A stretch of 64,000 nucleotides of DNA from Chloroflexota bacterium (GTDB lineage Bacteria; Chloroflexota; JAJPGV01), in the NCBI GenBank assembly GCA_021325635.1, contig JAJPGV010000034.1, positions 124,745 through 188,744 on the forward strand, read 5' to 3'. Each line of letters starts with the position of its first letter. Positions within the stretch are counted from its first letter, which is position 1. This document shows positions 1 through 64,000 of the stretch, one piece after another. The position numbers and the translations under genes were made by a program. The notes under the pieces are model-generated. The model was given only the letters and a program-made list of their open reading frames with translations. It searched no databases and was not told where the DNA came from.

Positions 1-74
1 TCGGCCTGGCCATGGTGCTGCCGCTTGTCGCCGCCGCCTGCGACTCCGCTCAATCGGGTCGCTACGGGTACTGA
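1..74 (+). CDS. 3' end of an unidentified gene (partial)
   Basis: One plus-strand frame is open from the left edge to a TGA at 72-74 and reads as an alanine/leucine-rich stretch ending in SGRYGY. It could be the last 23 codons of a gene that starts outside the window. Too little is present to name a family, and an accidental open frame in GC-rich DNA is possible. Positions 75-197 then hold no evident gene. Confidence 0.3.
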   Translation, partial: GLAMVLPLVAAACDSAQSGRYGY

Positions 75-197
75 TCCGCAGCTGACACCGGGGCCGATTG
101 GGGCGAGCCACGGTGGGTGGCGTTCCGGTTGTGGACCTGCCCTCCTGGCCCTGGTCTGGGCGCGACGGACGGAGGGTTGCTGACCCATACTTTGAGG

Positions 198-680
198 ATG
201 GATCGTGAAGCCGAGCCGTCCGGCCGCAGCATTGCCTACTCGCGCAGCACCACCAGCCGCTTGATGGATCTGCTGGATTCGAACAGGCAGGGAAACGTCC
301 ACGGCGGGGTCATCATGCGCATGGTCGACGAGGCCGCCGCAATCGTCGCCATCAAGCACTCCGGCCGGCAGGTGGTAACCGCCCGGGTCGACCGCTTTGA
401 TTTCTGGAAGCCTGCCTATCTCGGGGACGTGGTGAGCATCGAGTGCTGGATGGAATACGTGGGCCGGACCAGCATGGAGGTGGGCGTGAAGGTGGTGGCC
501 GAGGAGCCTGCTTCACGGGAGGTGCGGGATGTCGCCAGCAGCCGGGTGATCTACGTGGCTATCGACGAGACGGGCCATCCTACGCCGGTCCCTCCGCTGG
601 TCGCGGCAAGTCCCGACGAGGAGCAGATCATCGCCGCTGCTCGTGCTCGCCGGGACCAGACCGAAACGCCGCGGGAGTAG
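198..680 (+). CDS. Acyl-CoA thioesterase, hotdog fold
   Basis: Predicted to hydrolyse acyl-CoA thioesters in the cytoplasm (YciA/BACH-type single hotdog domain). After a short N-terminus the hotdog signature is clear: NVHGGVIMRMVDEAA (hotdog helix with the conserved G-G), then VTARVDRFDFWKPAYLGDVV, typical of the second strand and dimer interface. About 160 residues, a normal length for the family. The frame stays open upstream to 117, but homology begins only at the ATG at 198; a GAGG lies directly before it, so TTG 192 is also possible. The next gene (UbiX) starts 40 bp downstream on the same strand. Substrate unknown. Confidence 0.8.
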   Translation: MDREAEPSGRSIAYSRSTTSRLMDLLDSNRQGNVHGGVIMRMVDEAAAIVAIKHSGRQVVTARVDRFDFWKPAYLGDVVSIECWMEYVGRTSMEVGVKVVAEEPASREVRDVASSRVIYVAIDETGHPTPVPPLVAASPDEEQIIAAARARRDQTETPRE

Positions 681-720
681 GGCGCGCGGGCCGAACAGCC
701 TGCGCTATGATCGGCGGGCT

Positions 721-1317
721 GTGAGGATAGTCGTTGGCATGTCCGGCTCCAGTGGATCCGTCTACGGGATTCGCCTGCTCGAAACGCTCCACGAGCTGCC
801 GGAAGTAGAAGTCGAGCTGGTGATGACGCCGGCGGCCGAGCTCAACATTCGCGCCGAGACGGCCTGGGACCCGGAGCGTGTCAAGGAGTTGGCCACGACC
901 ATCCACGATTTCCGAGACGTCGGGGCGACCATCTCCAGTGGCTCCTACCAGCACGACGGCATGATCATCGCCCCGTGCAGCGCCAATACCCTCTCGGGTA
1001 TCGCCTACGGCATCAACGGGAACAATCTGCTGCTGCGCGCGGCGGACGTCACGCTCAAGGAGCGGCGGCGGCTGGTGATGATGTTCAGGGAAACCCCGCT
1101 TCATCGTGGGCACATCAAGGCCATGCTCGAGGCCACTGAGAACGGCGCCATCATTATGCCCCCGGTGCCGTCGTTCTACCACCGGCCCGAATCGATCGAC
1201 GAGATCATCAACCACAGTGTCGCTCGGGCCCTCGACCTCGTCGGCGTCAAGCACAACCTATCGAGACGCTGGGCGGGCCTCAAGACGATGCTGGCTGTGG
1301 ACGCCGCCTCGACTTAG
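721..1317 (+). CDS. ubiX: UbiX-family flavin prenyltransferase
   Basis: UbiX proteins join dimethylallyl phosphate to FMN to make prenyl-FMN, the cofactor of UbiD-type decarboxylases. The 198-residue product starts well at GTG 721, where homology begins: RIVVGMSGSSGSVYG is the N-terminal FMN-binding loop. Other UbiX landmarks are APCSANTLSGIAYG, NLLLRAADVTLKERR and RETPLHRGH. Length fits the family. No ubiD partner is visible in this window. The stop codon overlaps convergently with the riboflavin kinase on the other strand, so a flavin-cofactor enzyme and an FMN-forming kinase sit tail to tail. Identity is secure; the decarboxylase it serves is not known. Confidence 0.9.
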   Translation: MRIVVGMSGSSGSVYGIRLLETLHELPEVEVELVMTPAAELNIRAETAWDPERVKELATTIHDFRDVGATISSGSYQHDGMIIAPCSANTLSGIAYGINGNNLLLRAADVTLKERRRLVMMFRETPLHRGHIKAMLEATENGAIIMPPVPSFYHRPESIDEIINHSVARALDLVGVKHNLSRRWAGLKTMLAVDAAST

Positions 1318-1706
1318 CTTCCATCGAGATCGACGCTGATCTCGTCCCCGAGCATCAACCCCAAAGCGGCAACCAGGGCAACTGGTGACACGATCTCGAG
1401 CTTCCCGTCCGGGTAGCCGTCCACGTGCGGGATGAGGATTGCCGCCGGCCGGCCGGCAATCAGCACCGGATGGCACACTGCCTCGCAGAAGGCCGGGGTT
1501 GGTGGCTCGATTCGCGGCCCCGGGAGGCGTTTCACGTCCGCCCACAGCGCCATGTCGTCCGGCGCCACCTGCAGGTTCACCGTGCCCGGAAAGGGCTCGA
1601 ACCCAAGCTTCAGCCGGCACTGCTCCACGACCCAAGGAAGCTGCGTGAAGTCTGCCGCCTCCCCCAGCCCCTGCACTACGCGACCCCTGATCCGGCGTTG
1701 CCCCAA
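1314..1706 (-). CDS. CTP-dependent riboflavin kinase (archaeal RibK / DUF120 type)
   Basis: A 130-residue single-domain protein resembling archaeal RibK, which makes FMN from riboflavin using CTP (EC 2.7.1.161). Visible landmarks in family order: GRVVQGLGEAADF (nucleotide-binding start), LGFEPFPGTVNLQV (the LGF-P-GT-N-L signature with the Thr and Asn used for Mg and phosphate), and the C-terminal run LEIVSPVALVAALGL-GDE. Ordinary bacteria use the unrelated bifunctional RibF, so this is unusual. It overlaps ubiX by 4 bp tail to tail. The upstream side (1707-2082) has no gene, so its promoter probably lies there. Family assignment is by motif memory from archaeal RibK. Confidence 0.75.
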   Translation of the reverse strand: MGQRRIRGRVVQGLGEAADFTQLPWVVEQCRLKLGFEPFPGTVNLQVAPDDMALWADVKRLPGPRIEPPTPAFCEAVCHPVLIAGRPAAILIPHVDGYPDGKLEIVSPVALVAALGLMLGDEISVDLDGS

Positions 1707-2082
1707 GCCCGCTATCCCTGATCCGGAGCGGTGCCTGTCACGGGCACACCAATGCGGAGACGGCTCAATGGGAGCATGACCTCAGCATAACGGCAGGCGC
1801 CGTATTCAGCACCGGCTGCTCGCACGCGCATATTATGTCGAGTAGTGCCCTAAACGGCCGCTTTTACTCCCTGTCAGGTGCATCCGTGCGCCGGCGTGCA
1901 TCGTATCTTTCGGCAAGTTGTACGACAGGCCGTTACTCTGGCCGCTCGTTGCCCGTTGTCGTTCATGCGAGGCAGCTGCACGGCTCCAAGATCGCTTGGT
2001 ATGGTTCGTGCGAGCTGGCTGGTTGGCTCATGTACGACCAAACGTGGGAGCCGATGAAGTTCCACAGAAGGAGTTCTTACGC
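1707..2082. other. Intergenic region, no gene recognised
   Basis: About 375 bp between two divergent genes. It must carry the promoter of the riboflavin kinase (leftward) and of the KGG-repeat gene (rightward). Open frames cross it but none has a ribosome-binding site or family signature. The only clear signal is AAGGAG at 2068-2073, nine bases before ATG 2083. Confidence 0.5.
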
Positions 2083-2358
2083 ATGGCTGATGAGAAACGA
2101 GGACCGCAGGCCGGCACCCCTCAGGCGCGCCACGGTGGTGAAGCCGTAAAGCAGAAATACGGCGCCAAGTTCTACTCACAGATCGGCAAGAAGGGCGGCG
2201 AAACCGTCAAGCAGGACAAGGGCCCGGAATTCTACGCCCTGATTGGCAAGAAGGGCGGCGAGGCCACCAAGCGGTCCCACGGCTCAGCCTTCTATGCCGA
2301 GATCGGTCGAAAGGGCGGAGAAAAGGGCGGAGCGAAGGGGCCGCGCCGCAGGACCTGA
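2083..2358 (+). CDS. KGG-repeat general stress protein
   Basis: A 91-residue, very hydrophilic protein with three tandem copies of a roughly 20-residue unit, each ending IGKKGGE or IGRKGGE and each containing F-Y-x-x-IG. This is the KGG/GsiB-type repeat of bacterial stress-inducible proteins, generally thought to be disordered and protective during starvation or desiccation. The start is fixed by AAGGAG nine bases before ATG 2083; the frame extends upstream without similarity. The C-terminus is basic (KGPRRRT). The precise molecular role of the family is not established. Confidence 0.85.
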   Translation: MADEKRGPQAGTPQARHGGEAVKQKYGAKFYSQIGKKGGETVKQDKGPEFYALIGKKGGEATKRSHGSAFYAEIGRKGGEKGGAKGPRRRT

Positions 2359-2410
2359 GCACTCCTCTGGCGCAGCGGTGTTGGAGGGCGCGCTTCGCGG
2401 CAAGCCGGGG

Positions 2411-3154
2411 TTAGAGGCGGCTTGCCGCGAAGACGACGACAAGACCGGCCAGTGACACCGTCACAAATTCGAAGACAACCGAAACGGCCAGCTCGCCGGC
2501 AAGCATCTGGCGCATGAGGCCCACGAGGACGTAGAAGGCCACCAGAAGGGCCAATCCTCCTGCTGTGACGCTCAGGATCCAGTAGTTGAGCGGCCAGGCT
2601 ATTTCGGCCATGATGAGGCCGGCGCTCCCGGCATGCAGCCTGGTCTTCGCGTCGAACGGGCGGTCCAGGGTGAGGAGCCGCAGCGCTAGCAGCAGGCTGA
2701 CGCCGGCGACGAGCGTGCCGGAAATGAGGCTGCGCTCTTTGACTTCGTACACCAGCAGGAAGTACGCGAGGGCGACGCCGTAGCAGGTCAGCGTCAGGAG
2801 CAGGCGCGCGGCGTCGCTGAACGCAGGATCGGACGGACGGATCGTCAGGTATTCGGCCAGGATCACGCCGTAGAGCAGCGCTCCCGGTCCGAACACGCCC
2901 ACGAGCTGAAACGGCCCGGCGCCAAGCTGGTGGGCCACCAATGGCGCGGCCAGGGCTATGCCCGCCGGCAGAATCATGCGAACGGGTGAGAAGCTGTAGG
3001 CAGGATGCGTATGCAGCAGATACGGGACGGCCACGCATGCCAGGCCGGCCAGGGCAATCCCGTAGAAGGGCAGCACCGCCGCGCTCAGGGTCAAGGACAC
3101 GCCCAGCGCCATGGTGAAGACGCCGGCCAGGACGATCAGGCGCTCTGTCTGCAT
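2411..3154 (-). CDS. Multi-pass membrane protein, unknown function
   Basis: 247 residues with about eight hydrophobic segments spread over the whole length and short charged loops, so an integral membrane protein. I see no transporter or enzyme signature. It is the last gene of a minus-strand run holB - M20 hydrolase - methyltransferase - this gene; its start codon overlaps the methyltransferase stop codon by one base, which points to co-transcription and coupled translation. Similar small multi-helix proteins are common in Chloroflexota, but I cannot name the family with confidence. Confidence 0.75.
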   Translation of the reverse strand: MQTERLIVLAGVFTMALGVSLTLSAAVLPFYGIALAGLACVAVPYLLHTHPAYSFSPVRMILPAGIALAAPLVAHQLGAGPFQLVGVFGPGALLYGVILAEYLTIRPSDPAFSDAARLLLTLTCYGVALAYFLLVYEVKERSLISGTLVAGVSLLLALRLLTLDRPFDAKTRLHAGSAGLIMAEIAWPLNYWILSVTAGGLALLVAFYVLVGLMRQMLAGELAVSVVFEFVTVSLAGLVVVFAASRL

Positions 3155-3942
3155 CAGCGCGTAGGCTGCGCGACGACGATCAGCGAGGGAGAGGTGATCT
3201 CATAGGATTCGAGGTCGTAGCTTCCATACACCGCCGTGGGCTCGAAGCCGGCCTGCCGAATGAGCAGCTCCAGCTCATACCGGTAGGTGTAGCGAAAGTC
3301 CAGCTCGGTGACCAACCGTTTCACTTCTCCCGCCTTGACCTCGTCGTAGAAATAGGTCACGTGCTCGGTCTGCTCTACCGTGTCCACGTCGCGCGCGCTT
3401 AGCTTTGTGACCCACGACCCTGCGGACGGATCCCATTTGGTGAACTCGTGGATCAGCTTGGCTTCGACGTCGTGCAGGCTCACGCTGTAGGGGTTGATGG
3501 TCGAGATCACCAGCCGGCCCGATGGCGCCACATGACGGCGGAGGGCGCCCAGCGCCATGATCTGCTCCTCCACGGTCAGCAGATGCATGAACGAATTGAG
3601 GGTCACGGCCACGAGCGCAAACTGCCGTCCGAGATCGAACTTCCGCATGTCGGCCGTACGCAGGTGGACCTTGTCGCCCGCCTTCTCGCGGGCGATGGCC
3701 AGCATCGACTCCGAACGGTCAATGCCCACTGTCTCATAGCCCGCCCTGGCCACCTCCAGCGCAACTCGGCCGGTTCCACACGCGACGTCGAGGAATGGGC
3801 CGCCGGTGCGCCGCAGCATTTCCAGATAGAAGTCCAGGTCGACGTCGTAGTCGGCGTATTCCAGCTCGTAATAGCGAGCCAGGGCGTCGTAGCCGCCCTC
3901 CGGGCTGTGCGACTGGTCGTTCAAGACCAACGGCAAGCGCAC
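3154..3942 (-). CDS. Class I SAM-dependent methyltransferase
   Basis: 262 residues. Motif I is FLDVACGTGRVA, followed by the acidic residue of motif II in VGIDRSES, and LRTADMRKFDL for motif III, all of the methyltransferase-25/11 type. The N-terminal YDALARYYELEYADYD is typical of this subgroup, as is the FMHLL stretch after motif III. The substrate cannot be read from sequence. It starts with GTG at 3942, one base after the stop of the M20 hydrolase, and overlaps the following membrane protein by one base, so it lies inside a tight operon. Confidence 0.85.
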   Translation of the reverse strand: MRLPLVLNDQSHSPEGGYDALARYYELEYADYDVDLDFYLEMLRRTGGPFLDVACGTGRVALEVARAGYETVGIDRSESMLAIAREKAGDKVHLRTADMRKFDLGRQFALVAVTLNSFMHLLTVEEQIMALGALRRHVAPSGRLVISTINPYSVSLHDVEAKLIHEFTKWDPSAGSWVTKLSARDVDTVEQTEHVTYFYDEVKAGEVKRLVTELDFRYTYRYELELLIRQAGFEPTAVYGSYDLESYEITSPSLIVVAQPTR

Positions 3943-3943
3943 A

Positions 3944-5125
3944 CTAGGCGCCAGTCTTCACGGCGTTCGCCAGCTCCCGCTTGGCCTGCTCCAGCAGCTG
4001 TGGCTGTCGCAGCAGATCGATGGTCGTGAAAGCCATGGCCTTGGCGGCCTCGAAGGCGGCCTCGTGGGCGCGGGGCGAAGCGGCGGCAGCGGTGAATTCC
4101 GAAGTGTGGTTGGGGATATGGTCCGCGATCTTGAACAGCGGCTGGATCGAGGGGATCAGCCAGCTGACGTTGCCGACGTCGGATGAGCCGAAGCCCTGAT
4201 CGGATTCCATCGGACAGTCGATACCCAATTGTTCCATTGCGCCGGCATACAAACCGGCCAGCGTAGGATTGCTCAGGATCGTTTCGTAACGCGGCGAGAC
4301 TTGATGCCATTCGAACGTGCAGCCGGTGGCCAGCGCCGCGGCCTCGAAGCAGCGCCGCACTTTATCCATCAGCTCATCGAGATAGCTGTTGCTGGCCGCA
4401 CGAATCATGAACGAGCCCTGGCTGTACTCGGGCACGATATTGGGTGCATCGCCGCCGTGGCGGATGATGCCGTGGATGCGGGCGCTGGGGAGGATGTGCT
4501 GCCGCAGAGCGTCGATGTGGTTGAAGCTGAGGATCATGGCGTTGAGCGCGTTGACGCCCTTTTCCGGGCTGCCCGCGGCGTGCGCCGCCTTGCCGTGAAA
4601 TTCAACGTCATAGTGCTCACAGGCCAGAGCCTCCGTCTTCACCACACTGTGAGAGCTGGGATGCACCAGCAGCGTCGCTTCGACGCCGGCCAGCCCGCCG
4701 CGCTGCAGCATGATGACCTTGCCGCCGCCACCCTCCTCCGCCGGCGTCCCCACGATGGCAACCCTGCCGCGAAGCCGGTCGAGCACCGCCTGCAGTCCGA
4801 CCGCGGCCGCTATGGGCGCCATGGCCATGAGGTTATGCCCGCAGGCGTGGCCGATCTCCGGCAGCGCGTCGTACTCGCACAGCAACGCGACGACTGGTCC
4901 GTCACTCGCCGCCGGCAGCGTCGCTCTCCAAGCTGTGGCGAGCTCGCAGACGCCGGTTTCCGTCGGCCAGCCTAGCCGCCGCGTCGCCGCGGTCAGCGTT
5001 TCCACGGCGCGAAACTCCTCGAAGGCCAGCTCCGGCGTGGCGTGGATGGCGCTGCTCAGAGCGACGAGCTCATCGCGGTGGCTGTCGATCGCCTCGGCAG
5101 CCAGGCGCTTCAGCTCGTCGTTCAT
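3944..5125 (-). CDS. M20-family amidohydrolase / dipeptidase (AbgB/PM20D2-like)
   Basis: A zinc-dependent amide or dipeptide hydrolase of about 393 residues. Metal-site motifs are intact: CEYDALPEIGHACGHN (metal Asp/His region in the style of PM20D2 and AbgB), then GTPAEEGGGGKV with the catalytic Glu, and KAAHAAGSPEKGVNAL at the lid domain. C-terminal SDQGFGSSDVGNVSW carries the bridging region. The frame is open further upstream to 5314, but that part is the antisense of holB coding sequence; homology starts at ATG 5125 (MNDELKRLA). It lies 10 bp after holB and one base before the methyltransferase. The natural substrate may be an N-acyl or aminobenzoyl amino acid; not determined. Confidence 0.85.
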   Translation of the reverse strand: MNDELKRLAAEAIDSHRDELVALSSAIHATPELAFEEFRAVETLTAATRRLGWPTETGVCELATAWRATLPAASDGPVVALLCEYDALPEIGHACGHNLMAMAPIAAAVGLQAVLDRLRGRVAIVGTPAEEGGGGKVIMLQRGGLAGVEATLLVHPSSHSVVKTEALACEHYDVEFHGKAAHAAGSPEKGVNALNAMILSFNHIDALRQHILPSARIHGIIRHGGDAPNIVPEYSQGSFMIRAASNSYLDELMDKVRRCFEAAALATGCTFEWHQVSPRYETILSNPTLAGLYAGAMEQLGIDCPMESDQGFGSSDVGNVSWLIPSIQPLFKIADHIPNHTSEFTAAAASPRAHEAAFEAAKAMAFTTIDLLRQPQLLEQAKRELANAVKTGA

Positions 5126-5135
5126 CAAGCCGATA

Positions 5136-6233
5136 TTAGCCGCTGGCAGGCACCGCCGGCGGAGTGGAGGCTGCCTTTTGGAAGTCATTCCCCAAGGTGG
5201 GCAGGCGCAGCATGAGCACCTCCAGGGCCATACGCGTGTTGATGCTGCTCTGGACCTGCCACCGCGCCGTCTGGACTGCCTGGATGGCTGCGAGGATCGT
5301 CCGGCTGTCGACATGGCCGGCCACGGCCTCGATAGCCTGGAGCTGATCGGCCGTTACGACACGGTTGTGCAAGCCGGCGACGACGAGGAGAACGTCCCGC
5401 AGCCAGGTTAGCCACAGCTCCAGGACCTCGTCCACCTCTTCGGGGCTTCCGGTAGCGACGCTGGCCAGCTGCTCGGCGATCTGAAAGCGCCGCGAGGTGC
5501 TGGCGCCCAGCGCCTGGGTCAGAAACTCCAGGGCGGCCTGGCGATTTTTCAGCAGCGTGCCATCGCTGGCGGCGTCCAACGCCCAGCCAATGCGGCCGGC
5601 GGACAGCTTGGCCAGGCTGTCCGCCTCGCTGGCCTCCAGGCCGCGCAGATCCTCCAGCGCCCGGGCAATCACTTCAGCCGAGGGGGCCCGAAGCTGGATC
5701 TGCTGACAGCGTGAGACGACTGTGGGCAGCAGCGCCTGGGTCGTCGTGGCCGCCAGGATCAGGCAGACCGTCGGGGCCGGCTCCTCCAGCGTCTTCAAAA
5801 GGGCATTCTGAGCCGGTAGGGTCAGATCGTGGGCCTGCAGCAGGACGTAGACCTTCCGCCGCCCTTCGTAGGGCAGCAATCCTGAGGCGTACTGGATCGA
5901 GCGAATCTGATCGATGATCCGGCTGCCCTCCGTGGTCCATTGCTCGACCAGCAGGAGGTCGGGATACGCTCCGGCCAGGGCCTTGCGGCAGGCCGAGCAT
6001 TCATAGCACGGGCCCGGCTCTGCCTGCGGAGCTGGCTCGACGGCGCCGAACAGCGATCCCTGGGGCTCGCCCTGCCACGTGGCGCAGTTCAACGCCAGAG
6101 CCAGTTCCCGCGCCAGGGTGGACTTGCCCACATGGTCCGGCCCGGTGATCAGGTACGCGTGGGACACGCGATCCTGGCTCAGGCTGCTCTTCAGCAGCTC
6201 GATCGCTGCGTCGTGTCCTCGGGTCCGCCACAT
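5136..6233 (-). CDS. holB: DNA polymerase III subunit delta-prime
   Basis: The clamp-loader delta-prime subunit of the replicative polymerase, 365 residues. Features in order: GHDAAIELLKSSL, P-loop GPDHVGKSTLAREL, a cysteine cluster (CYECSACRKAL) forming the zinc site, and the sensor region AQNALLKTLEEP followed by VVSRCQQIQL, all diagnostic of HolB/DnaX. It has a normal P-loop, as is common outside proteobacteria. It is the first gene of a four-gene minus-strand run; the divergent HMG-CoA lyase begins 40 bp away, so the short 6234-6273 gap must hold both promoters. This is the most clearly essential chromosomal gene in the window. Confidence 0.93.
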   Translation of the reverse strand: MWRTRGHDAAIELLKSSLSQDRVSHAYLITGPDHVGKSTLARELALALNCATWQGEPQGSLFGAVEPAPQAEPGPCYECSACRKALAGAYPDLLLVEQWTTEGSRIIDQIRSIQYASGLLPYEGRRKVYVLLQAHDLTLPAQNALLKTLEEPAPTVCLILAATTTQALLPTVVSRCQQIQLRAPSAEVIARALEDLRGLEASEADSLAKLSAGRIGWALDAASDGTLLKNRQAALEFLTQALGASTSRRFQIAEQLASVATGSPEEVDEVLELWLTWLRDVLLVVAGLHNRVVTADQLQAIEAVAGHVDSRTILAAIQAVQTARWQVQSSINTRMALEVLMLRLPTLGNDFQKAASTPPAVPASG

Positions 6234-6273
6234 ACGTCCGAATTATGCGTCCAGGGCCGGCTATCATCCGGCC

Positions 6274-7191
6274 ATGGACGTTCCTCCGCGAGTAACGGTG
6301 TGCGATGTAGGCCCGCGCGACGGGCTCCAGAACGAAAGCACCCCAATCGCCACCGCGGACAAAGTCCGGCTGGTGAACGAGCTCCTCGCCGCGGGCGTGC
6401 CGGAAGTCGAGGTCAGCTCCTTTGTGAGCCCCAAGTGGGTGCCTCAGATGGCCGATGCCGAGGAGATCTTCGCAGCCATCGAACGGCCCGCTGGAGCAAG
6501 GCTGATCGGGCTGGTTCCGAACGAACACGGCTATGCCCGCGCCCGGGCAGCGGGGGTCGATCGCGTGGAGCTGGTGATCATGGCCAGCGAGACCTTCCAG
6601 AAGAAGAACGTCAATATGACCGTCGAGCAGGGCTTGCGGGCGTGCGCTGCCATTGCCCGGCAGGCAGCAAGCGACGGTATCGAGGTTGGCCTGGCGCTGG
6701 GCACGTCCTGGGGCTGCCCGTATGAAGGGCACATCGATCCCGCCCGAGTCATCGATCTTGCCAACGCGGCGATCGACAGCGGGGTGCACACCGTCAGCTT
6801 TGCCGATACCACTGGCATGGCCGATCCCCTGCACGTGGACGCGCTGCTGCGGCTGGCGCGCCGCACGATCCCGCTGGACCGTATCGCCTGTCACTTCCAC
6901 AACACGCGCAACGCCGGCTTCGCCAACGTCCTGGCCGCCCTCGGGCAGGGGGTGGCACGATTCGACAGCTCGCTGGCTGGACTCGGCGGCTGCCCGTTCG
7001 CCCCCCGCGCCACGGGCAACATCGGCACCGAAGACCTGGTGCATATGCTGCACGGCATGGGCATCCACACGGGCATCGATCTGGCCCAGCTGCTGGAGAC
7101 GTCGGCCTGGATGGAGAGCGTGGTCGGCCATGTCCTCCCCGCCCAGGTGTCCAAGGCCGGCCTGGCCTTCCCGGAGCTGGCGCGCTCCTAG
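6274..7191 (+). CDS. mvaB: Hydroxymethylglutaryl-CoA lyase
   Basis: Cleaves HMG-CoA to acetoacetate and acetyl-CoA, the last step of leucine breakdown. The 305-residue TIM barrel shows CDVGPRDGLQNE (metal-binding Asp and catalytic Arg), SFVSPKWVPQMAD, SWGCPYEGH, FADTTGMADP, CHFHNTRNAGF (metal His pair) and the signature loop GLGGCPFAPRATGN with the catalytic Cys. In the usual consensus the last part reads APGATGN; here Gly is Arg. The start is ATG 6274, just before homology. The stop overlaps convergently with the amidohydrolase on the opposite strand. Confidence 0.92.
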   Translation: MDVPPRVTVCDVGPRDGLQNESTPIATADKVRLVNELLAAGVPEVEVSSFVSPKWVPQMADAEEIFAAIERPAGARLIGLVPNEHGYARARAAGVDRVELVIMASETFQKKNVNMTVEQGLRACAAIARQAASDGIEVGLALGTSWGCPYEGHIDPARVIDLANAAIDSGVHTVSFADTTGMADPLHVDALLRLARRTIPLDRIACHFHNTRNAGFANVLAALGQGVARFDSSLAGLGGCPFAPRATGNIGTEDLVHMLHGMGIHTGIDLAQLLETSAWMESVVGHVLPAQVSKAGLAFPELARS

Positions 7192-8177
7192 CTTCGCGGC
7201 CTCGCGCCGAGCGCGGGGAATAGCGCCAGCGCATTCTCGCCAAGGATCTTCGCCTGATCGCCTAGATCGGGGAAGGCCTCCTGCACCGAGCTGATGGCCC
7301 GCCGAAGATCGCCGATGGGAAACGGGTAATCGCTGCCCAGCAGCAGATGGTCGACGCCGAACGAGGCCGCGGCCAGGTGCAGCGCCGGCGTCCAGAAGCT
7401 GACGACGTCGTAATAGAGCTCGCGCAGGTAGTCCACCGGCGGCCGGCTGATCTTCTGGCAAGCCGGGTGCACGCGGTACGACTGCCCGAAACGGCCGATC
7501 AGCGCCGGGAGCATGCCTCCGAGGTGCGGCACGATCACCTTCATGCGGCGATAGCGGTCGAACATCCCGCCGAACACCATCCGATAGACGCTCGCCGCCG
7601 TGTCGTAGACGTACGCCAGGTCGGCGCTCTGGTTGAAATCGGCCACGCCTTCGATGCAGACGGCGGTGACCGGGTGCAAGAACACCACCGCTGCTCGCCG
7701 GTCAAGCTCGTCGAAGACAGGCTGCAGCTCGGGGGCATCAAGCCAGCGGGCATCGACGTTCGTGCCCAGGCAGACGCCCACCAGTCCCAGCTCGTCCAGG
7801 CAGCGCTCGATCTCGCGCAGGGAATCCTCGACGTGCGGCAGTGGCAAGCTGCCGAACGCCAGGAAACGCCCGGGATAGTCCCGCATCACCTGGGCGAACT
7901 GGTCGTTGCTGATGCGAGCGAGCTTCATCCTGGTGGCGCGATCGCCTTCGTAGGCCTGCGGCAGCGAGAGCGACAGCACCTGACAATCTACCGCCAGCTC
8001 ATCCAGGAGGCCCAACCGCTCTTCGACATTCCACATGGCTGTCTCGGTCTTGATCTTGCCCTGGAGGGAGGCCCTGGTTGCCCGTTCGCGTGCGCTCTGC
8101 GGATTGGCGAACAGGGTGTCCAGTACGTCCAGGTACTCGCGTGAATACAGGTGGGCGTGAACGTCGACGGTCAGCAT
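7188..8177 (-). CDS. Amidohydrolase family 2 protein (ACMSD-like TIM barrel)
   Basis: 329 residues. VDVHAHLY is the N-terminal H-x-H metal motif, VVFLHPV carries the third metal His, VPHLGGMLP the fourth, and LLGSDYPFP the metal Asp; all are those of the aminocarboxymuconate-semialdehyde decarboxylase / gamma-resorcylate decarboxylase family. Members either decarboxylate aromatic or muconate acids or hydrolyse amides, so the reaction cannot be fixed. It begins 3 bp after the stop of the SDR gene upstream, suggesting an SDR-amidohydrolase operon. Its stop overlaps the HMG-CoA lyase stop tail to tail. Confidence 0.87.
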   Translation of the reverse strand: MLTVDVHAHLYSREYLDVLDTLFANPQSARERATRASLQGKIKTETAMWNVEERLGLLDELAVDCQVLSLSLPQAYEGDRATRMKLARISNDQFAQVMRDYPGRFLAFGSLPLPHVEDSLREIERCLDELGLVGVCLGTNVDARWLDAPELQPVFDELDRRAAVVFLHPVTAVCIEGVADFNQSADLAYVYDTAASVYRMVFGGMFDRYRRMKVIVPHLGGMLPALIGRFGQSYRVHPACQKISRPPVDYLRELYYDVVSFWTPALHLAAASFGVDHLLLGSDYPFPIGDLRRAISSVQEAFPDLGDQAKILGENALALFPALGARPRS

Positions 8178-8180
8178 GCG

Positions 8181-8945
8181 CTAGTAGAAGCGCGACCCAC
8201 CGTCGACCAGCAGCATCTGGCCGGTGATGAAGTCGCTGTCCGGGGACACCAGGAACAGCATTGCACCCACCAGGTCCTCCGGTCGCTGGACGCGCTTGAT
8301 GGCGCGCCGGGCGGTCGCCGCTTCGCGCATCCTGACGATCTCCGGAGTGGGGTCCTTCTCGCTCAGCGTGGAACCCGGCGCCAGCGTATTCACGCACACG
8401 TTGTAGTCGCCAAGCTCGTGCGCCAGCACACGCGTGAAGCCGACGACCGCTGCCTTGGCCGAGGTGTAGTGGATGCGCCCGCCGGCGCCCTCCAACATGC
8501 TGCCGGAGCCGATGTTGACGATCTTTCCGTAGCGCTGCTTCTTCAAGTGGGGCACCACGGCCTTGCAGGTCAAGAACATGCCCTTCATGTTTACCCGATA
8601 GACCAGGTCCCACTCGTCTTCCGACAGCTCCTCGATGCCCACCCGCGAGATAGGTATTGTGGCGAATACCGCCGCGTTGTTGACCAGGATGTCAATCCGT
8701 CCAAGCTGGCGAATGGTCTCGTCCACCATGTGCTGCACCGATTGCGCGTTCGAGACGTCGGTCTGCACGGCCAGCGCTCGTCCGCCGTCTTCCGCGATCT
8801 CGTCAGCCGTGAGCTGCGCCGCGATGCCGTCGACTTCAGCGACGACGACGGCCGCCCCCTCGCCGGCAATCGCCTTGCTGTAGAACCGTCCGATGCCATT
8901 ACCGCCGCCGGTCACGATGGCGACTCTGCCATCCAGCTTTCCCAT
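8181..8945 (-). CDS. Short-chain dehydrogenase/reductase (SDR)
   Basis: A 254-residue classical SDR that oxidises or reduces an unknown alcohol or ketone with NAD(P). TGGGNGIG is the cofactor loop, NNAAVFA the NNAG-type motif, and the catalytic set is Ser in NIGSGS plus Tyr and Lys in YTSAKAA. C-terminal ITGQMLLVDGG is typical. The frame is open upstream to 9323 through sequence antisense to the next gene, but homology starts at ATG 8945 (MGKLDGRVAIVTGG). It is the first gene of a pair with the ACMSD-like amidohydrolase. Confidence 0.9.
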   Translation of the reverse strand: MGKLDGRVAIVTGGGNGIGRFYSKAIAGEGAAVVVAEVDGIAAQLTADEIAEDGGRALAVQTDVSNAQSVQHMVDETIRQLGRIDILVNNAAVFATIPISRVGIEELSEDEWDLVYRVNMKGMFLTCKAVVPHLKKQRYGKIVNIGSGSMLEGAGGRIHYTSAKAAVVGFTRVLAHELGDYNVCVNTLAPGSTLSEKDPTPEIVRMREAATARRAIKRVQRPEDLVGAMLFLVSPDSDFITGQMLLVDGGSRFY

Positions 8946-9005
8946 GCGGGCCAGGGTAGCAGACGCTCGACAGGGCTCGTGGCCATCAACTAGGATCGGG
9001 CCATC

Positions 9006-10022
9006 ATGACACCGGTCGAAGCGCTGGAGCGTATCGCCTATCTGCTGGAACGCGGGCGCCAGGAGACGTATAAGGTTCGCGCCTACCGCAACGCCGCCCA
9101 GGTCGTTCGGAGCGTGCCGGAGCACGAGCTGCGTGACCTGGCGGCAAAGGGCCGGCTGCGAAGCCTGGCGGGCATTGGCGAGAAGACCGAGAGCGTGATC
9201 CTGGAAGCCCTTAGCGGGGAGGTGCCTTCGTATCTCCGGAAGCTCGAGGGCGATCTCGATCCCGCCGGCGACGCGAGAGCTCGCGCCATCCGCGAGGTCC
9301 TGCGAGGGGATTGCCACACCCATTCGGATTGGTCCGACGGCGGGTCACCGATAGAAGAGATGGCCCTGGCGGCCCGTGACCTGGGCCACGACTACCTGGT
9401 CCTGACCGACCACTCACCGAGTCTCACCGTCGCCAAGGGCCTGCCGGCGGAACGACTGCGGGATCAGATCCAAGTGGTAGCCGAGCTCAACCAACGTCTG
9501 GCTCCGTTCCGCATCCTGACCGGCATCGAGGTCGACATTCTCGAAGATGGCAGTTTGGACCAGCAAGAGGAGCTGCTGGACCAGCTCGACGTAGTCGTTG
9601 CCAGCGTGCACTCCAAGCTACGCCAGGAGAGCGACGGCATGACTCAGCGCATGCTGGCCGCCGTCTCCAATCCCCGCGTGGACATCCTGGGCCACTGCAC
9701 CGGCCGGCTGGTCGTGGGCCGAGGGCGACCGGAATCGACCTTCGATGCGGAGGCGATCTTCTCCGCCTGCGCCGTGCATGGTACAGCGGTGGAGATCAAC
9801 AGCCGGCCAGAGCGGCTGGATCCGCCGAAGCGCCTGCTGGCGCTGGCGCGCGATCTTGGCTGCGACTTCGTCATCGACACCGATGCCCATGCCCCCGGCC
9901 AGCTCGAGTGGCAGCCGTATGGCTGTGACCGGGCGGCCGCCTGCGACCTCCCAACCGAGCGCATCGTCAACACCAGGCCGCTGCCGGAGTTCCTGGCCTG
10001 GACGCGTCGGGCGCGGAATTGA
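9006..10022 (+). CDS. PHP-domain phosphoesterase with N-terminal polymerase-beta-like helical domain
   Basis: 338 residues in two parts. Residues 1-90 resemble the 8-kDa helix-hairpin-helix domain of family X DNA polymerases (YKVRAYRNAAQVV; LAGIGEKTESVI). Residues 100-330 form a PHP metal-dependent phosphoesterase: GDCHTHSDWSDG, LVLTDHSPS, VASVHSKL, ILGHCTG and the final FVIDTDAHAP supply the metal ligands. Bacterial PolX carries the same two modules with a nucleotidyltransferase between them; here the polymerase palm is absent. The role could be 3' end processing in repair or a histidinol-phosphatase-like reaction. It opens a plus-strand run that later includes the LigD polymerase domain. 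Confidence 0.85.
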   Translation: MTPVEALERIAYLLERGRQETYKVRAYRNAAQVVRSVPEHELRDLAAKGRLRSLAGIGEKTESVILEALSGEVPSYLRKLEGDLDPAGDARARAIREVLRGDCHTHSDWSDGGSPIEEMALAARDLGHDYLVLTDHSPSLTVAKGLPAERLRDQIQVVAELNQRLAPFRILTGIEVDILEDGSLDQQEELLDQLDVVVASVHSKLRQESDGMTQRMLAAVSNPRVDILGHCTGRLVVGRGRPESTFDAEAIFSACAVHGTAVEINSRPERLDPPKRLLALARDLGCDFVIDTDAHAPGQLEWQPYGCDRAAACDLPTERIVNTRPLPEFLAWTRRARN

Positions 10023-10063
10023 CGGCCGGCGCCAGGCAGGCCTTACGATATCGGTGAGCTGAG

Positions 10064-10804
10064 ATGCAGACCCTGAGCGCCGCCAAGCAGGAGCTGGACG
10101 CGATCCGACGCGAGGTTGTTTCCAACCTGCCGCTGATCGAGCACCCGGTGGTGCAAGCGCGCATTCGCGGCGAGCTGAGCCTCGACCAGGTGAGGAAGAT
10201 CGAGGTGCAGCACTACTATGAGGCGCGCTTCTTCTCGACGTTCGTCCTGAATACCATCAAGAACTGCAACGACGACCTGGAAGCCCGTAAGCTCATGGCC
10301 GAGAACTGGGCCAGCGAGGCCACCGGAGCCGACGATCACGCCACGCTCATCCTGCGGCTCTTGGACGCGCTGGGCGTCCCTCGTGAGCTGGCTTACCGCG
10401 CCGAGCCCACGCCCGGCATGGCGGCGTGGCACCACATCGAGGAGCAGATCACGTCACGCTCGGACTTCGTTACCGCGGTTGCTTCTCTGTGGATCGGCGA
10501 ACCCGAATACCCGGCCGTGGCGAGCGCCCTGCACAAGGCCTATCAGGAGGTCTACGGCCTGCCGCTGGCGGCCCTCCAGACCTACCATACGCACGCCGAG
10601 CACGATCCTGAGCATGGCAACGTGGAGGAGCGCATCCTGATCGAGGCGGTCGCTCGTGACCCATCCATATTGCCGGGTTTGAAGCGCGTCTGCCGCGAAG
10701 CCTACTGGGGCTACGTCTTCTCCTTCGACGGCTACTGGCAGGCTGCCACTGGGCGCCACGAATTCTGGTCCGGTCTAGGTCGGACCTTCCCGGACCCGGC
10801 GTAG
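10064..10804 (+). CDS. Heme-oxygenase-fold protein (PqqC/TenA-like, iron-containing redox enzyme family)
   Basis: 246 residues, all-helical by appearance. The pattern of conserved acidic and His residues matches the PqqC/CADD/TenA clan: HPVVQARI, EVQHYYEARFF, NWASEATGADDHATL, IGEPEYP and TYHTHAEHDPEHGN, where Glu/His residues would bind a di-iron centre in CADD-like members. Known relatives do oxidative chemistry or para-aminobenzoate synthesis, or hydrolyse thiamin derivatives. The exact reaction is open. It is followed after 79 bp by the LigD-like gene on the same strand. Confidence 0.72.
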   Translation: MQTLSAAKQELDAIRREVVSNLPLIEHPVVQARIRGELSLDQVRKIEVQHYYEARFFSTFVLNTIKNCNDDLEARKLMAENWASEATGADDHATLILRLLDALGVPRELAYRAEPTPGMAAWHHIEEQITSRSDFVTAVASLWIGEPEYPAVASALHKAYQEVYGLPLAALQTYHTHAEHDPEHGNVEERILIEAVARDPSILPGLKRVCREAYWGYVFSFDGYWQAATGRHEFWSGLGRTFPDPA

Positions 10805-10883
10805 ACCGGGTCTCCAATCATGCGGGCGCCGTTTCCGTCACCCAGTTCGGGGAGACGGAATAAGGTGATCAAGTGGTCGAATC

Positions 10884-11891
10884 ATGGCTGAAGCGCGGCA
10901 CGAAACGATCGAGGTGGCGGATCGTGAGATCCGGGTAAGCAATCCCGACAAGGTCTTTTTCCCCGAAATCGGCGCCACCAAGCTCGAGCTGGCGCTCTAT
11001 TACCGATCGGTGGTCGAGGGAGCGCTGGCCGGCGCACGGAACCGGCCCACCACGCTCTATCGCTGGCCCAATGGGGTGGAAGGCGAAGGATTCTTCCAGA
11101 AGCGCGTGCCGCCCGGGCCCGATTGGATGCAGACGGCTACGGTTCGCTTCCCCAGCGGGCGGTTCGCCCAAATGCTGGTGCTGGCCGACGCCGCGCACAT
11201 TTTGTGGGCGGTCAATCTGGGCTGCATCGACTTCAATCCCTGGCCGGTGCGCTGCACCGACGTTGATCATCCGGATGAGCTGAGAATCGATCTCGACCCG
11301 ACCCCGGAGGTGCCGTTTGAGCATGTGCGTCGGGTTGCGCTTATAGCTCATGAAGTCCTGCTCGAGCACCAGCTGACCGGCTATCCGAAGACCTCCGGCA
11401 AACGTGGCATCCACGTGAATTGCCGGATAGCGCCGGAATGGGGCTTCACGACGGTCCGGAGGGCGGCGCTGGCCTTCGCCCGGGAGATCGAGCGGCGCAT
11501 GCCCGACGTAGCCACGACCGCCTGGTGGAAGGAGGAGCGCAGGGGCGTTTTCGTGGATTACAACCAGAACGCCCGCGACCGTACGGTGGCCTCAGCCTAT
11601 TCCGTCCGGCCCGTTCCCGATGCGCGCGTATCCTGTCCCCTGCGCTGGGATGAGGTCGCCGACGTTGAGCCGGCTGACTTCAACATACGGACGGTGCCGC
11701 GCCGCTTCGCCACCGAGGGTGACCCCGGCGCGGACATCGACGCTCACCCGGGCCGCATCGAATCCCTGCTGGAGTTGGCCGACCGTGACCAGCGTGACGG
11801 GCTGGGAGAGGCTCCCTGGCCGCCGCATTTTCCCAAGCAGCGCGACGAACCGCCGCGCGTGCAGCCATCGAAGCGCCGCTCGAGCGCTTAG
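10884..11891 (+). CDS. ligD: Stand-alone LigD polymerase/primase domain
   Basis: 335 residues matching the polymerase domain of bacterial DNA ligase D (archaeo-eukaryotic primase fold), which inserts ribonucleotides during non-homologous end joining. Landmarks: VSNPDKVFFPEIGATK, GFFQKRVPPGPDW, HILWAVNLGCIDFNPW, the catalytic DLDPTPEVPF with the metal Asp pair, TSGKRGIHVNC, and VFVDYNQNARDRTVASAYSVRP. No ligase or nuclease domain is fused and no ku gene is visible here, so partners must be elsewhere. Start ATG 10884 lies before the first conserved residue. Confidence 0.87.
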   Translation: MAEARHETIEVADREIRVSNPDKVFFPEIGATKLELALYYRSVVEGALAGARNRPTTLYRWPNGVEGEGFFQKRVPPGPDWMQTATVRFPSGRFAQMLVLADAAHILWAVNLGCIDFNPWPVRCTDVDHPDELRIDLDPTPEVPFEHVRRVALIAHEVLLEHQLTGYPKTSGKRGIHVNCRIAPEWGFTTVRRAALAFAREIERRMPDVATTAWWKEERRGVFVDYNQNARDRTVASAYSVRPVPDARVSCPLRWDEVADVEPADFNIRTVPRRFATEGDPGADIDAHPGRIESLLELADRDQRDGLGEAPWPPHFPKQRDEPPRVQPSKRRSSA

Positions 11892-11897
11892 GGACTG

Positions 11898-12998
11898 CTA
11901 AGCGCCGAGGGTGGCGTAGAAGCCTTGGGCGTCGAGCTTCTTGATGTAGCTGTCGTCAAAGAATTTCGTCACCGGCACTTTGGCGGCATTGGGATTCTGG
12001 ACCGCGACGACGTCCTGCACCGCCTTGATGCCCTCGGCCGTGGGCAGCATCTTCACAGGGATGTTGGCCTTGGCGTTCTCCGCGGCCTGTTTCGCCGCGT
12101 CGGCACCTGACTTCGCATACTGCTCGTACACCTGGGCAACGTAATCCGGCTTCGTCTGGAAGATCACTGTCGACTGCGCCAGCGCTTTCAACACGCCGAG
12201 CAGCACCGGCTCGTTCTTCTGGGCCCATGACCTGGTCACAATCAGGTCGGCTGCGGGATAGGGAATCTGCTCTTTGGAGAACGCATAGAGCGTATGAGCG
12301 CCCTGCTTGATGGCGACGTCGCTGTTGGGTGAGGAAAATCCGCTGCCGAATATCGATCCGGCCGTCATCGCCGCGACCTGCTTGTCCGACGTGCCGAGCT
12401 CGAGGATCTGCAGATCCTTGTCGGCGTCGATCCCGCCGCGCTGCGCGGCCATTCTCACCACGGTTTCGGTGATGGTGCCGCGACGAGTCACGCCCACCGG
12501 CTTCCCCTTCAGATCCGCCATGGTCTTGATTTCGGGGCGAACCAAGAAGTCCTGCTGCATATATGGCAGAAAGGTCGCCACGATGGCCAGGTCAGCACCG
12601 CCGGCTACCGCGGAGACCACCTCTTCGGTCGACGTTACGGAGCCTTGCACGTCACCCGCGATCTGAGCGGGAATGCCGTTTGGTCCGAAGACGAGCTGGA
12701 GATCGATGCCGTTCTGAGCCATCAAGCCAGCTTCCTTGGCCACGAGGATGGCGTTCTGTGAGTAACTCACGGAGCTGTAGGACAAGACGAACTTGGTGAG
12801 TCCCGACGGCTTGGCGCTGACGGCCGAAGCTGGCGCGGAACTCGCCTGGGCTGCTGCGCTTGCTGACGTGCCGGCCGCGCTGCCGGCCTGGCTGGCGCCG
12901 CAGCCAGCCAGGGTGAGCGACGCCAGTAAGCCGGCGGTGAGGACCCACGCGCCCGGCACCGAAGTGCGAGGACCGTCCGGTTTTCGGATCCCATTCAT
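11898..12998 (-). CDS. ABC transporter solute-binding lipoprotein, NMT1/SsuA type
   Basis: 366 residues: signal peptide with lipobox LAGC, then an Ala/Ser-rich tether to about residue 60, then a periplasmic-binding fold of the nitrate/sulfonate/taurine/thiamin-precursor group (FGPNGIPAQIAGDVQ, RPEIKTMADLKGKPVGVTRRG, AAMTAGSI). GAGGAG nine bases before ATG 12998 fixes the start. It is a clear paralogue of the lipoprotein at 14072-15100 on the other side of the isochorismatase gene; both end in KKLD/LRLDxxGxYA-LG. No permease or ATPase is encoded near it. Ligand unknown. Confidence 0.88.
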   Translation of the reverse strand: MNGIRKPDGPRTSVPGAWVLTAGLLASLTLAGCGASQAGSAAGTSASAAAQASSAPASAVSAKPSGLTKFVLSYSSVSYSQNAILVAKEAGLMAQNGIDLQLVFGPNGIPAQIAGDVQGSVTSTEEVVSAVAGGADLAIVATFLPYMQQDFLVRPEIKTMADLKGKPVGVTRRGTITETVVRMAAQRGGIDADKDLQILELGTSDKQVAAMTAGSIFGSGFSSPNSDVAIKQGAHTLYAFSKEQIPYPAADLIVTRSWAQKNEPVLLGVLKALAQSTVIFQTKPDYVAQVYEQYAKSGADAAKQAAENAKANIPVKMLPTAEGIKAVQDVVAVQNPNAAKVPVTKFFDDSYIKKLDAQGFYATLGA

Positions 12999-13265
12999 GG
13001 CTTCAACTCCTCTGCTCGACCAGTGTGGATGCCCTCCACAGCAGGCCCTAGGCGGAGGCGGGATCGCGAGTCGAACATACGCGGCCAGCGTCCGCCACCG
13101 TCCGAGTCCCCTATAGGGCTCATAGTAGCGCTTACTTCCTCTGTCTGCTGAGCGGCCGTCCGATCGATGTCAAGCAAGCTCGCGGCGACTCATCCAGCCC
13201 TTGACACCCCGGAACGCGATTCCTAGCATTCGCGGCGGATCACTCTTCGCTTTGTGAGGCGCTGC
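12999..13265. promoter_or_regulatory. Divergent intergenic region between two catabolic units
   Basis: 267 bp separating the minus-strand binding protein from the plus-strand six-gene operon. It must contain both promoters. No operator can be assigned by eye. GTGAGG at 13254-13259 sits six bases before ATG 13266 and is the likely ribosome-binding site. Confidence 0.45.
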
Positions 13266-14006
13266 ATGGCTCTGCCGGAATCAATCGACATCGCTCGTGC
13301 GGCGGTGCTTGCCATCGATCTCCATCGCGGCTATCTGGACCCCAGCGTCTCCAATCGCCCCATTCCGGAGCACAAGGCCCGAACGGTGCTCGACGCGAAC
13401 GAGCGCCTCTTCGCGCTCGCCCGCTCGGTGGGAATGCCCGTGATTCACGCTGTCCTTTCACCCGACAATCTGCGCGGGCAGCGAGACGAACGCTTCCAGA
13501 ACCCATTCTTTCGATGGAAAGCAAGCCAGGGGTCTGTGCGTCTACCGATGATCGACGTGCAGCGGCTGCCGGCAGCCCGCGGCGGCGGCGACATCCACCC
13601 GCGTTTGGCGCCTCAGCCCGGCGAGGTGCTCATCGACTCCAAATCGTCGATGAGCTGTTTCTACGGGACGGAACTGGAACGCGCCATCCGGATCCTCGGC
13701 GTTGACAGCCTGATCATCGGTGGGATCAACACCAACACCTGCGTGCAGTGCGCCGCGTTCGATTGCTTCAACCGCCACTTGCAGGCGATCGTGGTCCAGG
13801 AGTGCGTCACTACCGACTACGGGGACGATCTGCACGAGCCCGCGCTGGAGAACATCCGGCGCTGCTTGGGTTGGGTTGCGACCCTGGACGAAGTGCAGGC
13901 TGCCCTTGTAGCAGCAAGTCCGGACCCGACGCATGAGCACCTTGGACCGGCTGATAGGAGCGGCAAGAGCGTCGCCGGCAGGAGCAGGCTACGGGTGATA
14001 CGTTGA
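13266..14006 (+). CDS. Isochorismatase-like cysteine hydrolase
   Basis: 246 residues of the isochorismatase/nicotinamidase/maleamate amidase superfamily. The Asp-Lys-Cys triad is present: Asp in AVLAIDLHRGY, Lys in LIDSKSSMSCF, Cys in GGINTNTCVQCAAF. The superfamily cleaves amides such as nicotinamide, maleamate or N-carbamoyl compounds. GTG 13254 is in frame but GTGAGG is better read as the ribosome site for ATG 13266. It is the first gene of the six-gene run to 19309, where a binding protein, a cyclase and an M29-like protein follow, so a cyclic amide or N-heterocycle route is plausible. Confidence 0.87.
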   Translation: MALPESIDIARAAVLAIDLHRGYLDPSVSNRPIPEHKARTVLDANERLFALARSVGMPVIHAVLSPDNLRGQRDERFQNPFFRWKASQGSVRLPMIDVQRLPAARGGGDIHPRLAPQPGEVLIDSKSSMSCFYGTELERAIRILGVDSLIIGGINTNTCVQCAAFDCFNRHLQAIVVQECVTTDYGDDLHEPALENIRRCLGWVATLDEVQAALVAASPDPTHEHLGPADRSGKSVAGRSRLRVIR

Positions 14007-14071
14007 TACGTATGAGTCGGAATCGGGCGGCACGGTGTGGGCTCAGCCCGAGAAAGTGGGGGAACGCGTCT

Positions 14072-15100
14072 ATGACTTCGCACACCCGTGCCCACCGGCC
14101 GGCACCCTGGGCGCTGTCTCTGAGCCTGATCCTGGCTGGCTTGCTTGCGGCCTGCGGCGGCGCCCAGCAAGCCAGCCCGGCTTCGGCCGCGCCGAGTATC
14201 CAGCACATCCGCATCGCCTACAGCTCGGCCAGTTTCGCTCAGATCGCCGCCCTGGTAGCCCAAGACATGGGCATCTTTCGCAGCCATGGTCTCGATGCCG
14301 AGTTCATCCTCGGCCCGAACGGCACCCCGGCGCTTATCGCCGGTGACGTTGAGGTGTCCATGGGCTCTACCGAAGAGATCGTGGCGGCCGACGAAGCTGG
14401 CGCACACCTGGAAACGGTAGCCACGATGGTGCCCTTCCTTCAGCACTCGATCCTGGCTCGCCCGGAGATCAAGACCATTCAGGATCTCAAGGGCAAGACC
14501 ATCGGGGTGACGAAGCGTGGGGCGATTCCTGACACCGTCATTCGCATGGCTCTGCGGGATGGCGGGCTGGATCCGGACAAGGACGTCACCACGGTGGAGC
14601 TGGGTACGACCGATAAGCAGATCGCGGCGTTGACCGCCGGCTCGGTCTTTGCCGCTTCCCTCTCGCCGCCGAACAATAATGTGGCCGAGCGCCAGGGCGC
14701 GCACGTTTTGATCGACTACCGGCCGATGCACATCCCCTATCCGGCCGCGCAGGCCTACGTCAACCGGGACTGGGCCGCGAAAAACGATGCCACTGTCATG
14801 GCTCTGGTCCGCTCTCTGGCCGAAGCCGAGCAGACGGTGCGAACGAATCCTGATGACGTCGCCAAAATCTACGCCAAGTACGCCCAGACCGGCGACGCGG
14901 CCTCCAAAGAGGCGGTCCAGCAGGCGATCGACGCCGTTCCCGTGAAGATGCTGCCAACGCTGGAAGGCATCCAGGCGGTGCAGAAAGTCGTAGCAGAGAA
15001 GGTGCCCTCCGCGGCCGCCGCGGATCCGAGAAAGTATTTCGATGACCAGTACGTCCTCCGTCTCGACAAGGAAGGCTTGTACGCGAAGTTGGGCCAGTGA
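14072..15100 (+). CDS. ABC transporter solute-binding lipoprotein, NMT1/SsuA type
   Basis: 342 residues. A signal peptide (LSLSLILAG) ends in lipobox LLAAC, followed by a short tether and the binding domain: LGPNGTPALIAGDVE, RPEIKTIQDLKGKTIGVTKRG, IAALTAGSV. An upstream in-frame extension to 14003 exists (TTG 14003, ATG 14012), but ATG 14072 with GTGGGGG before it gives a normal signal peptide. It is a close paralogue of the lipoprotein at 11898-12998, roughly half of positions identical by eye. Second gene of the six-gene operon; no transport partners present. Confidence 0.88.
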   Translation: MTSHTRAHRPAPWALSLSLILAGLLAACGGAQQASPASAAPSIQHIRIAYSSASFAQIAALVAQDMGIFRSHGLDAEFILGPNGTPALIAGDVEVSMGSTEEIVAADEAGAHLETVATMVPFLQHSILARPEIKTIQDLKGKTIGVTKRGAIPDTVIRMALRDGGLDPDKDVTTVELGTTDKQIAALTAGSVFAASLSPPNNNVAERQGAHVLIDYRPMHIPYPAAQAYVNRDWAAKNDATVMALVRSLAEAEQTVRTNPDDVAKIYAKYAQTGDAASKEAVQQAIDAVPVKMLPTLEGIQAVQKVVAEKVPSAAAADPRKYFDDQYVLRLDKEGLYAKLGQ

Positions 15101-15134
15101 GCGGCGCGCGCGTCCCCGGCTCCCGTAGCTGAGC

Positions 15135-16667
15135 TTGGCCCGGATTCACGATCTCAGCGTCGCTCTGCGACCTGCCGGCCTCGAGAGTCGCGAGATGACG
15201 CTCAGGGTCACGACCCACACCGAGGCCGCGCGGCGGTTCGCCCGGACGCACTGCCTCCGCGTATCCGAGCTGCCGGGCCGGGCGCTGTTCTCCAGCGAGC
15301 GAGTCACGCTGGGCAGCCACGACGGCACGCACCTGGACGCCCCCTATCACTTCTATCCCACGTCGGAGGGAGCGCGCGCCAAGCGCATCGATGAAGTACC
15401 CCTGGAGTGGGCCTTCGGGAATGGCCTCGTCCTGGACTTTCGGCACAAAGCGCCCACCGAGGCCATCACCGAGTACGACGTCGCGTCGGCGTTAGAAGGG
15501 CTCGGCCGTCAGCCTCAGCCAGGCGACATCGTCATGCTGTGGACCGGCGGCACGGATGGATTCGACGATGATCCGCGCTTCAGCGACTCCGCGGCCGGGC
15601 TGAACGGTGGTGCGCTGAATTACCTCTTCCGCCTTGGCGTGCGGATTATGTCAACGGATTCGGCGACGATCGACATGCCCATTGCCATCATGCGCGAGAA
15701 GTTCAAGAGCGGCGACTCCGCCGCCTATTTCCCCATCCATCGCGCCGGCCGGCTGACGGAGTGGACGCACGCCGAGAAGCTGGCAAACATGGGCAGCCTG
15801 CCGGCCCCGTACGGCTTCAAAGTCATGCTGTTCCCGATCAAGATCGCCGGCGGGACGGGAGCCTGGATCCGGGCAGTGGGCATCGAGGACAGCTGGCTCG
15901 ACAGCACGCCCGTCAGGCTGATCGACCTGAGCCTGCCCATCATGAACCACAGCTTCGAGCCGGAGCCGAGCCATATCGATACCGTCCACCATGGGCTGTC
16001 GCGGCGGCGCCAGGCCAAGCTGCATGGCATGAAAACCGGGGACATCGTTCACGCGTCGGCCATGGACGTGGTGGAGACCTATACCCAGGCCGGAACCCAC
16101 GTAGCCGCTCCCGCGCACTTCCGCGATCCGGAACACGACGGCGCGATGAGCGTTGACCGTGTGCCGCTCGACTGGTTCTATGGAGATGGAGTGCTTCTGG
16201 ACTTCAGCCAGGACAAGCGTCCGGGCGAGCGGATTGGCAGGACCGAGATCCAGGCCAAGCTGGACCGCAGCGGCGCCTCCGTGAGCGCCGAGACGATCGT
16301 GCTGGTCAAGACCGGCGCGGCGGACGCCTTCGACGACGATCCCTCATTCCCGGACCTGGCACCGGCCCTGGACGGAGAAGCCTTCACCTGGCTGCTCGAC
16401 CGCGGCGTCCGAGTTGTGGGCTCCGATTGCGAGTCATTGGATGGCCCTGTTGGGCCGATGGTGGAGGCGCTGCGCGCAGGCAGGCCAGACGCGTTCTTCC
16501 CCGTTCACCGCGCCGGCCGCGACAGGGACTTCTGTCTCATCCACAAGATGGATCTGCGTGGCCTCACCCAGCATCGAGGCTTCAAAGTCGCTGCGTTTCC
16601 GATCAAGCTCGAAGACTGCGGCTCGGCGTGGACCCGCGCCGTCGCACTGGTTCCAGCCGGTTCTTGA
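15135..16667 (+). CDS. Fused double cyclase-family protein (PF04199-like tandem)
   Basis: 510 residues made of two consecutive cyclase/kynurenine-formamidase domains (about 1-250 and 260-510). Both contain matching landmarks: MLWTGGTDGFDDDPRF against VKTGAADAFDDDPSF, FPIHRAGR against FPVHRAGR, and GFKVMLFPIKI against GFKVAAFPIKL. The first has an intact metal motif HDGTHLDAPYHF at residues 62-73. The second has QAGTHVAAPAHF at 318-329, so the first His and the Asp are lost. These enzymes hydrolyse cyclic or formyl amides. The start is TTG 15135 directly at the homology. The last four bases TTGA overlap the next gene's start. Confidence 0.85.
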   Translation: MARIHDLSVALRPAGLESREMTLRVTTHTEAARRFARTHCLRVSELPGRALFSSERVTLGSHDGTHLDAPYHFYPTSEGARAKRIDEVPLEWAFGNGLVLDFRHKAPTEAITEYDVASALEGLGRQPQPGDIVMLWTGGTDGFDDDPRFSDSAAGLNGGALNYLFRLGVRIMSTDSATIDMPIAIMREKFKSGDSAAYFPIHRAGRLTEWTHAEKLANMGSLPAPYGFKVMLFPIKIAGGTGAWIRAVGIEDSWLDSTPVRLIDLSLPIMNHSFEPEPSHIDTVHHGLSRRRQAKLHGMKTGDIVHASAMDVVETYTQAGTHVAAPAHFRDPEHDGAMSVDRVPLDWFYGDGVLLDFSQDKRPGERIGRTEIQAKLDRSGASVSAETIVLVKTGAADAFDDDPSFPDLAPALDGEAFTWLLDRGVRVVGSDCESLDGPVGPMVEALRAGRPDAFFPVHRAGRDRDFCLIHKMDLRGLTQHRGFKVAAFPIKLEDCGSAWTRAVALVPAGS

Positions 16668-17779
16668 GGCGGCTGCCGGGGCATCCTCGTTGGCGGCTGT
16701 CAGCCGGCTCCTTACCGGCTGGGGCAGCTTTGGCGGCTGCTCTCCTGGCCGCCTGCGGAACGGCGATCTCGCAACCGGCGGTCCCCAGCGGTGGGGACGC
16801 CATGGCCGTCATGGCCACGTACAGCGGATCGGATCGCCAGCAGCAGCTAGAGGCTGGGGCGCGCAAGGAGGGCGAGCTGCGCTGGTATTCGGCCAGCCTC
16901 GTCGAGGCCGCGAGCGCTCCAATTGCCGCGGCGTTCATGCAGAAATACCCCTTCGTCAAGGTTGAAGCGATACAGCTCGACGGCGCCGCGATGCTGTCGC
17001 GATACCGCGACGAAGCCAACGCTGGCCAGCATACGGCCGACGTCTTGGAGGCGCCCTATCTCGCTATTTCCGGCCTGGACAAGCTCGGCCTGCTCCAACC
17101 CTTCAGCTCACCACTCACAAAGGACCTTCCACCTCAGCTGTACGCCGGCGACCATGCGTTCATTGGCGATCAGCAGGTGCCCTTAGGCGTAGCGACGAAC
17201 ACGAAGATCATCCCCGACGGCATCGCGCCCAGGAGCTACGACGACCTGCTGAAGCGTGACCTGAAGGGCAAGCTGAGCACTCAGGACACGAGTCAGGCGG
17301 TGCGGTTCACCGGTGCGATGGCCCTGATCAAGGGCGAGGACTTCGTGCGTAGGCTAGGAGGCCAGAATGTGGTGATGTCGAACCAGAGTGCGGACGCAGT
17401 GGTCGCGTCGGTCGCTTCGGGCGAGGTCGCTGTCACCTTTCCAGCCTCCCTTTGGACCGCTCGACGGCCGGATCTCAAGAACGCGCCGGTTCGCTGGATC
17501 CCGCTCGATCCGGTCCCGGTGGACGTCGGCTACGCCGCCATCGCTCGGAGCGCGCCGCATCCCTATGCCGCCCTGCTGTTCCTCGACTTCCTGCTGTCCC
17601 AGAGCGGCCAGGAGCAATACGCCAAAGCGGGATCGGGGCCGGTACGCCAGGGCGCAGGCACGCAGTCCGGAAGCCCTTCCTTCAAGCCCTTTTATCCGGA
17701 CCAGCAGGTCAGCGGTGACTATGATGCGACCTATGCACAGTGGAGCAAGCTGCACCATGACGTCTTTCGAAAGCGTTGA
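16664..17779 (+). CDS. Extracellular solute-binding lipoprotein, family 1 type
   Basis: 371 residues. The best start is TTG 16664, which overlaps the preceding stop as TTGA and gives a textbook lipoprotein signal: Arg-rich N-terminus, hydrophobic AGAALAAALLAAC lipobox. The mature part resembles iron/polyamine-type family 1 binding proteins: ARKEGELRWYSAS, FMQKYPFVKVEAI, ADVLEAPYLA, LLFLDFLLSQSGQEQYAKAG. The frame is open upstream to 16427 but that part is the cyclase read in another frame. It differs in class from the other binding protein of this operon, so two ligands or two uptake routes may be served. Confidence 0.85.
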   Translation: MRRLPGHPRWRLSAGSLPAGAALAAALLAACGTAISQPAVPSGGDAMAVMATYSGSDRQQQLEAGARKEGELRWYSASLVEAASAPIAAAFMQKYPFVKVEAIQLDGAAMLSRYRDEANAGQHTADVLEAPYLAISGLDKLGLLQPFSSPLTKDLPPQLYAGDHAFIGDQQVPLGVATNTKIIPDGIAPRSYDDLLKRDLKGKLSTQDTSQAVRFTGAMALIKGEDFVRRLGGQNVVMSNQSADAVVASVASGEVAVTFPASLWTARRPDLKNAPVRWIPLDPVPVDVGYAAIARSAPHPYAALLFLDFLLSQSGQEQYAKAGSGPVRQGAGTQSGSPSFKPFYPDQQVSGDYDATYAQWSKLHHDVFRKR

Positions 17780-17835
17780 ACCGCGGGACGTGAGCTCGCG
17801 ACTATGTCCGAACCCTGAACACTCGAGGAGGCCCA

Positions 17836-18936
17836 ATGTCAACTAACGCCGAGATGCCTGCCGACCTTTTGGACGGGGCTCGGAACGTGGTGAAGTACGC
17901 CGAGATTCGACCAGGTCAGCAGGTGCTGATCCACACCGAGCCTGGCTTCGACGATCCGCTATTGGTCGAAGCGGTGCGCACGGCGGTGGCGGAGGCGGGG
18001 GCGCGGCCCGCGGTCATGCACACGGAGCATTGGGATAAGCAGCGGGAAGCGCCACCGCCGGTATTCGAAAAGGCCATTGAAGCCTGTGACGTGCTCATCG
18101 GGCAGGGCGAGTACCTGCACACCAAGAACCACTACCTGCAGGTTGCATTGTTCGAGCGCGGCTTGGTGTACATCAACAGCGAGGCCAAGACCCGCGAGGC
18201 CATGTCCTCCCTGTACGGCCGTTTTCCCGCCGACGTTCTGTTCGCCATCGGCACCAAGACTCTCGAGAGCCTCACCCCCGGCAGCCTCGTGCGCGTCACC
18301 ACCGCTGCTGGCACAGACCTCTCCATGACGGTGCAGCCCGAGACGGTCGGGGGTTACTGCTACCCCTTCAAGTACGACAGCCCTGGCCACAAGAAAGGCG
18401 TGCCGGGGGGCACGAGCTGTTTCCATCCCGAAGATCCGGTCAATGGCGTCATTGCCGTCGAGGCCATTACCAAGGGCAACCGCACGCCGAAGACAATCCT
18501 CGATACGCCGCTCTTCCTGACGGTCGAAGACCATCGGGTGGTGGCAGCCGAGGGCGAATGCGCCGACTGGTGGGAAGACTTCATGAGGACTCGCGGCGAC
18601 GAGAACAGCGGCTGGGTGGCGGAGTGCATGTGGGGCGTTCACCCCAAGGCCGGCGGCGGCGGCAGAGGCGCTTCCAATCCCCATCTGCTGCACTTCGGGC
18701 TCGGCAATTCGATTGCTTACGGTGGGCCGACGTTCTCCCATACCTGGCAGGTGATGTTCGTTACCGACGCCACATTAACGGTCAACGGGAAGCCCCTGTT
18801 GGATAACGGGCACCTGACGCTCTTGGACGACCCGGAGGTTCGTGCTGTCGCAGCGCGCTTCGGCGACCCTGATGAGCTGCTGTCACAGGTTCCAGCCACG
18901 CTGGCAGATCAATTCGGAGGTCCGGGTGGTGAGTGA
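17836..18936 (+). CDS. M29 aminopeptidase / NicX-clan metalloprotein with altered metal site
   Basis: 366 residues with the fold pattern of M29 (leucyl aminopeptidase T) proteins, the clan that also holds 2,5-dihydroxypyridine dioxygenase NicX. GAGGAGG seven bases before ATG 17836 fixes the start. Compared from memory with M29 enzymes, Glu263 (VAECMWG), His286 (LLHFGLG) and His302 (FSHTW) remain, but the first ligand Glu is replaced (Thr193 region, GGTSCFH) and the terminal H-x-D motif reads HTW. So a two-metal peptidase is unlikely; a single-metal enzyme is possible. Fifth gene of the operon; the next gene overlaps its end by 8 bp. Confidence 0.75.
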   Translation: MSTNAEMPADLLDGARNVVKYAEIRPGQQVLIHTEPGFDDPLLVEAVRTAVAEAGARPAVMHTEHWDKQREAPPPVFEKAIEACDVLIGQGEYLHTKNHYLQVALFERGLVYINSEAKTREAMSSLYGRFPADVLFAIGTKTLESLTPGSLVRVTTAAGTDLSMTVQPETVGGYCYPFKYDSPGHKKGVPGGTSCFHPEDPVNGVIAVEAITKGNRTPKTILDTPLFLTVEDHRVVAAEGECADWWEDFMRTRGDENSGWVAECMWGVHPKAGGGGRGASNPHLLHFGLGNSIAYGGPTFSHTWQVMFVTDATLTVNGKPLLDNGHLTLLDDPEVRAVAARFGDPDELLSQVPATLADQFGGPGGE

Positions 18937-19309
18937 CGTTTTCCACGAGCTCGAGTCGGCGCTCGAAGTGGCGGCGGCAACCCGTCGCGGCCAGCTCGCC
19001 TTGCGCGGCCACGACGAGGATTTCCAGATCGAGGTGGACGGCCAGCCCTTTCACCTGGCTATCGAGCGTGGCGGATTCGTCCTCAGCCCTGGCGCCTCGC
19101 CCCGCCGCCAGCCGATGCGCTTCACCAGGGTGCAGGTCGACGCCCCAACGCTGCACGCCATCCTCGCCGGGGACGTCAGCCCGGTCGAGGCCATGGAGCA
19201 GGGCAAGCTGTTCCTGCGCACTCGCCTTTACGGCGGCGCGCTGTTCACCATGTTGCTGCGCGCCGCCTACGACCTGGCGCGAGAGTCCCGCCTCGCGGCG
19301 CGCGGCTAA
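18929..19309 (+). CDS. SCP2 sterol-binding-like small protein
   Basis: 126 residues resembling the SCP2/alkyl-sulfatase C-terminal lipid-binding domain: FQIEVDGQPFHLAIERGG, THARVQVDAPTLHAILAGDVSPVEAMEQGKLFLRTRL-type ending in a helix before the C-terminus (paraphrased; the printed pattern ILAGDVSPVEA is the diagnostic turn). GTG 18929 is preceded by GGAGG at 18916-18920, eight bases away, and overlaps the stop of the M29-like gene, so translation is probably coupled. Such domains bind hydrophobic ligands. As last gene of the operon it may carry a substrate for the preceding metalloprotein, an inference from position only. Confidence 0.65.
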   Translation: MSDVFHELESALEVAAATRRGQLALRGHDEDFQIEVDGQPFHLAIERGGFVLSPGASPRRQPMRFTRVQVDAPTLHAILAGDVSPVEAMEQGKLFLRTRLYGGALFTMLLRAAYDLARESRLAARG

Positions 19310-19326
19310 CCCGCCACCTGGCGGGC

Positions 19327-20376
19327 CTACACCCCGCCGGTGTTGTCTCCGTAAAGGCTGCGGAAGAAGCCTTCGTCGTCGAGCTGCTGGATGAGGCTGC
19401 GGTCGATGAATTCTTCTGCCTTGCGGCCCTTGGCCTTCGGATCGTCGATCGAATTGTCGATGACGTACTGCAGACCGGGAATGCTGAGGTCCGGCACCTT
19501 GCTGGTGAACTTGAGGGCGAAGGCCTGCCAGGTCTCATCGAGTGCCCCGGGATCGTCCAGCTTGGTGAACGCCGCCAGCGAGTTCTCGCTCGCTTCGCGG
19601 TTGGTCTTGTAGAACTTGATGCCCTCCGTCAAGCTGCGCAGGAAGCGGACGACGACGTCGCGATGATCCCTCAGATACGGCTTGGTGGTCACAAAGGCGC
19701 TCGACTGGTAGGCCAGATTCAACGCCGAGACGTCGATGAGCTCGTTGATGCCCAGCTTGCGGGCGGCATAGGTATATGGCTCGGTAATCGCAATCGCATC
19801 GACGGCCCCGTTCTGGAGGGCTTGAATGCGGTTCTGCTGCGGCAGGTTGATGACCTGAACGTCCGTAGGCTTCAGGCCATACCGTGCCAGCACCAAATTC
19901 ACGGTCGACTGATCGTTGCCGCCACCTGGCGTCGAACCCACCTTCTTGCCCTTCAGATCGGGCACGGTCTTGATTTCGGGCCGGCTGAAGATCGAGAAGA
20001 AGGTGGTGTTCACCGCGCCGGCGAACATGACGATGTTGGCTCCGCTGATCTGCGCCTGGAGGATGGCCGGAGAACCCTGCATGGCAATGGAGATGTCGCC
20101 GCTGAGCAGCGCCGCCAACAGCTCGGGGGCGCCGTTGATGACCTGCAAATCCACGTCCAGGCCGTTCTTCTCGAACAGGCCGGCGTCCTTGGTGACCTGC
20201 AGGATCGCTCCCGGCGCGGCTACCGAGGGATTCGCGACTTTGATCTTGATGAGCTGCGAAGGCTGACTGGCCGCGGATCCGCAGGCGGCCAGCATCGCGG
20301 CCCCGGCAATGATGGCCAGGGCAAACAGTCGCAAGCCCAGCCACTGCCGGTTCATGGTGAAGGCCTTGGCGGTCAT
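19327..20376 (-). CDS. ABC transporter solute-binding lipoprotein, NMT1/SsuA type
   Basis: 349 residues from ATG 20376. Signal peptide with hydrophobic FALAIIAGAAM and lipobox LAAC, then VTKDAGLFEKNGLDVDLQ, SRPEIKTVPDLKGKKVGSTPGGG and IDNSIDDPKAKGRKAEEFIDRS near the end, as in the sulfonate/nitrate-type binding proteins. Its ATG shares bases with the TGA of the isochorismatase upstream (ATGA), so the two are translated together. An alternative ATG lies at 20355. It ends tail to tail with the SCP2-like gene 17 bp away. No permease or ATPase nearby. Confidence 0.87.
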   Translation of the reverse strand: MTAKAFTMNRQWLGLRLFALAIIAGAAMLAACGSAASQPSQLIKIKVANPSVAAPGAILQVTKDAGLFEKNGLDVDLQVINGAPELLAALLSGDISIAMQGSPAILQAQISGANIVMFAGAVNTTFFSIFSRPEIKTVPDLKGKKVGSTPGGGNDQSTVNLVLARYGLKPTDVQVINLPQQNRIQALQNGAVDAIAITEPYTYAARKLGINELIDVSALNLAYQSSAFVTTKPYLRDHRDVVVRFLRSLTEGIKFYKTNREASENSLAAFTKLDDPGALDETWQAFALKFTSKVPDLSIPGLQYVIDNSIDDPKAKGRKAEEFIDRSLIQQLDDEGFFRSLYGDNTGGV

Positions 20377-21089
20377 CGAGCCACCGCCGTGGGAGACGTG
20401 ATTGACAGCTTGCTCATCAGCTCCTCCGCCGTTAATACCCATACGAAACTGCCGGCCATCAGCTCCAGCGCCATGCGGTGCTGATCCTTGCCTCGCCAGC
20501 TGGCGACGCACTCGGCCACCACAATCGGCTTGTAGCCTCGATTCGATGCCGAAAACACCGTCGAAAGCACACATGTGTCGGTGTTGATGCCCATGATGAC
20601 TACGGTGTCGGCGCCGTAGACACGGCGCAGCAGCACGTCCAGGTCCGTGTCCAGAAACGCATCCATGCTCTTCTTGGTGGTGACGTGCACGTCGTCCGGT
20701 CCCAGCAGGGCCGCCGGGATCTGAGCCTGAGGCGATCCCTCCAGGCGGTCGTTGATGGTCCGGCCCTCCTGCTGGTCCTTCAGCTTCTTGGCGGGTGAAA
20801 CGTCGAATCCGCTCTTGACCTCGGCCGGCCGGCGGCTGACATACGCATGGATCACGGGAATGCCGAGGCTCCGAGCACGGTCGAGCACTTTCCGGCCGTA
20901 GGTAAGCAGCCGTTCGGCATCGGCGGCGGCCAGCGGCCGGATCGCCACTTCCCGGTCGAGGTAATTGCGCTGCATATCGACGGTGACCACGACCGTGCGA
21001 GCGGCGTCGACGTGCAGCAGCTGATTCATCTGCTGCTTGTGCGCGGTACGGCTGGCCGTTTCCAGCGGTTCCCGCGGGTCTAAGCCCAT
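20373..21089 (-). CDS. Isochorismatase-like cysteine hydrolase
   Basis: 238 residues. The triad is Asp in VVTVDMQRNYLD, Lys in VTTKKSMDAF and Cys in GINTDTCVLSTVF. GGGGGAG five bases before ATG 21089 supports the start. It is distinct in sequence from the isochorismatase at 13266. The following binding protein overlaps it by ATGA, which repeats the hydrolase-plus-binding-protein pairing seen in the plus-strand operon. The substrate may be an amide such as maleamate or a carbamoyl compound; not shown by sequence. Confidence 0.87.
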   Translation of the reverse strand: MGLDPREPLETASRTAHKQQMNQLLHVDAARTVVVTVDMQRNYLDREVAIRPLAAADAERLLTYGRKVLDRARSLGIPVIHAYVSRRPAEVKSGFDVSPAKKLKDQQEGRTINDRLEGSPQAQIPAALLGPDDVHVTTKKSMDAFLDTDLDVLLRRVYGADTVVIMGINTDTCVLSTVFSASNRGYKPIVVAECVASWRGKDQHRMALELMAGSFVWVLTAEELMSKLSITSPTAVAR

Positions 21090-21225
21090 GTCACTCCCCC
21101 ACCCAATCGACTTGGCTGCGTTTCTCGTTCGGAATCATACGCCCGCCGCCTTCCGCCGGCCAACATCGGGTGACGCCCCATTGGATCGGCGGTCGAATGG
21201 CAGCTGTGCGGAGCAGGGTCGGAGC

Positions 21226-21972
21226 TCATCCTGCGGTGGTCGGGGTCAACGGTCGCAGCGTTGCGAGCAGGCTGCCGCAGCCCTCGAAGCTGTCACGGAT
21301 GTTCAAGCGCTTGAAGGAGCCGAAAGCGTAGGCCAGCGAAGCCGTTACGACAGGCAGGCCAAGCTCCTGCTCGAGCAGACGCGCCGCCTCGAGTGTGGGC
21401 CAGCGGCCGCAGGGCATGAAGATGGCGTCCGCGTTCGGAGCGGCCGCCGCCGCCTCGCGTCCGATGCGCAGGGCGGCATGCTCGGGCAGCATGCCAATGG
21501 TGGCGTTGTTTTCGATGCCCAGGCCCTTGCAGCCCTGCACCTCGAACCCGGCTTCGTTCAGATAGTTGATCAGCCGCTCGTCTAGTGTGGGCGGATAGGG
21601 CGTCGCCAGGACTGGCCGTGTGCTGTGGACTGCATGCAGCGCGTCAGTCTCCAACTCCGTCCCCGTGACGCAGGGAATACCGCAGGCCCTGGTGAGCTGT
21701 TCCGAAATGCGTTTCTCGCTGCCGAAGCCCTGCAAAGTGATGAGCGGTGAGCCGCCGGCAATGATCAAGTCCGGCTTGTCCTCGGCTACGTCGATGGCGG
21801 CCGCTTCCAGACTGCGCAGCCGCGACTCGAGATCACCGTCTCGAAGGTTTCGAACGGTGCCGGTGACGTTCAGAAACATTGTTCCTCGCGGGGCCACGCG
21901 ATAGAACTCGTAGACGATCCAGTCGCCTCGTGAGGGAGCGAGATGCGCCACCCTCCCACGCCAGCCGTACAT
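21226..21972 (-). CDS. Asp/Glu racemase-superfamily protein, arylmalonate decarboxylase-like
   Basis: 248 residues. Compared from memory with arylmalonate decarboxylase it matches well in the second half: LATPYPPTLDERLINYLNEAGF, CKGLGI, and FMPCGRWPTLEAARLLEQELGLPVV. Only one of the two superfamily cysteines is present (MPCGRW); the first position reads GGSPLI. Two-Cys racemases and maleate isomerases need both, so a one-Cys decarboxylase-type reaction is more likely. AGGAGG eight bases before ATG 21972 fixes the start; the frame extends to 22002. A paralogue lies at 35399-36151 with the same MYGWR N-terminus. Confidence 0.8.
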   Translation of the reverse strand: MYGWRGRVAHLAPSRGDWIVYEFYRVAPRGTMFLNVTGTVRNLRDGDLESRLRSLEAAAIDVAEDKPDLIIAGGSPLITLQGFGSEKRISEQLTRACGIPCVTGTELETDALHAVHSTRPVLATPYPPTLDERLINYLNEAGFEVQGCKGLGIENNATIGMLPEHAALRIGREAAAAAPNADAIFMPCGRWPTLEAARLLEQELGLPVVTASLAYAFGSFKRLNIRDSFEGCGSLLATLRPLTPTTAG

Positions 21973-22205
21973 GCGCGTACCTCCTCTCCCGGCCGCCATC
22001 ATAGCTTTTCTGAGCCGGCAGGGCTAAAACCTTAGGCTGCTCTCAGCGAGGTCTCAGCTCATGTTGAGACTCCAAGGCTACGCTGTGTCCCAGGCATCAG
22101 TATCAATGGCCAGCGAGCATGGACAAATACCGGCTGCTGAGAGCCATACTCTCGCGGTATTCGTATGTCTGATCGCCGTCTCAATGCTTGTGGATTGGTA
22201 GCATC

Positions 22206-24002
22206 ATGAAGTCGCAGACACTACGACTCTTCGCCCTGGCTCTGTTGAGCGTGTCCATGGTGGCCTGCTCGCCGGCGACGACCATTGCCGGCGCACAGCG
22301 CACGGTGCAGGACGGGCTGCATCAGGTGCAATCTCGGCTGCCGTTTCTACGAGGGGTTGGGATCACAGCGCCGGCTGGCAGCCAGGAGGCCGCCATCCAG
22401 CTCGTGATCATGCGGGGCAACTTCGAGCAGGAGCAAGCCATCGCCTCGCGTGATTCGTCGGTCATGAAGGACACGACCACCGACGCGCACTACCAGCAGG
22501 TTGCGCAGGACAACCAGGACATGATCGATGGCGGCGTGACCAGCATCAAGCTCGTGGGCTTGGACTGGGGACCGATCCAGGTCAACGGCAGCCAGGCGAC
22601 GGCCACTACTTATGAAACGTGGACAAGCCAGTTTTCCGATGGATCGACCGATCAGTCTCGCGATCGCAACGTCTATCGCCTTGTCCAGCAGAACGGCGTT
22701 TGGAAGATCGACGCCGACGATCATCCGGACAGCGACCTGGGTCAGCCCAGCGCTCCGGCGTCTCCGGGCGGCGGGTCGCCAGCACCTTCTCGGCCATCTC
22801 CGGGCACCGGCGCGGCGCCATCCGGCCGAGGTCGCGGTGCCCAGCCATCATCGGGAGCGTCGCCGGCAGTAACGGCCGCACCCGGCTCGCCCGAGGCAGC
22901 CGTCGAGCAGGTGATCCTGCGTGGCAACCAGGAGCAGGAGCAGGCAATTGCCTCCAAAGACTCCTCGGTGATGAAAGATACGTCGACCGACACCTACTAC
23001 CAGGACCTCTCGCAGGTCAATCAGGACATGATCGACGGTGGTATCACCGCGATCAAGTTGATTGGCCTGGACTGGGGCCAGGTGTCCATCGACGGCTCGA
23101 ACGCCACGGCCACGACGTTCGAGACCTGGTCGACGACGTACAACGATGGCTCGACGGATCAATCCCGCGACCGGAACGTCTACACGCTGGTCCTGCAGAA
23201 CGGTTCCTGGAAGATCCAGGCGGACGACCATCCTGACGACACCTTCATTCCACCGCCGGGCGCTCCCGGCAGCGGATCGGGCAGTCCTTCGCCCTCGCCG
23301 CGAGTCCCCAGTGCGCCGGCCGGAGCCGGCCGCGGTCAGTCGGTGAACTGGTCGGGCTACGCAGCCAGCGGAGGGAAGTTCACGGGCGTTTCCGGCACAT
23401 GGACGGTGCCTCAACCCTCGGGAGCCGGAGCCGTGGGAGCAGACGCGGCCTGGGTTGGTATTGGAGGACTGCGATCGCGCGACCTGCTCCAGGCTGGGAC
23501 CGAAGAGACCGTGCTGAGCACGGGCCGCACCCGCTACAACGCCTGGATCGAAATGCTGCCGCAGTTCTCGCACCCGGTTCCCCTACCGGTTCACCCCGGT
23601 GATTCGGTGACGGTCAGCATCACCCAGCAGCCCGACGGCTCCTGGCAGGTGGCTTTTAAGAACAACACGACGGGCGCGACCTACGACCGCACCGTACAGT
23701 ACGACTCGTCATTCTCCTCGGCTGAATGGATCGAGGAGGCGCCCAGCTCAGGGCGCGGCGGAGTCGTGCCGATCGACAACTTTGGCGCCGTGGCATTTAC
23801 CAACGCCACGGCGGTCAAGGACGGCAAGACCGTGAATCTGCGTGACGCTCAGGCCAGCCCCATCACCATGATCAACGGGAACCGCCAGCCCCTCGCCAGC
23901 CCTTCCGGTATCGGCCAGGACGGCGCCAGTTTTACCGTGACTCGCACCGGCAACAGCGCCGGCGCGGGCCAATCCGGCGGCCGAGCCAGGCCAGCAGCCT
24001 AA
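22206..24002 (+). CDS. Secreted lipoprotein: two NTF2-like repeats fused to a G1 (eqolisin) glutamic peptidase
   Basis: 598 residues from ATG 22206. Signal peptide with lipobox MVAC. Residues 58-174 and 227-343 are two copies of one NTF2/SnoaL-like module, about 75 percent identical by eye, both containing QEQAIAS, DSSVMKDT, NQDMIDGG, DGSTDQSRDRNVY and ADDHP. Pro/Ser/Gly-rich linkers follow each. Residues 379-580 match G1 peptidases: NWSGYAASGGKFTGVSGTW, AAWVGIGG, catalytic Gln429 in LLQAGTE and Glu507 in SAEWIEEAP, and VVPIDNFGAVAFTNATA. Such enzymes work at acid pH outside the cell. It stands alone between minus-strand genes. Confidence 0.82.
   Translation: MKSQTLRLFALALLSVSMVACSPATTIAGAQRTVQDGLHQVQSRLPFLRGVGITAPAGSQEAAIQLVIMRGNFEQEQAIASRDSSVMKDTTTDAHYQQVAQDNQDMIDGGVTSIKLVGLDWGPIQVNGSQATATTYETWTSQFSDGSTDQSRDRNVYRLVQQNGVWKIDADDHPDSDLGQPSAPASPGGGSPAPSRPSPGTGAAPSGRGRGAQPSSGASPAVTAAPGSPEAAVEQVILRGNQEQEQAIASKDSSVMKDTSTDTYYQDLSQVNQDMIDGGITAIKLIGLDWGQVSIDGSNATATTFETWSTTYNDGSTDQSRDRNVYTLVLQNGSWKIQADDHPDDTFIPPPGAPGSGSGSPSPSPRVPSAPAGAGRGQSVNWSGYAASGGKFTGVSGTWTVPQPSGAGAVGADAAWVGIGGLRSRDLLQAGTEETVLSTGRTRYNAWIEMLPQFSHPVPLPVHPGDSVTVSITQQPDGSWQVAFKNNTTGATYDRTVQYDSSFSSAEWIEEAPSSGRGGVVPIDNFGAVAFTNATAVKDGKTVNLRDAQASPITMINGNRQPLASPSGIGQDGASFTVTRTGNSAGAGQSGGRARPAA
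22377..22727 (+). repeat. NTF2-like module, copy 1 of a 117-codon tandem duplication
   Basis: First copy of the internal duplication in the G1 peptidase lipoprotein; copy 2 starts 507 bp later after a Pro/Ser/Gly-rich spacer. Confidence 0.8.
22884..23234 (+). repeat. NTF2-like module, copy 2 of a 117-codon tandem duplication
   Basis: Second copy; no gaps are needed against copy 1 over 117 codons, and the segments DGSTDQSRDRNVY and DSSVMKDT are identical at protein level. Confidence 0.8.
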
Positions 24003-24012
24003 GTCCCAGCGC

Positions 24013-24810
24013 CTAAGCTTTGCGCCGCCCCAGCTGGGGCCAGCCCGCCGGAGCCATGGCCTTGCTCACGCGCTCCTCGATGGGAAGGCTCGCGTCCCAG
24101 TCCTCGGCCGTGAGTCGCATGCCGTTGCAGCCGTCCGAGGCGCTCGAAGCGAGCCATACCGCGGGAGCCTGCATCACTTCAGGCTGCAGACGGTGGCTGG
24201 GACCGCCGGTAGGCACCACCATGTGGGTCTCGACGGCCCTGCCGGGAAGCAAGACGTTGGCTGTAACACCGCTGTCCTTCAGGTCATGGGCCATCGCTGC
24301 CAGCAGGGCCTCGTGACCGGCTTTGGATGGTCCATAGGGAATCCCGTGCAGCATGGTGTCCAGGCTGGTCGTAACGCCGATGATCCGGCCCCATCCCTGC
24401 GCCCTCAGGTGGCCGACGGCCGCTCGGGCCATGAAGAAGGGACCGCTCAGGTTCGTGCCGATCGTCCTGTTCCAGTGCTCGACCGGCAGATTCCAGAAAG
24501 CGTCGTAGCGCGGATTGATGCCGGCGTTGTTGACCAGGACGTGTAGGCCGCCCAAGCGATCGAGCGTCTGCCGCACGATGCGCTCGGCATCCTCCGGGTT
24601 GCCCACGCTGCCCACGACGGTGCTTACGCAGTCTGGCCCACCGATCTCACGGGCCTGCTGAGCCGTGAGATCCAGGTTCTCGCCGTCCACGTCGGCCAGG
24701 GTTACACGGGCGCCCGCGCGGACGAAGGCCAGAGCAATCGCCCGGCCAATCCCGATCTGGCTGGCGGCCCCGGTGACGATAGCGACCTTACCCCGCAGCT
24801 CATCGGTCAC
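24013..24810 (-). CDS. Short-chain dehydrogenase/reductase (SDR)
   Basis: 265 residues. Cofactor loop TGAASQIGIG, Asp in LADVDGEN suggesting NAD preference, NNAG motif NNAGINP, catalytic Ser in GVTTS and Tyr/Lys in YGPSKAG. The C-terminus lacks the usual TGQ..DGG and instead reads CNGMRLTAEDWD, so the last part is divergent. It starts with GTG 24810, one base after the stop of the LLM-class oxidoreductase, so these two redox genes form an operon. Substrate unknown. Confidence 0.87.
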   Translation of the reverse strand: MTDELRGKVAIVTGAASQIGIGRAIALAFVRAGARVTLADVDGENLDLTAQQAREIGGPDCVSTVVGSVGNPEDAERIVRQTLDRLGGLHVLVNNAGINPRYDAFWNLPVEHWNRTIGTNLSGPFFMARAAVGHLRAQGWGRIIGVTTSLDTMLHGIPYGPSKAGHEALLAAMAHDLKDSGVTANVLLPGRAVETHMVVPTGGPSHRLQPEVMQAPAVWLASSASDGCNGMRLTAEDWDASLPIEERVSKAMAPAGWPQLGRRKA

Positions 24811-24811
24811 C

Positions 24812-25675
24812 TCAGCGACCCACCACGTCCCTGATCGCCGGCACGGCTTCCTCCCACAGCCAGGTCACCTGACTAGCTTGGTGGGGCCGGCTCAGACTGA
24901 AAATGAGGTGATCGACTCCCAGCTTGACGAACTCGCTCGCCAGCGCCGCGAGTTCGGCGGTCGCCGCGCCCTCTGGTACCCGCATCTGAACGGATCGCTG
25001 CAGCGAGGCGGGATCGCGACCGACCGTCCGGAGATGCTGCTCCATAGCCTCCACCTTGGCTCGATAGGTCTCAACCGGACCTCCAACCCAGTTCCACTCG
25101 TCCGCATGCTCGGCAGCCTTGCGCATCATGACCTTTTCGCCGGCAGCTCCGATGACGAAATGCGGATACGGCTTCTGGATCGGCTTGGGGTCGAGCCTGG
25201 CTGCCCGCAATTGATAGTGCTCCCCTGAGAACGTGGTCTCCGGCTCCGTCCACAAGGATTTGATGATCCGGCAGGCCTCGTCGAAGCGACGAATGCGCTC
25301 GCCGATAGGCGGCAGATCCCAGCCGAACATCATGTGCTCGGGGATACTCCAGCCTGTGCCGAAGCCGAACTCCATCCGGCCGTTGGAGATGTGGTCCACG
25401 GTGCTGGCGATGTTCGCCAAAAGGATGGGATGCCGGTGCGTGTTGCCGGTAACCATCAGGCCACCGCGCAGCCGCTCAGTCCGAGCGAGCAGCGCGGACA
25501 GCAGCGTCCAGCCCTCGCCGCAGGCGGTTCCAGCGGGATGCTCGCCGGGCACGAAATGGTCGTACAGCCAGGCAGTGTCGAAGCCGAGCCTGTCCGCCTC
25601 CAGCCAGCAGGGCAAGATGGCCTGGTAGCTGCTGCCTGCCTGGGAGGTCTTGATGCCGAATCTCAGCGGCTGCAT
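24812..25675 (-). CDS. LLM-class (luciferase-like) oxidoreductase, probably F420-dependent
   Basis: 287 residues from ATG 25675 (MQPLRFGIKTSQ). The bacterial-luciferase-like TIM barrel is clear: FDTAWLYDHFVP, NTHRHPILLANIASTVDHISNGRMEFGFGTGW, EACRIIKSLWTEP, and the C-terminal ADEWNW region. Within this family, the subgroup with ADRLGFDTAWLYDH and GRMEFGFGTGW usually uses coenzyme F420, implying that cofactor in this organism (inference). It precedes the SDR by one base. Substrate unknown. Confidence 0.85.
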   Translation of the reverse strand: MQPLRFGIKTSQAGSSYQAILPCWLEADRLGFDTAWLYDHFVPGEHPAGTACGEGWTLLSALLARTERLRGGLMVTGNTHRHPILLANIASTVDHISNGRMEFGFGTGWSIPEHMMFGWDLPPIGERIRRFDEACRIIKSLWTEPETTFSGEHYQLRAARLDPKPIQKPYPHFVIGAAGEKVMMRKAAEHADEWNWVGGPVETYRAKVEAMEQHLRTVGRDPASLQRSVQMRVPEGAATAELAALASEFVKLGVDHLIFSLSRPHQASQVTWLWEEAVPAIRDVVGR

Positions 25676-25763
25676 GGTGCTCACTCGCCTGTTGTGATTG
25701 CCGTCGGACAGGCTATCACACGCGGTTGGCGGTTGCTGGGAGCACACCCTCTACAATCCCGGC

Positions 25764-26531
25764 GTGTGCCTCCTGATCGTCCTGCACCGCATCCACGCCG
25801 ACGGGCCGCTTATCGTCGCGGCGAATCGCGACGAGCAGATCAGCCGTCCGGCGCTGTCCATGACGGTTCTGCAGGAGGAAGCGCCTCGCATCCTTGGCGG
25901 ACGCGACCTGCAGGCGGGCGGCACGTGGCTGGCAACGAATGAATATGGTGTGGTCGCGGGCCTCACCAACCTTCCCATCAGCCAGGCGCCGCGCGACCCG
26001 GCCAAACGCTCTCGTGGCCAGCTTCCCCTGGCACTTGCTCAGCACCGCAGCGCCGAACAGGCTGTCGAAGCCTTCAAACAGCAGTACCGGCCGAGTGACT
26101 TCAACCGCGCCTGGATCCTGGTTGGGGACCGCGACAGCCTGTTCTACGTCGACATGACCGGTGAGCGGGTTGAGGCAAGAATGCTCGACGTCGGTCGATA
26201 CGTCCTCGAGAACCGTCCTTTGGGGGCCGAGTCAACGAAGGTCCGGCAAGTGCTCACTGCGCTCGAAGGCATCGACAATCGCCACGGCGACGAGCTCATC
26301 TCGGCGCTGCACGACGTCCTACGCAGCCATGCCGCGGCCGACGGCGACCAGGCAGGAGGCACCAGAGATGCGCCCTGTGTGCATGCGGGAGCGTATGGGA
26401 CGCGCTCGGCGGCCATTGTCGTAGTCCCGGCCGGCGTGGGCTGTCGCCCGCTGATGCGCTACACCGACGGACCACCGTGCGCTTCGGCGCTGATTGGCGC
26501 CGATCAGCTTTGGCAGCGCGAGGCGCTGTGA
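25764..26531 (+). CDS. NRDE / TANGO2-family protein
   Basis: 255 residues. The product begins M-C-L-L-I if started at GTG 25764; TANGO2 proteins characteristically begin with Met-Cys and carry the N-R-D-E motif seen here as ANRDEQISRP. Other family landmarks are ILGGRDLQAGGTWLATNEYG and GLTNLP. The Cys next to the start suggests an N-terminal-nucleophile-like arrangement, but no activity is firmly assigned to the family, which has been linked to heme and lipid handling in other organisms. The frame is open upstream to 25698 without similarity. Stands alone on the plus strand. Confidence 0.85.
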   Translation: MCLLIVLHRIHADGPLIVAANRDEQISRPALSMTVLQEEAPRILGGRDLQAGGTWLATNEYGVVAGLTNLPISQAPRDPAKRSRGQLPLALAQHRSAEQAVEAFKQQYRPSDFNRAWILVGDRDSLFYVDMTGERVEARMLDVGRYVLENRPLGAESTKVRQVLTALEGIDNRHGDELISALHDVLRSHAAADGDQAGGTRDAPCVHAGAYGTRSAAIVVVPAGVGCRPLMRYTDGPPCASALIGADQLWQREAL

Positions 26532-26536
26532 GCCAT

Positions 26537-27322
26537 CTAGGTCTCCGCTAGCAGGCCCCGTTCTTTCAGGAAGCGCAGGGCGTGCTCATCCCACAGCCAG
26601 GGCTGCTCCATGTTGCAGGCATGCCCCGCGCCCTCGATGGTCACCAGCTCGCACCCACCAACCTTGGCCTTCAGATCGAACGCCGCGGCATGCGAGTTGT
26701 CCTCGCTGCCGGTGATGATCAGCATCGGGCAAGGGATGTCGAACAGCCAATCGGGGTCCGGCCGGCCAAGAGCGCGAAACATCTCGATGATCGTCTGCAC
26801 GTCGTACGACGGATTGCGCTCGATGAAGACGTCCGAGAAATAGCGTGCGAGCCGGGTCTGGCCAAAGGCCGGGCTCAGCACCTCGTAGGTATGCTGCCGC
26901 CGGAATGCCGCGCCCTGCTCGGTGTACTCACGGACTCGCTTCGTCGCGAAATCCTTCACCGGCCGGTAGCTGCAGCCGGAGTGGATCATGGCCAGCGTTC
27001 GCCGGGGCTGCTGCTGGGCCATGTGCAAGACGACATTGGAGCCCACCGACAGCCCGACCAGGATCGCCGGCTCGGCAGACGACTCGTCGACTGCCTCCCA
27101 GCACGCGCCGGCCACGTCGGCCATGGTCAGCCCGGTCGTCGCCGTCGGCGACCGCCCATACCCGGGCAGATCGATGCCGATGCACCTGAACCAGGTCGAA
27201 AAGTGCGCCATCTGGTAGAGCCAACAGCTGTGATCGAGTGGATTGGGGTGAATGAACACCATGGGTGGGCCGGATTTCCCCAGCCGTTCCCAGTTCAGCT
27301 TGCCGTTGATGTGGCCGGTCAT
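26537..27322 (-). CDS. Alpha/beta hydrolase
   Basis: 261 residues. HPNPLDHSCW (oxyanion region), GIDLPGYGRS, nucleophile elbow VGLSVGSNV with Ser, Asp in ITGSEDNSH and His in IEGAGHACN give a complete Ser-Asp-His triad. Hydrolase or C-C bond lyase; the substrate is not readable. It starts 4 bp after the stop of the binding protein 27327-28400, a second example of a solute-binding lipoprotein leading a hydrolase. Confidence 0.87.
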   Translation of the reverse strand: MTGHINGKLNWERLGKSGPPMVFIHPNPLDHSCWLYQMAHFSTWFRCIGIDLPGYGRSPTATTGLTMADVAGACWEAVDESSAEPAILVGLSVGSNVVLHMAQQQPRRTLAMIHSGCSYRPVKDFATKRVREYTEQGAAFRRQHTYEVLSPAFGQTRLARYFSDVFIERNPSYDVQTIIEMFRALGRPDPDWLFDIPCPMLIITGSEDNSHAAAFDLKAKVGGCELVTIEGAGHACNMEQPWLWDEHALRFLKERGLLAET

Positions 27323-27326
27323 GACG

Positions 27327-28400
27327 TCAGAATTTCGTCAGTCCTCTCTTCACCGCGTCGTTGACGAACGTGGGGTCCAGCATGGCATCGAGCTGCGCGT
27401 CAGTCAGCGGCTTGATGTCCTTCGGCATAGCGGCGATAACGTCGCCAAAGTCCTCCTTACGGGGCAGCGGCGTCTTGGCCAGCACCTCCACCTGCCGCTG
27501 CCACTCTTCATCCAGCGCGGCCTGATCGTCGAGCTTGAACCGTGTTTTCAGCTCCGCTTCGGCTGCGCCCTTGTCCTGGTTGATGAGCCGCACCGACTCG
27601 ATAAGGCTATCGACCACCTTCTGCACGATGTCCGGATGCTGCTGCACGTAGCCCGTCTTGAGGGCAAACACGTTCGAGCCAATGGGCAGGTCCGACCTTG
27701 CGGCCAGGTCGACCAGCAGATGCACCTGGCCCTGCTTGATGGCCGGACTGGCCAGCGCCGGCGGAACGGCCACGGCATCGACCTGGTGCGCGACGAGGGC
27801 GGCCAACGCGCCGGCGCTGGTGCCAGCGCTGCCGGTCACGACCAGGGTGTAGTCCTTGCCATCCTGGAGGCCGTACTTGGCCATCAGCCGCCGTGTGGTT
27901 TGTCCGTTGCCGGCGGTGAGAGACTGTGCGCCAACCTTCTTGCCCCGCAGCTGCTCGACTGATTGAATGTCGTTGCCCGCTACCAGCAGATCGTTGTCTA
28001 CCTGCGATCCGGTGGCCACGATCTTCATGTCGGTGCCCTGGGCCTGCGTGGTGAAGACGAGATCGGCTCCGGTGTGGACCGTGCCTTCGGCTTCCCCTGC
28101 CACCACCGCCTGCATCTGCGCCTGCCCGCTCAAACCGACCGACTCCACGTTGACGCCGTTCTTGGCAAAGATGCCGCGGTCCTGGGCCAGCCACACATAC
28201 ATGGTGCTCGGCGTTGTGTTCCCCGTGGCCAGCCTGAACGTCGGGGCGGAGGCCCGAGCCGATGGGCGGCCGGCGTTGGCCGCCGACGACCCGCTCGCTG
28301 GAGCAGTCGAGGCGGCCGGCGCGGCCGTCGAGCCACAGCCGGCAAGGCCGGCGACCAGGACGCCGAGCAGCCCGGCCGAGCGAGGTGAGATACGTTCCAC
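27327..28400 (-). CDS. ABC transporter solute-binding lipoprotein, NMT1/SsuA type
   Basis: 357 residues. Short signal (LLGVLVAGLAGC lipobox), Ala/Ser-rich tether, then a binding domain with WLAQDRGIFAKNGVNVESVGL, IQSVEQLRGKKVGAQ and TGSAGTSAGAL. GGAGG nine bases before GTG 28400 supports the start. It heads a two-gene unit with the alpha/beta hydrolase. No permease or ATPase follows. Confidence 0.87.
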   Translation of the reverse strand: MERISPRSAGLLGVLVAGLAGCGSTAAPAASTAPASGSSAANAGRPSARASAPTFRLATGNTTPSTMYVWLAQDRGIFAKNGVNVESVGLSGQAQMQAVVAGEAEGTVHTGADLVFTTQAQGTDMKIVATGSQVDNDLLVAGNDIQSVEQLRGKKVGAQSLTAGNGQTTRRLMAKYGLQDGKDYTLVVTGSAGTSAGALAALVAHQVDAVAVPPALASPAIKQGQVHLLVDLAARSDLPIGSNVFALKTGYVQQHPDIVQKVVDSLIESVRLINQDKGAAEAELKTRFKLDDQAALDEEWQRQVEVLAKTPLPRKEDFGDVIAAMPKDIKPLTDAQLDAMLDPTFVNDAVKRGLTKF

Positions 28401-28480
28401 AGCCGGATACCTCCAGGTTGGTGAATGGGCTACACAGTACTACAAGGCTGGAGTGGCTGCCGGCGTCACGCCGACAGCCG

Positions 28481-29320
28481 TCACAATCGGAACCCGTAGC
28501 GCAGGAACAGGTGGCTGCCGGCGCGTTTCACACTGACCAGTCTGCCCCATATGGGAGCCTCCGGGGCGAACAGATAGCCGGCTACCAGGCCTGGACGGTC
28601 GGTGGACCCATCCCGCCCGGCTACCTGCGGCGAAAGCGTCAGGAACAGCTCGTCGAGCTTGCCGCGTGCGAAGAACTCTCCGATGAGCTGCGGTCCCCCC
28701 TCAGTCAGCACCAGACCGCCGCCCTGGATCTGCTCGATGGCGCCAAGGACGGTATCGGCGCTGAGCCGCTTGGCTTCGGTCACGGCGACGACCTGCACCG
28801 GAGGCTCGCCATGGCGCCGCAGCGTCTGTTCGCCGGACAGTGTCGTGAGCACGAGCACCGGGACTTCGCCGCCACGAAAGAGTGGCGCGTCGAGATCGAG
28901 CAAGCCGCTGCTGGTCACGATTACGTTCAGGGGCTCGGGCGCCTTGTGCAGCCGTTTCCGCAGCTCCGCGTGAGCCTCGGAGAAGCCCGGTGATACGCGA
29001 TCCGCTCTCCACAGGTGGCGCGGCGTGGCCCGCAGCGTTCCCGCGCCCACCACTATGGCATCGGCCATTGCCCGGAGCAGCCCCATGACCATCCTGTCAT
29101 GAGGTTGCGGTCCGGCTATGGCCCCGCCTCCCCGGGGGACTCCGGCATCCAGCTCGACCACACCGTCAAGACTGGTGACGAAATTGCCAATGACGTGAGG
29201 CCTTGCACGCGGTCGGGGAATGCGCAGCGATCCGTACACCTCGGCCAGCGCTGCCGGCAGCGGCACTTCATCGCCATTGCTGGCATCGAAGAGTGTTTCG
29301 AGCGGATCGAGGTCAGGCAC
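28481..29320 (-). CDS. RibD C-terminal / dihydrofolate reductase-fold reductase
   Basis: About 279 residues. NFVTSLDGVVELD (substrate strand), ADAIVVGAGTLRATP (NADPH loop), VIVTSSGLLDLDAPLF and VLTEGGPQLIGEFFARGKLDELFLTLSPQVAGR match the pyrimidine reductase half of RibD, which reduces the ribosyl group in riboflavin synthesis. Stand-alone RibD_C proteins often have other or unknown substrates. The frame is open to 29476; GTG 29320 just before PDLDPLETLF is chosen because homology to the family begins shortly after, but this start is weak. Divergent from the small basic gene at 29403. Confidence 0.8.
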   Translation of the reverse strand: MPDLDPLETLFDASNGDEVPLPAALAEVYGSLRIPRPRARPHVIGNFVTSLDGVVELDAGVPRGGGAIAGPQPHDRMVMGLLRAMADAIVVGAGTLRATPRHLWRADRVSPGFSEAHAELRKRLHKAPEPLNVIVTSSGLLDLDAPLFRGGEVPVLVLTTLSGEQTLRRHGEPPVQVVAVTEAKRLSADTVLGAIEQIQGGGLVLTEGGPQLIGEFFARGKLDELFLTLSPQVAGRDGSTDRPGLVAGYLFAPEAPIWGRLVSVKRAGSHLFLRYGFRL

Positions 29321-29402
29321 TTCACCTACACGATGCCATATCGACCCAAGGCGGCCCTGCCCTCGGCCCCGCCTGCGCCGGGCTCGCACGCTATGATTAG
29401 TT

Positions 29403-29690
29403 ATGTCTACTTTGTTGCGGCCGTGGCGCGCCCTGTGGTGGCACTGGCACGTCGCAATGGCCCGCCTCGCACGCATTCGCCGGCGAAGTCCGGCGCCTAC
29501 GCGACGGCGAAGCCGACATGGCAGTCCCGCCGGCGGGCTGGCGTTGCTCAGTCAGCGCGGACGGGACTACTTCCGCGGTCTAGCCGGCCTGGGCGGCCAG
29601 GCGACCTTCCGGCGCTACGGCCGTGCGCACTACGTTTCCATGGCCCGGCGCAGCGCCGCCGTGCGCCGGCAGCGACGAGCAGCCGCGTAG
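29403..29690 (+). CDS. Small basic protein, divergent KGG-like stress protein candidate
   Basis: 95 residues, about one quarter Arg. The N-terminal third is tryptophan- and arginine-rich; the second half (RGRDYFRGLAGLGGQATF, then YGRAHYVSMARRSA) follows the spacing of the KGG repeat: aromatic pair, LG/IG, GG, then YG-HY. That resembles the repeats of the protein at 2083-2358. No good ribosome site precedes ATG 29403, so the gene itself is not certain. A nucleic-acid-binding role would suit its charge, but this is a guess. Confidence 0.45.
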   Translation: MSTLLRPWRALWWHWHVAMARLARIRRRSPAPTRRRSRHGSPAGGLALLSQRGRDYFRGLAGLGGQATFRRYGRAHYVSMARRSAAVRRQRRAAA

Positions 29691-29795
29691 TCCTGTGGGG
29701 GCCACGCCCGCTCATGCCGACGCTGCGGATATCCGTGACGCCGGCAGGCTTGCCGGGCGTCCTACAATCGCCCCAATGACCGTTGGGAGATGGAC

Positions 29796-30755
29796 GTGAG
29801 TCACGCCAGCCGCGGCGCTGAGCTGCGGCGGCTGTTGAACCGAACGGAGCTGCTCGTCATCCCCGGAGGCTTCAGCCCGCTGCTGGCCAGGATGGCCGAG
29901 ATGGCCGGCTTCGAGGCCTTCTTCCTGGCCGGCTCGCAAACCGCCGCGTTCCTCTACGGTCTGCCCGACGTCGGCATCATCGGCCTGCGCGACATGGTGG
30001 ACCACGCCAGGCACGTCGCCGCCCGCACGCGCATTCCCATCTTGGCCGACGCCGACACCGGCTTCGGCAACGCGGTCAACGTCCACTTCACGGTCCAGGA
30101 GTACGTCCGCGCCGGCGTGGCCGGCATGCACATCGAGGACCAGGAATCGCCCAAGAAATCCGGCACCAGCTCGGGCCGGCGCTGCATCTCGGTCGACGAG
30201 GCGGTGGGGAAGTACCGGGCCGCAGCCGCCGCCCGGGACGAGATCGACCCCGGCTTCGTCATCTGCGCCCGCTGCGACGCCGTCGGCTCGCAGGGCGAGA
30301 CCTTCGACAGCGCCATCGAGCGCTGCATCGCCTACGTCGAGCAGGGCCGCGCCGACATGGTGTGGATCAACACGCTGCAACATCGCGAGCAGATCGCCGA
30401 GGCCTGCCGGCGCATCCCGGCGCCGGTCTTGCCGGCCTACGGCGGACCGGCGCCGGCGCCTACGCTGCCGGAATGGCAAGAGCTGGGCGCGGCGGCCGCC
30501 ATCTTCCCGGCGCTCACTACCAGCGTGGCGCTGCAGGCCACCTGGGACCTGCTGAATGACTTTAAGCTGCGCGGCACGGAGGCGCTCGAAGCCGCCCAGG
30601 CGCAGGGCAGGCACAGCCCCTGGGGCGTCGTGGAGCGAGGCAAGGTAGTGGATACCGCGGCCATCGCCAGTCTCGAAGGACGTTTCCTGCCTCGAGACCT
30701 GCAACGCGACTACGAGGCTACGTTCGGCTACGCGGACCGAACAAAGCCAGGCTAG
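29796..30755 (+). CDS. Isocitrate lyase/PEP mutase-family protein, copy A
   Basis: About 319 residues of the PEP mutase/isocitrate lyase TIM-barrel family: IPGGFSPLLARMAEMAGFEAFFLAGSQ, ILADADTGFGNAVNV (metal Asp region), GMHIEDQESPKKSG, RCISVDEAV and VICARCD. The isocitrate lyase catalytic Cys motif K-K-C-G-H reads KKSGTS, so isocitrate lyase activity is unlikely; another C-C or C-P lyase of the family fits better. GGGAG at 29785-29789 suits GTG 29796; ATG 29790 directly after it is the alternative. A near-identical N-terminal half is found in the convergent copy B. Confidence 0.85.
   Translation: MSHASRGAELRRLLNRTELLVIPGGFSPLLARMAEMAGFEAFFLAGSQTAAFLYGLPDVGIIGLRDMVDHARHVAARTRIPILADADTGFGNAVNVHFTVQEYVRAGVAGMHIEDQESPKKSGTSSGRRCISVDEAVGKYRAAAAARDEIDPGFVICARCDAVGSQGETFDSAIERCIAYVEQGRADMVWINTLQHREQIAEACRRIPAPVLPAYGGPAPAPTLPEWQELGAAAAIFPALTTSVALQATWDLLNDFKLRGTEALEAAQAQGRHSPWGVVERGKVVDTAAIASLEGRFLPRDLQRDYEATFGYADRTKPG
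29862..30278 (+). repeat. Inverted duplicate segment, left arm
   Basis: 417 bp in copy A that match the reverse complement of 31271-31687 at about 93 percent by eye count (about 27 differences, no gaps). Outside this segment the two genes are far less alike. Confidence 0.85.
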
Positions 30756-30784
30756 CTCGTTCCCAGCTGCTCGCTGGTCTGGGG

Positions 30785-31759
30785 CTACCTGTCCGGGCGC
30801 TCGTCAAAAGTGGAGGGATGGCCAAAGGTCGCCTGGTAGTCACGCTGGATGCTGGCCGGCATAAAGCTCGCTTCGAGCCGCCTGATCGCGTCTTCGCCCA
30901 GGGCAGCGTCGCGATCGGCCGCTCCCCAGCGGCTGTGTCGAACGGCTTCACGGAACAGGTCGAGCGCTGCCGGCCCACGATCCTTCAACTCGTGCAGGAA
31001 GTCCCACGAAGCCTGAGCGGCCACACTCGCCGCGCAGGCAGGGAAGATGGCGGCGGCCACGCCCAGTGAACGCCATTCGTCCAGGCTGGGGGTGGGCGGC
31101 TGGCCATAGTACGAGGTCATGACCGGCGCCGGAACGCGGCGGCACACTTCGCTGATTTCCTCGCGGGTGTTCATGCTGTTCATCCACACCATGTCCACGC
31201 GGGCCTGCTCGACGTAGGCGACGGCGCGCTCGATGGCGCCTTCGAAACTGCCACCCTCGGCCCCGATGAAGTCGCAGCGGGCGCAGATGACGAAGCTGGG
31301 GTCGATCTCGTCCCGGGCGGCAACGGCGGCCCGATACTTCCCCACCGCCTCGTCGACCGAGATGCAGCGCCGGCCGGCGTGGATACCCGACTTCTTCGGC
31401 GATTCCTGGTCCTCGATGTGCATGCCGGCCACGCCCGCGCGCACGTACTCCTGCACCGTGAAGTGAACGTTGACCGCGTTGCCGAAGCCGGTGTCGGCGT
31501 CGGCCAAGATGGGAATGCGCGTGCGGGCGGCGACGTGTCTGGCGTGGTCCACCACGTCGCGCAGGCCAATGATGCCAACGTCCGGCAGGCCGTAAAGGAA
31601 CGCGGCGGTTTGTGAGCCGGCCAGGAAGAAGGCCTCGAAGCCGGCCATCTCGGCCATCCTGGCCAGCAGCGGGCTGAAGCCTCCGGGCATAATCAGCGGC
31701 TCGGGATCACGCAACAGCCGCCTGAAACGCTCGGCCTTGGATTCGGAGGCGCCGTTCAA
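30785..31759 (-). CDS. Isocitrate lyase/PEP mutase-family protein, copy B
   Basis: About 324 residues, paralogue of copy A. The first half shares nearly every residue with copy A (IMPGGFSPLLARMAEMAG through VICARCD), whereas the second half is only about half identical (for example MTSYYGQPPTPSLDEW against LPAYGGPAPAPTLPEW). It too has KKSG in place of the isocitrate lyase KKCGH. The start is taken as TTG 31759, 14 bases after the binding-protein stop, since the longer open frame to 32074 is antisense-like filler within that gene. Likely co-transcribed with the binding protein upstream. Confidence 0.83.
   Translation of the reverse strand: MNGASESKAERFRRLLRDPEPLIMPGGFSPLLARMAEMAGFEAFFLAGSQTAAFLYGLPDVGIIGLRDVVDHARHVAARTRIPILADADTGFGNAVNVHFTVQEYVRAGVAGMHIEDQESPKKSGIHAGRRCISVDEAVGKYRAAVAARDEIDPSFVICARCDFIGAEGGSFEGAIERAVAYVEQARVDMVWMNSMNTREEISEVCRRVPAPVMTSYYGQPPTPSLDEWRSLGVAAAIFPACAASVAAQASWDFLHELKDRGPAALDLFREAVRHSRWGAADRDAALGEDAIRRLEASFMPASIQRDYQATFGHPSTFDERPDR
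31271..31687 (-). repeat. Inverted duplicate segment, right arm
   Basis: Reverse-complement partner of 29862-30278; both arms cover the same codons, about 24 to 163 of each gene. Confidence 0.85.
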
Positions 31760-31773
31760 GCGATCTGCCAGCG

Positions 31774-33000
31774 CTAGCCGCCCAGGATCGCCTTCACCGC
31801 CGCGTTGGACTTGGCCCAGCCCGTCGTGGAGTACTCCCAGGAGTAGGCGTCGAAGTAGTTGAGGCCCGGCTTGGGCACGATGTACGAAGGCGCCCAGCTG
31901 TTGTCCACGTCGGTGCGCACGCTCACCGTCTTCTGCGACGAGTTCCAGGCGGTTTGTCCCTCTTTGCTGAGGATCCAGTTCACGAACAGGTGTGCGGCGT
32001 TCGGATGCGGCGGGTTCTTCAGCAGATTGACCAGCCCAAATCCGCCCGATAGGTAGCCCGGGGCCTCTTGCCACGGCCCGAGTGGGGCGACCTTGAAGCC
32101 GTCCTTCTTGAGGGCCTCGGCGTCTTCCGTGCGCATGCCCAGACTGATAGGGTTCTGGCCGCGAGCCATCCAGTCGGACAGCTGCCGGTAGTCGCTGGTT
32201 ACCGCCACCGCCTGGTCGACGTAGAGCGCCTTCACGTAGTCGGCGCCGAGCTGGTTGTAGAGATAGGCCGACAGCTGTCCGCCGCCTCCTGACTTAGCTG
32301 GATCGTAGGCGGCGATCTTGCCCTTGTACTGCGGCTTGAGCAGGTCTTTCCAGGCTGTGAGCTCTTCGACCTTCACGATATCCGTATTGGCGTAATAGGA
32401 CACGCTGGCGTACGACGCCGCCCGAACGATGTACTGCTCTTCGGGATCCATGAACCACACTTTGCCGCCGCGCCAGACACCGGGATCGAGCACGTCAGGA
32501 CGAATCAGGTATGGACGCACGGGCTCGATCAGGCGCTCGCCGTAAAGCACGATGTAGGCCGTGTCGGCGCCCGCGATGGCCACGTCGACCGTGTATTGAT
32601 TGGCGGCCTGCTCGCTGCGCAGGCGGTTCGCCAGGTCGCTCGTCGAGCCACCCAGGTACTCCACGCCGATGCCGAACTGCTTGCCGAAGGTCTCGGGCAT
32701 GGCCGTACGAGCATCCTGGCTCGGCCCCGACGCGAGGATCAGCTTGCCCTCCCGTTTGGCACCCGCGACCCAGCTGTCCCACTGCTGCTGCCAGTCGGCA
32801 GGCGGCGTCAACGCGCCCGCGGCCGCCGAGCCGGAAGGCTGGGGCTTGGCGCTGGCCGCTGGCGAGGCGGCTGGGCTCGAGGGGTTCGGCGCGGCCGCGC
32901 TGCTGCTGGCTGGCGCGCCCTGGCCGCAGGCCGTCAGCAGAGCGCCCGTGAAGGCCGCTGCCATCGTGCCAAGGAAGGTTCGGCGATCCATCGCTGCCAC
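31774..33000 (-). CDS. Extracellular solute-binding lipoprotein, family 1 type, Tat-like signal
   Basis: 408 residues. The N-terminus MDRRTFLGTMAAAF has the twin-arginine R-R-x-F-L pattern and ends in lipobox LTAC, so export by Tat as a folded lipoprotein is likely. A Pro/Ala/Ser-rich tether reaches about residue 65. The binding domain has WVAGAKREGKLILASGP, DVAIAGADTAYIVL, NTDIVKVEELTAWKDLLKPQYKGKIA, and HPNAAHLFVNWILSKEGQ, as in iron- or polyamine-type family 1 proteins. GAGAGG nine bases before GTG 33000 favours that start over ATG 32991. It leads a unit with PEP-mutase copy B. Confidence 0.87.
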   Translation of the reverse strand: MAAMDRRTFLGTMAAAFTGALLTACGQGAPASSSAAAPNPSSPAASPAASAKPQPSGSAAAGALTPPADWQQQWDSWVAGAKREGKLILASGPSQDARTAMPETFGKQFGIGVEYLGGSTSDLANRLRSEQAANQYTVDVAIAGADTAYIVLYGERLIEPVRPYLIRPDVLDPGVWRGGKVWFMDPEEQYIVRAASYASVSYYANTDIVKVEELTAWKDLLKPQYKGKIAAYDPAKSGGGGQLSAYLYNQLGADYVKALYVDQAVAVTSDYRQLSDWMARGQNPISLGMRTEDAEALKKDGFKVAPLGPWQEAPGYLSGGFGLVNLLKNPPHPNAAHLFVNWILSKEGQTAWNSSQKTVSVRTDVDNSWAPSYIVPKPGLNYFDAYSWEYSTTGWAKSNAAVKAILGG

Positions 33001-33054
33001 GGTCTTTTACCTCTCACCGGACGTTGTTCGGGCCATTCTACTCTGCCTCGAGCG

Positions 33055-33423
33055 TCAACTCGGCCGGTTGATCAGGAACGTGGCAGCGCCCTCGAAATAG
33101 CCACGGAGCTCCTTGCGCGCCGCTTCGGGCAGATCGAGGCTGTCCACGGCTGCCGACATGTGGCCCACCCAGGCGTCACGGGCCGCTTGATCGATGGGAA
33201 AGGGGAGATGTCGCATACGCAGCCGCGGGTGTCCACGCTCCTTGGAGTAGGTGCCGGGACCGCCGAAGTACTGGATCAGGAACAGGGTCAGGTGTCTCTT
33301 CGAATCGGTCAGATCCTTCGGGTACAGGCGCCGGAGAACAGGATCGTCTGCCACACCGGCGTAGAACATCTCCACCAGTCGCTCGAACGTTGCCGAACCG
33401 CCGATCGCCTCATACACCGTCAT
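33055..33423 (-). CDS. glbO: Truncated hemoglobin, group II (GlbO-like)
   Basis: 122 residues. TVYEAIGGSATFERLVEMFYAGVADDPVL is the start of a 2-over-2 globin with the B10 Tyr; proximal His lies in RMRHLPFPID, and the G8 Trp in RDAWVGHM marks group II. These bind O2 or detoxify NO and related species. GGGAG precedes ATG 33423; the frame runs upstream to 33519 without similarity. It is encoded 55 bp downstream of nothing related; the histidine kinase is divergent from it. Confidence 0.88.
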   Translation of the reverse strand: MTVYEAIGGSATFERLVEMFYAGVADDPVLRRLYPKDLTDSKRHLTLFLIQYFGGPGTYSKERGHPRLRMRHLPFPIDQAARDAWVGHMSAAVDSLDLPEAARKELRGYFEGAATFLINRPS

Positions 33424-33590
33424 CGTTCTCCCAACCTCGCGCGGCCCGGTTGGCTCGCTGCTCCGCTGTGCCATGCGATTACGATACCGTCGGCAGGCTG
33501 GCTGGAGACAACTACTCAACGAGCGTATGCTTCTTCAGGCGGGCGTTGGGATGAGCGTCATGGCCGTGAATTTTGAGCCGAGAGAAGCAG

Positions 33591-35378
33591 ATGTCGACTG
33601 ACACACTGTTCCAACCGGAGCCCCAGGCAGCATTCGCGGAGCCGCTTCTCGCCGACGTGTCGTGCACGCATGCCCGGCAGGTGCTCGACTGCGATTTCGC
33701 CGCGATCTTCCTGACGCCTTCGGATTCGCCGGCCCAATGCCTGAGCGTCTCCGGGCAGCGCTCGAGCCTGTCGCCGCACGGACCCGGCGGATACGCAGCC
33801 TGGCCGGCCGAGCTGACGGCCATTCCCAGCACTGACCCCTTGCTCCTGTTCGGAGAAGCCACCTCATCAGCGCCGCTGCCCAACTGGGAGCTGGTGGAGA
33901 CAGAAGGCCTGCGCACGTTGGCCTGGATCCCACTTCGCCCCTCCGCCGGCCAGCTCGCGGCGCTGCTGTGCGGCTGGCGTGGCGATCGCCTGGTCAGCGC
34001 CGACCAGCGTCAGAGCCTGGAGGGGCTGCGGGAATTGGTTGGCGCCATGCTGGCCAACGAGCTCGAGCACCGGGAGACGATGCGCCAGCGCGCCGAGGCG
34101 CAGGCGCTGGCCGAGCTCGTACGCGACGGCGCTAAGGAGCACGACGTGGATCGGGCCATCACGCTGATCTGCGATCGCACCCGCGATCTCCTGCACGCCG
34201 ACTACGCCACCGTGGCCCTGCAGCAGGACACCGCGCGCCGGGTATGGCACGGGACCTCAGGACACGAAACGAACTGGCAGGCAACCACTCGCGGCCGTGG
34301 AATGGGCCCCACGGCTCGGGCCCTGGCCGAGGGACACGCCATCGTGCTGGAGCACATCGATGAGAACCCGGATCGCTCGCGCTTCCACACGCGCGAGGGC
34401 GGTCGCACCGCGGTGGCGGCGCCATTCACCGCCCGAGATGGCATTGCGGGAGCGCTGCACCTGGGCTGGCGAAGCGTGGTGGGCATCGGTCCTTCTCAGA
34501 TTCGCCTGGCCGAAGCGGCAGCCGGCTACGCTGCCGTGATCCTCGAGAATGCCCATGCGCACAACGCCCTCGAAGAGCGCGCCGCCGCGCTGGCCGAGTC
34601 CGAAGCGCAGCTGCGTCGGCTGTACAACGACGTCGAGGAGCGGGTGAACGAGCGCACTGCCGAGCTGCGAGCGGCCAACGAGGAGCTGCAGGCCTTCAGC
34701 TACTCGGTCTCGCACGATCTGCGTGCTCCGCTTCGCAGCATGGATGGCTTCTGCCAGCTGCTGCTGGAAGACTATGGAGATCGCCTCGACGCCACGGCTA
34801 AGGATTACCTGCGGCGGGTGCGCAACGCCAGTCAGCGCATGGCGGAGCTGATTGACGATCTGCTCGGCCTGGCTCAACTGACCCGAGCGGAGATGCGGCG
34901 GCAGCGGGTGGATTTGAGCGCCATGGCCCAGTCGATCGTCAAGTCGCTGCGGGAGCGTGACAACGATCGGCAGGTGATTGTGGCTATCGAGCCCGGGCTA
35001 GTCACACGAGGGGACCCCCATCTCCTGCGGGTGCTCCTGCAGAACCTGCTGCAGAATGCCTGGAAGTTCACGGCCAAGCACGCTACAGCCACCATCGAGG
35101 TCGGACAGACGACGGTGGAGGGCGAACGCGCCTTCTTCGTCAAAGACGACGGCGCGGGCTTCGACATGACCTATATAGACAAGCTCTTCTCGCCGTTTCA
35201 GCGTCTGCATGGCATTACGGAATTTGAAGGATCGGGCATCGGCCTGGCCACGGTGCAGCGCATCGTTCAACGGCATGGCGGACGAGCGTGGGCGAAAGGC
35301 CAGGTCGAGCATGGCGCGGCGTTTTACTTCACGCTGGGCGGGCCAGGCCGCGCGCGACCTGCAAAGCCAGCCTACTAG
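33591..35378 (+). CDS. Sensor histidine kinase with two GAF-like domains
   Basis: 595 residues, no transmembrane segment, so a cytoplasmic sensor. Two GAF-like regions (about 10-160 and 165-330) are followed by a coiled coil with VEERVNERTAELRAANEELQAF, a HisKA domain with the phospho-acceptor in YSVSHDLRAPLRS (His about 375), and HATPase_c with N box LLQNLLQNAWKFT, G1 DDGAGFDM and G2 GSGIGLATVQRI. This kinase part resembles phytochrome-type kinases; no chromophore Cys is apparent. No response regulator is adjacent. AGAGAAG-type site precedes ATG 33591. Confidence 0.88.
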   Translation: MSTDTLFQPEPQAAFAEPLLADVSCTHARQVLDCDFAAIFLTPSDSPAQCLSVSGQRSSLSPHGPGGYAAWPAELTAIPSTDPLLLFGEATSSAPLPNWELVETEGLRTLAWIPLRPSAGQLAALLCGWRGDRLVSADQRQSLEGLRELVGAMLANELEHRETMRQRAEAQALAELVRDGAKEHDVDRAITLICDRTRDLLHADYATVALQQDTARRVWHGTSGHETNWQATTRGRGMGPTARALAEGHAIVLEHIDENPDRSRFHTREGGRTAVAAPFTARDGIAGALHLGWRSVVGIGPSQIRLAEAAAGYAAVILENAHAHNALEERAAALAESEAQLRRLYNDVEERVNERTAELRAANEELQAFSYSVSHDLRAPLRSMDGFCQLLLEDYGDRLDATAKDYLRRVRNASQRMAELIDDLLGLAQLTRAEMRRQRVDLSAMAQSIVKSLRERDNDRQVIVAIEPGLVTRGDPHLLRVLLQNLLQNAWKFTAKHATATIEVGQTTVEGERAFFVKDDGAGFDMTYIDKLFSPFQRLHGITEFEGSGIGLATVQRIVQRHGGRAWAKGQVEHGAAFYFTLGGPGRARPAKPAY

Positions 35379-35398
35379 GCCCACGCGAAGCCGCTGCG

Positions 35399-36151
35399 CT
35401 ACCTTCCCCGCGGCTCGCCTGATGCGAGACTATCCATGAGACGGCCGAAGCCCTGGGGCGGATCGCCGATGGCAATCAGGCGCAAGGCCGCCCACATCAT
35501 GGCCGCGGCGGCGGCTACGACGGGCTTCCCGGTGTCGATTTCAAGCGTGCGAATGATGTCCACCACAGGCCAGCGTGGGCAGGCAATGTATACGCCATCG
35601 ACGTCCGGCTCGGAGCGCAGCAGATCGCGGGCGAGCTGGTAGGCGGCCCATGAAGGCTGCGTGGCAAAGTCCAGGTTGCGTTCCAGCCCCAGCCCTCGGG
35701 TCGCCACCACCTCAACGCCACAGGCAGACAGATAGGTGCGAATCTCGTCATTGCGAGTCTGAACGAACGGGGAAACGACGACGATCCGCCTCATTGCCAG
35801 CTGCTCCAGGGCATCGACGACCGATCGATTCGCCGTCGTGCATGGCAGGCCGGTCGCATCGCGCATGGCCTCCAGCAGCTCGTCGTCCGCGGCCGGCCCC
35901 CCGCTGGCCGTCGCCGGGGCACCGCCACTGACGATCGCGTCAGCACCCTCATTGGCCAGCCGGACGGCCCCCTCCACCAGCAAGCCGGAAAGGCGGTCCA
36001 CCTGATCGGCCACCAACCGCTGCACGGGCAGGCTCACGGTTACACCGCAGTACAGGACGCCCGCCGGGAGGAGCTTGCGGCACTCCTCCGAGGATGTGTC
36101 GAGGATCGCGGGAGAGACGTGCCCAATCCGCGCCCTCCAGCCGTACATCAT
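35399..36151 (-). CDS. Asp/Glu racemase-superfamily protein, arylmalonate decarboxylase-like
   Basis: 250 residues, paralogue of the protein at 21226-21972 with the same MYGWR opening. VVSPFVQTRNDEIRTYLSACGVEVV and YIACPRWPVVDIIRTLEIDTGKPVV carry the second-half Cys; the first superfamily Cys position reads SGGAPATAS, so again a one-Cys enzyme. GGAG eight bases before ATG 36151 supports that start (a second ATG follows at once). It lies between the histidine kinase and the UbiB gene without evident operon partners. Reaction likely decarboxylation or isomerisation of a small dicarboxylate; not proven. Confidence 0.8.
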   Translation of the reverse strand: MMYGWRARIGHVSPAILDTSSEECRKLLPAGVLYCGVTVSLPVQRLVADQVDRLSGLLVEGAVRLANEGADAIVSGGAPATASGGPAADDELLEAMRDATGLPCTTANRSVVDALEQLAMRRIVVVSPFVQTRNDEIRTYLSACGVEVVATRGLGLERNLDFATQPSWAAYQLARDLLRSEPDVDGVYIACPRWPVVDIIRTLEIDTGKPVVAAAAAMMWAALRLIAIGDPPQGFGRLMDSLASGEPRGR

Positions 36152-36239
36152 TGCCAGGCTCCGGTCACCGAGACTCTTCGGCGCAAGCTTAGCGGCACGC
36201 CGGCACACAGCTACGTCTGGGTGGGAACTGGGCTGCGGC

Positions 36240-37913
36240 TCAGTGCAAGCGGGCGCGGAGGGTCATCCAGGCCAAATAGATGCCGAGAGTGGCGGCGATC
36301 GTCACACCCACGCCCACCAGCGCGGTGGTCAACGTGGCGGCAATACCAGCCGGGTAGATCAGCATCAGCACGGATACGCCAATGACCAGGGACGACGTGA
36401 TCATGCCCAGGATTACGCGGTTGACCAGCCGCTCGAGGCGTCTTAGCAGCGGCTCCACGCCGACCGGACGCATCCCGACCTCGATGCCGCCGCGCTCCAG
36501 GTCGCCCAGGAGTCTGCGGAGATGCTGGGGCAGCTCCATGCCGAGCTTGGCTCCGTCAAAGGTCGCACGCGCGGCGCGGTGAGCCCACACCCGCGGTGCG
36601 AACCGCCGGAGCATGAGCTGCCGAGCGTACGGCTCGATCAGCTGGGTGAGGCTGAAGGTGGCATCGATCTCTCCGACGAGGCTCTCGAGCATGCCCAGGG
36701 TTTTCAGCAGCAGGGCGAGGTTCGGAGGCAGCTGCAGCTGATGGCGGCGAACGACCGCCAGCGTGTCACCAATCACACGGCTGAATCGCAGCTCGCCGAG
36801 TGGGTGGCCGTAGTAGCGGGAGAGCAGATGCTCCAGGTCCTGGCGCAGCAGGCCGCGGTCCACCCTGCGCCGAGCAACGCCCAGCTCGAAGAATGCCTCC
36901 ACCATCTGGTCGGCGTCCTGACTCGTCACGGCCAGCAGGGTGGTGATCAGGTGCTCCTGCGTACGCTCATCCACCTGTCCCACCATGCCGAAATCAATCA
37001 GCCCGGTTCGTCCATTCCGCTCGAATAGGAGGTTCCCGGGATGCGGGTCTGCGTGGAAGAATCCGTCCTCGAAGACCATCTGCAGGAAAACCCTGGCCGT
37101 CTCTCGAGCCAGTGTGGCTCGGTCGAACGTCCCGGCTTCCACGTCGCCGAGATCCGATACCTTGGTCCCGCGCACGCGTTCGAGCGTCAATACGCGAGCG
37201 GTGCTGAGATCCCAATGCACCCGAGGGATGTGGATAAACGGATCGTCCCGAAAGTTTTCGGCGAAGCGCTCGATATTACGGCCCTCGCGCACGTAGTCCA
37301 GCTCCGCTCGGAGCGTCTGTGCGAATTCCTGGGCAATGCCGACGAGGTCATACTGATCGGCCAGATCCCAGCGCCGGCTCGCCGCCGCGGCCAAACTCTG
37401 CAGGATGTCCAGGTCTTCCTCCACCTGCTCCACCACGCCCGGCCGGCGAACCTTGACGACGACCTCGGTTCCGTCGTTCAGCGTCGCGGCGTGCGCCTGC
37501 CCAATCGAAGCCGCGGCCAGGGGCGTGGCATCGAAGCTGGCGAACAGCTGCTCGATGGGGCGGCCCAGCTCGGAGATGATGATGGCCTCGATAACTGAGC
37601 CTGGCTCGGCCGGCGCCGCATCCTGCAGCTTGGCCAGCTCGGCCTCATACTCCGGCGGCAGCAGATCGGCCCGCGTGGACAGGATCTGACCGATCTTGAT
37701 GAAGGTCGTGCCGACCTCCTCCAATGCCAAACGCAAGTGCTCGGGGCGCGTCGGCGCTCGGCCGGCAGGGCCAGGGCGATGCAGTGGCACGAAACGGCGC
37801 AATCCAAGCAGGCTGATCAGGTAGCCGAGCCCGTGATGGGCAAGTGCCGCGGCTATCTGGCGGTAGCGCTGCCTGTGCTGCGCCTTGAATACGCGGCCCG
37901 ACGTCCTGGTCAT
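36240..37913 (-). CDS. ubiB: UbiB/AarF/ABC1-family atypical kinase
   Basis: 557 residues. Diagnostic motifs: the K-x-G-Q motif FIKIGQILSTRADLLP, the Ala-rich loop PLAAASIGQAHAA in place of a P-loop, VVVKVRRPGV with the ATP Lys, GFFHADPHPGNLL (catalytic loop) and GLIDFGMVG (metal Asp). Two hydrophobic helices at the C-terminus (VILGMITSSLVIGVSVLML and TALVGVGVTIAATLGIYL) would anchor it in the membrane, as in UbiB. The family supports ubiquinone or other isoprenoid-lipid metabolism. It is read alone; no quinone genes are next to it. Confidence 0.9.
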   Translation of the reverse strand: MTRTSGRVFKAQHRQRYRQIAAALAHHGLGYLISLLGLRRFVPLHRPGPAGRAPTRPEHLRLALEEVGTTFIKIGQILSTRADLLPPEYEAELAKLQDAAPAEPGSVIEAIIISELGRPIEQLFASFDATPLAAASIGQAHAATLNDGTEVVVKVRRPGVVEQVEEDLDILQSLAAAASRRWDLADQYDLVGIAQEFAQTLRAELDYVREGRNIERFAENFRDDPFIHIPRVHWDLSTARVLTLERVRGTKVSDLGDVEAGTFDRATLARETARVFLQMVFEDGFFHADPHPGNLLFERNGRTGLIDFGMVGQVDERTQEHLITTLLAVTSQDADQMVEAFFELGVARRRVDRGLLRQDLEHLLSRYYGHPLGELRFSRVIGDTLAVVRRHQLQLPPNLALLLKTLGMLESLVGEIDATFSLTQLIEPYARQLMLRRFAPRVWAHRAARATFDGAKLGMELPQHLRRLLGDLERGGIEVGMRPVGVEPLLRRLERLVNRVILGMITSSLVIGVSVLMLIYPAGIAATLTTALVGVGVTIAATLGIYLAWMTLRARLH

Positions 37914-38013
37914 CCAGCCTCAGGCTAGTCCACATTCCGTAGTCGGAGCGTGAACGTCCGATAAACAAAGCCTTGCCCAACTAATGCGGTTGGGCGCGCG
38001 AAGCCGGCTTCCC

Positions 38014-39102
38014 TTAGACGATCATCAGATGATGGACCGGCGGGAGCTGGTGCGCCAGCTTACGCCACGAAGCGCCGCCATCAGCGCTGGTCCACACGTG
38101 CCCCTCGGTCGTGCCAAAGCACACGGCGCTGCTGTCAGGGGTCCCGGCTGCGTCGAGGCCCCACACCGCGTGGAAGAAGTTGGCCGGCAGGCCGCCGCGC
38201 CCGCACAGGTTGTCCCACGTCTGGCCGCCGTCGCTCGAGCGATGGATGGTGAAGTCGGCCCCCTTTGGTCGCCGTTCCGCGGAGGGCGTGGAGAAGAATT
38301 CGAAGTCCGAGTTGCGCGGGCCGCGCCAGTGCGGCGGTGTTTCGTCGCCGATGGCGATGAACACGGTCTCACGCTCCAGCGGCAGCGAGGCGATAGCATC
38401 CTCACAGTAAACCGACTTGGGCATTGCCAGCCGATCGTTGAGGTTCTCCCAGCTGTCTCCGGCGTCCCGGCTGCGGAAGAGCCCGTAGCCGTGGCTCCCG
38501 TCGTAGGGCGGGCTGTCGGCGCCTGTCGACAGAAAGACCAGGTTGGGGTCGCTCGGTGAGAGCAGCACCTTGTGCTGGTCATGGCATACGCCCTCCAGCA
38601 CACGCCAGCTCTTGCCGCCGTCCTCGCTGCGAATGATGTCCCCAACTTCAACCGCGGCGTAGATGAGCCGCGAATCAGCTGGCGACACCGCGATGCCGCG
38701 CACGTGAGCGGGACCCCGAGGGTTGCTCCAGATGCTGGCATTGGGCAGCTGCCGCACCCCCTCCAGCTCGCGCCAGTGCTTGCCGGCATCCTCCGTCACG
38801 AACATGGCGGCCGGGTTGGTGCCGACGTAGAAGCGATCCGGGTTGGACGGGTCGACGGCACAGGAGACGATGTTCAGGACCGGCAGGTCGCCGCTGACGT
38901 CGGTCCAGTGCTCTCCGCGGTCTCGGCTGTGGAACACTCCGCCCGGATAGAAGCCGGCCAGGATGCGACTGCGATCCGGGTTCGCCCCCAGGCATTTGAT
39001 GTTGTTCGCCTGCGGATGCGCGAACCGCTGGCACACTTCGACCGCGCCGCTCTGCTCGTCCGCTGACAAGATCCTGTCGCGCGAGCTGATCAACAACTTC
39101 AC
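38014..39102 (-). CDS. BNR/Asp-box beta-propeller protein
   Basis: 362 residues with six Asp-box motifs (S/T-x-D-x-G-x-x-W): SRDRGEHW, TEDAGKHW, SEDGGKSW, SRDAGDSW, SSDGGQTW and SADGGASW, spaced about 45-60 residues. This is the sialidase/VPS10/YCF48-type propeller. No signal peptide and no sialidase Arg triad are evident, so an enzymatic role cannot be claimed; many such proteins are of unknown function. GAAGGGG eight bases before GTG 39102 (MKLLISSRD) favours that start over GTG 39123. Confidence 0.8.
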   Translation of the reverse strand: MKLLISSRDRILSADEQSGAVEVCQRFAHPQANNIKCLGANPDRSRILAGFYPGGVFHSRDRGEHWTDVSGDLPVLNIVSCAVDPSNPDRFYVGTNPAAMFVTEDAGKHWRELEGVRQLPNASIWSNPRGPAHVRGIAVSPADSRLIYAAVEVGDIIRSEDGGKSWRVLEGVCHDQHKVLLSPSDPNLVFLSTGADSPPYDGSHGYGLFRSRDAGDSWENLNDRLAMPKSVYCEDAIASLPLERETVFIAIGDETPPHWRGPRNSDFEFFSTPSAERRPKGADFTIHRSSDGGQTWDNLCGRGGLPANFFHAVWGLDAAGTPDSSAVCFGTTEGHVWTSADGGASWRKLAHQLPPVHHLMIV

Positions 39103-39206
39103 GGATGTCACCCCTTCATGCACAGTTGCGTTTCGATGGCCATCCTAGCACCGCCCCCTGCCAGGCAGCCGTGCATCCTCCCGCGCCAACGCATCACCCG
39201 GGCAAG

Positions 39207-40487
39207 CTATTTCAGCACCTCCTTGGCGATGCTGGCGCCCTTGAGGAAGACCGGGTTCATCTCTTCGCTGTTGAAGTCCACATAGGTCTTGCCCGGATCC
39301 ACCGCCCCGTCCTTGTCGACGGCTGGGACATCGGTCCGCCGGCTGTTGTACCCAGTGGCCTTGGCATAGATCTGCTGGCCTTCCTGGCTCAGCAGCCAGT
39401 TGGCGAACACCTTGGCCGCGTTCGGATGCGGCCCCTTGGCCATGATCCCAATGGAACCGGTGCCGTTGCTGATGGCGGAGGCGGCAGGATCCGGATCGAG
39501 CAGCGGCTTCACGTCCTTCATGTCTACGCCCTGGCTGGACAGGAGCGATAAGCCCTCGGGCGCGATACCCATGCCGACCGGATACTGGCTGCGCACGACC
39601 CACTCCACGAGCTGCCGCCGGTCCTGCGTCACCACCGGCTGGAGGGCTTGCAGGAAGGACCTCAGTGAGTCTTCCCCCTTGGCTTGCAGCCAGGCTGCCA
39701 TCATCAGGGTGCCGGCCGAAGGCACCCGCGGATCTTGAAGAGCGACGCGCCCCTTCCACTGCGGGTCCTTGAGCTGCTCGAGCTTGCTCAGCTGCGTTTC
39801 GGGCGTCGTGGCCCGGTTGACGTACGCCGCCCACAGCACCTGGCTGGAGAAGGCGTAGGAGATGGACTTGTCCTTGTCCTCCCAACCGGCGTTGAAGCCA
39901 TGCAGCCACTTGCTGTCGTCGAGCACTTCCGGCAGGAGCAGCGCTGGGCGAACGGGGTCGAGCGCCTGCAACGGCTTCAGGCCGCCGTACATCAGCACCG
40001 AGCTGTGCATGACCACATCCCAGTTGAACTGCCCGGCGGCGCGCTCGCCGGTCAGCTTGGGCACGAGCTCCGCCTGCCCCGTCGTGGCCAGGGACTCGAC
40101 GGTAATGCCGTACTTCTTCTGGAAAGCGTCCAAAATCGATCGGTAGACGTCCCCCGGCGGGACGATGACCGAGACTTTCCCTTCCTGCTTGCCAGCGGCC
40201 AGCGCCTTGTCCCACTGCGCCTGCCAATCGGCTGGCGCGGCCACCGCCGCGGATGCGGATCCCGTGGCCGACGCGGAAGCGGCGGGTTTAGCCGCGGCTG
40301 ATGAGGCTGCCGGCTTCGCCGACGCTGAGGCCGGCGCCGAGCTGGCAGCGGCCTGCGAGGCGGCCGCACTCGGCTTCGTGGCGGAGGACACGGGGCCGCT
40401 GGATGGGGGTGCCGCCTGTCCCCCACAGGCCGAAAGCAGCGCCAATCCCGTGAGGGCCGCCGGCAGTCGCATACGGACGAATGTCAT
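39207..40487 (-). CDS. Extracellular solute-binding lipoprotein, family 1 type
   Basis: 426 residues from ATG 40487, with GGAGGGG in front. Signal peptide with lipobox LLSAC, then a very long low-complexity tether of Ala, Ser, Pro and Lys to about residue 85, then the binding domain: ALAAGKQEGKVSVIVPPGD, AFQKKYGITVESL, NWDVVMHSSVLMYGG, HPNAAKVFANWLLSQEGQQIYAKATGYNSRRTDVP. Related to the lipoprotein at 31774-33000. No operon partner is adjacent: the next minus-strand gene is 105 bp away and unrelated. Ligand unknown. Confidence 0.87.
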   Translation of the reverse strand: MTFVRMRLPAALTGLALLSACGGQAAPPSSGPVSSATKPSAAASQAAASSAPASASAKPAASSAAAKPAASASATGSASAAVAAPADWQAQWDKALAAGKQEGKVSVIVPPGDVYRSILDAFQKKYGITVESLATTGQAELVPKLTGERAAGQFNWDVVMHSSVLMYGGLKPLQALDPVRPALLLPEVLDDSKWLHGFNAGWEDKDKSISYAFSSQVLWAAYVNRATTPETQLSKLEQLKDPQWKGRVALQDPRVPSAGTLMMAAWLQAKGEDSLRSFLQALQPVVTQDRRQLVEWVVRSQYPVGMGIAPEGLSLLSSQGVDMKDVKPLLDPDPAASAISNGTGSIGIMAKGPHPNAAKVFANWLLSQEGQQIYAKATGYNSRRTDVPAVDKDGAVDPGKTYVDFNSEEMNPVFLKGASIAKEVLK

Positions 40488-40588
40488 GTTCCCCTCCAAT
40501 CCTCGACGTCGAGTTCACGGATTGTACGCCTCTCATCGATTGCTTCACCTGGTGCCCGAGCGGCCCGAACATGGCATGCTGAGGAGCC

Positions 40589-41563
40589 ATGCAGGTAGCA
40601 GTGTTGGACGACTACAGCCATGTCTTCGAGGACGATCCCAGCATTCAGCGGCTGCGGCAGCGTGTGCCGGTGACGGTGTTCACCGAGAAGCTGCCGTCGC
40701 TGGATCATCTGCGCGAATATGAGGTGCTCATCGCGCTGCGCGAGCGGACAACCTTCGATCGCGCCTTCTTCGCCGCTTTGCCCGGCCTCGAGCTGCTCGC
40801 TCAAACCGGTGGCCACGGTTACCACCTCGATCTGACGGCCGCCACTGAGGCCGGCGTCCTGGTAGCGTTGGCCCCCAGCGCCGGCGCCGCCTCCACGATC
40901 GAGCTGACGATGGGCTTGATGATCGCCGCGCTGCGCCGCATTCCGCAGACGGATCGCGCCATCCGCGCGGGCCAGTGGCCGCTGGTGCTGGGCCGCACGC
41001 TGTCGGGCAAACGGCTGGGCATCCTGGGGCTCGGACGAGTTGGGGGCGGCGTAGCACGCGCGGCCCAGGGCTTTGGCATGGAGGTGTGTGCCTGGGGACC
41101 GACACTCGACGCCCAGCGCGCCGAGGCTGCCGGCGTGACCTTCATGCCGCTCGACGAGCTGCTGGCTGCCTCGGACGTGGTATCGATTCATCTCACACTC
41201 TCGGACAAGAGCAGAGGCCTCATGGACGAGCCGCGGCTGCGGCTCATTGGCCCCCGAGGCCTGCTGGTCAACACTGCCCGAGGCGCCATCGTCGACCAGC
41301 AGGCCCTGGCCCGCTTGCTTGCCGAAGGCGCTCTGGGCGGGGCTGCTCTCGACGTTTTCGAACAGGAGCCGCTGCCCGCGGGATCGCCCCTGCGGGAGCT
41401 CGACAACGTGGTCCTGACCTCTCATTTGGGCTGGCCGGCCGACACGACCTATCGGTCGATGGGCGAGAACGCGGTCAAGGCGATCGAGGCCTACCTCGAC
41501 GGCCAGCTCACGACTGCCCTCAACCCTGACGCCCTCGCTCACCGGGCGCCGCGGCAGGGCTGA
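40589..41563 (+). CDS. D-2-hydroxyacid dehydrogenase
   Basis: 324 residues. NAD-binding LGILGLGRVGGGVA and the catalytic Arg (NTARGAIVD), Glu (DVFEQEPLP) and His (LTSHLGWP) are all present, as in the phosphoglycerate/glycerate/formate dehydrogenase family. The pattern TGGHGYHLDLTAATEAGV is typical of the SerA-like group. GAGGAG seven bases before ATG 40589 fixes the start. Substrate cannot be told from sequence. Confidence 0.88.
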   Translation: MQVAVLDDYSHVFEDDPSIQRLRQRVPVTVFTEKLPSLDHLREYEVLIALRERTTFDRAFFAALPGLELLAQTGGHGYHLDLTAATEAGVLVALAPSAGAASTIELTMGLMIAALRRIPQTDRAIRAGQWPLVLGRTLSGKRLGILGLGRVGGGVARAAQGFGMEVCAWGPTLDAQRAEAAGVTFMPLDELLAASDVVSIHLTLSDKSRGLMDEPRLRLIGPRGLLVNTARGAIVDQQALARLLAEGALGGAALDVFEQEPLPAGSPLRELDNVVLTSHLGWPADTTYRSMGENAVKAIEAYLDGQLTTALNPDALAHRAPRQG

Positions 41564-41625
41564 GGGCAGCATTCGCTCGCCGGTTGCGAAAATGGCCGGG
41601 GCGGGGAGCGGCCTATGCTTGAGTC

Positions 41626-42039
41626 GTGCGCTCGTCGGGGGAGGCGGTTGGACAGCACGTGCGCAGAGTCGCGTCGCGGGCGATGCGACTGCGCTGTCCA
41701 TCCTGCGGGCAAGCGCGAGCGTTCTCGTCATGGTTCGCCATGCTCGAACGCTGCCCGTACTGCCATTTCTGGTTCGAGCGCGAAGAGGGCTATTTCATAG
41801 GCGCCACCGCGGTCAATCTGGTAGCCGCTGAGACCGTGCCCGTGATCGTGTTCATCACCGTCGCCGCCAGCACCTGGCCGGCGGTGAATTGGACGCTGCT
41901 GGAGGCACTTTGCCTGGCGCTGGCCATCCTCGTGCCGCTGGCGCTGTTTCCCTTCGCCCGCGCGCTGTGGCTGGCCATCGATCTCGTGATCCGGCCGATC
42001 CAGCCACAGGAGTTCGAACGCCGCCACGGCCTGGAGTGA
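41626..42039 (+). CDS. DUF983-type zinc-ribbon membrane protein
   Basis: 137 residues. LRCPSCGQARAF and ERCPYCHFWFEREEGYFIGA form a four-Cys zinc ribbon followed by two hydrophobic segments (VPVIVFITVAA; CLALAILVPLALFPFARAL), the DUF983 layout. Function of the family is unknown. The start is uncertain: GTG 41626, GTG 41659 and ATG 41683 are all in frame, with a GGGGGAGG just after the first. It lies in the same direction as the dehydrogenase and the channel-like gene. Confidence 0.75.
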   Translation: MRSSGEAVGQHVRRVASRAMRLRCPSCGQARAFSSWFAMLERCPYCHFWFEREEGYFIGATAVNLVAAETVPVIVFITVAASTWPAVNWTLLEALCLALAILVPLALFPFARALWLAIDLVIRPIQPQEFERRHGLE

Positions 42040-42151
42040 GCTGCCCGCCGGCATGTCGAGCTCATTCGCGGTAACCTGAACCGATGGCTCACCTGTTCCC
42101 GGCTGGGGGCCTCCGACGGCTGTGCGGCCATCGCGGGCAGACAAGCCGGTG

Positions 42152-43342
42152 ATGAGCCACGCTGGGCTGCTTGCCGTCGCCGCGGCGGGCGCCGCGCTGA
42201 TCCTGGCCGTGCTGTGGGACGGCTTCGAGACCATCGTGCTGCCCCGCCGGGTCACCCGTCGGTTGCGGTTGACCCGGCTGGTTTATCGCCTGCTGTGGCA
42301 GCCCTGGCGCTGGCTCGCCGGACGCATCGCTGAGGGGCAGCGGCGCGACAACGTGCTGGCCTACTTTGGCCCGCTGTCGTTCCTGCTGCTGCTCGGCTTC
42401 TGGATAACGGTCTTGATCGTGGGGTTCGCCGCCATCATGTGGGGTCTCTGGCCGCTGACCGCGCTGCAGGGGCCGCACAGCTTCGGACAGTACCTGTACT
42501 TCAGCGGTACCACACTCCTCACCCTGGGCTTGGGCGACGTGCTGCCTGCCCCTGGGCCGGCCCGGGTCTTAGCCGTGCTCGAAGCAGGCACCGGCTTCGG
42601 CTTCCTGGCGCTGATGATCAGCTACCTGCCCATGCTGTACCAGGCCTTCTCGCGGCGCGAGGTCAGCGTTTCGCTGCTGGACGCCCGCGCCGGCTCCCCA
42701 CCGACCGCGCTGGAGTTCCTGCGGCGCCATCTGCTGGCCGGCCACCCGGGCGTCATGGAGCAGGCGCTGCGCGAATGGGAACGCTGGTCGGCCGAGCTGC
42801 TGGAAAGCCACCTGTCGTATCCGATCCTGGCCTACTTCCGCTCACAGCACGAGCACCAATCCTGGCTCACCGCGCTCACGACGGTGCTCGACGCCAGCGC
42901 GCTCGTGGTGGCCGGGTCCGATGGTCCGCGCAAGGCCGCGGCGCAGTTCACATTTGCGATCGCTCGACACGCCGCCGTGGACCTGAGCCAGATCTTCCTG
43001 CTCGATCCGACGTGCGACGCCGGCAATCGCCTGCCGGCGTCGACGCTCGAACGCATGCAGTCCCGCATGGGCGAGCTCGACGTCCACATCTCCGAACACC
43101 TGGCCATCCGCAAGCTGTCCGAGATGCGCTCGATGTACGAGCCCTACGTGCAGACCATGGCGGACTTCTTCCTCATGCCTCTACCCGACTGGATGCCTGC
43201 TGCCGCCGTGGTCGACGATTGGCAAACCAGCCCGCAGGGCGTGGCCATCCTGCATGCCAGCTCGCGTTCGGTCCACCCTGCCGAGGACGGATCGACACCG
43301 GCAGTACACTCGACGAACCGGGTTCAAGCGAAGGAGCAGTGA
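42152..43342 (+). CDS. Potassium-channel-like membrane protein
   Basis: About 396 residues from ATG 42152 (the frame is open to 42122). Hydrophobic helices near residues 5-25, 75-105 and 150-175 flank a pore-like loop TTLLTLGLGD, which resembles the T-x-G-Y-G-D filter of two-helix ion channels with Tyr replaced by Leu. The last 220 residues are soluble and helical (PPTALEFLRRHLLAGHPG and on) and lack a recognisable RCK domain. So an ion-channel-like protein of altered selectivity is my best call. Its stop (TGATG) overlaps the start of the nitrilase homologue, implying coupled expression. Confidence 0.72.
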   Translation: MSHAGLLAVAAAGAALILAVLWDGFETIVLPRRVTRRLRLTRLVYRLLWQPWRWLAGRIAEGQRRDNVLAYFGPLSFLLLLGFWITVLIVGFAAIMWGLWPLTALQGPHSFGQYLYFSGTTLLTLGLGDVLPAPGPARVLAVLEAGTGFGFLALMISYLPMLYQAFSRREVSVSLLDARAGSPPTALEFLRRHLLAGHPGVMEQALREWERWSAELLESHLSYPILAYFRSQHEHQSWLTALTTVLDASALVVAGSDGPRKAAAQFTFAIARHAAVDLSQIFLLDPTCDAGNRLPASTLERMQSRMGELDVHISEHLAIRKLSEMRSMYEPYVQTMADFFLMPLPDWMPAAAVVDDWQTSPQGVAILHASSRSVHPAEDGSTPAVHSTNRVQAKEQ

Positions 43343-44391
43343 TGAAGAGCTACACCGCCGTCATCATCCAGACCAGCGTCAAAGAGGTCTACAGCCGGCA
43401 AGACGTCATGGAAAACTTCGCTCGGCCATGCCGCATCGTCGGCACGTCGGCAAGATTTCCCTACTTCGGAACGCGCATTCCCAACCGGCTGTTCGTGTTC
43501 GACTGCCACGCGCACAACCACCACTACAGCCAGGCGGAAATGTGCGCCAATGTAGCCATCGAGCTGCCTGGCCCCGAGGTCCAGGCCGTGCTCGATACCG
43601 CCCGGGAACACGGCGTGTACATCGCCACTTCAGCGCTGGAATTCGACCCCAAGTTCCCAACCACGTTCTTCACCTGCCTGTTCATCGTCGACCCGCAGGG
43701 CGAGATCATCTACAAGTACCGCAAGGTCCATACGCACGTCGCCACGGAGAAGACGCTCAGCCCGTACGACGCTATCGAGCGCTACCGGGAGGTCTACGGT
43801 CAGGGGAAGTCCCTGCTGGAAACGCTGTTCCCGGTGGCCGACACCCCGCTGGGCAAGATTGGGATGCTCATCGCTCACGACCGGAACTACCCCGAAGCTT
43901 CCCGCGCCATGGCGATGAACGGCGCGGAGATCCTCATCCTCGGTCCGCAGCCGGAGCCCAGCGTGGCCAACGGACGCTGGGAAGCGATCAATCGCGTGCG
44001 CGCTTTCGAGAACATGGCCTACGTGATCGCGCCCAACTACGGGGAGTTCATCTCCGACGAGCGGGCCCGCCAGCGCTGGGCCGGCCACTCGATGATCGTG
44101 GACTTCGAAGCCCACGTAGTGGCTTCCACGCCCTATGCCGGTGAAGCGACCTGTGCCGGGGTCATCGAGCTCGAAGGGCTGCGCGAGCGCAGGGCGGATC
44201 CCTTCGATTCGCCGCTGGCCGAGCTCCGAGCCGACGCCTACCGGGAGATCTACGCCAGGACCGTGTACCCCATGAACCGCTACGCCTCCGCGCCTCCGCC
44301 GGATGCGCCGCGCGATCGGCTGGCCTTCTTCGAAGACGTCTATCGCCAGCTGGTGGCTTGCGGCGCCTACGTGGAGCCGGAATCCCGCTAG
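43342..44391 (+). CDS. Nitrilase-superfamily protein lacking the catalytic cysteine
   Basis: 349 residues. AAGGAG six bases before ATG 43342 fixes the start, which overlaps the channel-like stop by one base. The fold is recognisable: FIVDPQGEIIYKYRKVHTH with the catalytic Lys at 128, then GKIGMLIAHDRNYPEASRAM, NGAEILILG, and NRVRAFENMAYVIAPN. The nucleophile position, Cys in ordinary C-x-D-x-R-F-P-E, is Ala178 (codon GCT). The first catalytic Glu is also not evident near residue 45. The residue pattern makes a normal amide or nitrile hydrolase unlikely; it may be a regulator or binding protein. Confidence 0.78.
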   Translation: MKSYTAVIIQTSVKEVYSRQDVMENFARPCRIVGTSARFPYFGTRIPNRLFVFDCHAHNHHYSQAEMCANVAIELPGPEVQAVLDTAREHGVYIATSALEFDPKFPTTFFTCLFIVDPQGEIIYKYRKVHTHVATEKTLSPYDAIERYREVYGQGKSLLETLFPVADTPLGKIGMLIAHDRNYPEASRAMAMNGAEILILGPQPEPSVANGRWEAINRVRAFENMAYVIAPNYGEFISDERARQRWAGHSMIVDFEAHVVASTPYAGEATCAGVIELEGLRERRADPFDSPLAELRADAYREIYARTVYPMNRYASAPPPDAPRDRLAFFEDVYRQLVACGAYVEPESR

Positions 44392-44452
44392 CGAGCCGGC
44401 AAGCGATCGTGCGGCGCCGGGCCTCGGGCCCAGCATACCCCAAGGCGGATGG

Positions 44453-45283
44453 TTACAGGCTCAAGAAGGTGATGAGCAGCCGGGCGAACTCCTCCGGGTG
44501 CTCGTAGGCCACGAAATGGCCGGTGTTGCCACCCCACACGTGCACGCGAACGTCGGGGATGCGCTCCAGGTCGTCCCAGATCTCTTCCACCGGGATCATC
44601 CCGTCCTTGTGTCCCCAGGTCACCAGCACGGGCGCCTTCAACCTTGGCAGCAGATCCTTCAGGTTCGGGTCGTTGGACCGGCCGGAGAACTCCTTGCGGC
44701 TTTCGAGATGGCCCGGCGTGAGCGCCTTCCGGAAGCGCGCATCGATGATCTCCGGCCCGCGCAGCTCCGCGCGCGGGGTGAAGTGCCGCATCATCAGCTC
44801 CATGTTCTCCCGCACCGGGTTGGCGGCGAACGTAGCCAGTGACTTGAGCCCTTCGGTCTGATCGCCGTGCGCCCCGGCCGAGAAGGACTGGATAACGACT
44901 TTGCCGACCCTATCGGGGAATTCGATGCCAAATCGCAGCGCGGCTCCGCTGAAGGCCGTCGAGCCGTAGAGGTGCGCGCGCTCGATCCCGAGCTTATCCA
45001 TGAAGTCACGCTGGAGGGTGGCGCAGAACAGGTCCATCGGCACGCCGTTGCGGCTCACCAGCTTCTGTGACTCGCCAAAGCCGGGCATGTCCATGAGGAT
45101 GGTTCGGAAATGCTCGGCTAGCCAGGGCAGCGCCCACTTGGTGTTGTCCCAGGCGTTCGCTCCCGGACCGCCGCCATGCGTGCATATCAGCGCCGGGCCG
45201 CTGCCGGCGTCGTTGTAGTGGATGGTGAGCCCGTTGACCTCTACCGTCCGGTCGGTGTCTTCTTTCGAATAGCTTTGTGGCAT
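44453..45283 (-). CDS. Alpha/beta hydrolase, meta-cleavage-product hydrolase-like, unusual nucleophile elbow
   Basis: 276 residues. ICTHGGGPGANAWDN is the hallmark oxyanion loop of BphD/HsaD/MhpC-type C-C hydrolases, with MDMPGFGES following. Asp lies in WGHKDGMIP (226) and His in NTGHFVAYE (255). The elbow, usually G-N-S-M-G-G, reads GSTAFSG (107-113), so Thr109 takes the place of Ser with Ser108 beside it. Either a changed mechanism or loss of hydrolysis is implied. It is divergent from the methyltransferase at 45405. Substrate unknown. Confidence 0.8.
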   Translation of the reverse strand: MPQSYSKEDTDRTVEVNGLTIHYNDAGSGPALICTHGGGPGANAWDNTKWALPWLAEHFRTILMDMPGFGESQKLVSRNGVPMDLFCATLQRDFMDKLGIERAHLYGSTAFSGAALRFGIEFPDRVGKVVIQSFSAGAHGDQTEGLKSLATFAANPVRENMELMMRHFTPRAELRGPEIIDARFRKALTPGHLESRKEFSGRSNDPNLKDLLPRLKAPVLVTWGHKDGMIPVEEIWDDLERIPDVRVHVWGGNTGHFVAYEHPEEFARLLITFLSL

Positions 45284-45404
45284 CTCTCGTCCCGTTGGCC
45301 TGAGTTCGGTCGCTGCGCCTGGTCAGCGCCGCAGCCCATCATGCCCTGAACCAGAGACGGTGACAAGGAGAGACTGCGCCGGCGCCTGCAAGTAGACTGT
45401 GGCG

Positions 45405-46274
45405 ATGGTCGATCCGCCTGGTCAAACCTCATCCGCCGATGACCTGGAACCGGCCCCCGAGACCGGCTCGGACGTCGACCGGCGCCTCCGCTCGGCGCAG
45501 CTGTTTGCCGACGTCCAGCTCCTGCGGGAGCAGGTGGCGCTGAGCTGGGCGCGCGAGGCCGAGGTGCTTTCGCGCCTGGGACTGACCGACGGCATGGACG
45601 TGCTCGACCTTGGCTGCGGGCCAGGGTTCGTGACCGAAGAGCTGCTGCGGGCGTTTCCGGCAAGCCGAGTCGTGGCCGTGGACCTCGACGCGGCGATGGC
45701 CTCGCATACCGCGGCCCGCCTCGGGCCCGACGCGCCCGATCGGCTGACCGTGCTCACCAGCTCGGCGATCAACCTCGATCTCGATGACGAATGCCTGGAT
45801 TTTGCGCTGGCGCGGCTGCTGTTCCAGCACCTGGCATCGCCGGAGCTGGCCGTGCGCGAGGTGCATCGTCTTCTCCGCCCGGGAGGCGCCTTTGCCATTA
45901 TCGATATCGACGACGCCGTCGGCGGCATCGTCGACCCACCGATCCCGAGCTTGGCCACGTTCAGCACCAAAGTGGCGCAGCTGCAGGCGAACCGGGGTGG
46001 GAACCGCTATGTGGGACGCCTGCTGTGGCGGCTGCTGCAGCAGGCCGGCTTCGAAAGCCTTGCCGTGACGCCGATCTTGCTGCACAGCGACGACCTCGGA
46101 ATCGATCCGTTCCTGGCGCAGCTGCACCCCAACCGCTACCGGCAGTTCATCGCCGCCGGCGGACTCACCTCACAAGAGTGGGACACGTTTCGAGAGGACT
46201 TCGAGCGCTTCGCCGCCGCGCCGAAGCGCTACATTGCCCACCTGCTGCTGGTGGTGAGCGGTCGCAAGGGCTAG
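45405..46274 (+). CDS. Class I SAM-dependent methyltransferase
   Basis: 289 residues. Motif I VLDLGCGPGFVTEELL, acidic VAVDLDAAM, motif III region DFALARLLFQHLASPE and the HRLLRPGGAFAIIDIDD strand are typical methyltransferase-11/25 features. The C-terminal third contains a helical cap (GRLLWRLLQQAGFE; FLAQLHPNRYRQF) as in small-molecule or lipid methyltransferases. Start ATG 45405; GTG 45399 is two codons upstream and equally possible. No strong ribosome site. Substrate unknown. Confidence 0.85.
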   Translation: MVDPPGQTSSADDLEPAPETGSDVDRRLRSAQLFADVQLLREQVALSWAREAEVLSRLGLTDGMDVLDLGCGPGFVTEELLRAFPASRVVAVDLDAAMASHTAARLGPDAPDRLTVLTSSAINLDLDDECLDFALARLLFQHLASPELAVREVHRLLRPGGAFAIIDIDDAVGGIVDPPIPSLATFSTKVAQLQANRGGNRYVGRLLWRLLQQAGFESLAVTPILLHSDDLGIDPFLAQLHPNRYRQFIAAGGLTSQEWDTFREDFERFAAAPKRYIAHLLLVVSGRKG

Positions 46275-46319
46275 CGCTTACCCAGCCGCTCGAGCGGGCC
46301 GCAGGCCCCGGCGTCGAAG

Positions 46320-46955
46320 TCAGAAGATGCGCAACGCATGCGCCTGATCGCGCTCAGCGCGACTGAAGGCGCGAAGCACTGCCAGGTCACCCGATCTCGT
46401 CCGGGCGACGTCCAGCAGGTGCCTCAGCACCGCGTCCGCAGCAAGCCGGGGCAGCTCAGGCGGCGCCAGGCCGACGCTGACAGCCAGATCGTCGGTGTGG
46501 ATCGCCAGCTCGACTATGCGGGTGAGCAGGTAGTCGTCCAAGCGCATGGTGCGGTCGCCGAAGACCTTCAGCTTGCGATCGGCGGGCGTGCTCTCCAGGA
46601 CCTGGACCAGGTGGTCGCGGGCAGTGTCGATCTGGGCCAGGAGCGCCTGGTGCCCGGCTTGGGCCATCTCCTCGGCGCGTTGGCGGATAGCGACGTGCTG
46701 GGCCGACATCAGGTCGGGCGAAAGCCGTGCGTGGGCGAAATACTCCCCGGCCGCTATCGGCTCTCCACCCGCCTCCGGCGCCGCCACGTAATCGAGAACA
46801 GTAGTCGTGGCCCGAACGAGATGTCCCGCCAGCCCGCGCACGCTGTACTCCGCCAGGGCGCTCGGCTCCTCCCAATGCGCCCCGGTCTCCGGCGCCGCCA
46901 GGACGGCGCGGCTCGTATCCAACGCCTCGAAAAATGCTGTCCGCGTGGTGTTCAT
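46320..46955 (-). CDS. Maleylpyruvate isomerase N-terminal / DinB-like metal-binding protein
   Basis: 211 residues of the DinB/MDMPI four-helix-bundle family. LAGHLVRATTTVLDYV carries the first metal His and VELAIHTDDLAVSVG the second, in the H-x-D-D pattern of mycothiol-dependent maleylpyruvate isomerase. AGGGGA six bases before ATG 46955 fixes the start. Whether this organism has mycothiol is not known from the window, so substrate and thiol are open. Many family members catalyse thiol-dependent transfers. Confidence 0.8.
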   Translation of the reverse strand: MNTTRTAFFEALDTSRAVLAAPETGAHWEEPSALAEYSVRGLAGHLVRATTTVLDYVAAPEAGGEPIAAGEYFAHARLSPDLMSAQHVAIRQRAEEMAQAGHQALLAQIDTARDHLVQVLESTPADRKLKVFGDRTMRLDDYLLTRIVELAIHTDDLAVSVGLAPPELPRLAADAVLRHLLDVARTRSGDLAVLRAFSRAERDQAHALRIF

Positions 46956-47243
46956 TCGTCCCCTGCTCCGTAAGCATTCCCGCACCCGGCTTCGTGCGGC
47001 GCGCAGCTCAACTCCCCGCCGATCAAGATAAGTCAATATGCTTGGCAAGTCAACGAGACAACGGATTTCGCCCTACGTCGAGGGACAACGGCAACGCCTG
47101 GAGGTTTGGGCCTGAAAGGAGGCGCTGAAACGATAACGAGCAGGAGTGGCACGACTGCCAGAGCAGTTCGGCAGTACAACACACATCACGCTACCGAAAG
47201 CGAAGCGGCCCGCGGCGCGGCCTACGCGCCCTATAGTTGAGGC

Positions 47244-47477
47244 GTGAACTCTGCTCAGCATCTGCGGCTGACGATCACCTACGACGAGCCCGACGAAGAT
47301 GGCTGGATCGTCGCGCGGGTGGTCGAGGTTCCCGGCGCTATCAGCCAGGGTCGCACCGACGAGGAAGCGCGGGCCAATGTCATTGACGCGCTGCGCTTAA
47401 TGCTGTCGCCAGACGACGACGACGACCGGGTAGTCGTCGGACGGAGCGAATCGCTCGACCTCATCTTGTCTGCTTGA
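47244..47477 (+). CDS. hicB: HicB-family antitoxin
   Basis: 77 residues from GTG 47244. LTITYDEPDEDGWIVARVVEVPGAISQGRTDEEARANVIDALRL is a HicB-type partial RNase H fold (the Y-x-x-E-DG-x-W-x-A pattern with P-G-x-x-x-G-x-T-xx-EA). No separate DNA-binding tail is present, so the protein is of the short type. Its stop overlaps the start of the HicA-like gene (TTGA), giving antitoxin-first order. Confidence 0.82.
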   Translation: MNSAQHLRLTITYDEPDEDGWIVARVVEVPGAISQGRTDEEARANVIDALRLMLSPDDDDDRVVVGRSESLDLILSA

Positions 47478-47668
47478 GACTCCGCGAACTCGAACGTCAC
47501 CTGACGGCGCATGGGGCCCGAAAAGTCGGGGAAGGGGCGAGACACACGAAGTGGCGTAGCTCGGATGGCGTACGAGCCACAGCCGTGCCCCGGCACAATG
47601 AAATTGGTCCAGGCTTGATCCGCGCGATATGCAGCCAGCTCGACATTCCCGTCCCGAGCGGCAAGTAA
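47474..47668 (+). CDS. hicA: HicA-family mRNA interferase toxin
   Basis: 64 residues from TTG 47474. LRELERHLTAHGARKVGEGARHTKWRSSDG has the HicA double-stranded-RNA-binding-like fold with the catalytic His (GARHTKW), and VPRHNEIGPGLIRAICSQLDI is the usual C-terminal part. HicA toxins cleave mRNA and are neutralised by HicB. The 4-bp overlap with hicB ensures coupled translation. The pair lies in a toxin-antitoxin patch left of tRNA-Gly. Confidence 0.82.
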   Translation: MRLRELERHLTAHGARKVGEGARHTKWRSSDGVRATAVPRHNEIGPGLIRAICSQLDIPVPSGK

Positions 47669-47733
47669 CGTTTCCGACGCTCGGCACAAACTGGAGAAAA
47701 CAGACAAGCGGGAGGCCCCGCCAGACTTTTGCC

Positions 47734-48150
47734 ATGGCCATCGCCTTCAAACACATCACGAGGCGGGCGGATGGCCGCACGCACATCGTCGGCCGCCGGC
47801 TCACTCCATACGACATCCTTTGCCAGTACGAGCTCGGCGACGAGCCGGAGACGCTCGCCAAGGAATACGACCTGTCGATGGCCCAGGTCTACGAGGCCCT
47901 GGCCTACGCGTTGGACCATCCCGACGAAATGCGTGAACGTCGAGAGTTGGACCACGCGGCCGCGCGCAACCTTGAACATGTGCCGAAGCAGATGCGCGGG
48001 ACTGCGAGGGAAGCCATCGCCCGAGACGAGCGGGCCTATGAAGAGGCGACGAAGAAAGCCTTTGCGCGGCGATGGTCTCTCTCATACCATCCAATCCGAC
48101 CCACGCTCGGGGGCCGAACGTCTTGGCTACACTGCTCGATAGAGTCATGA
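47734..48150 (+). CDS. DUF433-like antitoxin-type protein
   Basis: 138 residues from ATG 47734. The middle, YDILCQYELGDEPETLAKEYDLSMAQVYEALAYALDHPDEM, follows the DUF433 helix-turn-helix pattern (I-x-x-Y-x-L-s-x-x-x-V-x-x-AL-x-Y-x-x-D-H-x-x-E-M). The C-terminal end (after AFARRW) looks unlike any normal family end, which may be read-through after a frameshift. The final ATGA overlaps the start of the next DUF433 gene. DUF433 proteins usually pair with a PIN-like toxin, not seen intact here. The frame is open to 47629. Confidence 0.65.
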   Translation: MAIAFKHITRRADGRTHIVGRRLTPYDILCQYELGDEPETLAKEYDLSMAQVYEALAYALDHPDEMRERRELDHAAARNLEHVPKQMRGTAREAIARDERAYEEATKKAFARRWSLSYHPIRPTLGGRTSWLHCSIES

Positions 48151-48368
48151 ACGCTGACCCAAAGCAACTGGGCGAGTACGTCGTGGCCGATCCGCGCATC
48201 TGCCACGGGAAGCCGACGTTTCGCGGCACGCGGATTCTCGTTGCCACAGTCATCGAGCAGGTTGCGGACGGCTGGTCTGTCGAGCGCATCCTACAAGGTT
48301 GGCGCGGTCAGCTCACCGCCGAGGCCATCAAAGAAGCTGTGCTTCATCGAAACTGGTGCGCCAGATGA
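48147..48368 (+). CDS. DUF433-family antitoxin-type protein
   Basis: 73 residues. YVVADPRICHGKPTFRGTRILVATVIEQVADGWSVERIL matches the DUF433 consensus closely (DP-I-C-G-K-P-x-x-x-GTR-x-x-V-x-x-x-x-x-x-x-G-x-x). The usual next gene, a DUF5615 PIN-like nuclease, is missing; 48369-48650 holds no clean frame. The start ATG 48147 overlaps the previous stop. It is likely the remaining half of a toxin-antitoxin pair. Confidence 0.75.
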   Translation: MNADPKQLGEYVVADPRICHGKPTFRGTRILVATVIEQVADGWSVERILQGWRGQLTAEAIKEAVLHRNWCAR

Positions 48369-48650
48369 ACAGCGACACCCACTGGTACATCATGAGCACG
48401 AACGTCATCAGCACGCCAATCTGCGCCCAGTGCTCCGTGCCTGCGGAGGCCTCCGGCCCGTCCCAAGTAGTCCAGCAATGAGTCGAGCTGGCGGAAGTCT
48501 TCCGGGCATGGCTCCATCCGGAAGTCGCCCTCGGCAACGTAACGGGGCTTCTTGGCAGCCACGTGTGCGGCGCTGAGCAGGATGCCCATGTCAGCCACGG
48601 TCATGCCGACCGCGCTGCGACGGATGCAGGCAGAATGTCTGAGCGTGGGA
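48369..48650. other. Gap before tRNA-Gly, possible gene remnant
   Basis: 282 bp. On the minus strand one frame reads VADMGILLSAAHVAAKKPRYVAEGDF, and a second frame further on reads a hydrophobic segment (IGVLMTFVLMMYQWVSLFIW). Joined by a frameshift they would give a small one-helix membrane protein. The evidence is too weak to call a gene. Confidence 0.2.
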
Positions 48651-48722
48651 GCGGGTGACGCGGCTCGAACGCGCGACATTCTGCTTGGGAAGCAGACACT
48701 CTGCCAACTGAGTTACACCCGC
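48651..48722 (-). tRNA. tRNA-Gly (anticodon CCC)
   Basis: On the minus strand a 72-nt cloverleaf: acceptor 7 bp GCGGGTG/CACCCGC, D arm with TTGG, anticodon stem TCTGC/GCAGA with loop TTCCCAA and anticodon CCC at 48687-48689, and T arm with loop TTCGAGC. CCA is not encoded in full. It reads GGG codons. It marks the edge between the GC-rich chromosome and the less GC-rich island to the right. Confidence 0.93.
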
Positions 48723-48847
48723 AAGCAGGTACTCGGTTTCACGCTCAGAGCTCCACTCTCCAACCCTGGGAAAAGTTGGAAAGCAGATCCTCTGTTTCCG
48801 TACCTTCGGGGGAATTGTAATCGTCCAAAGCGGGAGACAGCAAATGC

Positions 48848-50770
48848 CTAGTCACCGCTTGCAAGCTGGAAGGCCTTCTCGAAGGCACGCCCTAACCACA
48901 CCTCCAGACGCCGGAAATGATTCTCGAGCACCGTGCCCGAGACGAGACTGGAGATGGTTAACACAAACAGCGCAACCTGGAGGGCGGTAAGCACGTACCG
49001 GAAACGGCCAGCTTCCCAGTCAGGGAGTCCCCAAGGAAATGTCGAGAGTAACCCTACACCCAGCAGCGCGACCGCTAGGATGCGGACGAGCCACGTGCAT
49101 GGCCGTGCTAGCCTTGTCGCCCGTTGCGCCCGCCGGGTCAGTCGGTCCGCCTCGCGGGTTGCAACGTCTACCGCTCGCTGCTCAGCCTGTTGACGACGAA
49201 CTGCCTCGGCATCACGGTCCTCGCGCAACTCCCCTTCAATTCTTCGCCGGACGCTTTCCAACACCTCGGCCACGGTGGCGTCCGTGAACGCTGCGTCGTC
49301 ACCTTGCGTTAGCTCCATCAGAGCGGATCTGGCAAAGGACGAATATCGCAAAAGGAAGTAGTCATCCGCGGCACGCACCTTCGGATCTGTCTGAATGCGA
49401 TCAATAGCTTGAAGGTAGCGGCGCATCAGTGATTGATCGGGCTGCATAGCCGCGAAGGCATCAGCGATGATTCTCTTGCGTGGCAAGTTGGGGGCGGCTA
49501 ATGGTCGTTTCAGCCACAATACCGTGGTCAAGGTAGTGTCCGAGATCACAGGCGGCACTGCCTCCGGCGGTGCAGTTCCGTAGAACCAGCTATTGACGGC
49601 CCGGGCGAGTGCTCGATTCGTGGTGACAAACAATGCCTTGCATGTCTCGATGCTGCCGTATTGCTGACCCCGCCTCAGCTGCATGATCGCGGCGATGGAG
49701 TCAACGTCACACGCAACCGGATCTTGACTTCGATAAGAGATCCTCTCGCGCAGGACTTGTTCAAGCTCTGCTTCGTCAATCTGATACTCGTGGATTCGTT
49801 GTGGCCGGTCACCAACTTTTATGCGATGTGCGTCAAGGTTGCGTTCGAGGCCCGCGGCGAACAGCTCTATCTCAGCCGGTGAATAACCTGTCTGGATGAA
49901 GTGCTCTAGGCTCGGGCCGTACGCATCGTGCAAATTGCCCCGCCGAATAAGGTTGGCCGATGATAGGAGCGCTCCCCTCATCTCGTTAACCGTGTGTTGG
50001 AAACAGCAAAGGTCAGCACCGGTCTCATAAAGCAGATCGAGAAGTTCGACACAAGGCTCCTGTTTGGCCTGCCCATCGTAGCCGAGCGCCGACATAAGAA
50101 ACGGCGTATCGAAATAGAGCGTCGTGCGACGAAACTTTTGGCGTGCGGCACTGGGATCAGGCAAAAACAGAGCGTTCGCCAGCATGTTGCCTTGTACCAC
50201 CGTGGTTAGTGATTCAAAGTCTGCAGCATGAGTTTGTGAGAGATGATCTGCGTAGGCTGCAACCAGATAACGCGCATTTTTGACTCGTGGTGCTCTCAAC
50301 GGGATGAGACTTTGCCCCGCGGTCGCACGGAGAAGGTCTACCTGATTCTCGTTCAGATAGTCGTCAAGAGCCGTCTCCGCATCTTCTGCGGTCAGTTCGA
50401 GCTGGTACGACTCACGACAAAATCGGCGTAGCCCGTCTACAAGCGTCTCGTGCATTCGCACGACTGTTTGCTGGGCGGTATGGAAATTTAGCTGAGCGAG
50501 CTTCGATTCGTTCCGATAATAGGCGCCGTGATTCAGGTTAAGGTAGCCACGTTTCTGCACTCGAACTAGGATCGCTTTGACGGCGTGCTGAGGCAGGCGC
50601 AGCTGGAATTGACGTTCTAATTGGCGCTGTACGTCCCCTAGGGTGACCGGTTCGTGATCAAGCTCGCGTATGCAATCAGCTAGGAAAGGCACGAAGTTTT
50701 CGACGTAGTCCTTTTGCTGATTCCAATTGACTTGCAAAATTGCCAAACTCGTTATTGCCGGGGTGATCAA
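48848..50770 (-). CDS. Membrane-anchored PIN-like nuclease candidate with N-terminal winged helix
   Basis: 640 residues, starting at TTG 50770 (start uncertain). Residues 30-90 look like a winged helix (TLGDVQRQLERQF, VQKRGYLNL). Residues 215-400 follow the PIN-fold residue plan: Asp221 in LYFDTPFLM, Glu263 in HTVNEMRGAL, Asp355/357 in CDVDSIAAIM and Asn385 in FVTTNRAL. A charged coiled coil (510-570) leads to two hydrophobic helices at about 575-595 and 605-625. The product would be a membrane-tethered RNase-like protein. Catalysis is an inference from acidic residue order. It stands alone near the island edge, 125 bp from the tRNA. Confidence 0.65.
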   Translation of the reverse strand: MITPAITSLAILQVNWNQQKDYVENFVPFLADCIRELDHEPVTLGDVQRQLERQFQLRLPQHAVKAILVRVQKRGYLNLNHGAYYRNESKLAQLNFHTAQQTVVRMHETLVDGLRRFCRESYQLELTAEDAETALDDYLNENQVDLLRATAGQSLIPLRAPRVKNARYLVAAYADHLSQTHAADFESLTTVVQGNMLANALFLPDPSAARQKFRRTTLYFDTPFLMSALGYDGQAKQEPCVELLDLLYETGADLCCFQHTVNEMRGALLSSANLIRRGNLHDAYGPSLEHFIQTGYSPAEIELFAAGLERNLDAHRIKVGDRPQRIHEYQIDEAELEQVLRERISYRSQDPVACDVDSIAAIMQLRRGQQYGSIETCKALFVTTNRALARAVNSWFYGTAPPEAVPPVISDTTLTTVLWLKRPLAAPNLPRKRIIADAFAAMQPDQSLMRRYLQAIDRIQTDPKVRAADDYFLLRYSSFARSALMELTQGDDAAFTDATVAEVLESVRRRIEGELREDRDAEAVRRQQAEQRAVDVATREADRLTRRAQRATRLARPCTWLVRILAVALLGVGLLSTFPWGLPDWEAGRFRYVLTALQVALFVLTISSLVSGTVLENHFRRLEVWLGRAFEKAFQLASGD

Positions 50771-51315
50771 ACGGCTAGCCTCTCCCTTCAGGTGGCTGAG
50801 AGGACGTCTACCATTCCGGTGCGGATCAGGAGCTGACGCCCTGACGTCACGGATTGAGTCGCGCTCACAGACGAATGGATCGGCGTTTTCAATAGGCGAT
50901 CGCGTCCCGCTGGAACCTCCGGAAGTCTGCGGAATTTCCTCAACACGTTCTTTAGCCGTTGCCTAAACCACCTGCATGCGCAAACTGGTCCTATCGCCTA
51001 GGTAGCAGTTCCCAAGCCTGCTAGCGATCTACCCGATGCCCACGAAGCGTGTCCGCGGCTACCGGGCTTCGCATCATGATACTGTAAATCTGGGCAGGGT
51101 TCAATCTCTCTAGTTACTGGCCCCAAGGCGCCAGGGTCAGGCCTAGCGCGTTGTGCCTAAGCACGCTAAACCACAAAGGCCGAGCAGGCCTGGCCGGATC
51201 CTGGCGACGCTTGAAGGGGAAACAGAAGGGTGGCTCTACAGTCTGGAACCGCTAAGGCCATGATCGTGATACGGCCACCTCAGCGAGCTGCTCCGCATCT
51301 GCCACGGGTCGGGAC
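50771..51315. other. Intergenic region, no gene recognised
   Basis: 545 bp between the PIN-like gene start and the end of the four-gene FtsZ-like operon. Short open frames lack any family pattern. It should contain the PIN-like gene's promoter. No strong hairpin or repeat stands out. Confidence 0.4.
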
Positions 51316-51774
51316 CTAGATGATTCGTCCCGGGTTTCTTAAGAGCGCCCGGGCTGTGAGATTCGTGGCCAGCTTAGCGTAGGTCCTGGACCAGTGCTCT
51401 CTCGATTTCGCGTGCCGCCTGGCGAGGCTAGCAATGCTTTCGCTGCGTAGGAATGCGTCGAGCGTAGCCTTCAGTTTGCGTTCCCTGGCGCTATCTCCCA
51501 GTCGGTTCACCAAGTCTGTCACCGTTTCGACGAGCACAGATTGAACGGCAAGTCCTTCCCTGAATAACTCGGTGCGCGCATCCCACCGCTCCGCCACCTG
51601 CGGAAGACAAACTAGCTCAGTGATTTCCGACAGCCTAACTGGGTCTTGCATGGCCCTGAGCCCCTCACCGACGGCCGCGTGAAACTGTGGTGTTAACGCC
51701 CGTTGGCGGGTTCGTACGCGTGTCTCGACCAGAGGCTTTCGACTGGCGACGTGCCCTTGGCCTCGCCCATTCAT
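51316..51774 (-). CDS. Unknown protein with C-terminal helix-turn-helix-like segment
   Basis: 152 residues; I do not recognise the family. The second half, rich in Leu and Arg (LKATLDAFLRSESIASLARRHAKSREHWSRTY), has the length and residue spacing of a sigma-like helix-turn-helix. The first half is charged and helical (EITELVCLPQVAERWDARTELF). Its ATG overlaps the stop of the preceding membrane gene (ATGA), so it is the last gene of the FtsZ-like operon. It could be a regulator of that operon. Confidence 0.65.
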   Translation of the reverse strand: MNGRGQGHVASRKPLVETRVRTRQRALTPQFHAAVGEGLRAMQDPVRLSEITELVCLPQVAERWDARTELFREGLAVQSVLVETVTDLVNRLGDSARERKLKATLDAFLRSESIASLARRHAKSREHWSRTYAKLATNLTARALLRNPGRII

Positions 51775-52268
51775 CCCTCTACCGTCCTCGGCGTAGCCAT
51801 CGGACTAGGTGGCTCCCAGCTGCCAGTCGGCCACCAGGTGTACGGCCCAAGCACATCCTCTAATGTCGGTTCGGTCAGAAGGGGTGCCGGAGCCTCAATG
51901 GGCAGTGTCTCCGAAACCAACAAATTGATCATCAGAAGCCCAGCGCCAACCATTGACACTGCCCACACCACAACGAAGAGCCCCGCCCGGGTGTATGACG
52001 GCATTTGCATCAGCCAGATCCCGAGCCCAACGAGCACCACACAGGTGATAAGGCCTACCCAGAGCTGTGGCACTGCGCGAGTCGGTATCGAATTTCTCCT
52101 TTTGGCGACCCCTTTGACTCCTGCGACTGGAACACCAAGCGCGAAGACCAAAACTCCAATCCCCAGGAGCAAAAAACTCCAGACAATCTTCACTACTTCC
52201 GCTAGCACCAGCCCGACGGCCCCCTCCGCCGACCAATCGGAGCTGAAGCCGGAGTGTCGGCTAGCCAT
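51771..52268 (-). CDS. Unknown membrane protein
   Basis: About 165 residues from ATG 52268 (the frame is open to 52307). Three hydrophobic helices: AEVVKIVWSFLLLGIGVLVFALG, LWVGLITCVVLVGLGIWLMQM and GLFVVVWAVSMVGAGLLMINLLV, then a Pro/Thr/Trp-rich tail. No family recognised. It overlaps the gene before it by about 8 bp and the one after it by 4 bp, so all are translated together. Confidence 0.65.
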   Translation of the reverse strand: MASRHSGFSSDWSAEGAVGLVLAEVVKIVWSFLLLGIGVLVFALGVPVAGVKGVAKRRNSIPTRAVPQLWVGLITCVVLVGLGIWLMQMPSYTRAGLFVVVWAVSMVGAGLLMINLLVSETLPIEAPAPLLTEPTLEDVLGPYTWWPTGSWEPPSPMATPRTVEG

Positions 52269-53052
52269 TTCCGGAGTCACTAACAAGAAGCGGGTCCGAA
52301 GTCCCATCCGCTACCAAGTTGCAGTCCCCATAGCCCAGATCGTGAAGATCAACACATGCTTCTAAATGGGCGAGGTGATAGCGGGTTGCGATCGCTTGAG
52401 CCGTGGACAAAAGCATTACGCCTTCTTGGCGCCGCGTTGCCGAATCAGCGAACGCGAGGGCACGGCCCCAGTTCCGCAGGGTGGCGTAGTGAAATTCGAT
52501 CGCGTCGCTGCCTGCAGAGCCCTGTTGCCATGCGTCTTCCCACAAGGCCGCGGCAAAAGCCCAAGATCCTTCGTCATAAGCTCGTTTGGCCATTTGGATT
52601 GAAGAAAACTGCTCGCTTGGCGGGACGCCATATCGGCTAGCTTGCTGCTTGATGGCTGCCCAGCGTCCCGCAGACGCACGAGCACCGTCTTCGCCAGCTC
52701 GCGCCGAATCAAGCACGGTCTGAACAGACGCCAGATACCAAGTCCTGGCGAGATCAGCATGAGCCTGGCTGCACTGATTAGGGTAATCTAAACCTGCACT
52801 GCTGACAGAAACGGCAAGGCTAAATTGGGCCGTCGATGCAAGCTGGGATGCTTGTCGAAGCTCATCAGGCACTTTGCACCCTCCAGAGCGGTTGATGGCA
52901 ATCGCTGTTAAAAGCGCCGTCATCAATGAGCACGCCCCGGCGATCTGTAGCCAGCCGGGGAATTTCCAGTCGTTGGGCCTAGCGACTTCCCGATTCTCTC
53001 CAGGCTGCCTCTTGGCTGCTTCGGCGTGACCAAGTCGACGAAGATCTTCCAT
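52261..53052 (-). CDS. Single-pass membrane protein with helical-repeat soluble part
   Basis: 263 residues: a charged cytoplasmic start (EDLRRLGHAEAAKRQ), one hydrophobic helix WLQIAGACSLMTALLTAIAI at 34-53, then about 205 residues of helical, Ala-rich sequence that resembles TPR/Sel1 arrays (MAKRAYDEGSWAFAAALWEDAWQQGS). No family named. It starts two bases after the stop of the FtsZ-like gene. It could link the FtsZ-like protein to the envelope, an inference from position and topology. Confidence 0.65.
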   Translation of the reverse strand: MEDLRRLGHAEAAKRQPGENREVARPNDWKFPGWLQIAGACSLMTALLTAIAINRSGGCKVPDELRQASQLASTAQFSLAVSVSSAGLDYPNQCSQAHADLARTWYLASVQTVLDSARAGEDGARASAGRWAAIKQQASRYGVPPSEQFSSIQMAKRAYDEGSWAFAAALWEDAWQQGSAGSDAIEFHYATLRNWGRALAFADSATRRQEGVMLLSTAQAIATRYHLAHLEACVDLHDLGYGDCNLVADGTSDPLLVSDSGNG

Positions 53053-53054
53053 CG

Positions 53055-54428
53055 TTAGACTGCCTCCTCCTGGTCATCGACGGAACGCCGTCTCCAACCA
53101 ATCTCCTCGTCTTCCAGGCCACTCTCGCTGGCGCCCAGCGCCTCTAGTGCCGCCTCTGGATGCGCCAAAGTTTGAAGTGTCACCACCACGAGCGGGCACC
53201 GAGGTGCAGTAGGGTCAACAAGCGTGGGAATGGACGCAAAGACAAGGCTGCGATCGCATTTGTCGAATCCCATGAGCTCCCGAGCCTGAACCAAGTTGTC
53301 GACGTGCAGCCGCAACCGGTCCGGGAGGATTGGCGACATGATCAGGTCATACGTGCAGGTACCGGGCGCAACATCGCCCTGTCCGACACCTCCAAGAGAG
53401 TGCCCCTCGGGATCGTCGAGAGTTTCAAACGCGTTAACCAGCCCGGCGTCAACCGCATCAGCTGGAGTGAAATATTGAGGTGGGACGTCAGGATGATCTG
53501 GCAACACGGGATAGGCCGGTAAATTCTGATAGGAGGTCTGAATAGCGGCCCACCATGACCCGTCCGCAAAGGCGTGATACAGGGCGTTATTAGCCTCAAT
53601 CGGAGCGTCGGCTTCATCCGATCCTGCCGCGAGGACAGCAAGGCCAGTCACTAGCCCGGCGTCGTTCAGTACTGGATTGGCAGCGTTATCCGCCAATACC
53701 ACCCCATCCAATCCCGCCACCTTGAGCTGTTCGATGACGTATTTGGCACGCCGCCTCAGATTGCTTATCGAAGGCAGGACCAAGGCAGCATAGGACTTGG
53801 TGTTCTTGAAGAGGCGAGACAACTCCTTAATCGAAAACACCCCCAGGGGCGCAGATCCGCCAAAACCGCCGAACATGAGGATGACTGACGGCTCGCGGCC
53901 AAAATTTCTCTTCAAATAAAGGTCCCGAGCGGCTTGAATGCCGCCGAGGAGTGCAGGTCCCCAGCGGCCAATCAGATTAAGCACATGTTCGTACTTGCGA
54001 TTGCCGAGGCCACCAGATAATGAGGCGCTCTTAACGAAGACAATTCGATTCCGGAAGACGTCAGCCACTTGAGCTTCGAACCGCTGCCGCCAGCGAGCAT
54101 CGAGCTCGACCAGAAGAACCACACCAACCAGATGGGCTTTACCGGCGGCGTTCAGTTCCTCAAGCCAGCGCGATGCCAATTTAAGGCCCACTGTGCCCTG
54201 GCCGATCACGAAAAACGGCCCTGGTCCTGCTTCCTGCGGCGAGGACTCGTATTTGATGAGATCGCTGCTGCCCGGGGGCCGCGCTTGCATCGCAAGCTCT
54301 AACAACTGCTTGTTTTTACGACGTTCCTCCCGGTTCTGACCCTCTCGGGTCAGCTTGAGAGTCCCACCGATACCAACTGCCGCCAATGCCGTAGACATTG
54401 CCACCACCGGAAAAGGCTCTGAAATCAC
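53055..54428 (-). CDS. Divergent FtsZ/tubulin-superfamily-like protein
   Basis: 457 residues. A hydrophobic N-terminal segment (PVVAMSTALAAVGIGGTL) precedes a Rossmann-like start FFVIGQGTVGLKLASRW at 72-88. At 180-255 the order of elements copies FtsZ: SVILMFGGFGGSAPLGV (tubulin signature G-G-G-T-G-T/S-G-A-A-P changed to GGFGGSAP), VLPSISNLRRRAKYVIEQL, then GLDGVVLADNAANPV at the position of FtsZ D-x-L-I-V-I-P-N. A near-perfect Shine-Dalgarno AAGGAGGTGA sits in front of GTG 54428. First gene of a four-gene operon with two membrane proteins. GTP binding is likely but unproven. Confidence 0.62.
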   Translation of the reverse strand: MISEPFPVVAMSTALAAVGIGGTLKLTREGQNREERRKNKQLLELAMQARPPGSSDLIKYESSPQEAGPGPFFVIGQGTVGLKLASRWLEELNAAGKAHLVGVVLLVELDARWRQRFEAQVADVFRNRIVFVKSASLSGGLGNRKYEHVLNLIGRWGPALLGGIQAARDLYLKRNFGREPSVILMFGGFGGSAPLGVFSIKELSRLFKNTKSYAALVLPSISNLRRRAKYVIEQLKVAGLDGVVLADNAANPVLNDAGLVTGLAVLAAGSDEADAPIEANNALYHAFADGSWWAAIQTSYQNLPAYPVLPDHPDVPPQYFTPADAVDAGLVNAFETLDDPEGHSLGGVGQGDVAPGTCTYDLIMSPILPDRLRLHVDNLVQARELMGFDKCDRSLVFASIPTLVDPTAPRCPLVVVTLQTLAHPEAALEALGASESGLEDEEIGWRRRSVDDQEEAV

Positions 54429-54434
54429 CGCTGT

Positions 54435-54444
54435 TCACCTCCTT
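54435..54444 (-). promoter_or_regulatory. Strong ribosome-binding site
   Basis: AAGGAGGTGA (minus strand) lies six to eight bases before GTG 54428 and decides the start of the FtsZ-like gene. The same ten bases occur at 60216-60225 before the 58-residue gene. Confidence 0.7.
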
Positions 54445-54561
54445 GTTAAGTCCGCTCCCACTCTATGAGCGTCTGTCTCGGAGGATGACTGCGGTTGGTG
54501 GGCGAAACGTGGCAACCTCGGGGGAGGATCGAGGAGCTTGATCAGCGGACGATGGCGCCAG

Positions 54562-54903
54562 TTAAGCTGCCGCCAACCGGCCTTCGAATCCTTCGTCAAA
54601 ACAGAAGCGACAACCGACAAGTCGATAACCGAGGCCGTGAAGACTAACGAGAATGCGGGGGGCAGACGGCGTGTCTTCAAAGAGGAGCCTAAGCTGATGG
54701 GCAACCTTTTTTGGATCGCCTATCTGAAAACCGTCTTTCAGGGCCGCGTGCGAGACAAGGCCCCCGCGAGCAGCGAAATGCGCACTGAGAAAGGCAACCT
54801 CGCTACGTGTCAAGTAGCTCTCGGTGTGCTCGCTGTAAACCACGGTGGCATCATCGATGTACACGCTCACTCCGTTAGGCAGGTCAATGCGTCGTTTGGA
54901 CAT
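54562..54903 (-). CDS. Stand-alone winged-helix DNA-binding regulator (OmpR/PhoB C-terminal type)
   Basis: 113 residues. YLTRSEVAFLSAHFAARGGLVSHAALKDGF, then a recognition-helix region KKVAHQLRLLFED and the closing ILVSLHGLGYRLVG match the trans_reg_C winged helix, with the terminal G-x-G-Y-R-L hairpin. There is no receiver domain. It lies between the FtsZ-like operon and the receiver-LuxR gene and could regulate either. A second frame across the same bases (54435-54704) is a shadow. Confidence 0.75.
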   Translation of the reverse strand: MSKRRIDLPNGVSVYIDDATVVYSEHTESYLTRSEVAFLSAHFAARGGLVSHAALKDGFQIGDPKKVAHQLRLLFEDTPSAPRILVSLHGLGYRLVGCRFCFDEGFEGRLAAA

Positions 54904-54964
54904 TCCTTAATTAGCCCCACCAAGAGTGTTTTGCTGTGTCTGACCTTTTTCGATTCGCTATGGC

Positions 54965-56146
54965 TTATGCCGCAGCAAGCGGTGACCCACCTGCGGGGTA
55001 GGGCTGTCGCGGTCCATCGGACCGTCGCAGTGGCACAACGGTCAGATTTGAAACCGTTGGCTCGCCGCCACCCAAGGCCTTGAGAGCCACTTGAGCCGCA
55101 GGGGCACCTCGTAGGTTCAGCTTCTTCCGAGCACCCGCAAGCCGGCGCTCGACAGCGGCGGGTGAGAGACTCAAGCAGTGGGCGACCTCGCGAGAGCTGT
55201 GGCCTTGGCGAACTAGCTCAAGAACCTCGAGCTGTCTATTCGTAAGACTGTTAACCGGGGCTTGCTGCTTAAGGTGAGCACCTACCACCGTTATCTGCTC
55301 AGCGTCAGTCGCAACCAAGCAAACCTCGGCCTCGGGAGCTGCCGGCACCCCAGTTGTAAACAGTCGAGGCTGTGCATAAATAGTGCCTGCAAGGAACTGC
55401 TCCATCCCAGTACGCATGTGATCACGAGCCATACGAGCAACTCGTCGACCGTCAAATTCGGTTAGGTTTCTTCCCTGCATTAGAGGAATGAGCTTTAATT
55501 CGCGGTGGTCGCTCGGCTGTAGCTGGCTAGGTTCGTCGGCCGCGCTGGCTGCAGGGCTTACGTATCGGCCCCCTTTCAAAATGAGCTTGATACAGAGGGC
55601 GAATTCGTTCATCGTGTCCGGTCGGATGCTGGGCTTGTCGAAGTAACTGACCCCAAGCTCCAGTAGTGGGTGAACCACACGTGGCTCCCAGAGCTTGGAA
55701 GCGACCCCGATTTTCCGCTTCCGATTTAGGGACATTTGCGCCAGGATCCCGGCGACCCCACCTGCGGGGTCGGAGATATCGCCAGTAAACTGATCGAAAA
55801 CCTTGCCGAGATCGTGCAAAATGAAAACCGGGTTCACAATCTCGACTTTGGCGAGTGCCTCGGGTACGGAGTAGCACCACGTAGTGCGCAGTTGGAAACC
55901 ATTCGCCAAAGCAGCCTTCTTAAGCAAGCCGACATCTAGAAAGTGCGGATCGTCATCGACGATCATCATCTCGTAATGAGGAAGCCAGATTCCGCCAGCT
56001 GATACTTCCTGGACCGCATTAGTGGATGACCGCGACGAACAGGAGGCTGGCGCGATGGAAGGCATGCTTGGTGCAGGACTGGGTTGACTGCTATCCTGCC
56101 GGGGTTGCCGATTGGTCTCGATTGGAAATGAAATTAGGTTGCCCAT
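54965..56146 (-). CDS. Receiver-domain protein with C-terminal LuxR helix-turn-helix
   Basis: 393 residues. A Ser/Pro-rich first 50 residues precede a receiver: MMIVDDDPHF (acidic pocket 64-66), Asp112 in FILHDLGKV as likely phospho-acceptor, and Lys171 in SYFDKPSI. After a linker, LTNRQLEVLELVRQGHSSREVAHCLSLSPAAVERRLAGARKKL is a GerE/LuxR helix-turn-helix. GGAGAAG precedes ATG 56146. No histidine kinase is adjacent. The receiver is divergent, so phosphorylation needs proof. The tail is Pro/Gly-rich. Confidence 0.78.
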   Translation of the reverse strand: MGNLISFPIETNRQPRQDSSQPSPAPSMPSIAPASCSSRSSTNAVQEVSAGGIWLPHYEMMIVDDDPHFLDVGLLKKAALANGFQLRTTWCYSVPEALAKVEIVNPVFILHDLGKVFDQFTGDISDPAGGVAGILAQMSLNRKRKIGVASKLWEPRVVHPLLELGVSYFDKPSIRPDTMNEFALCIKLILKGGRYVSPAASAADEPSQLQPSDHRELKLIPLMQGRNLTEFDGRRVARMARDHMRTGMEQFLAGTIYAQPRLFTTGVPAAPEAEVCLVATDAEQITVVGAHLKQQAPVNSLTNRQLEVLELVRQGHSSREVAHCLSLSPAAVERRLAGARKKLNLRGAPAAQVALKALGGGEPTVSNLTVVPLRRSDGPRQPYPAGGSPLAAA

Positions 56147-56170
56147 GAGCTTCTCCAGTCAATCTGCGCA

Positions 56171-56641
56171 TCAAGCCGCTTTTAGGAACTGAGGACGTAA
56201 GATGCCTGATGCGATCTGGGCCAGGAAAGCCGCCTGCTCTTCTCGGCGGCGGTCACAGAAATCTCGCCATGCCTCAAGCGCTTCTGGCAGGATGTCAAAG
56301 TCATGCCCAACCGTGTGAGAGCGAAACGGCCACTCACCTAGAAAAGGGATCACCCGCTCGCGCTGAGTTCGGTTGAGTTTGAGGAACGACGTGCTGGGCC
56401 GGGCAATATGAAGCGTCCGCCGACCTTCCAGCCCAGCTGGATAAATCGAAAACGCAACACTGATGTCGTCAGGAATACAACCGAGCCCTGAGAGGGTCAT
56501 CCGCCGGCCGCCCCGGTCGAAATCGATAACTGCCGCAGATCCGTCGCGGGCAACCAGTCCGCTCATCCGAGTCGGGCCACCAACCCTGCGGGCGTCACGT
56601 ACCCCACGCAGAGGGTCGAAGTAGAGTATTTCGCTTGCCAC
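56171..56641 (-). CDS. Unknown protein
   Basis: 156 residues from GTG 56641, which has GGAGG seven bases before it; the frame is open to 56680. I recognise no family. The sequence is mixed beta then helical: SEILYFDPLRGVRDARRVGG, SGLVARDGSAAVIDFDRGGRRMTL, FLKLNRTQRERVIPFLGEWPF and a C-terminal charged helix EAWRDFCDRRREEQAAFLAQI. It may be cytoplasmic. It precedes the receiver-LuxR gene by 24 bp on the same strand, so probably the same transcript. Confidence 0.6.
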   Translation of the reverse strand: MASEILYFDPLRGVRDARRVGGPTRMSGLVARDGSAAVIDFDRGGRRMTLSGLGCIPDDISVAFSIYPAGLEGRRTLHIARPSTSFLKLNRTQRERVIPFLGEWPFRSHTVGHDFDILPEALEAWRDFCDRRREEQAAFLAQIASGILRPQFLKAA

Positions 56642-56739
56642 AGAAGCACCTCCAACGGGTTGATGAAAAAACGGTGCCACGCTTACCGTGATCGCCGACC
56701 ATTGTTTTGGGTGTTTTTTGGGGGGATTTCCCTACATCT

Positions 56740-57198
56740 TTAAGTGAGTGTCAGAACGAACTGCGCTCCTGACCCTGGACCGCTGACCTGGAGCTCAAGG
56801 CCACCCAGAGCACTGACCACGAGAATTGATGCTGAATTTGGGGTCCGAGACCGGATCTCAACTCCTTGCGCACCGACGACAACCCCAACCACATGGTTGA
56901 GAGCCACCTCTCCAGGTCCGCAAACGGCGCGTGCTTCATTGCGGGTCGGGTGAAACTGCAATTCGGTAAGGGACCCACTGCCATCGTTGCGTCTGTGCAA
57001 TGGCAGCTGACTGAGGAACAGTTCGTAGTGATCGCCGTCCTCATCGGCATAGAAGCTGACGCTGGCCCGAAGAGCTTCGACACAGCCAGGGATATCCCAC
57101 GCAGGACAGGGATGGTCTGCGAGATGCTCCAACAATGCGGGGCCAACATATGAACCACCTTTAACAAGCCGTGTCTCGTTCTCTGCCTCCTTGCTCAT
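56740..57198 (-). CDS. Unknown protein
   Basis: 152 residues from ATG 57198 (MSKEAENETRLVKGG); the frame is open to 57378. No family recognised. The middle contains YADEDGDHYELFLSQLPLHRRND and LTELQFHPTRNEARAVCGPG; the C-terminal half is beta-rich (VVGVVVGAQGVEIRS, SILVVSALGGLELQVSGPG). A clean AAGGAGG occurs just inside the start, so the true start could be slightly later. It lies between the ATPase gene and the unknown gene at 56171. Confidence 0.55.
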   Translation of the reverse strand: MSKEAENETRLVKGGSYVGPALLEHLADHPCPAWDIPGCVEALRASVSFYADEDGDHYELFLSQLPLHRRNDGSGSLTELQFHPTRNEARAVCGPGEVALNHVVGVVVGAQGVEIRSRTPNSASILVVSALGGLELQVSGPGSGAQFVLTLT

Positions 57199-57513
57199 AA
57201 AGGAGCACATTCTATAGCAACCGACCGACGTTTGCAAGTCCCGGTTTGGCCTTGCACTTATCCCTGCCGGGGACGTGAGTATCCCCGAATTGGACGCTGC
57301 GCGATACGTCAAAAGTCGAAGTTTGATCGTTGACAGATGGAGGACAATTAGAGTTTGGGGGGTATCGTCGCCAACCAACCTGCGTTGCAGTTGGTGGCTC
57401 GGATCCCCGCCAGTTGACCTGTACCGGACATCGATGGCGGATTGGAATCCTCGGAGGACACCCGTCGCTCACCGCCAAGACCTACAAGGCAGCCTCCAAC
57501 TGACGGCTAGCCG
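57199..57513. other. Intergenic region, no gene recognised
   Basis: 315 bp between the end of the ATPase gene and the start of the 152-residue gene. It holds the presumed promoter of the latter. TTGACA and TTGACG hexamers are present but no matching minus-10 box is convincing. Confidence 0.35.
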
Positions 57514-58938
57514 CTACCGGTCCTTGATCGGCACCGATCTGAACACGAGCTGCCCTTGCGCCGACATTGGCCGTTGCTCGTTTGTGTTCTCTTCACCACC
57601 AGAGCGAGGTCGCATTAGCTGCGCTGCATACTGGTCGGTCAAAGCCCGCAACTCGCTGACAGAAGCTTTTCTTGGTGGAAACTTGAGCGTCCGGATTTTT
57701 GCTGTCCTATTGGCGACCTTCACGTATGCCTCTCGAGGTCTGAGCTCTTCAAGCGCCCTGGCCCAGCCTTCGTGCGTCTCCTGCACATTGAAGTACAACG
57801 GGTGAGTTCGATCTACCTGGTCCGGATCGAGAACCTCATGCTTGACCAAGTAGGGGTCGAATTGCCCGAAGCGCGGCGCCGCCCAAACAGCGTCACCACG
57901 ACCGAGCCTGAAAGCTACATCAATGCAGTTTCCGAGTGCGCCCTGAAGCCGCTGACTGAGCTGAGTCCAGGATTGGTGAGCCAGCGTACAGTAAAGCCCA
58001 AACTTCCTGGTCAGGCTGAGCATTCGTGCGAGCGCCTCCTCGCTTTGCGCGCTAAACATCGAGAACTCATCGATGATCAAGTGGTATTGACGGCGCGCTT
58101 CTTCTGGCACATCGGCTCGGGACAAGGCTGCCATCTCATATCCCACCGTGATTAGGCAGCCCAGAAATCGCTGGCTGTCCTCGTCTAGCCCACCTAGATT
58201 GCAGATCAGGCTCACGCCCCTATCCATCAGGTCGCGAAAATTGAGGGCGTTTTCGCGCTGCCCAAGCGAGTATCTAAGAGCCGGGCTGAACGTCAAAAGG
58301 AACGCCCGCCGGAGAGTGCTCTCGATAAGCATCGGCGCTTCTTTCCCCCAACGATCGAACCGGGATAGGAAAAAGTCCACTACAACGGAGTCAGTGACGT
58401 TTTGGAGCAGTCCATCTCTGAAGGCTTTGTCGGTGAGCAGTCGCGGCAATTCGGTTAGAGGCAAATGGTTCTGTACAAGAACTAGAGTCGCGGCCAGCAT
58501 TATGTTTTCGAAATTGGGGGCTGAACCGTCACCCAAAGCGGGCCACGCCCGCTTGCACACCTCGGCAATGTTTCTAGCCACAGTGTGGTCGTCATAGGGC
58601 TGATTGAGAACGTTAAACGGCAGAGCACGGTCGCTTCGGGCGAAGTCGACATACAGTAAACGGTCAAACGCTTGCGGATGGTCGAAGAACTTTGTGTCGT
58701 AAAGCAGCCCGAGGATGTTGAGCGCCAGGTCGCTGTGCGGGTCAATCAGAGCAACGCCAACGCCTTGATTGAGCAGCTGGACAAACATGCTTGCCATGAG
58801 CATCGACTTCCCCATGCCGGTGACCCCGAGGAGGTGCTTATGCGTTGCCACCTCGGCCGGGCCAAGTGCGTACTGGCTAAAGATCGGTCCGTAGCTGCCC
58901 AGCACCAGCTTGGGCCTCATCGGAGACCAAATACTCAT
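57514..58938 (-). CDS. TraD/VirD4- or HerA-like DNA-transfer ATPase
   Basis: 474 residues. Walker A is LLGVTGMGKSML (Lys44), strand-2 ALIDPHSDLA fits the conjugation-type ATPases, Walker B is YHLIIDEFSMF near residue 292, and TLAHQSWTQL is the sensor strand (usually Q at its end). FNVLNQP is also typical of type IV secretion ATPases of plasmids and ICEs. There is no N-terminal membrane anchor. It is coupled (ATGA overlap) to the replication-relaxation gene upstream. Role: moving DNA-protein complexes, by family. Confidence 0.82.
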   Translation of the reverse strand: MSIWSPMRPKLVLGSYGPIFSQYALGPAEVATHKHLLGVTGMGKSMLMASMFVQLLNQGVGVALIDPHSDLALNILGLLYDTKFFDHPQAFDRLLYVDFARSDRALPFNVLNQPYDDHTVARNIAEVCKRAWPALGDGSAPNFENIMLAATLVLVQNHLPLTELPRLLTDKAFRDGLLQNVTDSVVVDFFLSRFDRWGKEAPMLIESTLRRAFLLTFSPALRYSLGQRENALNFRDLMDRGVSLICNLGGLDEDSQRFLGCLITVGYEMAALSRADVPEEARRQYHLIIDEFSMFSAQSEEALARMLSLTRKFGLYCTLAHQSWTQLSQRLQGALGNCIDVAFRLGRGDAVWAAPRFGQFDPYLVKHEVLDPDQVDRTHPLYFNVQETHEGWARALEELRPREAYVKVANRTAKIRTLKFPPRKASVSELRALTDQYAAQLMRPRSGGEENTNEQRPMSAQGQLVFRSVPIKDR

Positions 58939-59816
58939 GCTGCCTGAGAGCGAACCCCCTCCAGGAGCGGCCGGCCCGTCTTGTCAAACGGCCGAAACCA
59001 AACCGGATGGAGAAAGAGCGCTCGAGGCGACGCAGTCTCAGGATTAGCGCCAGTGAAACGGAAAAGATCCCGCTGGTCCTGGCTCGCTTCCTTCAACTCG
59101 GCCTCGGTCCAGCGCATCAACTCCCAAAGTCGCTTCTCTCCAGGAGTGGCCACTACAGCAAACGTCAGGGAGGCTGTCTCAAAGCGCTGCTGATATGGTC
59201 CAGAAGCCGCAGCAAGAAGGGCGCGCACCTTCTGCCGCCAAACTTTCTGCTCATAGGTTCCGCGGTCGATCTCTAGCGATATGCAGACTTGGTGGGTACC
59301 GTTGACGGCGAAGTCAAGGTAACCATCAGGAATGACTGCTAGCTTGCGACCGTCACCTTCAAGCACGGTCATTGGCTCCCGCTTCAGGTCCCGTTCATGG
59401 GCCATTCGGCGTATCACGAACTCAGGTGAGGTGCGACACAGCAGCGCCGCAGCTATCAGGACCGAGTTCACGGCGAGGGTATGTGCCAGAAAAAGGTACG
59501 AGTGCGCCCGCTCCTCCACTGGACGATAGCGGCCCACCTGCTTGCCAGATGCCGACAAATAGGACAGGCCTTTGCTGGCTAATCGATAAACAGATGGGGC
59601 TGACCCGTACCGCGATGGCCGGGGCAAAAACAGTCGTTGGCAGTACTTGCCGTCCGAGAGCTCTTTGAGTTTGGTCTGAACAAAGGTTAAGGAGGAGGGA
59701 CTGTAAAGGAGGCGGCAGAGTTGCTGCGCCGAGAGGTAGTGGTAGGTGGCCAGAGCAAAGAGAATGTTTTGCTCACCAATCCCTACCCGCAGATTTTGGG
59801 TCTTCTTGGGCAGCAT
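58935..59816 (-). CDS. Replication-relaxation family protein
   Basis: 293 residues. NILFALATYHYLSAQQLCRLLYSPSS begins a winged helix, then YRLASKGLSYLSA and SYLFLAHTLAVNSVLIAAALL, the pattern of Replic_Relax (PF13814) proteins found on plasmids and conjugative elements of Gram-positive and related bacteria. VIPDGYLDFAVNG and LEIDRGTYEQKVWRQKVRALL would supply the conserved acidic residues of the nuclease-like part. No ribosome site precedes ATG 59816. It is coupled with the ATPase, suggesting joint action at DNA transfer or replication. Confidence 0.78.
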   Translation of the reverse strand: MLPKKTQNLRVGIGEQNILFALATYHYLSAQQLCRLLYSPSSLTFVQTKLKELSDGKYCQRLFLPRPSRYGSAPSVYRLASKGLSYLSASGKQVGRYRPVEERAHSYLFLAHTLAVNSVLIAAALLCRTSPEFVIRRMAHERDLKREPMTVLEGDGRKLAVIPDGYLDFAVNGTHQVCISLEIDRGTYEQKVWRQKVRALLAAASGPYQQRFETASLTFAVVATPGEKRLWELMRWTEAELKEASQDQRDLFRFTGANPETASPRALFLHPVWFRPFDKTGRPLLEGVRSQAA

Positions 59817-60033
59817 ATCTGGTTAAAGCTACAAGTTATTATGGTAAGTTAGAAGACGACCGGGAGTCAATCGTCCCGTTTACTAGAGGTCTTTTGTGAC
59901 GACTCCCCTACTCAGACATTTAGGGCAGTCGCGAGGCGAAGCGTCAATCCCAGCGTGAAGTTAACGTGATGTCGCTGCAGCGTATACGTGATTTGCTGAA
60001 AGCGTCCAAAGCCAGCGGCTGATACAGCGGCGG
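59817..60033. promoter_or_regulatory. AT-rich upstream region of the mobilisation genes
   Basis: 217 bp. The part next to 59816 is the most A/T-rich of the island and is the likely promoter of the replication-relaxation/ATPase operon. It contains a short inverted repeat CGGGA-8-TCCCG near 59862-59880. No operator can be assigned. Confidence 0.35.
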
Positions 60034-60210
60034 CTAGGCAATCCTTCGACCATCAACCGTAACTTGCGTGACTCTTGCTTTGGGAAACCATTCGCCCTTC
60101 TTACCGAGCCATTGATAGGCGGCCTCCAGGACCAGGATTGAATCGCTACCCTGGAACGTCATCTCGCAGCCCGTATCCATAACAATCTTCACAATCTTGC
60201 GCGTTTGCAT
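60034..60210 (-). CDS. Small unknown protein
   Basis: 58 residues from ATG 60210, with AAGGAGGTGA in front (60216-60225), one of the best ribosome sites in the window. Sequence MQTRKIVKIVMDTGCEMTFQ, then YQWLGKKGEWFPKARVTQVTVDG; beta-rich and compact, no family recognised. GTG 60219 is in frame but overlaps the ribosome site. Such small genes in mobile elements can be regulators or anti-restriction proteins; nothing here proves it. Confidence 0.6.
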   Translation of the reverse strand: MQTRKIVKIVMDTGCEMTFQGSDSILVLEAAYQWLGKKGEWFPKARVTQVTVDGRRIA

Positions 60211-60545
60211 CCTTCTCACCTCCTTTCTGCCTCTGAACCATTGTTCAATTGAAGGCTAATTGCCTTCGATACCTGCTCAACGAGCTAAGCGGAGGGTGAA
60301 AGCTGCAAGGGCGGCCGAGGCGCAGCTGAGGACGTTCATCTCGACCCTTGTGGCTGAGGGGCGAAGGGCCCTTGCCTTACAGCCCCCGCTGGGGCTCAGC
60401 CGCGTAACTGGCTAACTGGAAGTTTTGTAACGGTGAGGATAGCGGGCGCAGCGGCCGCACGCCGTCGAACCAATAGGCCTCTATGTCTCAAACCAAGTTA
60501 ATTCTGCCCATCAGCTACATGAGCAAACGTATGTAACTTGATCGC
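60211..60545. other. Structured intergenic region with nested inverted repeats
   Basis: 335 bp without a gene. Dyads: GCAAGGGC 60305-60312 with GCCCTTGC 60368-60375; GGCTGAG 60352-60358 with CTCAGCC 60395-60401; and a compact hairpin AGCCCC-CGCT-GGGGCT at 60381-60396. No T-run follows the hairpin, so it is not a classical terminator. Possibilities are a structured leader RNA or a DNA-processing site such as oriT. Confidence 0.4.
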
Positions 60546-61238
60546 TTAGCGCTTAATACTCCGGGGGAACACAGAATAGCACGATATGCCGTTTGGAAAG
60601 CCACGGACGTTCGGAAGCGCTTTTTGACTAACCCGGAACGACTGACGCTCAAGCACCCGGTAAGCTTCCTCAGTAATTAGGATTTCCCCGCCCTGCGCGG
60701 ACTGTGCTAAGCGGAACGTTTTCAGAACATCCTCACCAATCCCGGTACTTGGCAAGTGTTGTAGGCTTGTGAACCGCCCATAAGGAATCTCGCCAAACGT
60801 AAGTCCCGCAACCAGGTCCATTCCTTGAAAGTCTTTCCGCAGGGCTGGTTTGGCGTGGCCTAACTCACGGGCTATGGTATCGCACCAGCGCCTAAACCGT
60901 TTCCTCATATCAGCTGCTGCATGGATAGCGGCGCTCAGCGCACCACTGTTAAGTGAGACCGGCTGACCTTTGATATTGATATCGCACAAAAACGCAAGGA
61001 AGCCGTCACCCAGGAAGGCATTAATATGGTAGGCCGTTTTGTCAGAAGTCCAGGCCCTGAGGGATTCGTCCGTTAAATCGCAGAAGCCACTGAGGAAACG
61101 TCGGTGATCCTCATCCGGACATTGCTGAAGGGCTTGGGTCGATCCTCGGATGTCTGTTACCAGAACGACTAATGAATCTCTTTTGACCTCTGGCCGAAAG
61201 GCGTCTGGAACACTTGGTGCTTCAGTAGGCGACTGCAT
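60546..61238 (-). CDS. Class III nucleotide cyclase
   Basis: 230 residues. The cyclase homology domain is plain: LVVLVTDIRGSTQAL with metal Asp29, INAFLGDGFLAFL with Asp78, GLTFGEIPYGRF, and STGIGEDVLKTFRLAQSAQGGEILITEEAY. In the last motif the transition-state Asn (V-N-x-x-x-R) is replaced by Leu172, while Arg176 remains. So base specificity and activity are open; adenylate, guanylate or pyrimidine product cannot be told. ATG 61238 overlaps the stop of the partner gene by one base (TAATG). No membrane segment. Confidence 0.8.
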   Translation of the reverse strand: MQSPTEAPSVPDAFRPEVKRDSLVVLVTDIRGSTQALQQCPDEDHRRFLSGFCDLTDESLRAWTSDKTAYHINAFLGDGFLAFLCDINIKGQPVSLNSGALSAAIHAAADMRKRFRRWCDTIARELGHAKPALRKDFQGMDLVAGLTFGEIPYGRFTSLQHLPSTGIGEDVLKTFRLAQSAQGGEILITEEAYRVLERQSFRVSQKALPNVRGFPNGISCYSVFPRSIKR

Positions 61239-62554
61239 TACCCGTGGTAGGGTACTAGTCTTTTTCGTTCGTCTAGAGCTAGCAATTCATCAGGAAACAA
61301 GAACTCTGGATCGTCGTCCGCCTTTGACAGCTCTTCGATCAGGGTCGCGTACTCTTTGCTAGTTGTCACGAGTGGCATTGTAACGTCTGTATCACGAGAC
61401 CATTCTTCAGCGCGAGTCGCCGACGCTTCGAACAACAACTTATGGTACTCGGCGAGCTCCTGGTAGCGCTCTGGAGACACCGCTGTAAGATTCATAATTC
61501 GGCGTGTTCGCATTAACTCCATCGGCCGGTGAGGGAACTCAGTCCACAGCCGGTATCCCGCCAACTCAGACTCGACCACCCTGAAGTGATGTTCAGGCCC
61601 TCTGAAAGCACGATGGTAAATCGCGTGACCCCGCTGAGGCAATCGCAATAGCTCGTTAACTCCTTTATCGTCCACAAGCACTACCGGGCCAGTAACTGCC
61701 CGGATTTGGGCATTCTTTCGCGTTACCTCTTCAATGGCGTCCAAAACCTGCGGGTGGTTATATATAGTCGGATCAGCTTCGCCGCAGTAAATCCGCACCT
61801 TCCCGTTTGGCCTTACAGCCCTGAGATCCGAGGCTAAGGCCCCGACGGCATCGGTAACTGGCACCCACTCGGGAGAACCAGACAGCTGGCCAGGATTGAA
61901 CTCGACGCCCCCCATATGTTGAATGTACGCTTGCTCGCTATACCTGTCAACCAGCAACTTGCGCTCACGCACGAATAGCTGTCTGGTCGGGTCATCGCAG
62001 GGGCGATAAGTGGCAATGAATCCAACTGCCTTTGCACCTTCAATAACTCGATAAACATCAACCTCTGTCTCAAGAAACGTCATATCGGTTACTAGTGCTG
62101 GCGGCTGTAGAGTCAAGCGGTATGACCACTCAAAGTCCGGGCTCTCTTGGGCAGCATCGTATAAACGACGTAGATCTGCGTTCTTGCGGAAACCTTCAAC
62201 CATAGGTGCCGCTATAACCGGATAGAGCCTCGCCAATTTCTTGAGTACGGCAAACTTCTTTGCAAAGAATGCAAGATTGCGTTCAATGGGAATCCGGTCC
62301 AAGCAACGCAAGATAACGCCGAAGACATGGATACCTAAGAGATTGTCAGCAGCAAGCTCATCAGACTGCGGGTCGAGGGCTCCCCACATCCAAAAGGCGA
62401 GCAGATTAGCAGCTCGAATCAGTCCATCCTCGGCAAAAAACCAGGCGGGATAGGCCTGGCCCAGCGACTCCCTCTCCTGTGGTGAACCAATTTGGGGATA
62501 CGACCGAAAGGGATCGAGCGGCCCGTAGGAAAGGGAGGGTACGTTGTTGCTCAC
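61238..62554 (-). CDS. PAS-like plus PLD-like protein, partner of the nucleotide cyclase
   Basis: 438 residues; not assigned to a named family. Residues 35-200 start with YPAWFFAEDGLIRAANLLAFWMWG, the look of a MmyB/PAS ligand-binding domain. Residues 250-350, with KVRIYCGEADPTIYNHPQVLDAI, AVTGPVVLVDDKGV and HHFRVVES, follow the strand-helix order of phospholipase-D-like proteins but lack H-x-K motifs. A helical, charged C-terminus follows (RYQELAEYHKLLFEASATRAEEW). First gene of the operon with the cyclase. It could be the sensor or the effector for the nucleotide. Confidence 0.65.
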   Translation of the reverse strand: MSNNVPSLSYGPLDPFRSYPQIGSPQERESLGQAYPAWFFAEDGLIRAANLLAFWMWGALDPQSDELAADNLLGIHVFGVILRCLDRIPIERNLAFFAKKFAVLKKLARLYPVIAAPMVEGFRKNADLRRLYDAAQESPDFEWSYRLTLQPPALVTDMTFLETEVDVYRVIEGAKAVGFIATYRPCDDPTRQLFVRERKLLVDRYSEQAYIQHMGGVEFNPGQLSGSPEWVPVTDAVGALASDLRAVRPNGKVRIYCGEADPTIYNHPQVLDAIEEVTRKNAQIRAVTGPVVLVDDKGVNELLRLPQRGHAIYHRAFRGPEHHFRVVESELAGYRLWTEFPHRPMELMRTRRIMNLTAVSPERYQELAEYHKLLFEASATRAEEWSRDTDVTMPLVTTSKEYATLIEELSKADDDPEFLFPDELLALDERKRLVPYHG

Positions 62555-63330
62555 CGCACCCTACCTGGGTGCAGGACGGCAGACGGATGCGATGAAGCCG
62601 AGTATAGAACTCCCCGGGTCTTATGTCGATTCTCGAGGCGATTCACCTCGTTTGCCGGACGGCGGTACATTGTCTGCTCCTGCAAAAGACAGTCGCAACA
62701 TGACCGCGGATCGGTCGAGTCGGCGTCGGGGACCCGTTTGGTGGCCTGAGATGTGCACTGGATCGCTCCAGCTTTACCCTTGGGCGTTTGAGTACTGCTC
62801 AAACTTTCCGGGTGCCGATCAGTTGGAGTCTGTTTTGCCAGTTGGCTTGCCCCGCGGCTTATCCCCGTTGGCGGGTCGGCAATGTCGACCTCTTTCCCCC
62901 AACCGTCTGCGGCTGTATTTTGACTATTTAAAGTACTTACTCAGTGATCGGCAGGATTATATGATATTTCAAGCGGGCGGTGTTGAAGTTTGGATCTCGA
63001 TAACCAAAATTGGCTAGCTCGGCCAATCGAGCTGAGTTGCGTTTGTGTTGTTCACATAGGCTCATAATCCACAACCTAAGCATTCGACGGAACGAACAAC
63101 AGGCGTCGTCGCCGCCAGGGTATCGCGGGTAGACCTTGACAATCTGACCTGCGCTGCGCCGAAAATTCACGTCAACCGCATTTCTCGTACCAGTTCCGTA
63201 GCGCTCATGTTGGCGTAGCTGGGGTCGATGATGGCTATTAGCCCGCGCTAGCGCTCCAGTTTGGTGGCTACTTGACAACCGACCAGCAAATCTGATTCGA
63301 TAACTGTGCAGCGGCATTGAGCCCTGCACG
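62555..63330. other. Intergenic region, no gene recognised
   Basis: 776 bp upstream of the cyclase operon. Several open frames cross it on both strands, none with a ribosome site or family pattern. Around 62910-62985 the DNA is A/T-rich (TTGACT, then TATATGATATTT) and may hold a rightward promoter. The leftward operon promoter must lie near 62555-62700. Confidence 0.4.
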
Positions 63331-63864
63331 ATGATCCCGGAACACCCTCGACCAGACGGATCGCGCCCAGAACCCGGTGCGCCTCTTCCGCCAGAACTGG
63401 CGAGCTTTCTGGTAGCCCAAGAGTTCACGTGTTTGCTTGAGCGCACTAACCTCGGTGCGAGCTACATCATCAAAGCGCCCACGCACGAGATAGAACGTGC
63501 CCGTGGGCGCCTGCTCATTCATTTCATGCACGAGCTGCACCGACAACCAACGGCTCCCGTGATCAGAACGGTTTTAAGCCTCATCGATAGGCCAGATTCG
63601 TCTCTTCGGCTGGAAACCTTTAGCAATCTCGATGACCCGGATCAACGGGCGAATTTGGAGGCTCTGCGGGCCCAGAACGAGGTGTTTCTACTCTTTTACG
63701 ACGAGGGTCTAGCCCATCGTCTGACAAAGCGGGTACCGCGGCGATACCCGCAGCTTCTCACTCGCTTGCTCACTCAGGCCACCGTCCACCGAGCAACCAT
63801 CCCTGATGCGGTCTTCGACTTTGATAGGGCCAAGGCGGAGGTAATCAATGCCACCAGCCTATGA
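63331..63864 (+). CDS. Unknown protein
   Basis: 177 residues; family not recognised. Helical and charged: PELASFLVAQEFTCLLERTN, RGRLLIHFMHELHR, then RPDSSLRLETFSNLDDPDQRANLEALRAQNEVFLLFYDEGL and YPQLLTRLLTQATVH. It is the first plus-strand gene of the island. The next gene starts within its stop codon (ATGA), so it is part of a rightward operon. No strong ribosome site before ATG 63331. Confidence 0.55.
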   Translation: MIPEHPRPDGSRPEPGAPLPPELASFLVAQEFTCLLERTNLGASYIIKAPTHEIERARGRLLIHFMHELHRQPTAPVIRTVLSLIDRPDSSLRLETFSNLDDPDQRANLEALRAQNEVFLLFYDEGLAHRLTKRVPRRYPQLLTRLLTQATVHRATIPDAVFDFDRAKAEVINATSL

Positions 63865-64000
63865 AGGAAGGCGAACCTCAGCCTCTGCCTGAGCCTATTC
63901 CAATTGATAAGGCGCGTAAACGTCGAGGTCCAAAGCGCGGCAAGGAGCGCTGGGACATTGATCTTTTGGCTTTCCACCTCAAGACCCAGCCTGTCCCAGT
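63861..64000 (+). CDS. 5' end of an unknown gene (partial)
   Basis: Begins at ATG 63861, overlapping the previous stop, and stays open to the window end (46 codons). The start MKEGEPQPLPEPIPIDKARKR is Pro-rich then basic (RRGPKRGKERWD), like the N-terminus of a DNA-binding or element-encoded protein. Nothing more can be said from this part. Confidence 0.55.
   Translation, partial: MKEGEPQPLPEPIPIDKARKRRGPKRGKERWDIDLLAFHLKTQPVP

Follow-up and report, generated by a model that had tools for sequence, protein, structure and literature searches.

The window that we analysed, a 64,000-nucleotide stretch of a Chloroflexota genome, contains a four-gene operon whose first gene encodes a new and highly divergent branch of the tubulin/FtsZ superfamily. 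Only two members of this branch are known. The modelling and profile evidence supports well the assignment of this protein (the leader) to the tubulin/FtsZ fold, as a very distant relative. Both members are encoded in integrative elements, and the branch is borne by a family of tRNA-integrating mobile elements, probably of the Chloroflexota. From gene context only, and with no experiment, we give a probability of about one half to the proposal that the leader is a tubulin-superfamily protein that is tethered to the membrane, probably weakened as an enzyme, and part of the apparatus by which the element transfers or handles its DNA.

The ORF listing places the four genes in a tight operon on the minus strand, from 54428 down to 51316, just where the original prediction had put them. 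The leader (53055..54428, minus strand; 457 amino acids), which was identified from its ORF, its homologue, and fold evidence, starts with GTG, preceded by a strong ribosome-binding site (AAGGAGGTGA). It has a weakly hydrophobic N-terminus (residues 6–24, the one N-terminal hydrophobic segment by hydropathy, KD 1.66), which had been noticed before; a modelled tubulin-type core at about 69–247; and an unresolved C-terminal part. After a gap of 2 nt comes gene 2 (52261..53052, minus strand), for a 263-amino-acid membrane protein with a transmembrane segment at residues 35–53 and a cysteine-containing C-terminal domain. Its single pass agrees with the original prediction; the helical repeats also proposed for it have no family support. 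Gene 3 (51771..52307, minus strand) overlaps gene 2 by 47 nt and encodes a 178-amino-acid protein with three transmembrane segments by hydropathy, as expected. The last gene of the operon, gene 4 (51316..51774, minus strand), overlaps gene 3 by 4 nt (ATGA) and encodes a soluble protein of 152 amino acids, which had been called HTH-like; we found no family support for this.

None of the four proteins (0/4) has a significant match in Pfam, PHROGs, NCBIfam, or PADLOC: the best of the marginal family entries has E = 0.008, far under the curated cut-offs. Just upstream of the operon is a possible regulator of 113 amino acids (54562..54903, minus strand) with a resemblance to the winged-helix family Trans_reg_C that is below the cut-off (E = 0.06). 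Further upstream, the family scan identified a LuxR-type (GerE) regulator of 393 amino acids (54965..56146, minus strand). The leader is present in a single copy in its own genome. That genome also has two ordinary ftsZ genes (L006 G000:C58 and L007 G000:C23), one of them on a 4.6-kb contig; this could be a true paralogue or contamination.

The operon lies in a genuine mobile island, as originally proposed. The GC content, about 65% up to 48–49 kb, is about 56% from there on and increases again after about 39 kb. The left attachment repeat (48684..48722; 39 bp) is the 5' half, or first 39 nt, of a tRNA-Gly(CCC) gene at 48648–48722. A perfect copy is found beyond the window, at 87708–87746 (window numbering carried into the contig); a tyrosine recombinase is about 70 bp away. 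From repeat to repeat, the element is 39,024 bp (~39 kb). Its ends are direct repeats at a tRNA gene, and it has a site-specific recombinase. The repeat extends up to the anticodon and the element lies on the 5' side of the tRNA-Gly gene (window 48684–48722; L003 ~4452–4490); the 3' end of a tRNA gene is the more usual attachment repeat.

The element also encodes a relaxase/replication protein and a coupling-type ATPase. These are a 293-amino-acid Replic_Relax (replication-relaxation) protein (58935..59816, minus strand; PF13814) and a 474-amino-acid DNA-pumping ATPase of the TraG/HerA type (57514..58938, minus strand; matches to DUF87/TrwB), and their genes overlap. The first three genes of the operon (the trio) are downstream of this pair on the same strand, with four genes between. 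Other genes of the element encode an SSB, an AAA_22 ATPase with an adjoining small gene, a second XerC/D-like recombinase, a nucleotide-cyclase-type protein, and regulators. We did not recognise any type IV secretion channel genes among the element genes that were scanned, which did not include every ORF. By the left attachment site is a 640-amino-acid protein (48848–50770, minus strand) with two C-terminal transmembrane segments, a PIN-like stretch identified by eye, and no family match. The gene for the nucleotide-cyclase-type protein (60546–61238, minus strand; PF00211, above the cut-off) overlaps that of a 438-amino-acid protein of unknown family (61238–62554, minus strand).

A scan for relatives of the Replic_Relax protein led to SJ813, a metagenome-assembled genome labelled Dehalococcoidia, which encodes a 55% identical Replic_Relax protein and a close homologue of the ATPase. 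We found no relative of the leader in the SJ813 genome; such elements therefore do not all need the trio. Across 393 genomes from the class of SJ813, the only clear match to the leader was in one genome (G407; E = 3e-21, 29% identity over residues 68–421).

The G407 locus (L171) is another integrative element. On one strand, it encodes in order the tubulin-like protein (484 amino acids), a single-pass protein (254 amino acids), a three-TM protein (153 amino acids), an ATPase (807 amino acids), a Replic_Relax protein (330 amino acids), and a tyrosine recombinase, after which comes a tRNA-Met gene. The order tubulin-like, single-pass, three-TM is common to both elements, and at L171 the TraG/HerA-type ATPase, Replic_Relax, and the integrase come directly next. 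The three-TM protein of the window and that of L171 are homologues (Smith-Waterman score of 73, versus a maximum of 62 in 500 shuffles) and have a common C-terminal motif, E..LEDxLxP. The single-pass proteins (263 amino acids in the window, 254 at L171) are alike in position and topology, with no detectable sequence similarity. Gene 4 has no counterpart at L171. Of the four genes that were expected to be conserved together, three recur and the fourth does not. This recurrence in a second integrative element indicates that the operon is more than a chance arrangement. Further proteins common to the two elements are the two recombinases and one of 218 amino acids. This last protein (218–220 amino acids; L002:4632–5294 and L214:217–873) is conserved at E = 1e-54 and has no family match. 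A Kelch-like repeat protein is near the second XerC/D-like recombinase in both elements (L002:10857–12068; L214:5719–7119, the latter identified by eye). Directly upstream of the tubulin-like operon of G407 is what appears by eye to be an IS21-like pair of transposase and ATPase (L171:10958–13269). Within the contig, we found no second copy of the tRNA-Met region that would mark the other end of the G407 element, and that end was not located.

With the two leaders in hand, we could examine the fold. In hhalign comparisons, the two-sequence profile matched Tubulin_2 (score 34.1, E = 0.0023, probability 13%), with T1 and T4 in register, and FtsZ (score 26.8, E = 0.016, probability 3%), with T4 to T6 in register. 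Because these probabilities are low, we ran controls. The Tubulin_2 and FtsZ scores were matched neither by any of 300 profiles with shuffled columns nor by any of 69 pairs of real homologous ORFs that had diverged to a similar degree. We also used AlphaFold2, without templates and with the two homologous sequences alone as input. In the resulting model, residues 71–220 mostly have pLDDT of 65–86 (49–54 for residues 131–150) and form alternating strands and helices. Overall, the mean pLDDT is just 47, and the C-terminal half is unresolved. When this model was compared to the PDB, all 50 of the matches listed were to chains of the tubulin superfamily, with probability 1.00 and E = 1e-6 to 1.5e-5; among viral proteins, the top matches that have names were phage tubulins or FtsZ. 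The TM-scores are modest (~0.3–0.4), as the model is good for only part of the protein. The leader sequence by itself gave a model with a mean pLDDT of 34 and no fold match below 1e-3, to tubulins or otherwise. The original prediction of an FtsZ/tubulin-like leader is supported by the two-sequence model, except that helix H7 falls in the part with low confidence: beyond residue ~220, where H7 and the C-terminal domain would lie, the model is not reliable.

The GGFGGSAP stretch at residues 187–194, which had been pointed out as a degenerate tubulin signature, is present, and its GGFGGSA is in register with T4 in the profile alignments. It does not fit the T4 signature GGGTG[ST]G, and neither does ASPGGHT at the aligned place in the homologue. 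T5 Arg225 and T6 Asn248 are identical in both members, and to judge from these residues nucleotide binding may persist. Reading either sequence, we did not find the T7 catalytic motif NxDxxD. Because no such motif was seen, and because the glycine loops differ between the members, the leader probably does not hydrolyse GTP in the manner of FtsZ. Because the signature loop is degenerate, no T7 motif is visible, and H7 and the C-terminal domain are unresolved, we claim membership in the superfamily at the level of the fold only.

Could the leader instead be some other Rossmann-type protein, whose motifs resemble those of tubulins by accident? The homologue lacks the T4 signature, the sub-threshold BLAST matches of the leader are unrelated proteins, and neither member matches the Pfam tubulin families. 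Single-sequence HMM searches also reach neither FtsZ nor Tubulin_2: with HMMs built from 31 FtsZ and 24 Tubulin_2 sequences, the leader scores no better than shuffles. But the profile and the model made from the two sequences agree in indicating the tubulin superfamily, and the shuffled, real-protein, and single-sequence controls are all negative. We consider an accidental resemblance to be very improbable.

Other searches for relatives did not extend the family. Full-length searches with the leader covered at most ~790 genomes, in sets that partly overlap and are nearly all from one phylum; the label of SJ813, and related genomes that are small and have several FtsZ genes, suggest that this is the Chloroflexota. 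The leader has no match in the plasmid or phage collections, and tblastn of plasmids and phages found no relatives of it. Scans of GTDB contigs and IMG/VR with peptide patterns, which detect close relatives only, did not find any either. No further member was found in ~80 neighbourhoods of related ATPases, or in the order of G407, where the search covered a single genome. Searching the PDB sequences, phmmer with the leader gave chance hits only, and the two-member profile had no match. Sub-threshold BLAST matches in related genomes (at residues 163–209 and 50–125 of the leader) were to ORFs of FtsZ-like length; when read out, these were of the aminotransferase type and the inositol-phosphate-synthase type, so we attribute the matches to chance. 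Among the ATPase neighbourhoods, a 117-amino-acid fragment at L197 was an unconvincing candidate (E = 0.02–0.05). Of 201 genomes sampled from the phylum, 21 have Tubulin_2 (FtsZl1) genes (L087–L110). The set of genes had been thought to be undescribed, and the empty results from the family libraries agree with this. Also, we found no description in the literature of a tubulin-like protein in the transfer region of an integrative element (most subscription journals were outside this search).

Among known families, the best profile match of the two-sequence alignment is the FtsZ-like 1 family (FtsZl1, or Tubulin_2, PF13809; Makarova and Koonin 2010, PMC2875224), and the E-value of 0.0023 suggests a distant relationship. 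Like FtsZl1, the leader has a divergent tubulin-superfamily core, is linked to membrane proteins, and co-occurs with ordinary FtsZ. In contrast, the members described here (457–484 amino acids) lack a long coiled coil and do not match PF13809; we did not recognise vWA, kinase, or OmpA proteins among the neighbours scanned; and the leader lies by Replic_Relax and ATPase genes in a mobile element. Phage tubulins such as PhuZ are among the top viral fold matches of the model, but they are only ~12–14% identical to the leader and occur in a phage context. We know of no membrane partners of PhuZ or other phage tubulins.

Type III partition systems (tubRZ/tubC, with TubY) also have a tubulin-superfamily protein on a mobile element. 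If the leader were TubZ-like, its filaments would move the excised or replicating element, the 113-amino-acid protein would be the TubR-like adaptor, and the membrane proteins would be anchors. Tubulin-superfamily partition proteins are known on plasmids, the small putative DNA-binding gene directly upstream of the operon has a weak, sub-threshold match to winged-helix proteins, and type III systems involve lipid membranes, via TubY (PMC7762940). However, there is no tubC-like repeat array near the operon, only scattered two-copy repeats, and the contig with the G407 element has ParA and a small RHH-like gene, which makes partition less likely. In addition, the leader has no relative on plasmids or phages and no sequence match to TubZ, the operon encodes membrane partners, and TubZ requires GTP hydrolysis, for which no T7 motif is visible. 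On balance, partition by the leader seems unlikely.

Still less likely is that the leader interacts with host FtsZ and delays division during excision, replication, or transfer of the element. The genome does encode ordinary FtsZ (two matches), with which an FtsZ-like partner could interfere, and the gene is carried by a mobile element. But the leader is too distant from FtsZ in sequence for co-polymerisation to be predicted, and simple interference would not need a pair of dedicated membrane partners. We also have little confidence that the operon is no more than a passenger of the element, as a module for defence or as other cargo. Defence genes are frequent cargo of mobile elements, and a membrane-linked NTPase-like protein would fit that style, but there is no PADLOC match, and in the second element the trio is conserved beside transfer genes, not in a variable cargo slot. 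All three of these explanations (partition as by TubZ, interference with host division, and defence) have less support than a role in DNA transfer or handling. Of the functions suggested in the original prediction, then, defence is without support and partition has some evidence against it, while the context favours DNA transfer or handling.

How might a tubulin-like protein contribute to DNA transfer or handling? We infer that the leader's N-terminal segment and the membrane partners would keep it at the cytoplasmic membrane, and that it would form a scaffold or a short polymer that organises a membrane site. There, the Replic_Relax protein and the ATPase would process and move the element's DNA. 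The elements are comparable in gene economy to the AICEs, the integrative and conjugative elements of actinomycetes (PMC3218068), which also integrate at tRNA genes by means of a tyrosine recombinase, encode a replication-type protein and a DNA-pumping ATPase, and have no recognised type IV secretion channel. However, the ATPase of AICEs is of the FtsK/SpoIIIE type instead of the TraG/HerA type, and the elements described here add the trio of tubulin-like and membrane proteins. More tentatively, we speculate that these proteins are an undescribed, membrane-anchored family within the tubulin superfamily and structural components of a DNA-transfer machine, in which a tubulin-type scaffold replaces part of the usual secretion channel of Chloroflexota integrative elements; this is possible, but we would not presume it. 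For transfer, the four genes between the trio and the ATPase pair in the window weaken the association. For membrane tethering, both leaders begin with a hydrophobic stretch followed by basic residues, but this stretch is only weakly hydrophobic, especially in the G407 protein.

Very divergent relatives of tubulin escape the current family models, yet two sequences can be enough to recognise them. Tubulin-superfamily proteins act in cell division, in cytoskeletons, in plasmid partition, and in the positioning of phage replication compartments. If our proposal is correct, then DNA transfer or handling would join this list. It would also help to show how DNA might be moved by elements that have no recognisable type IV secretion channel, in a phylum whose mobile elements have been little studied.
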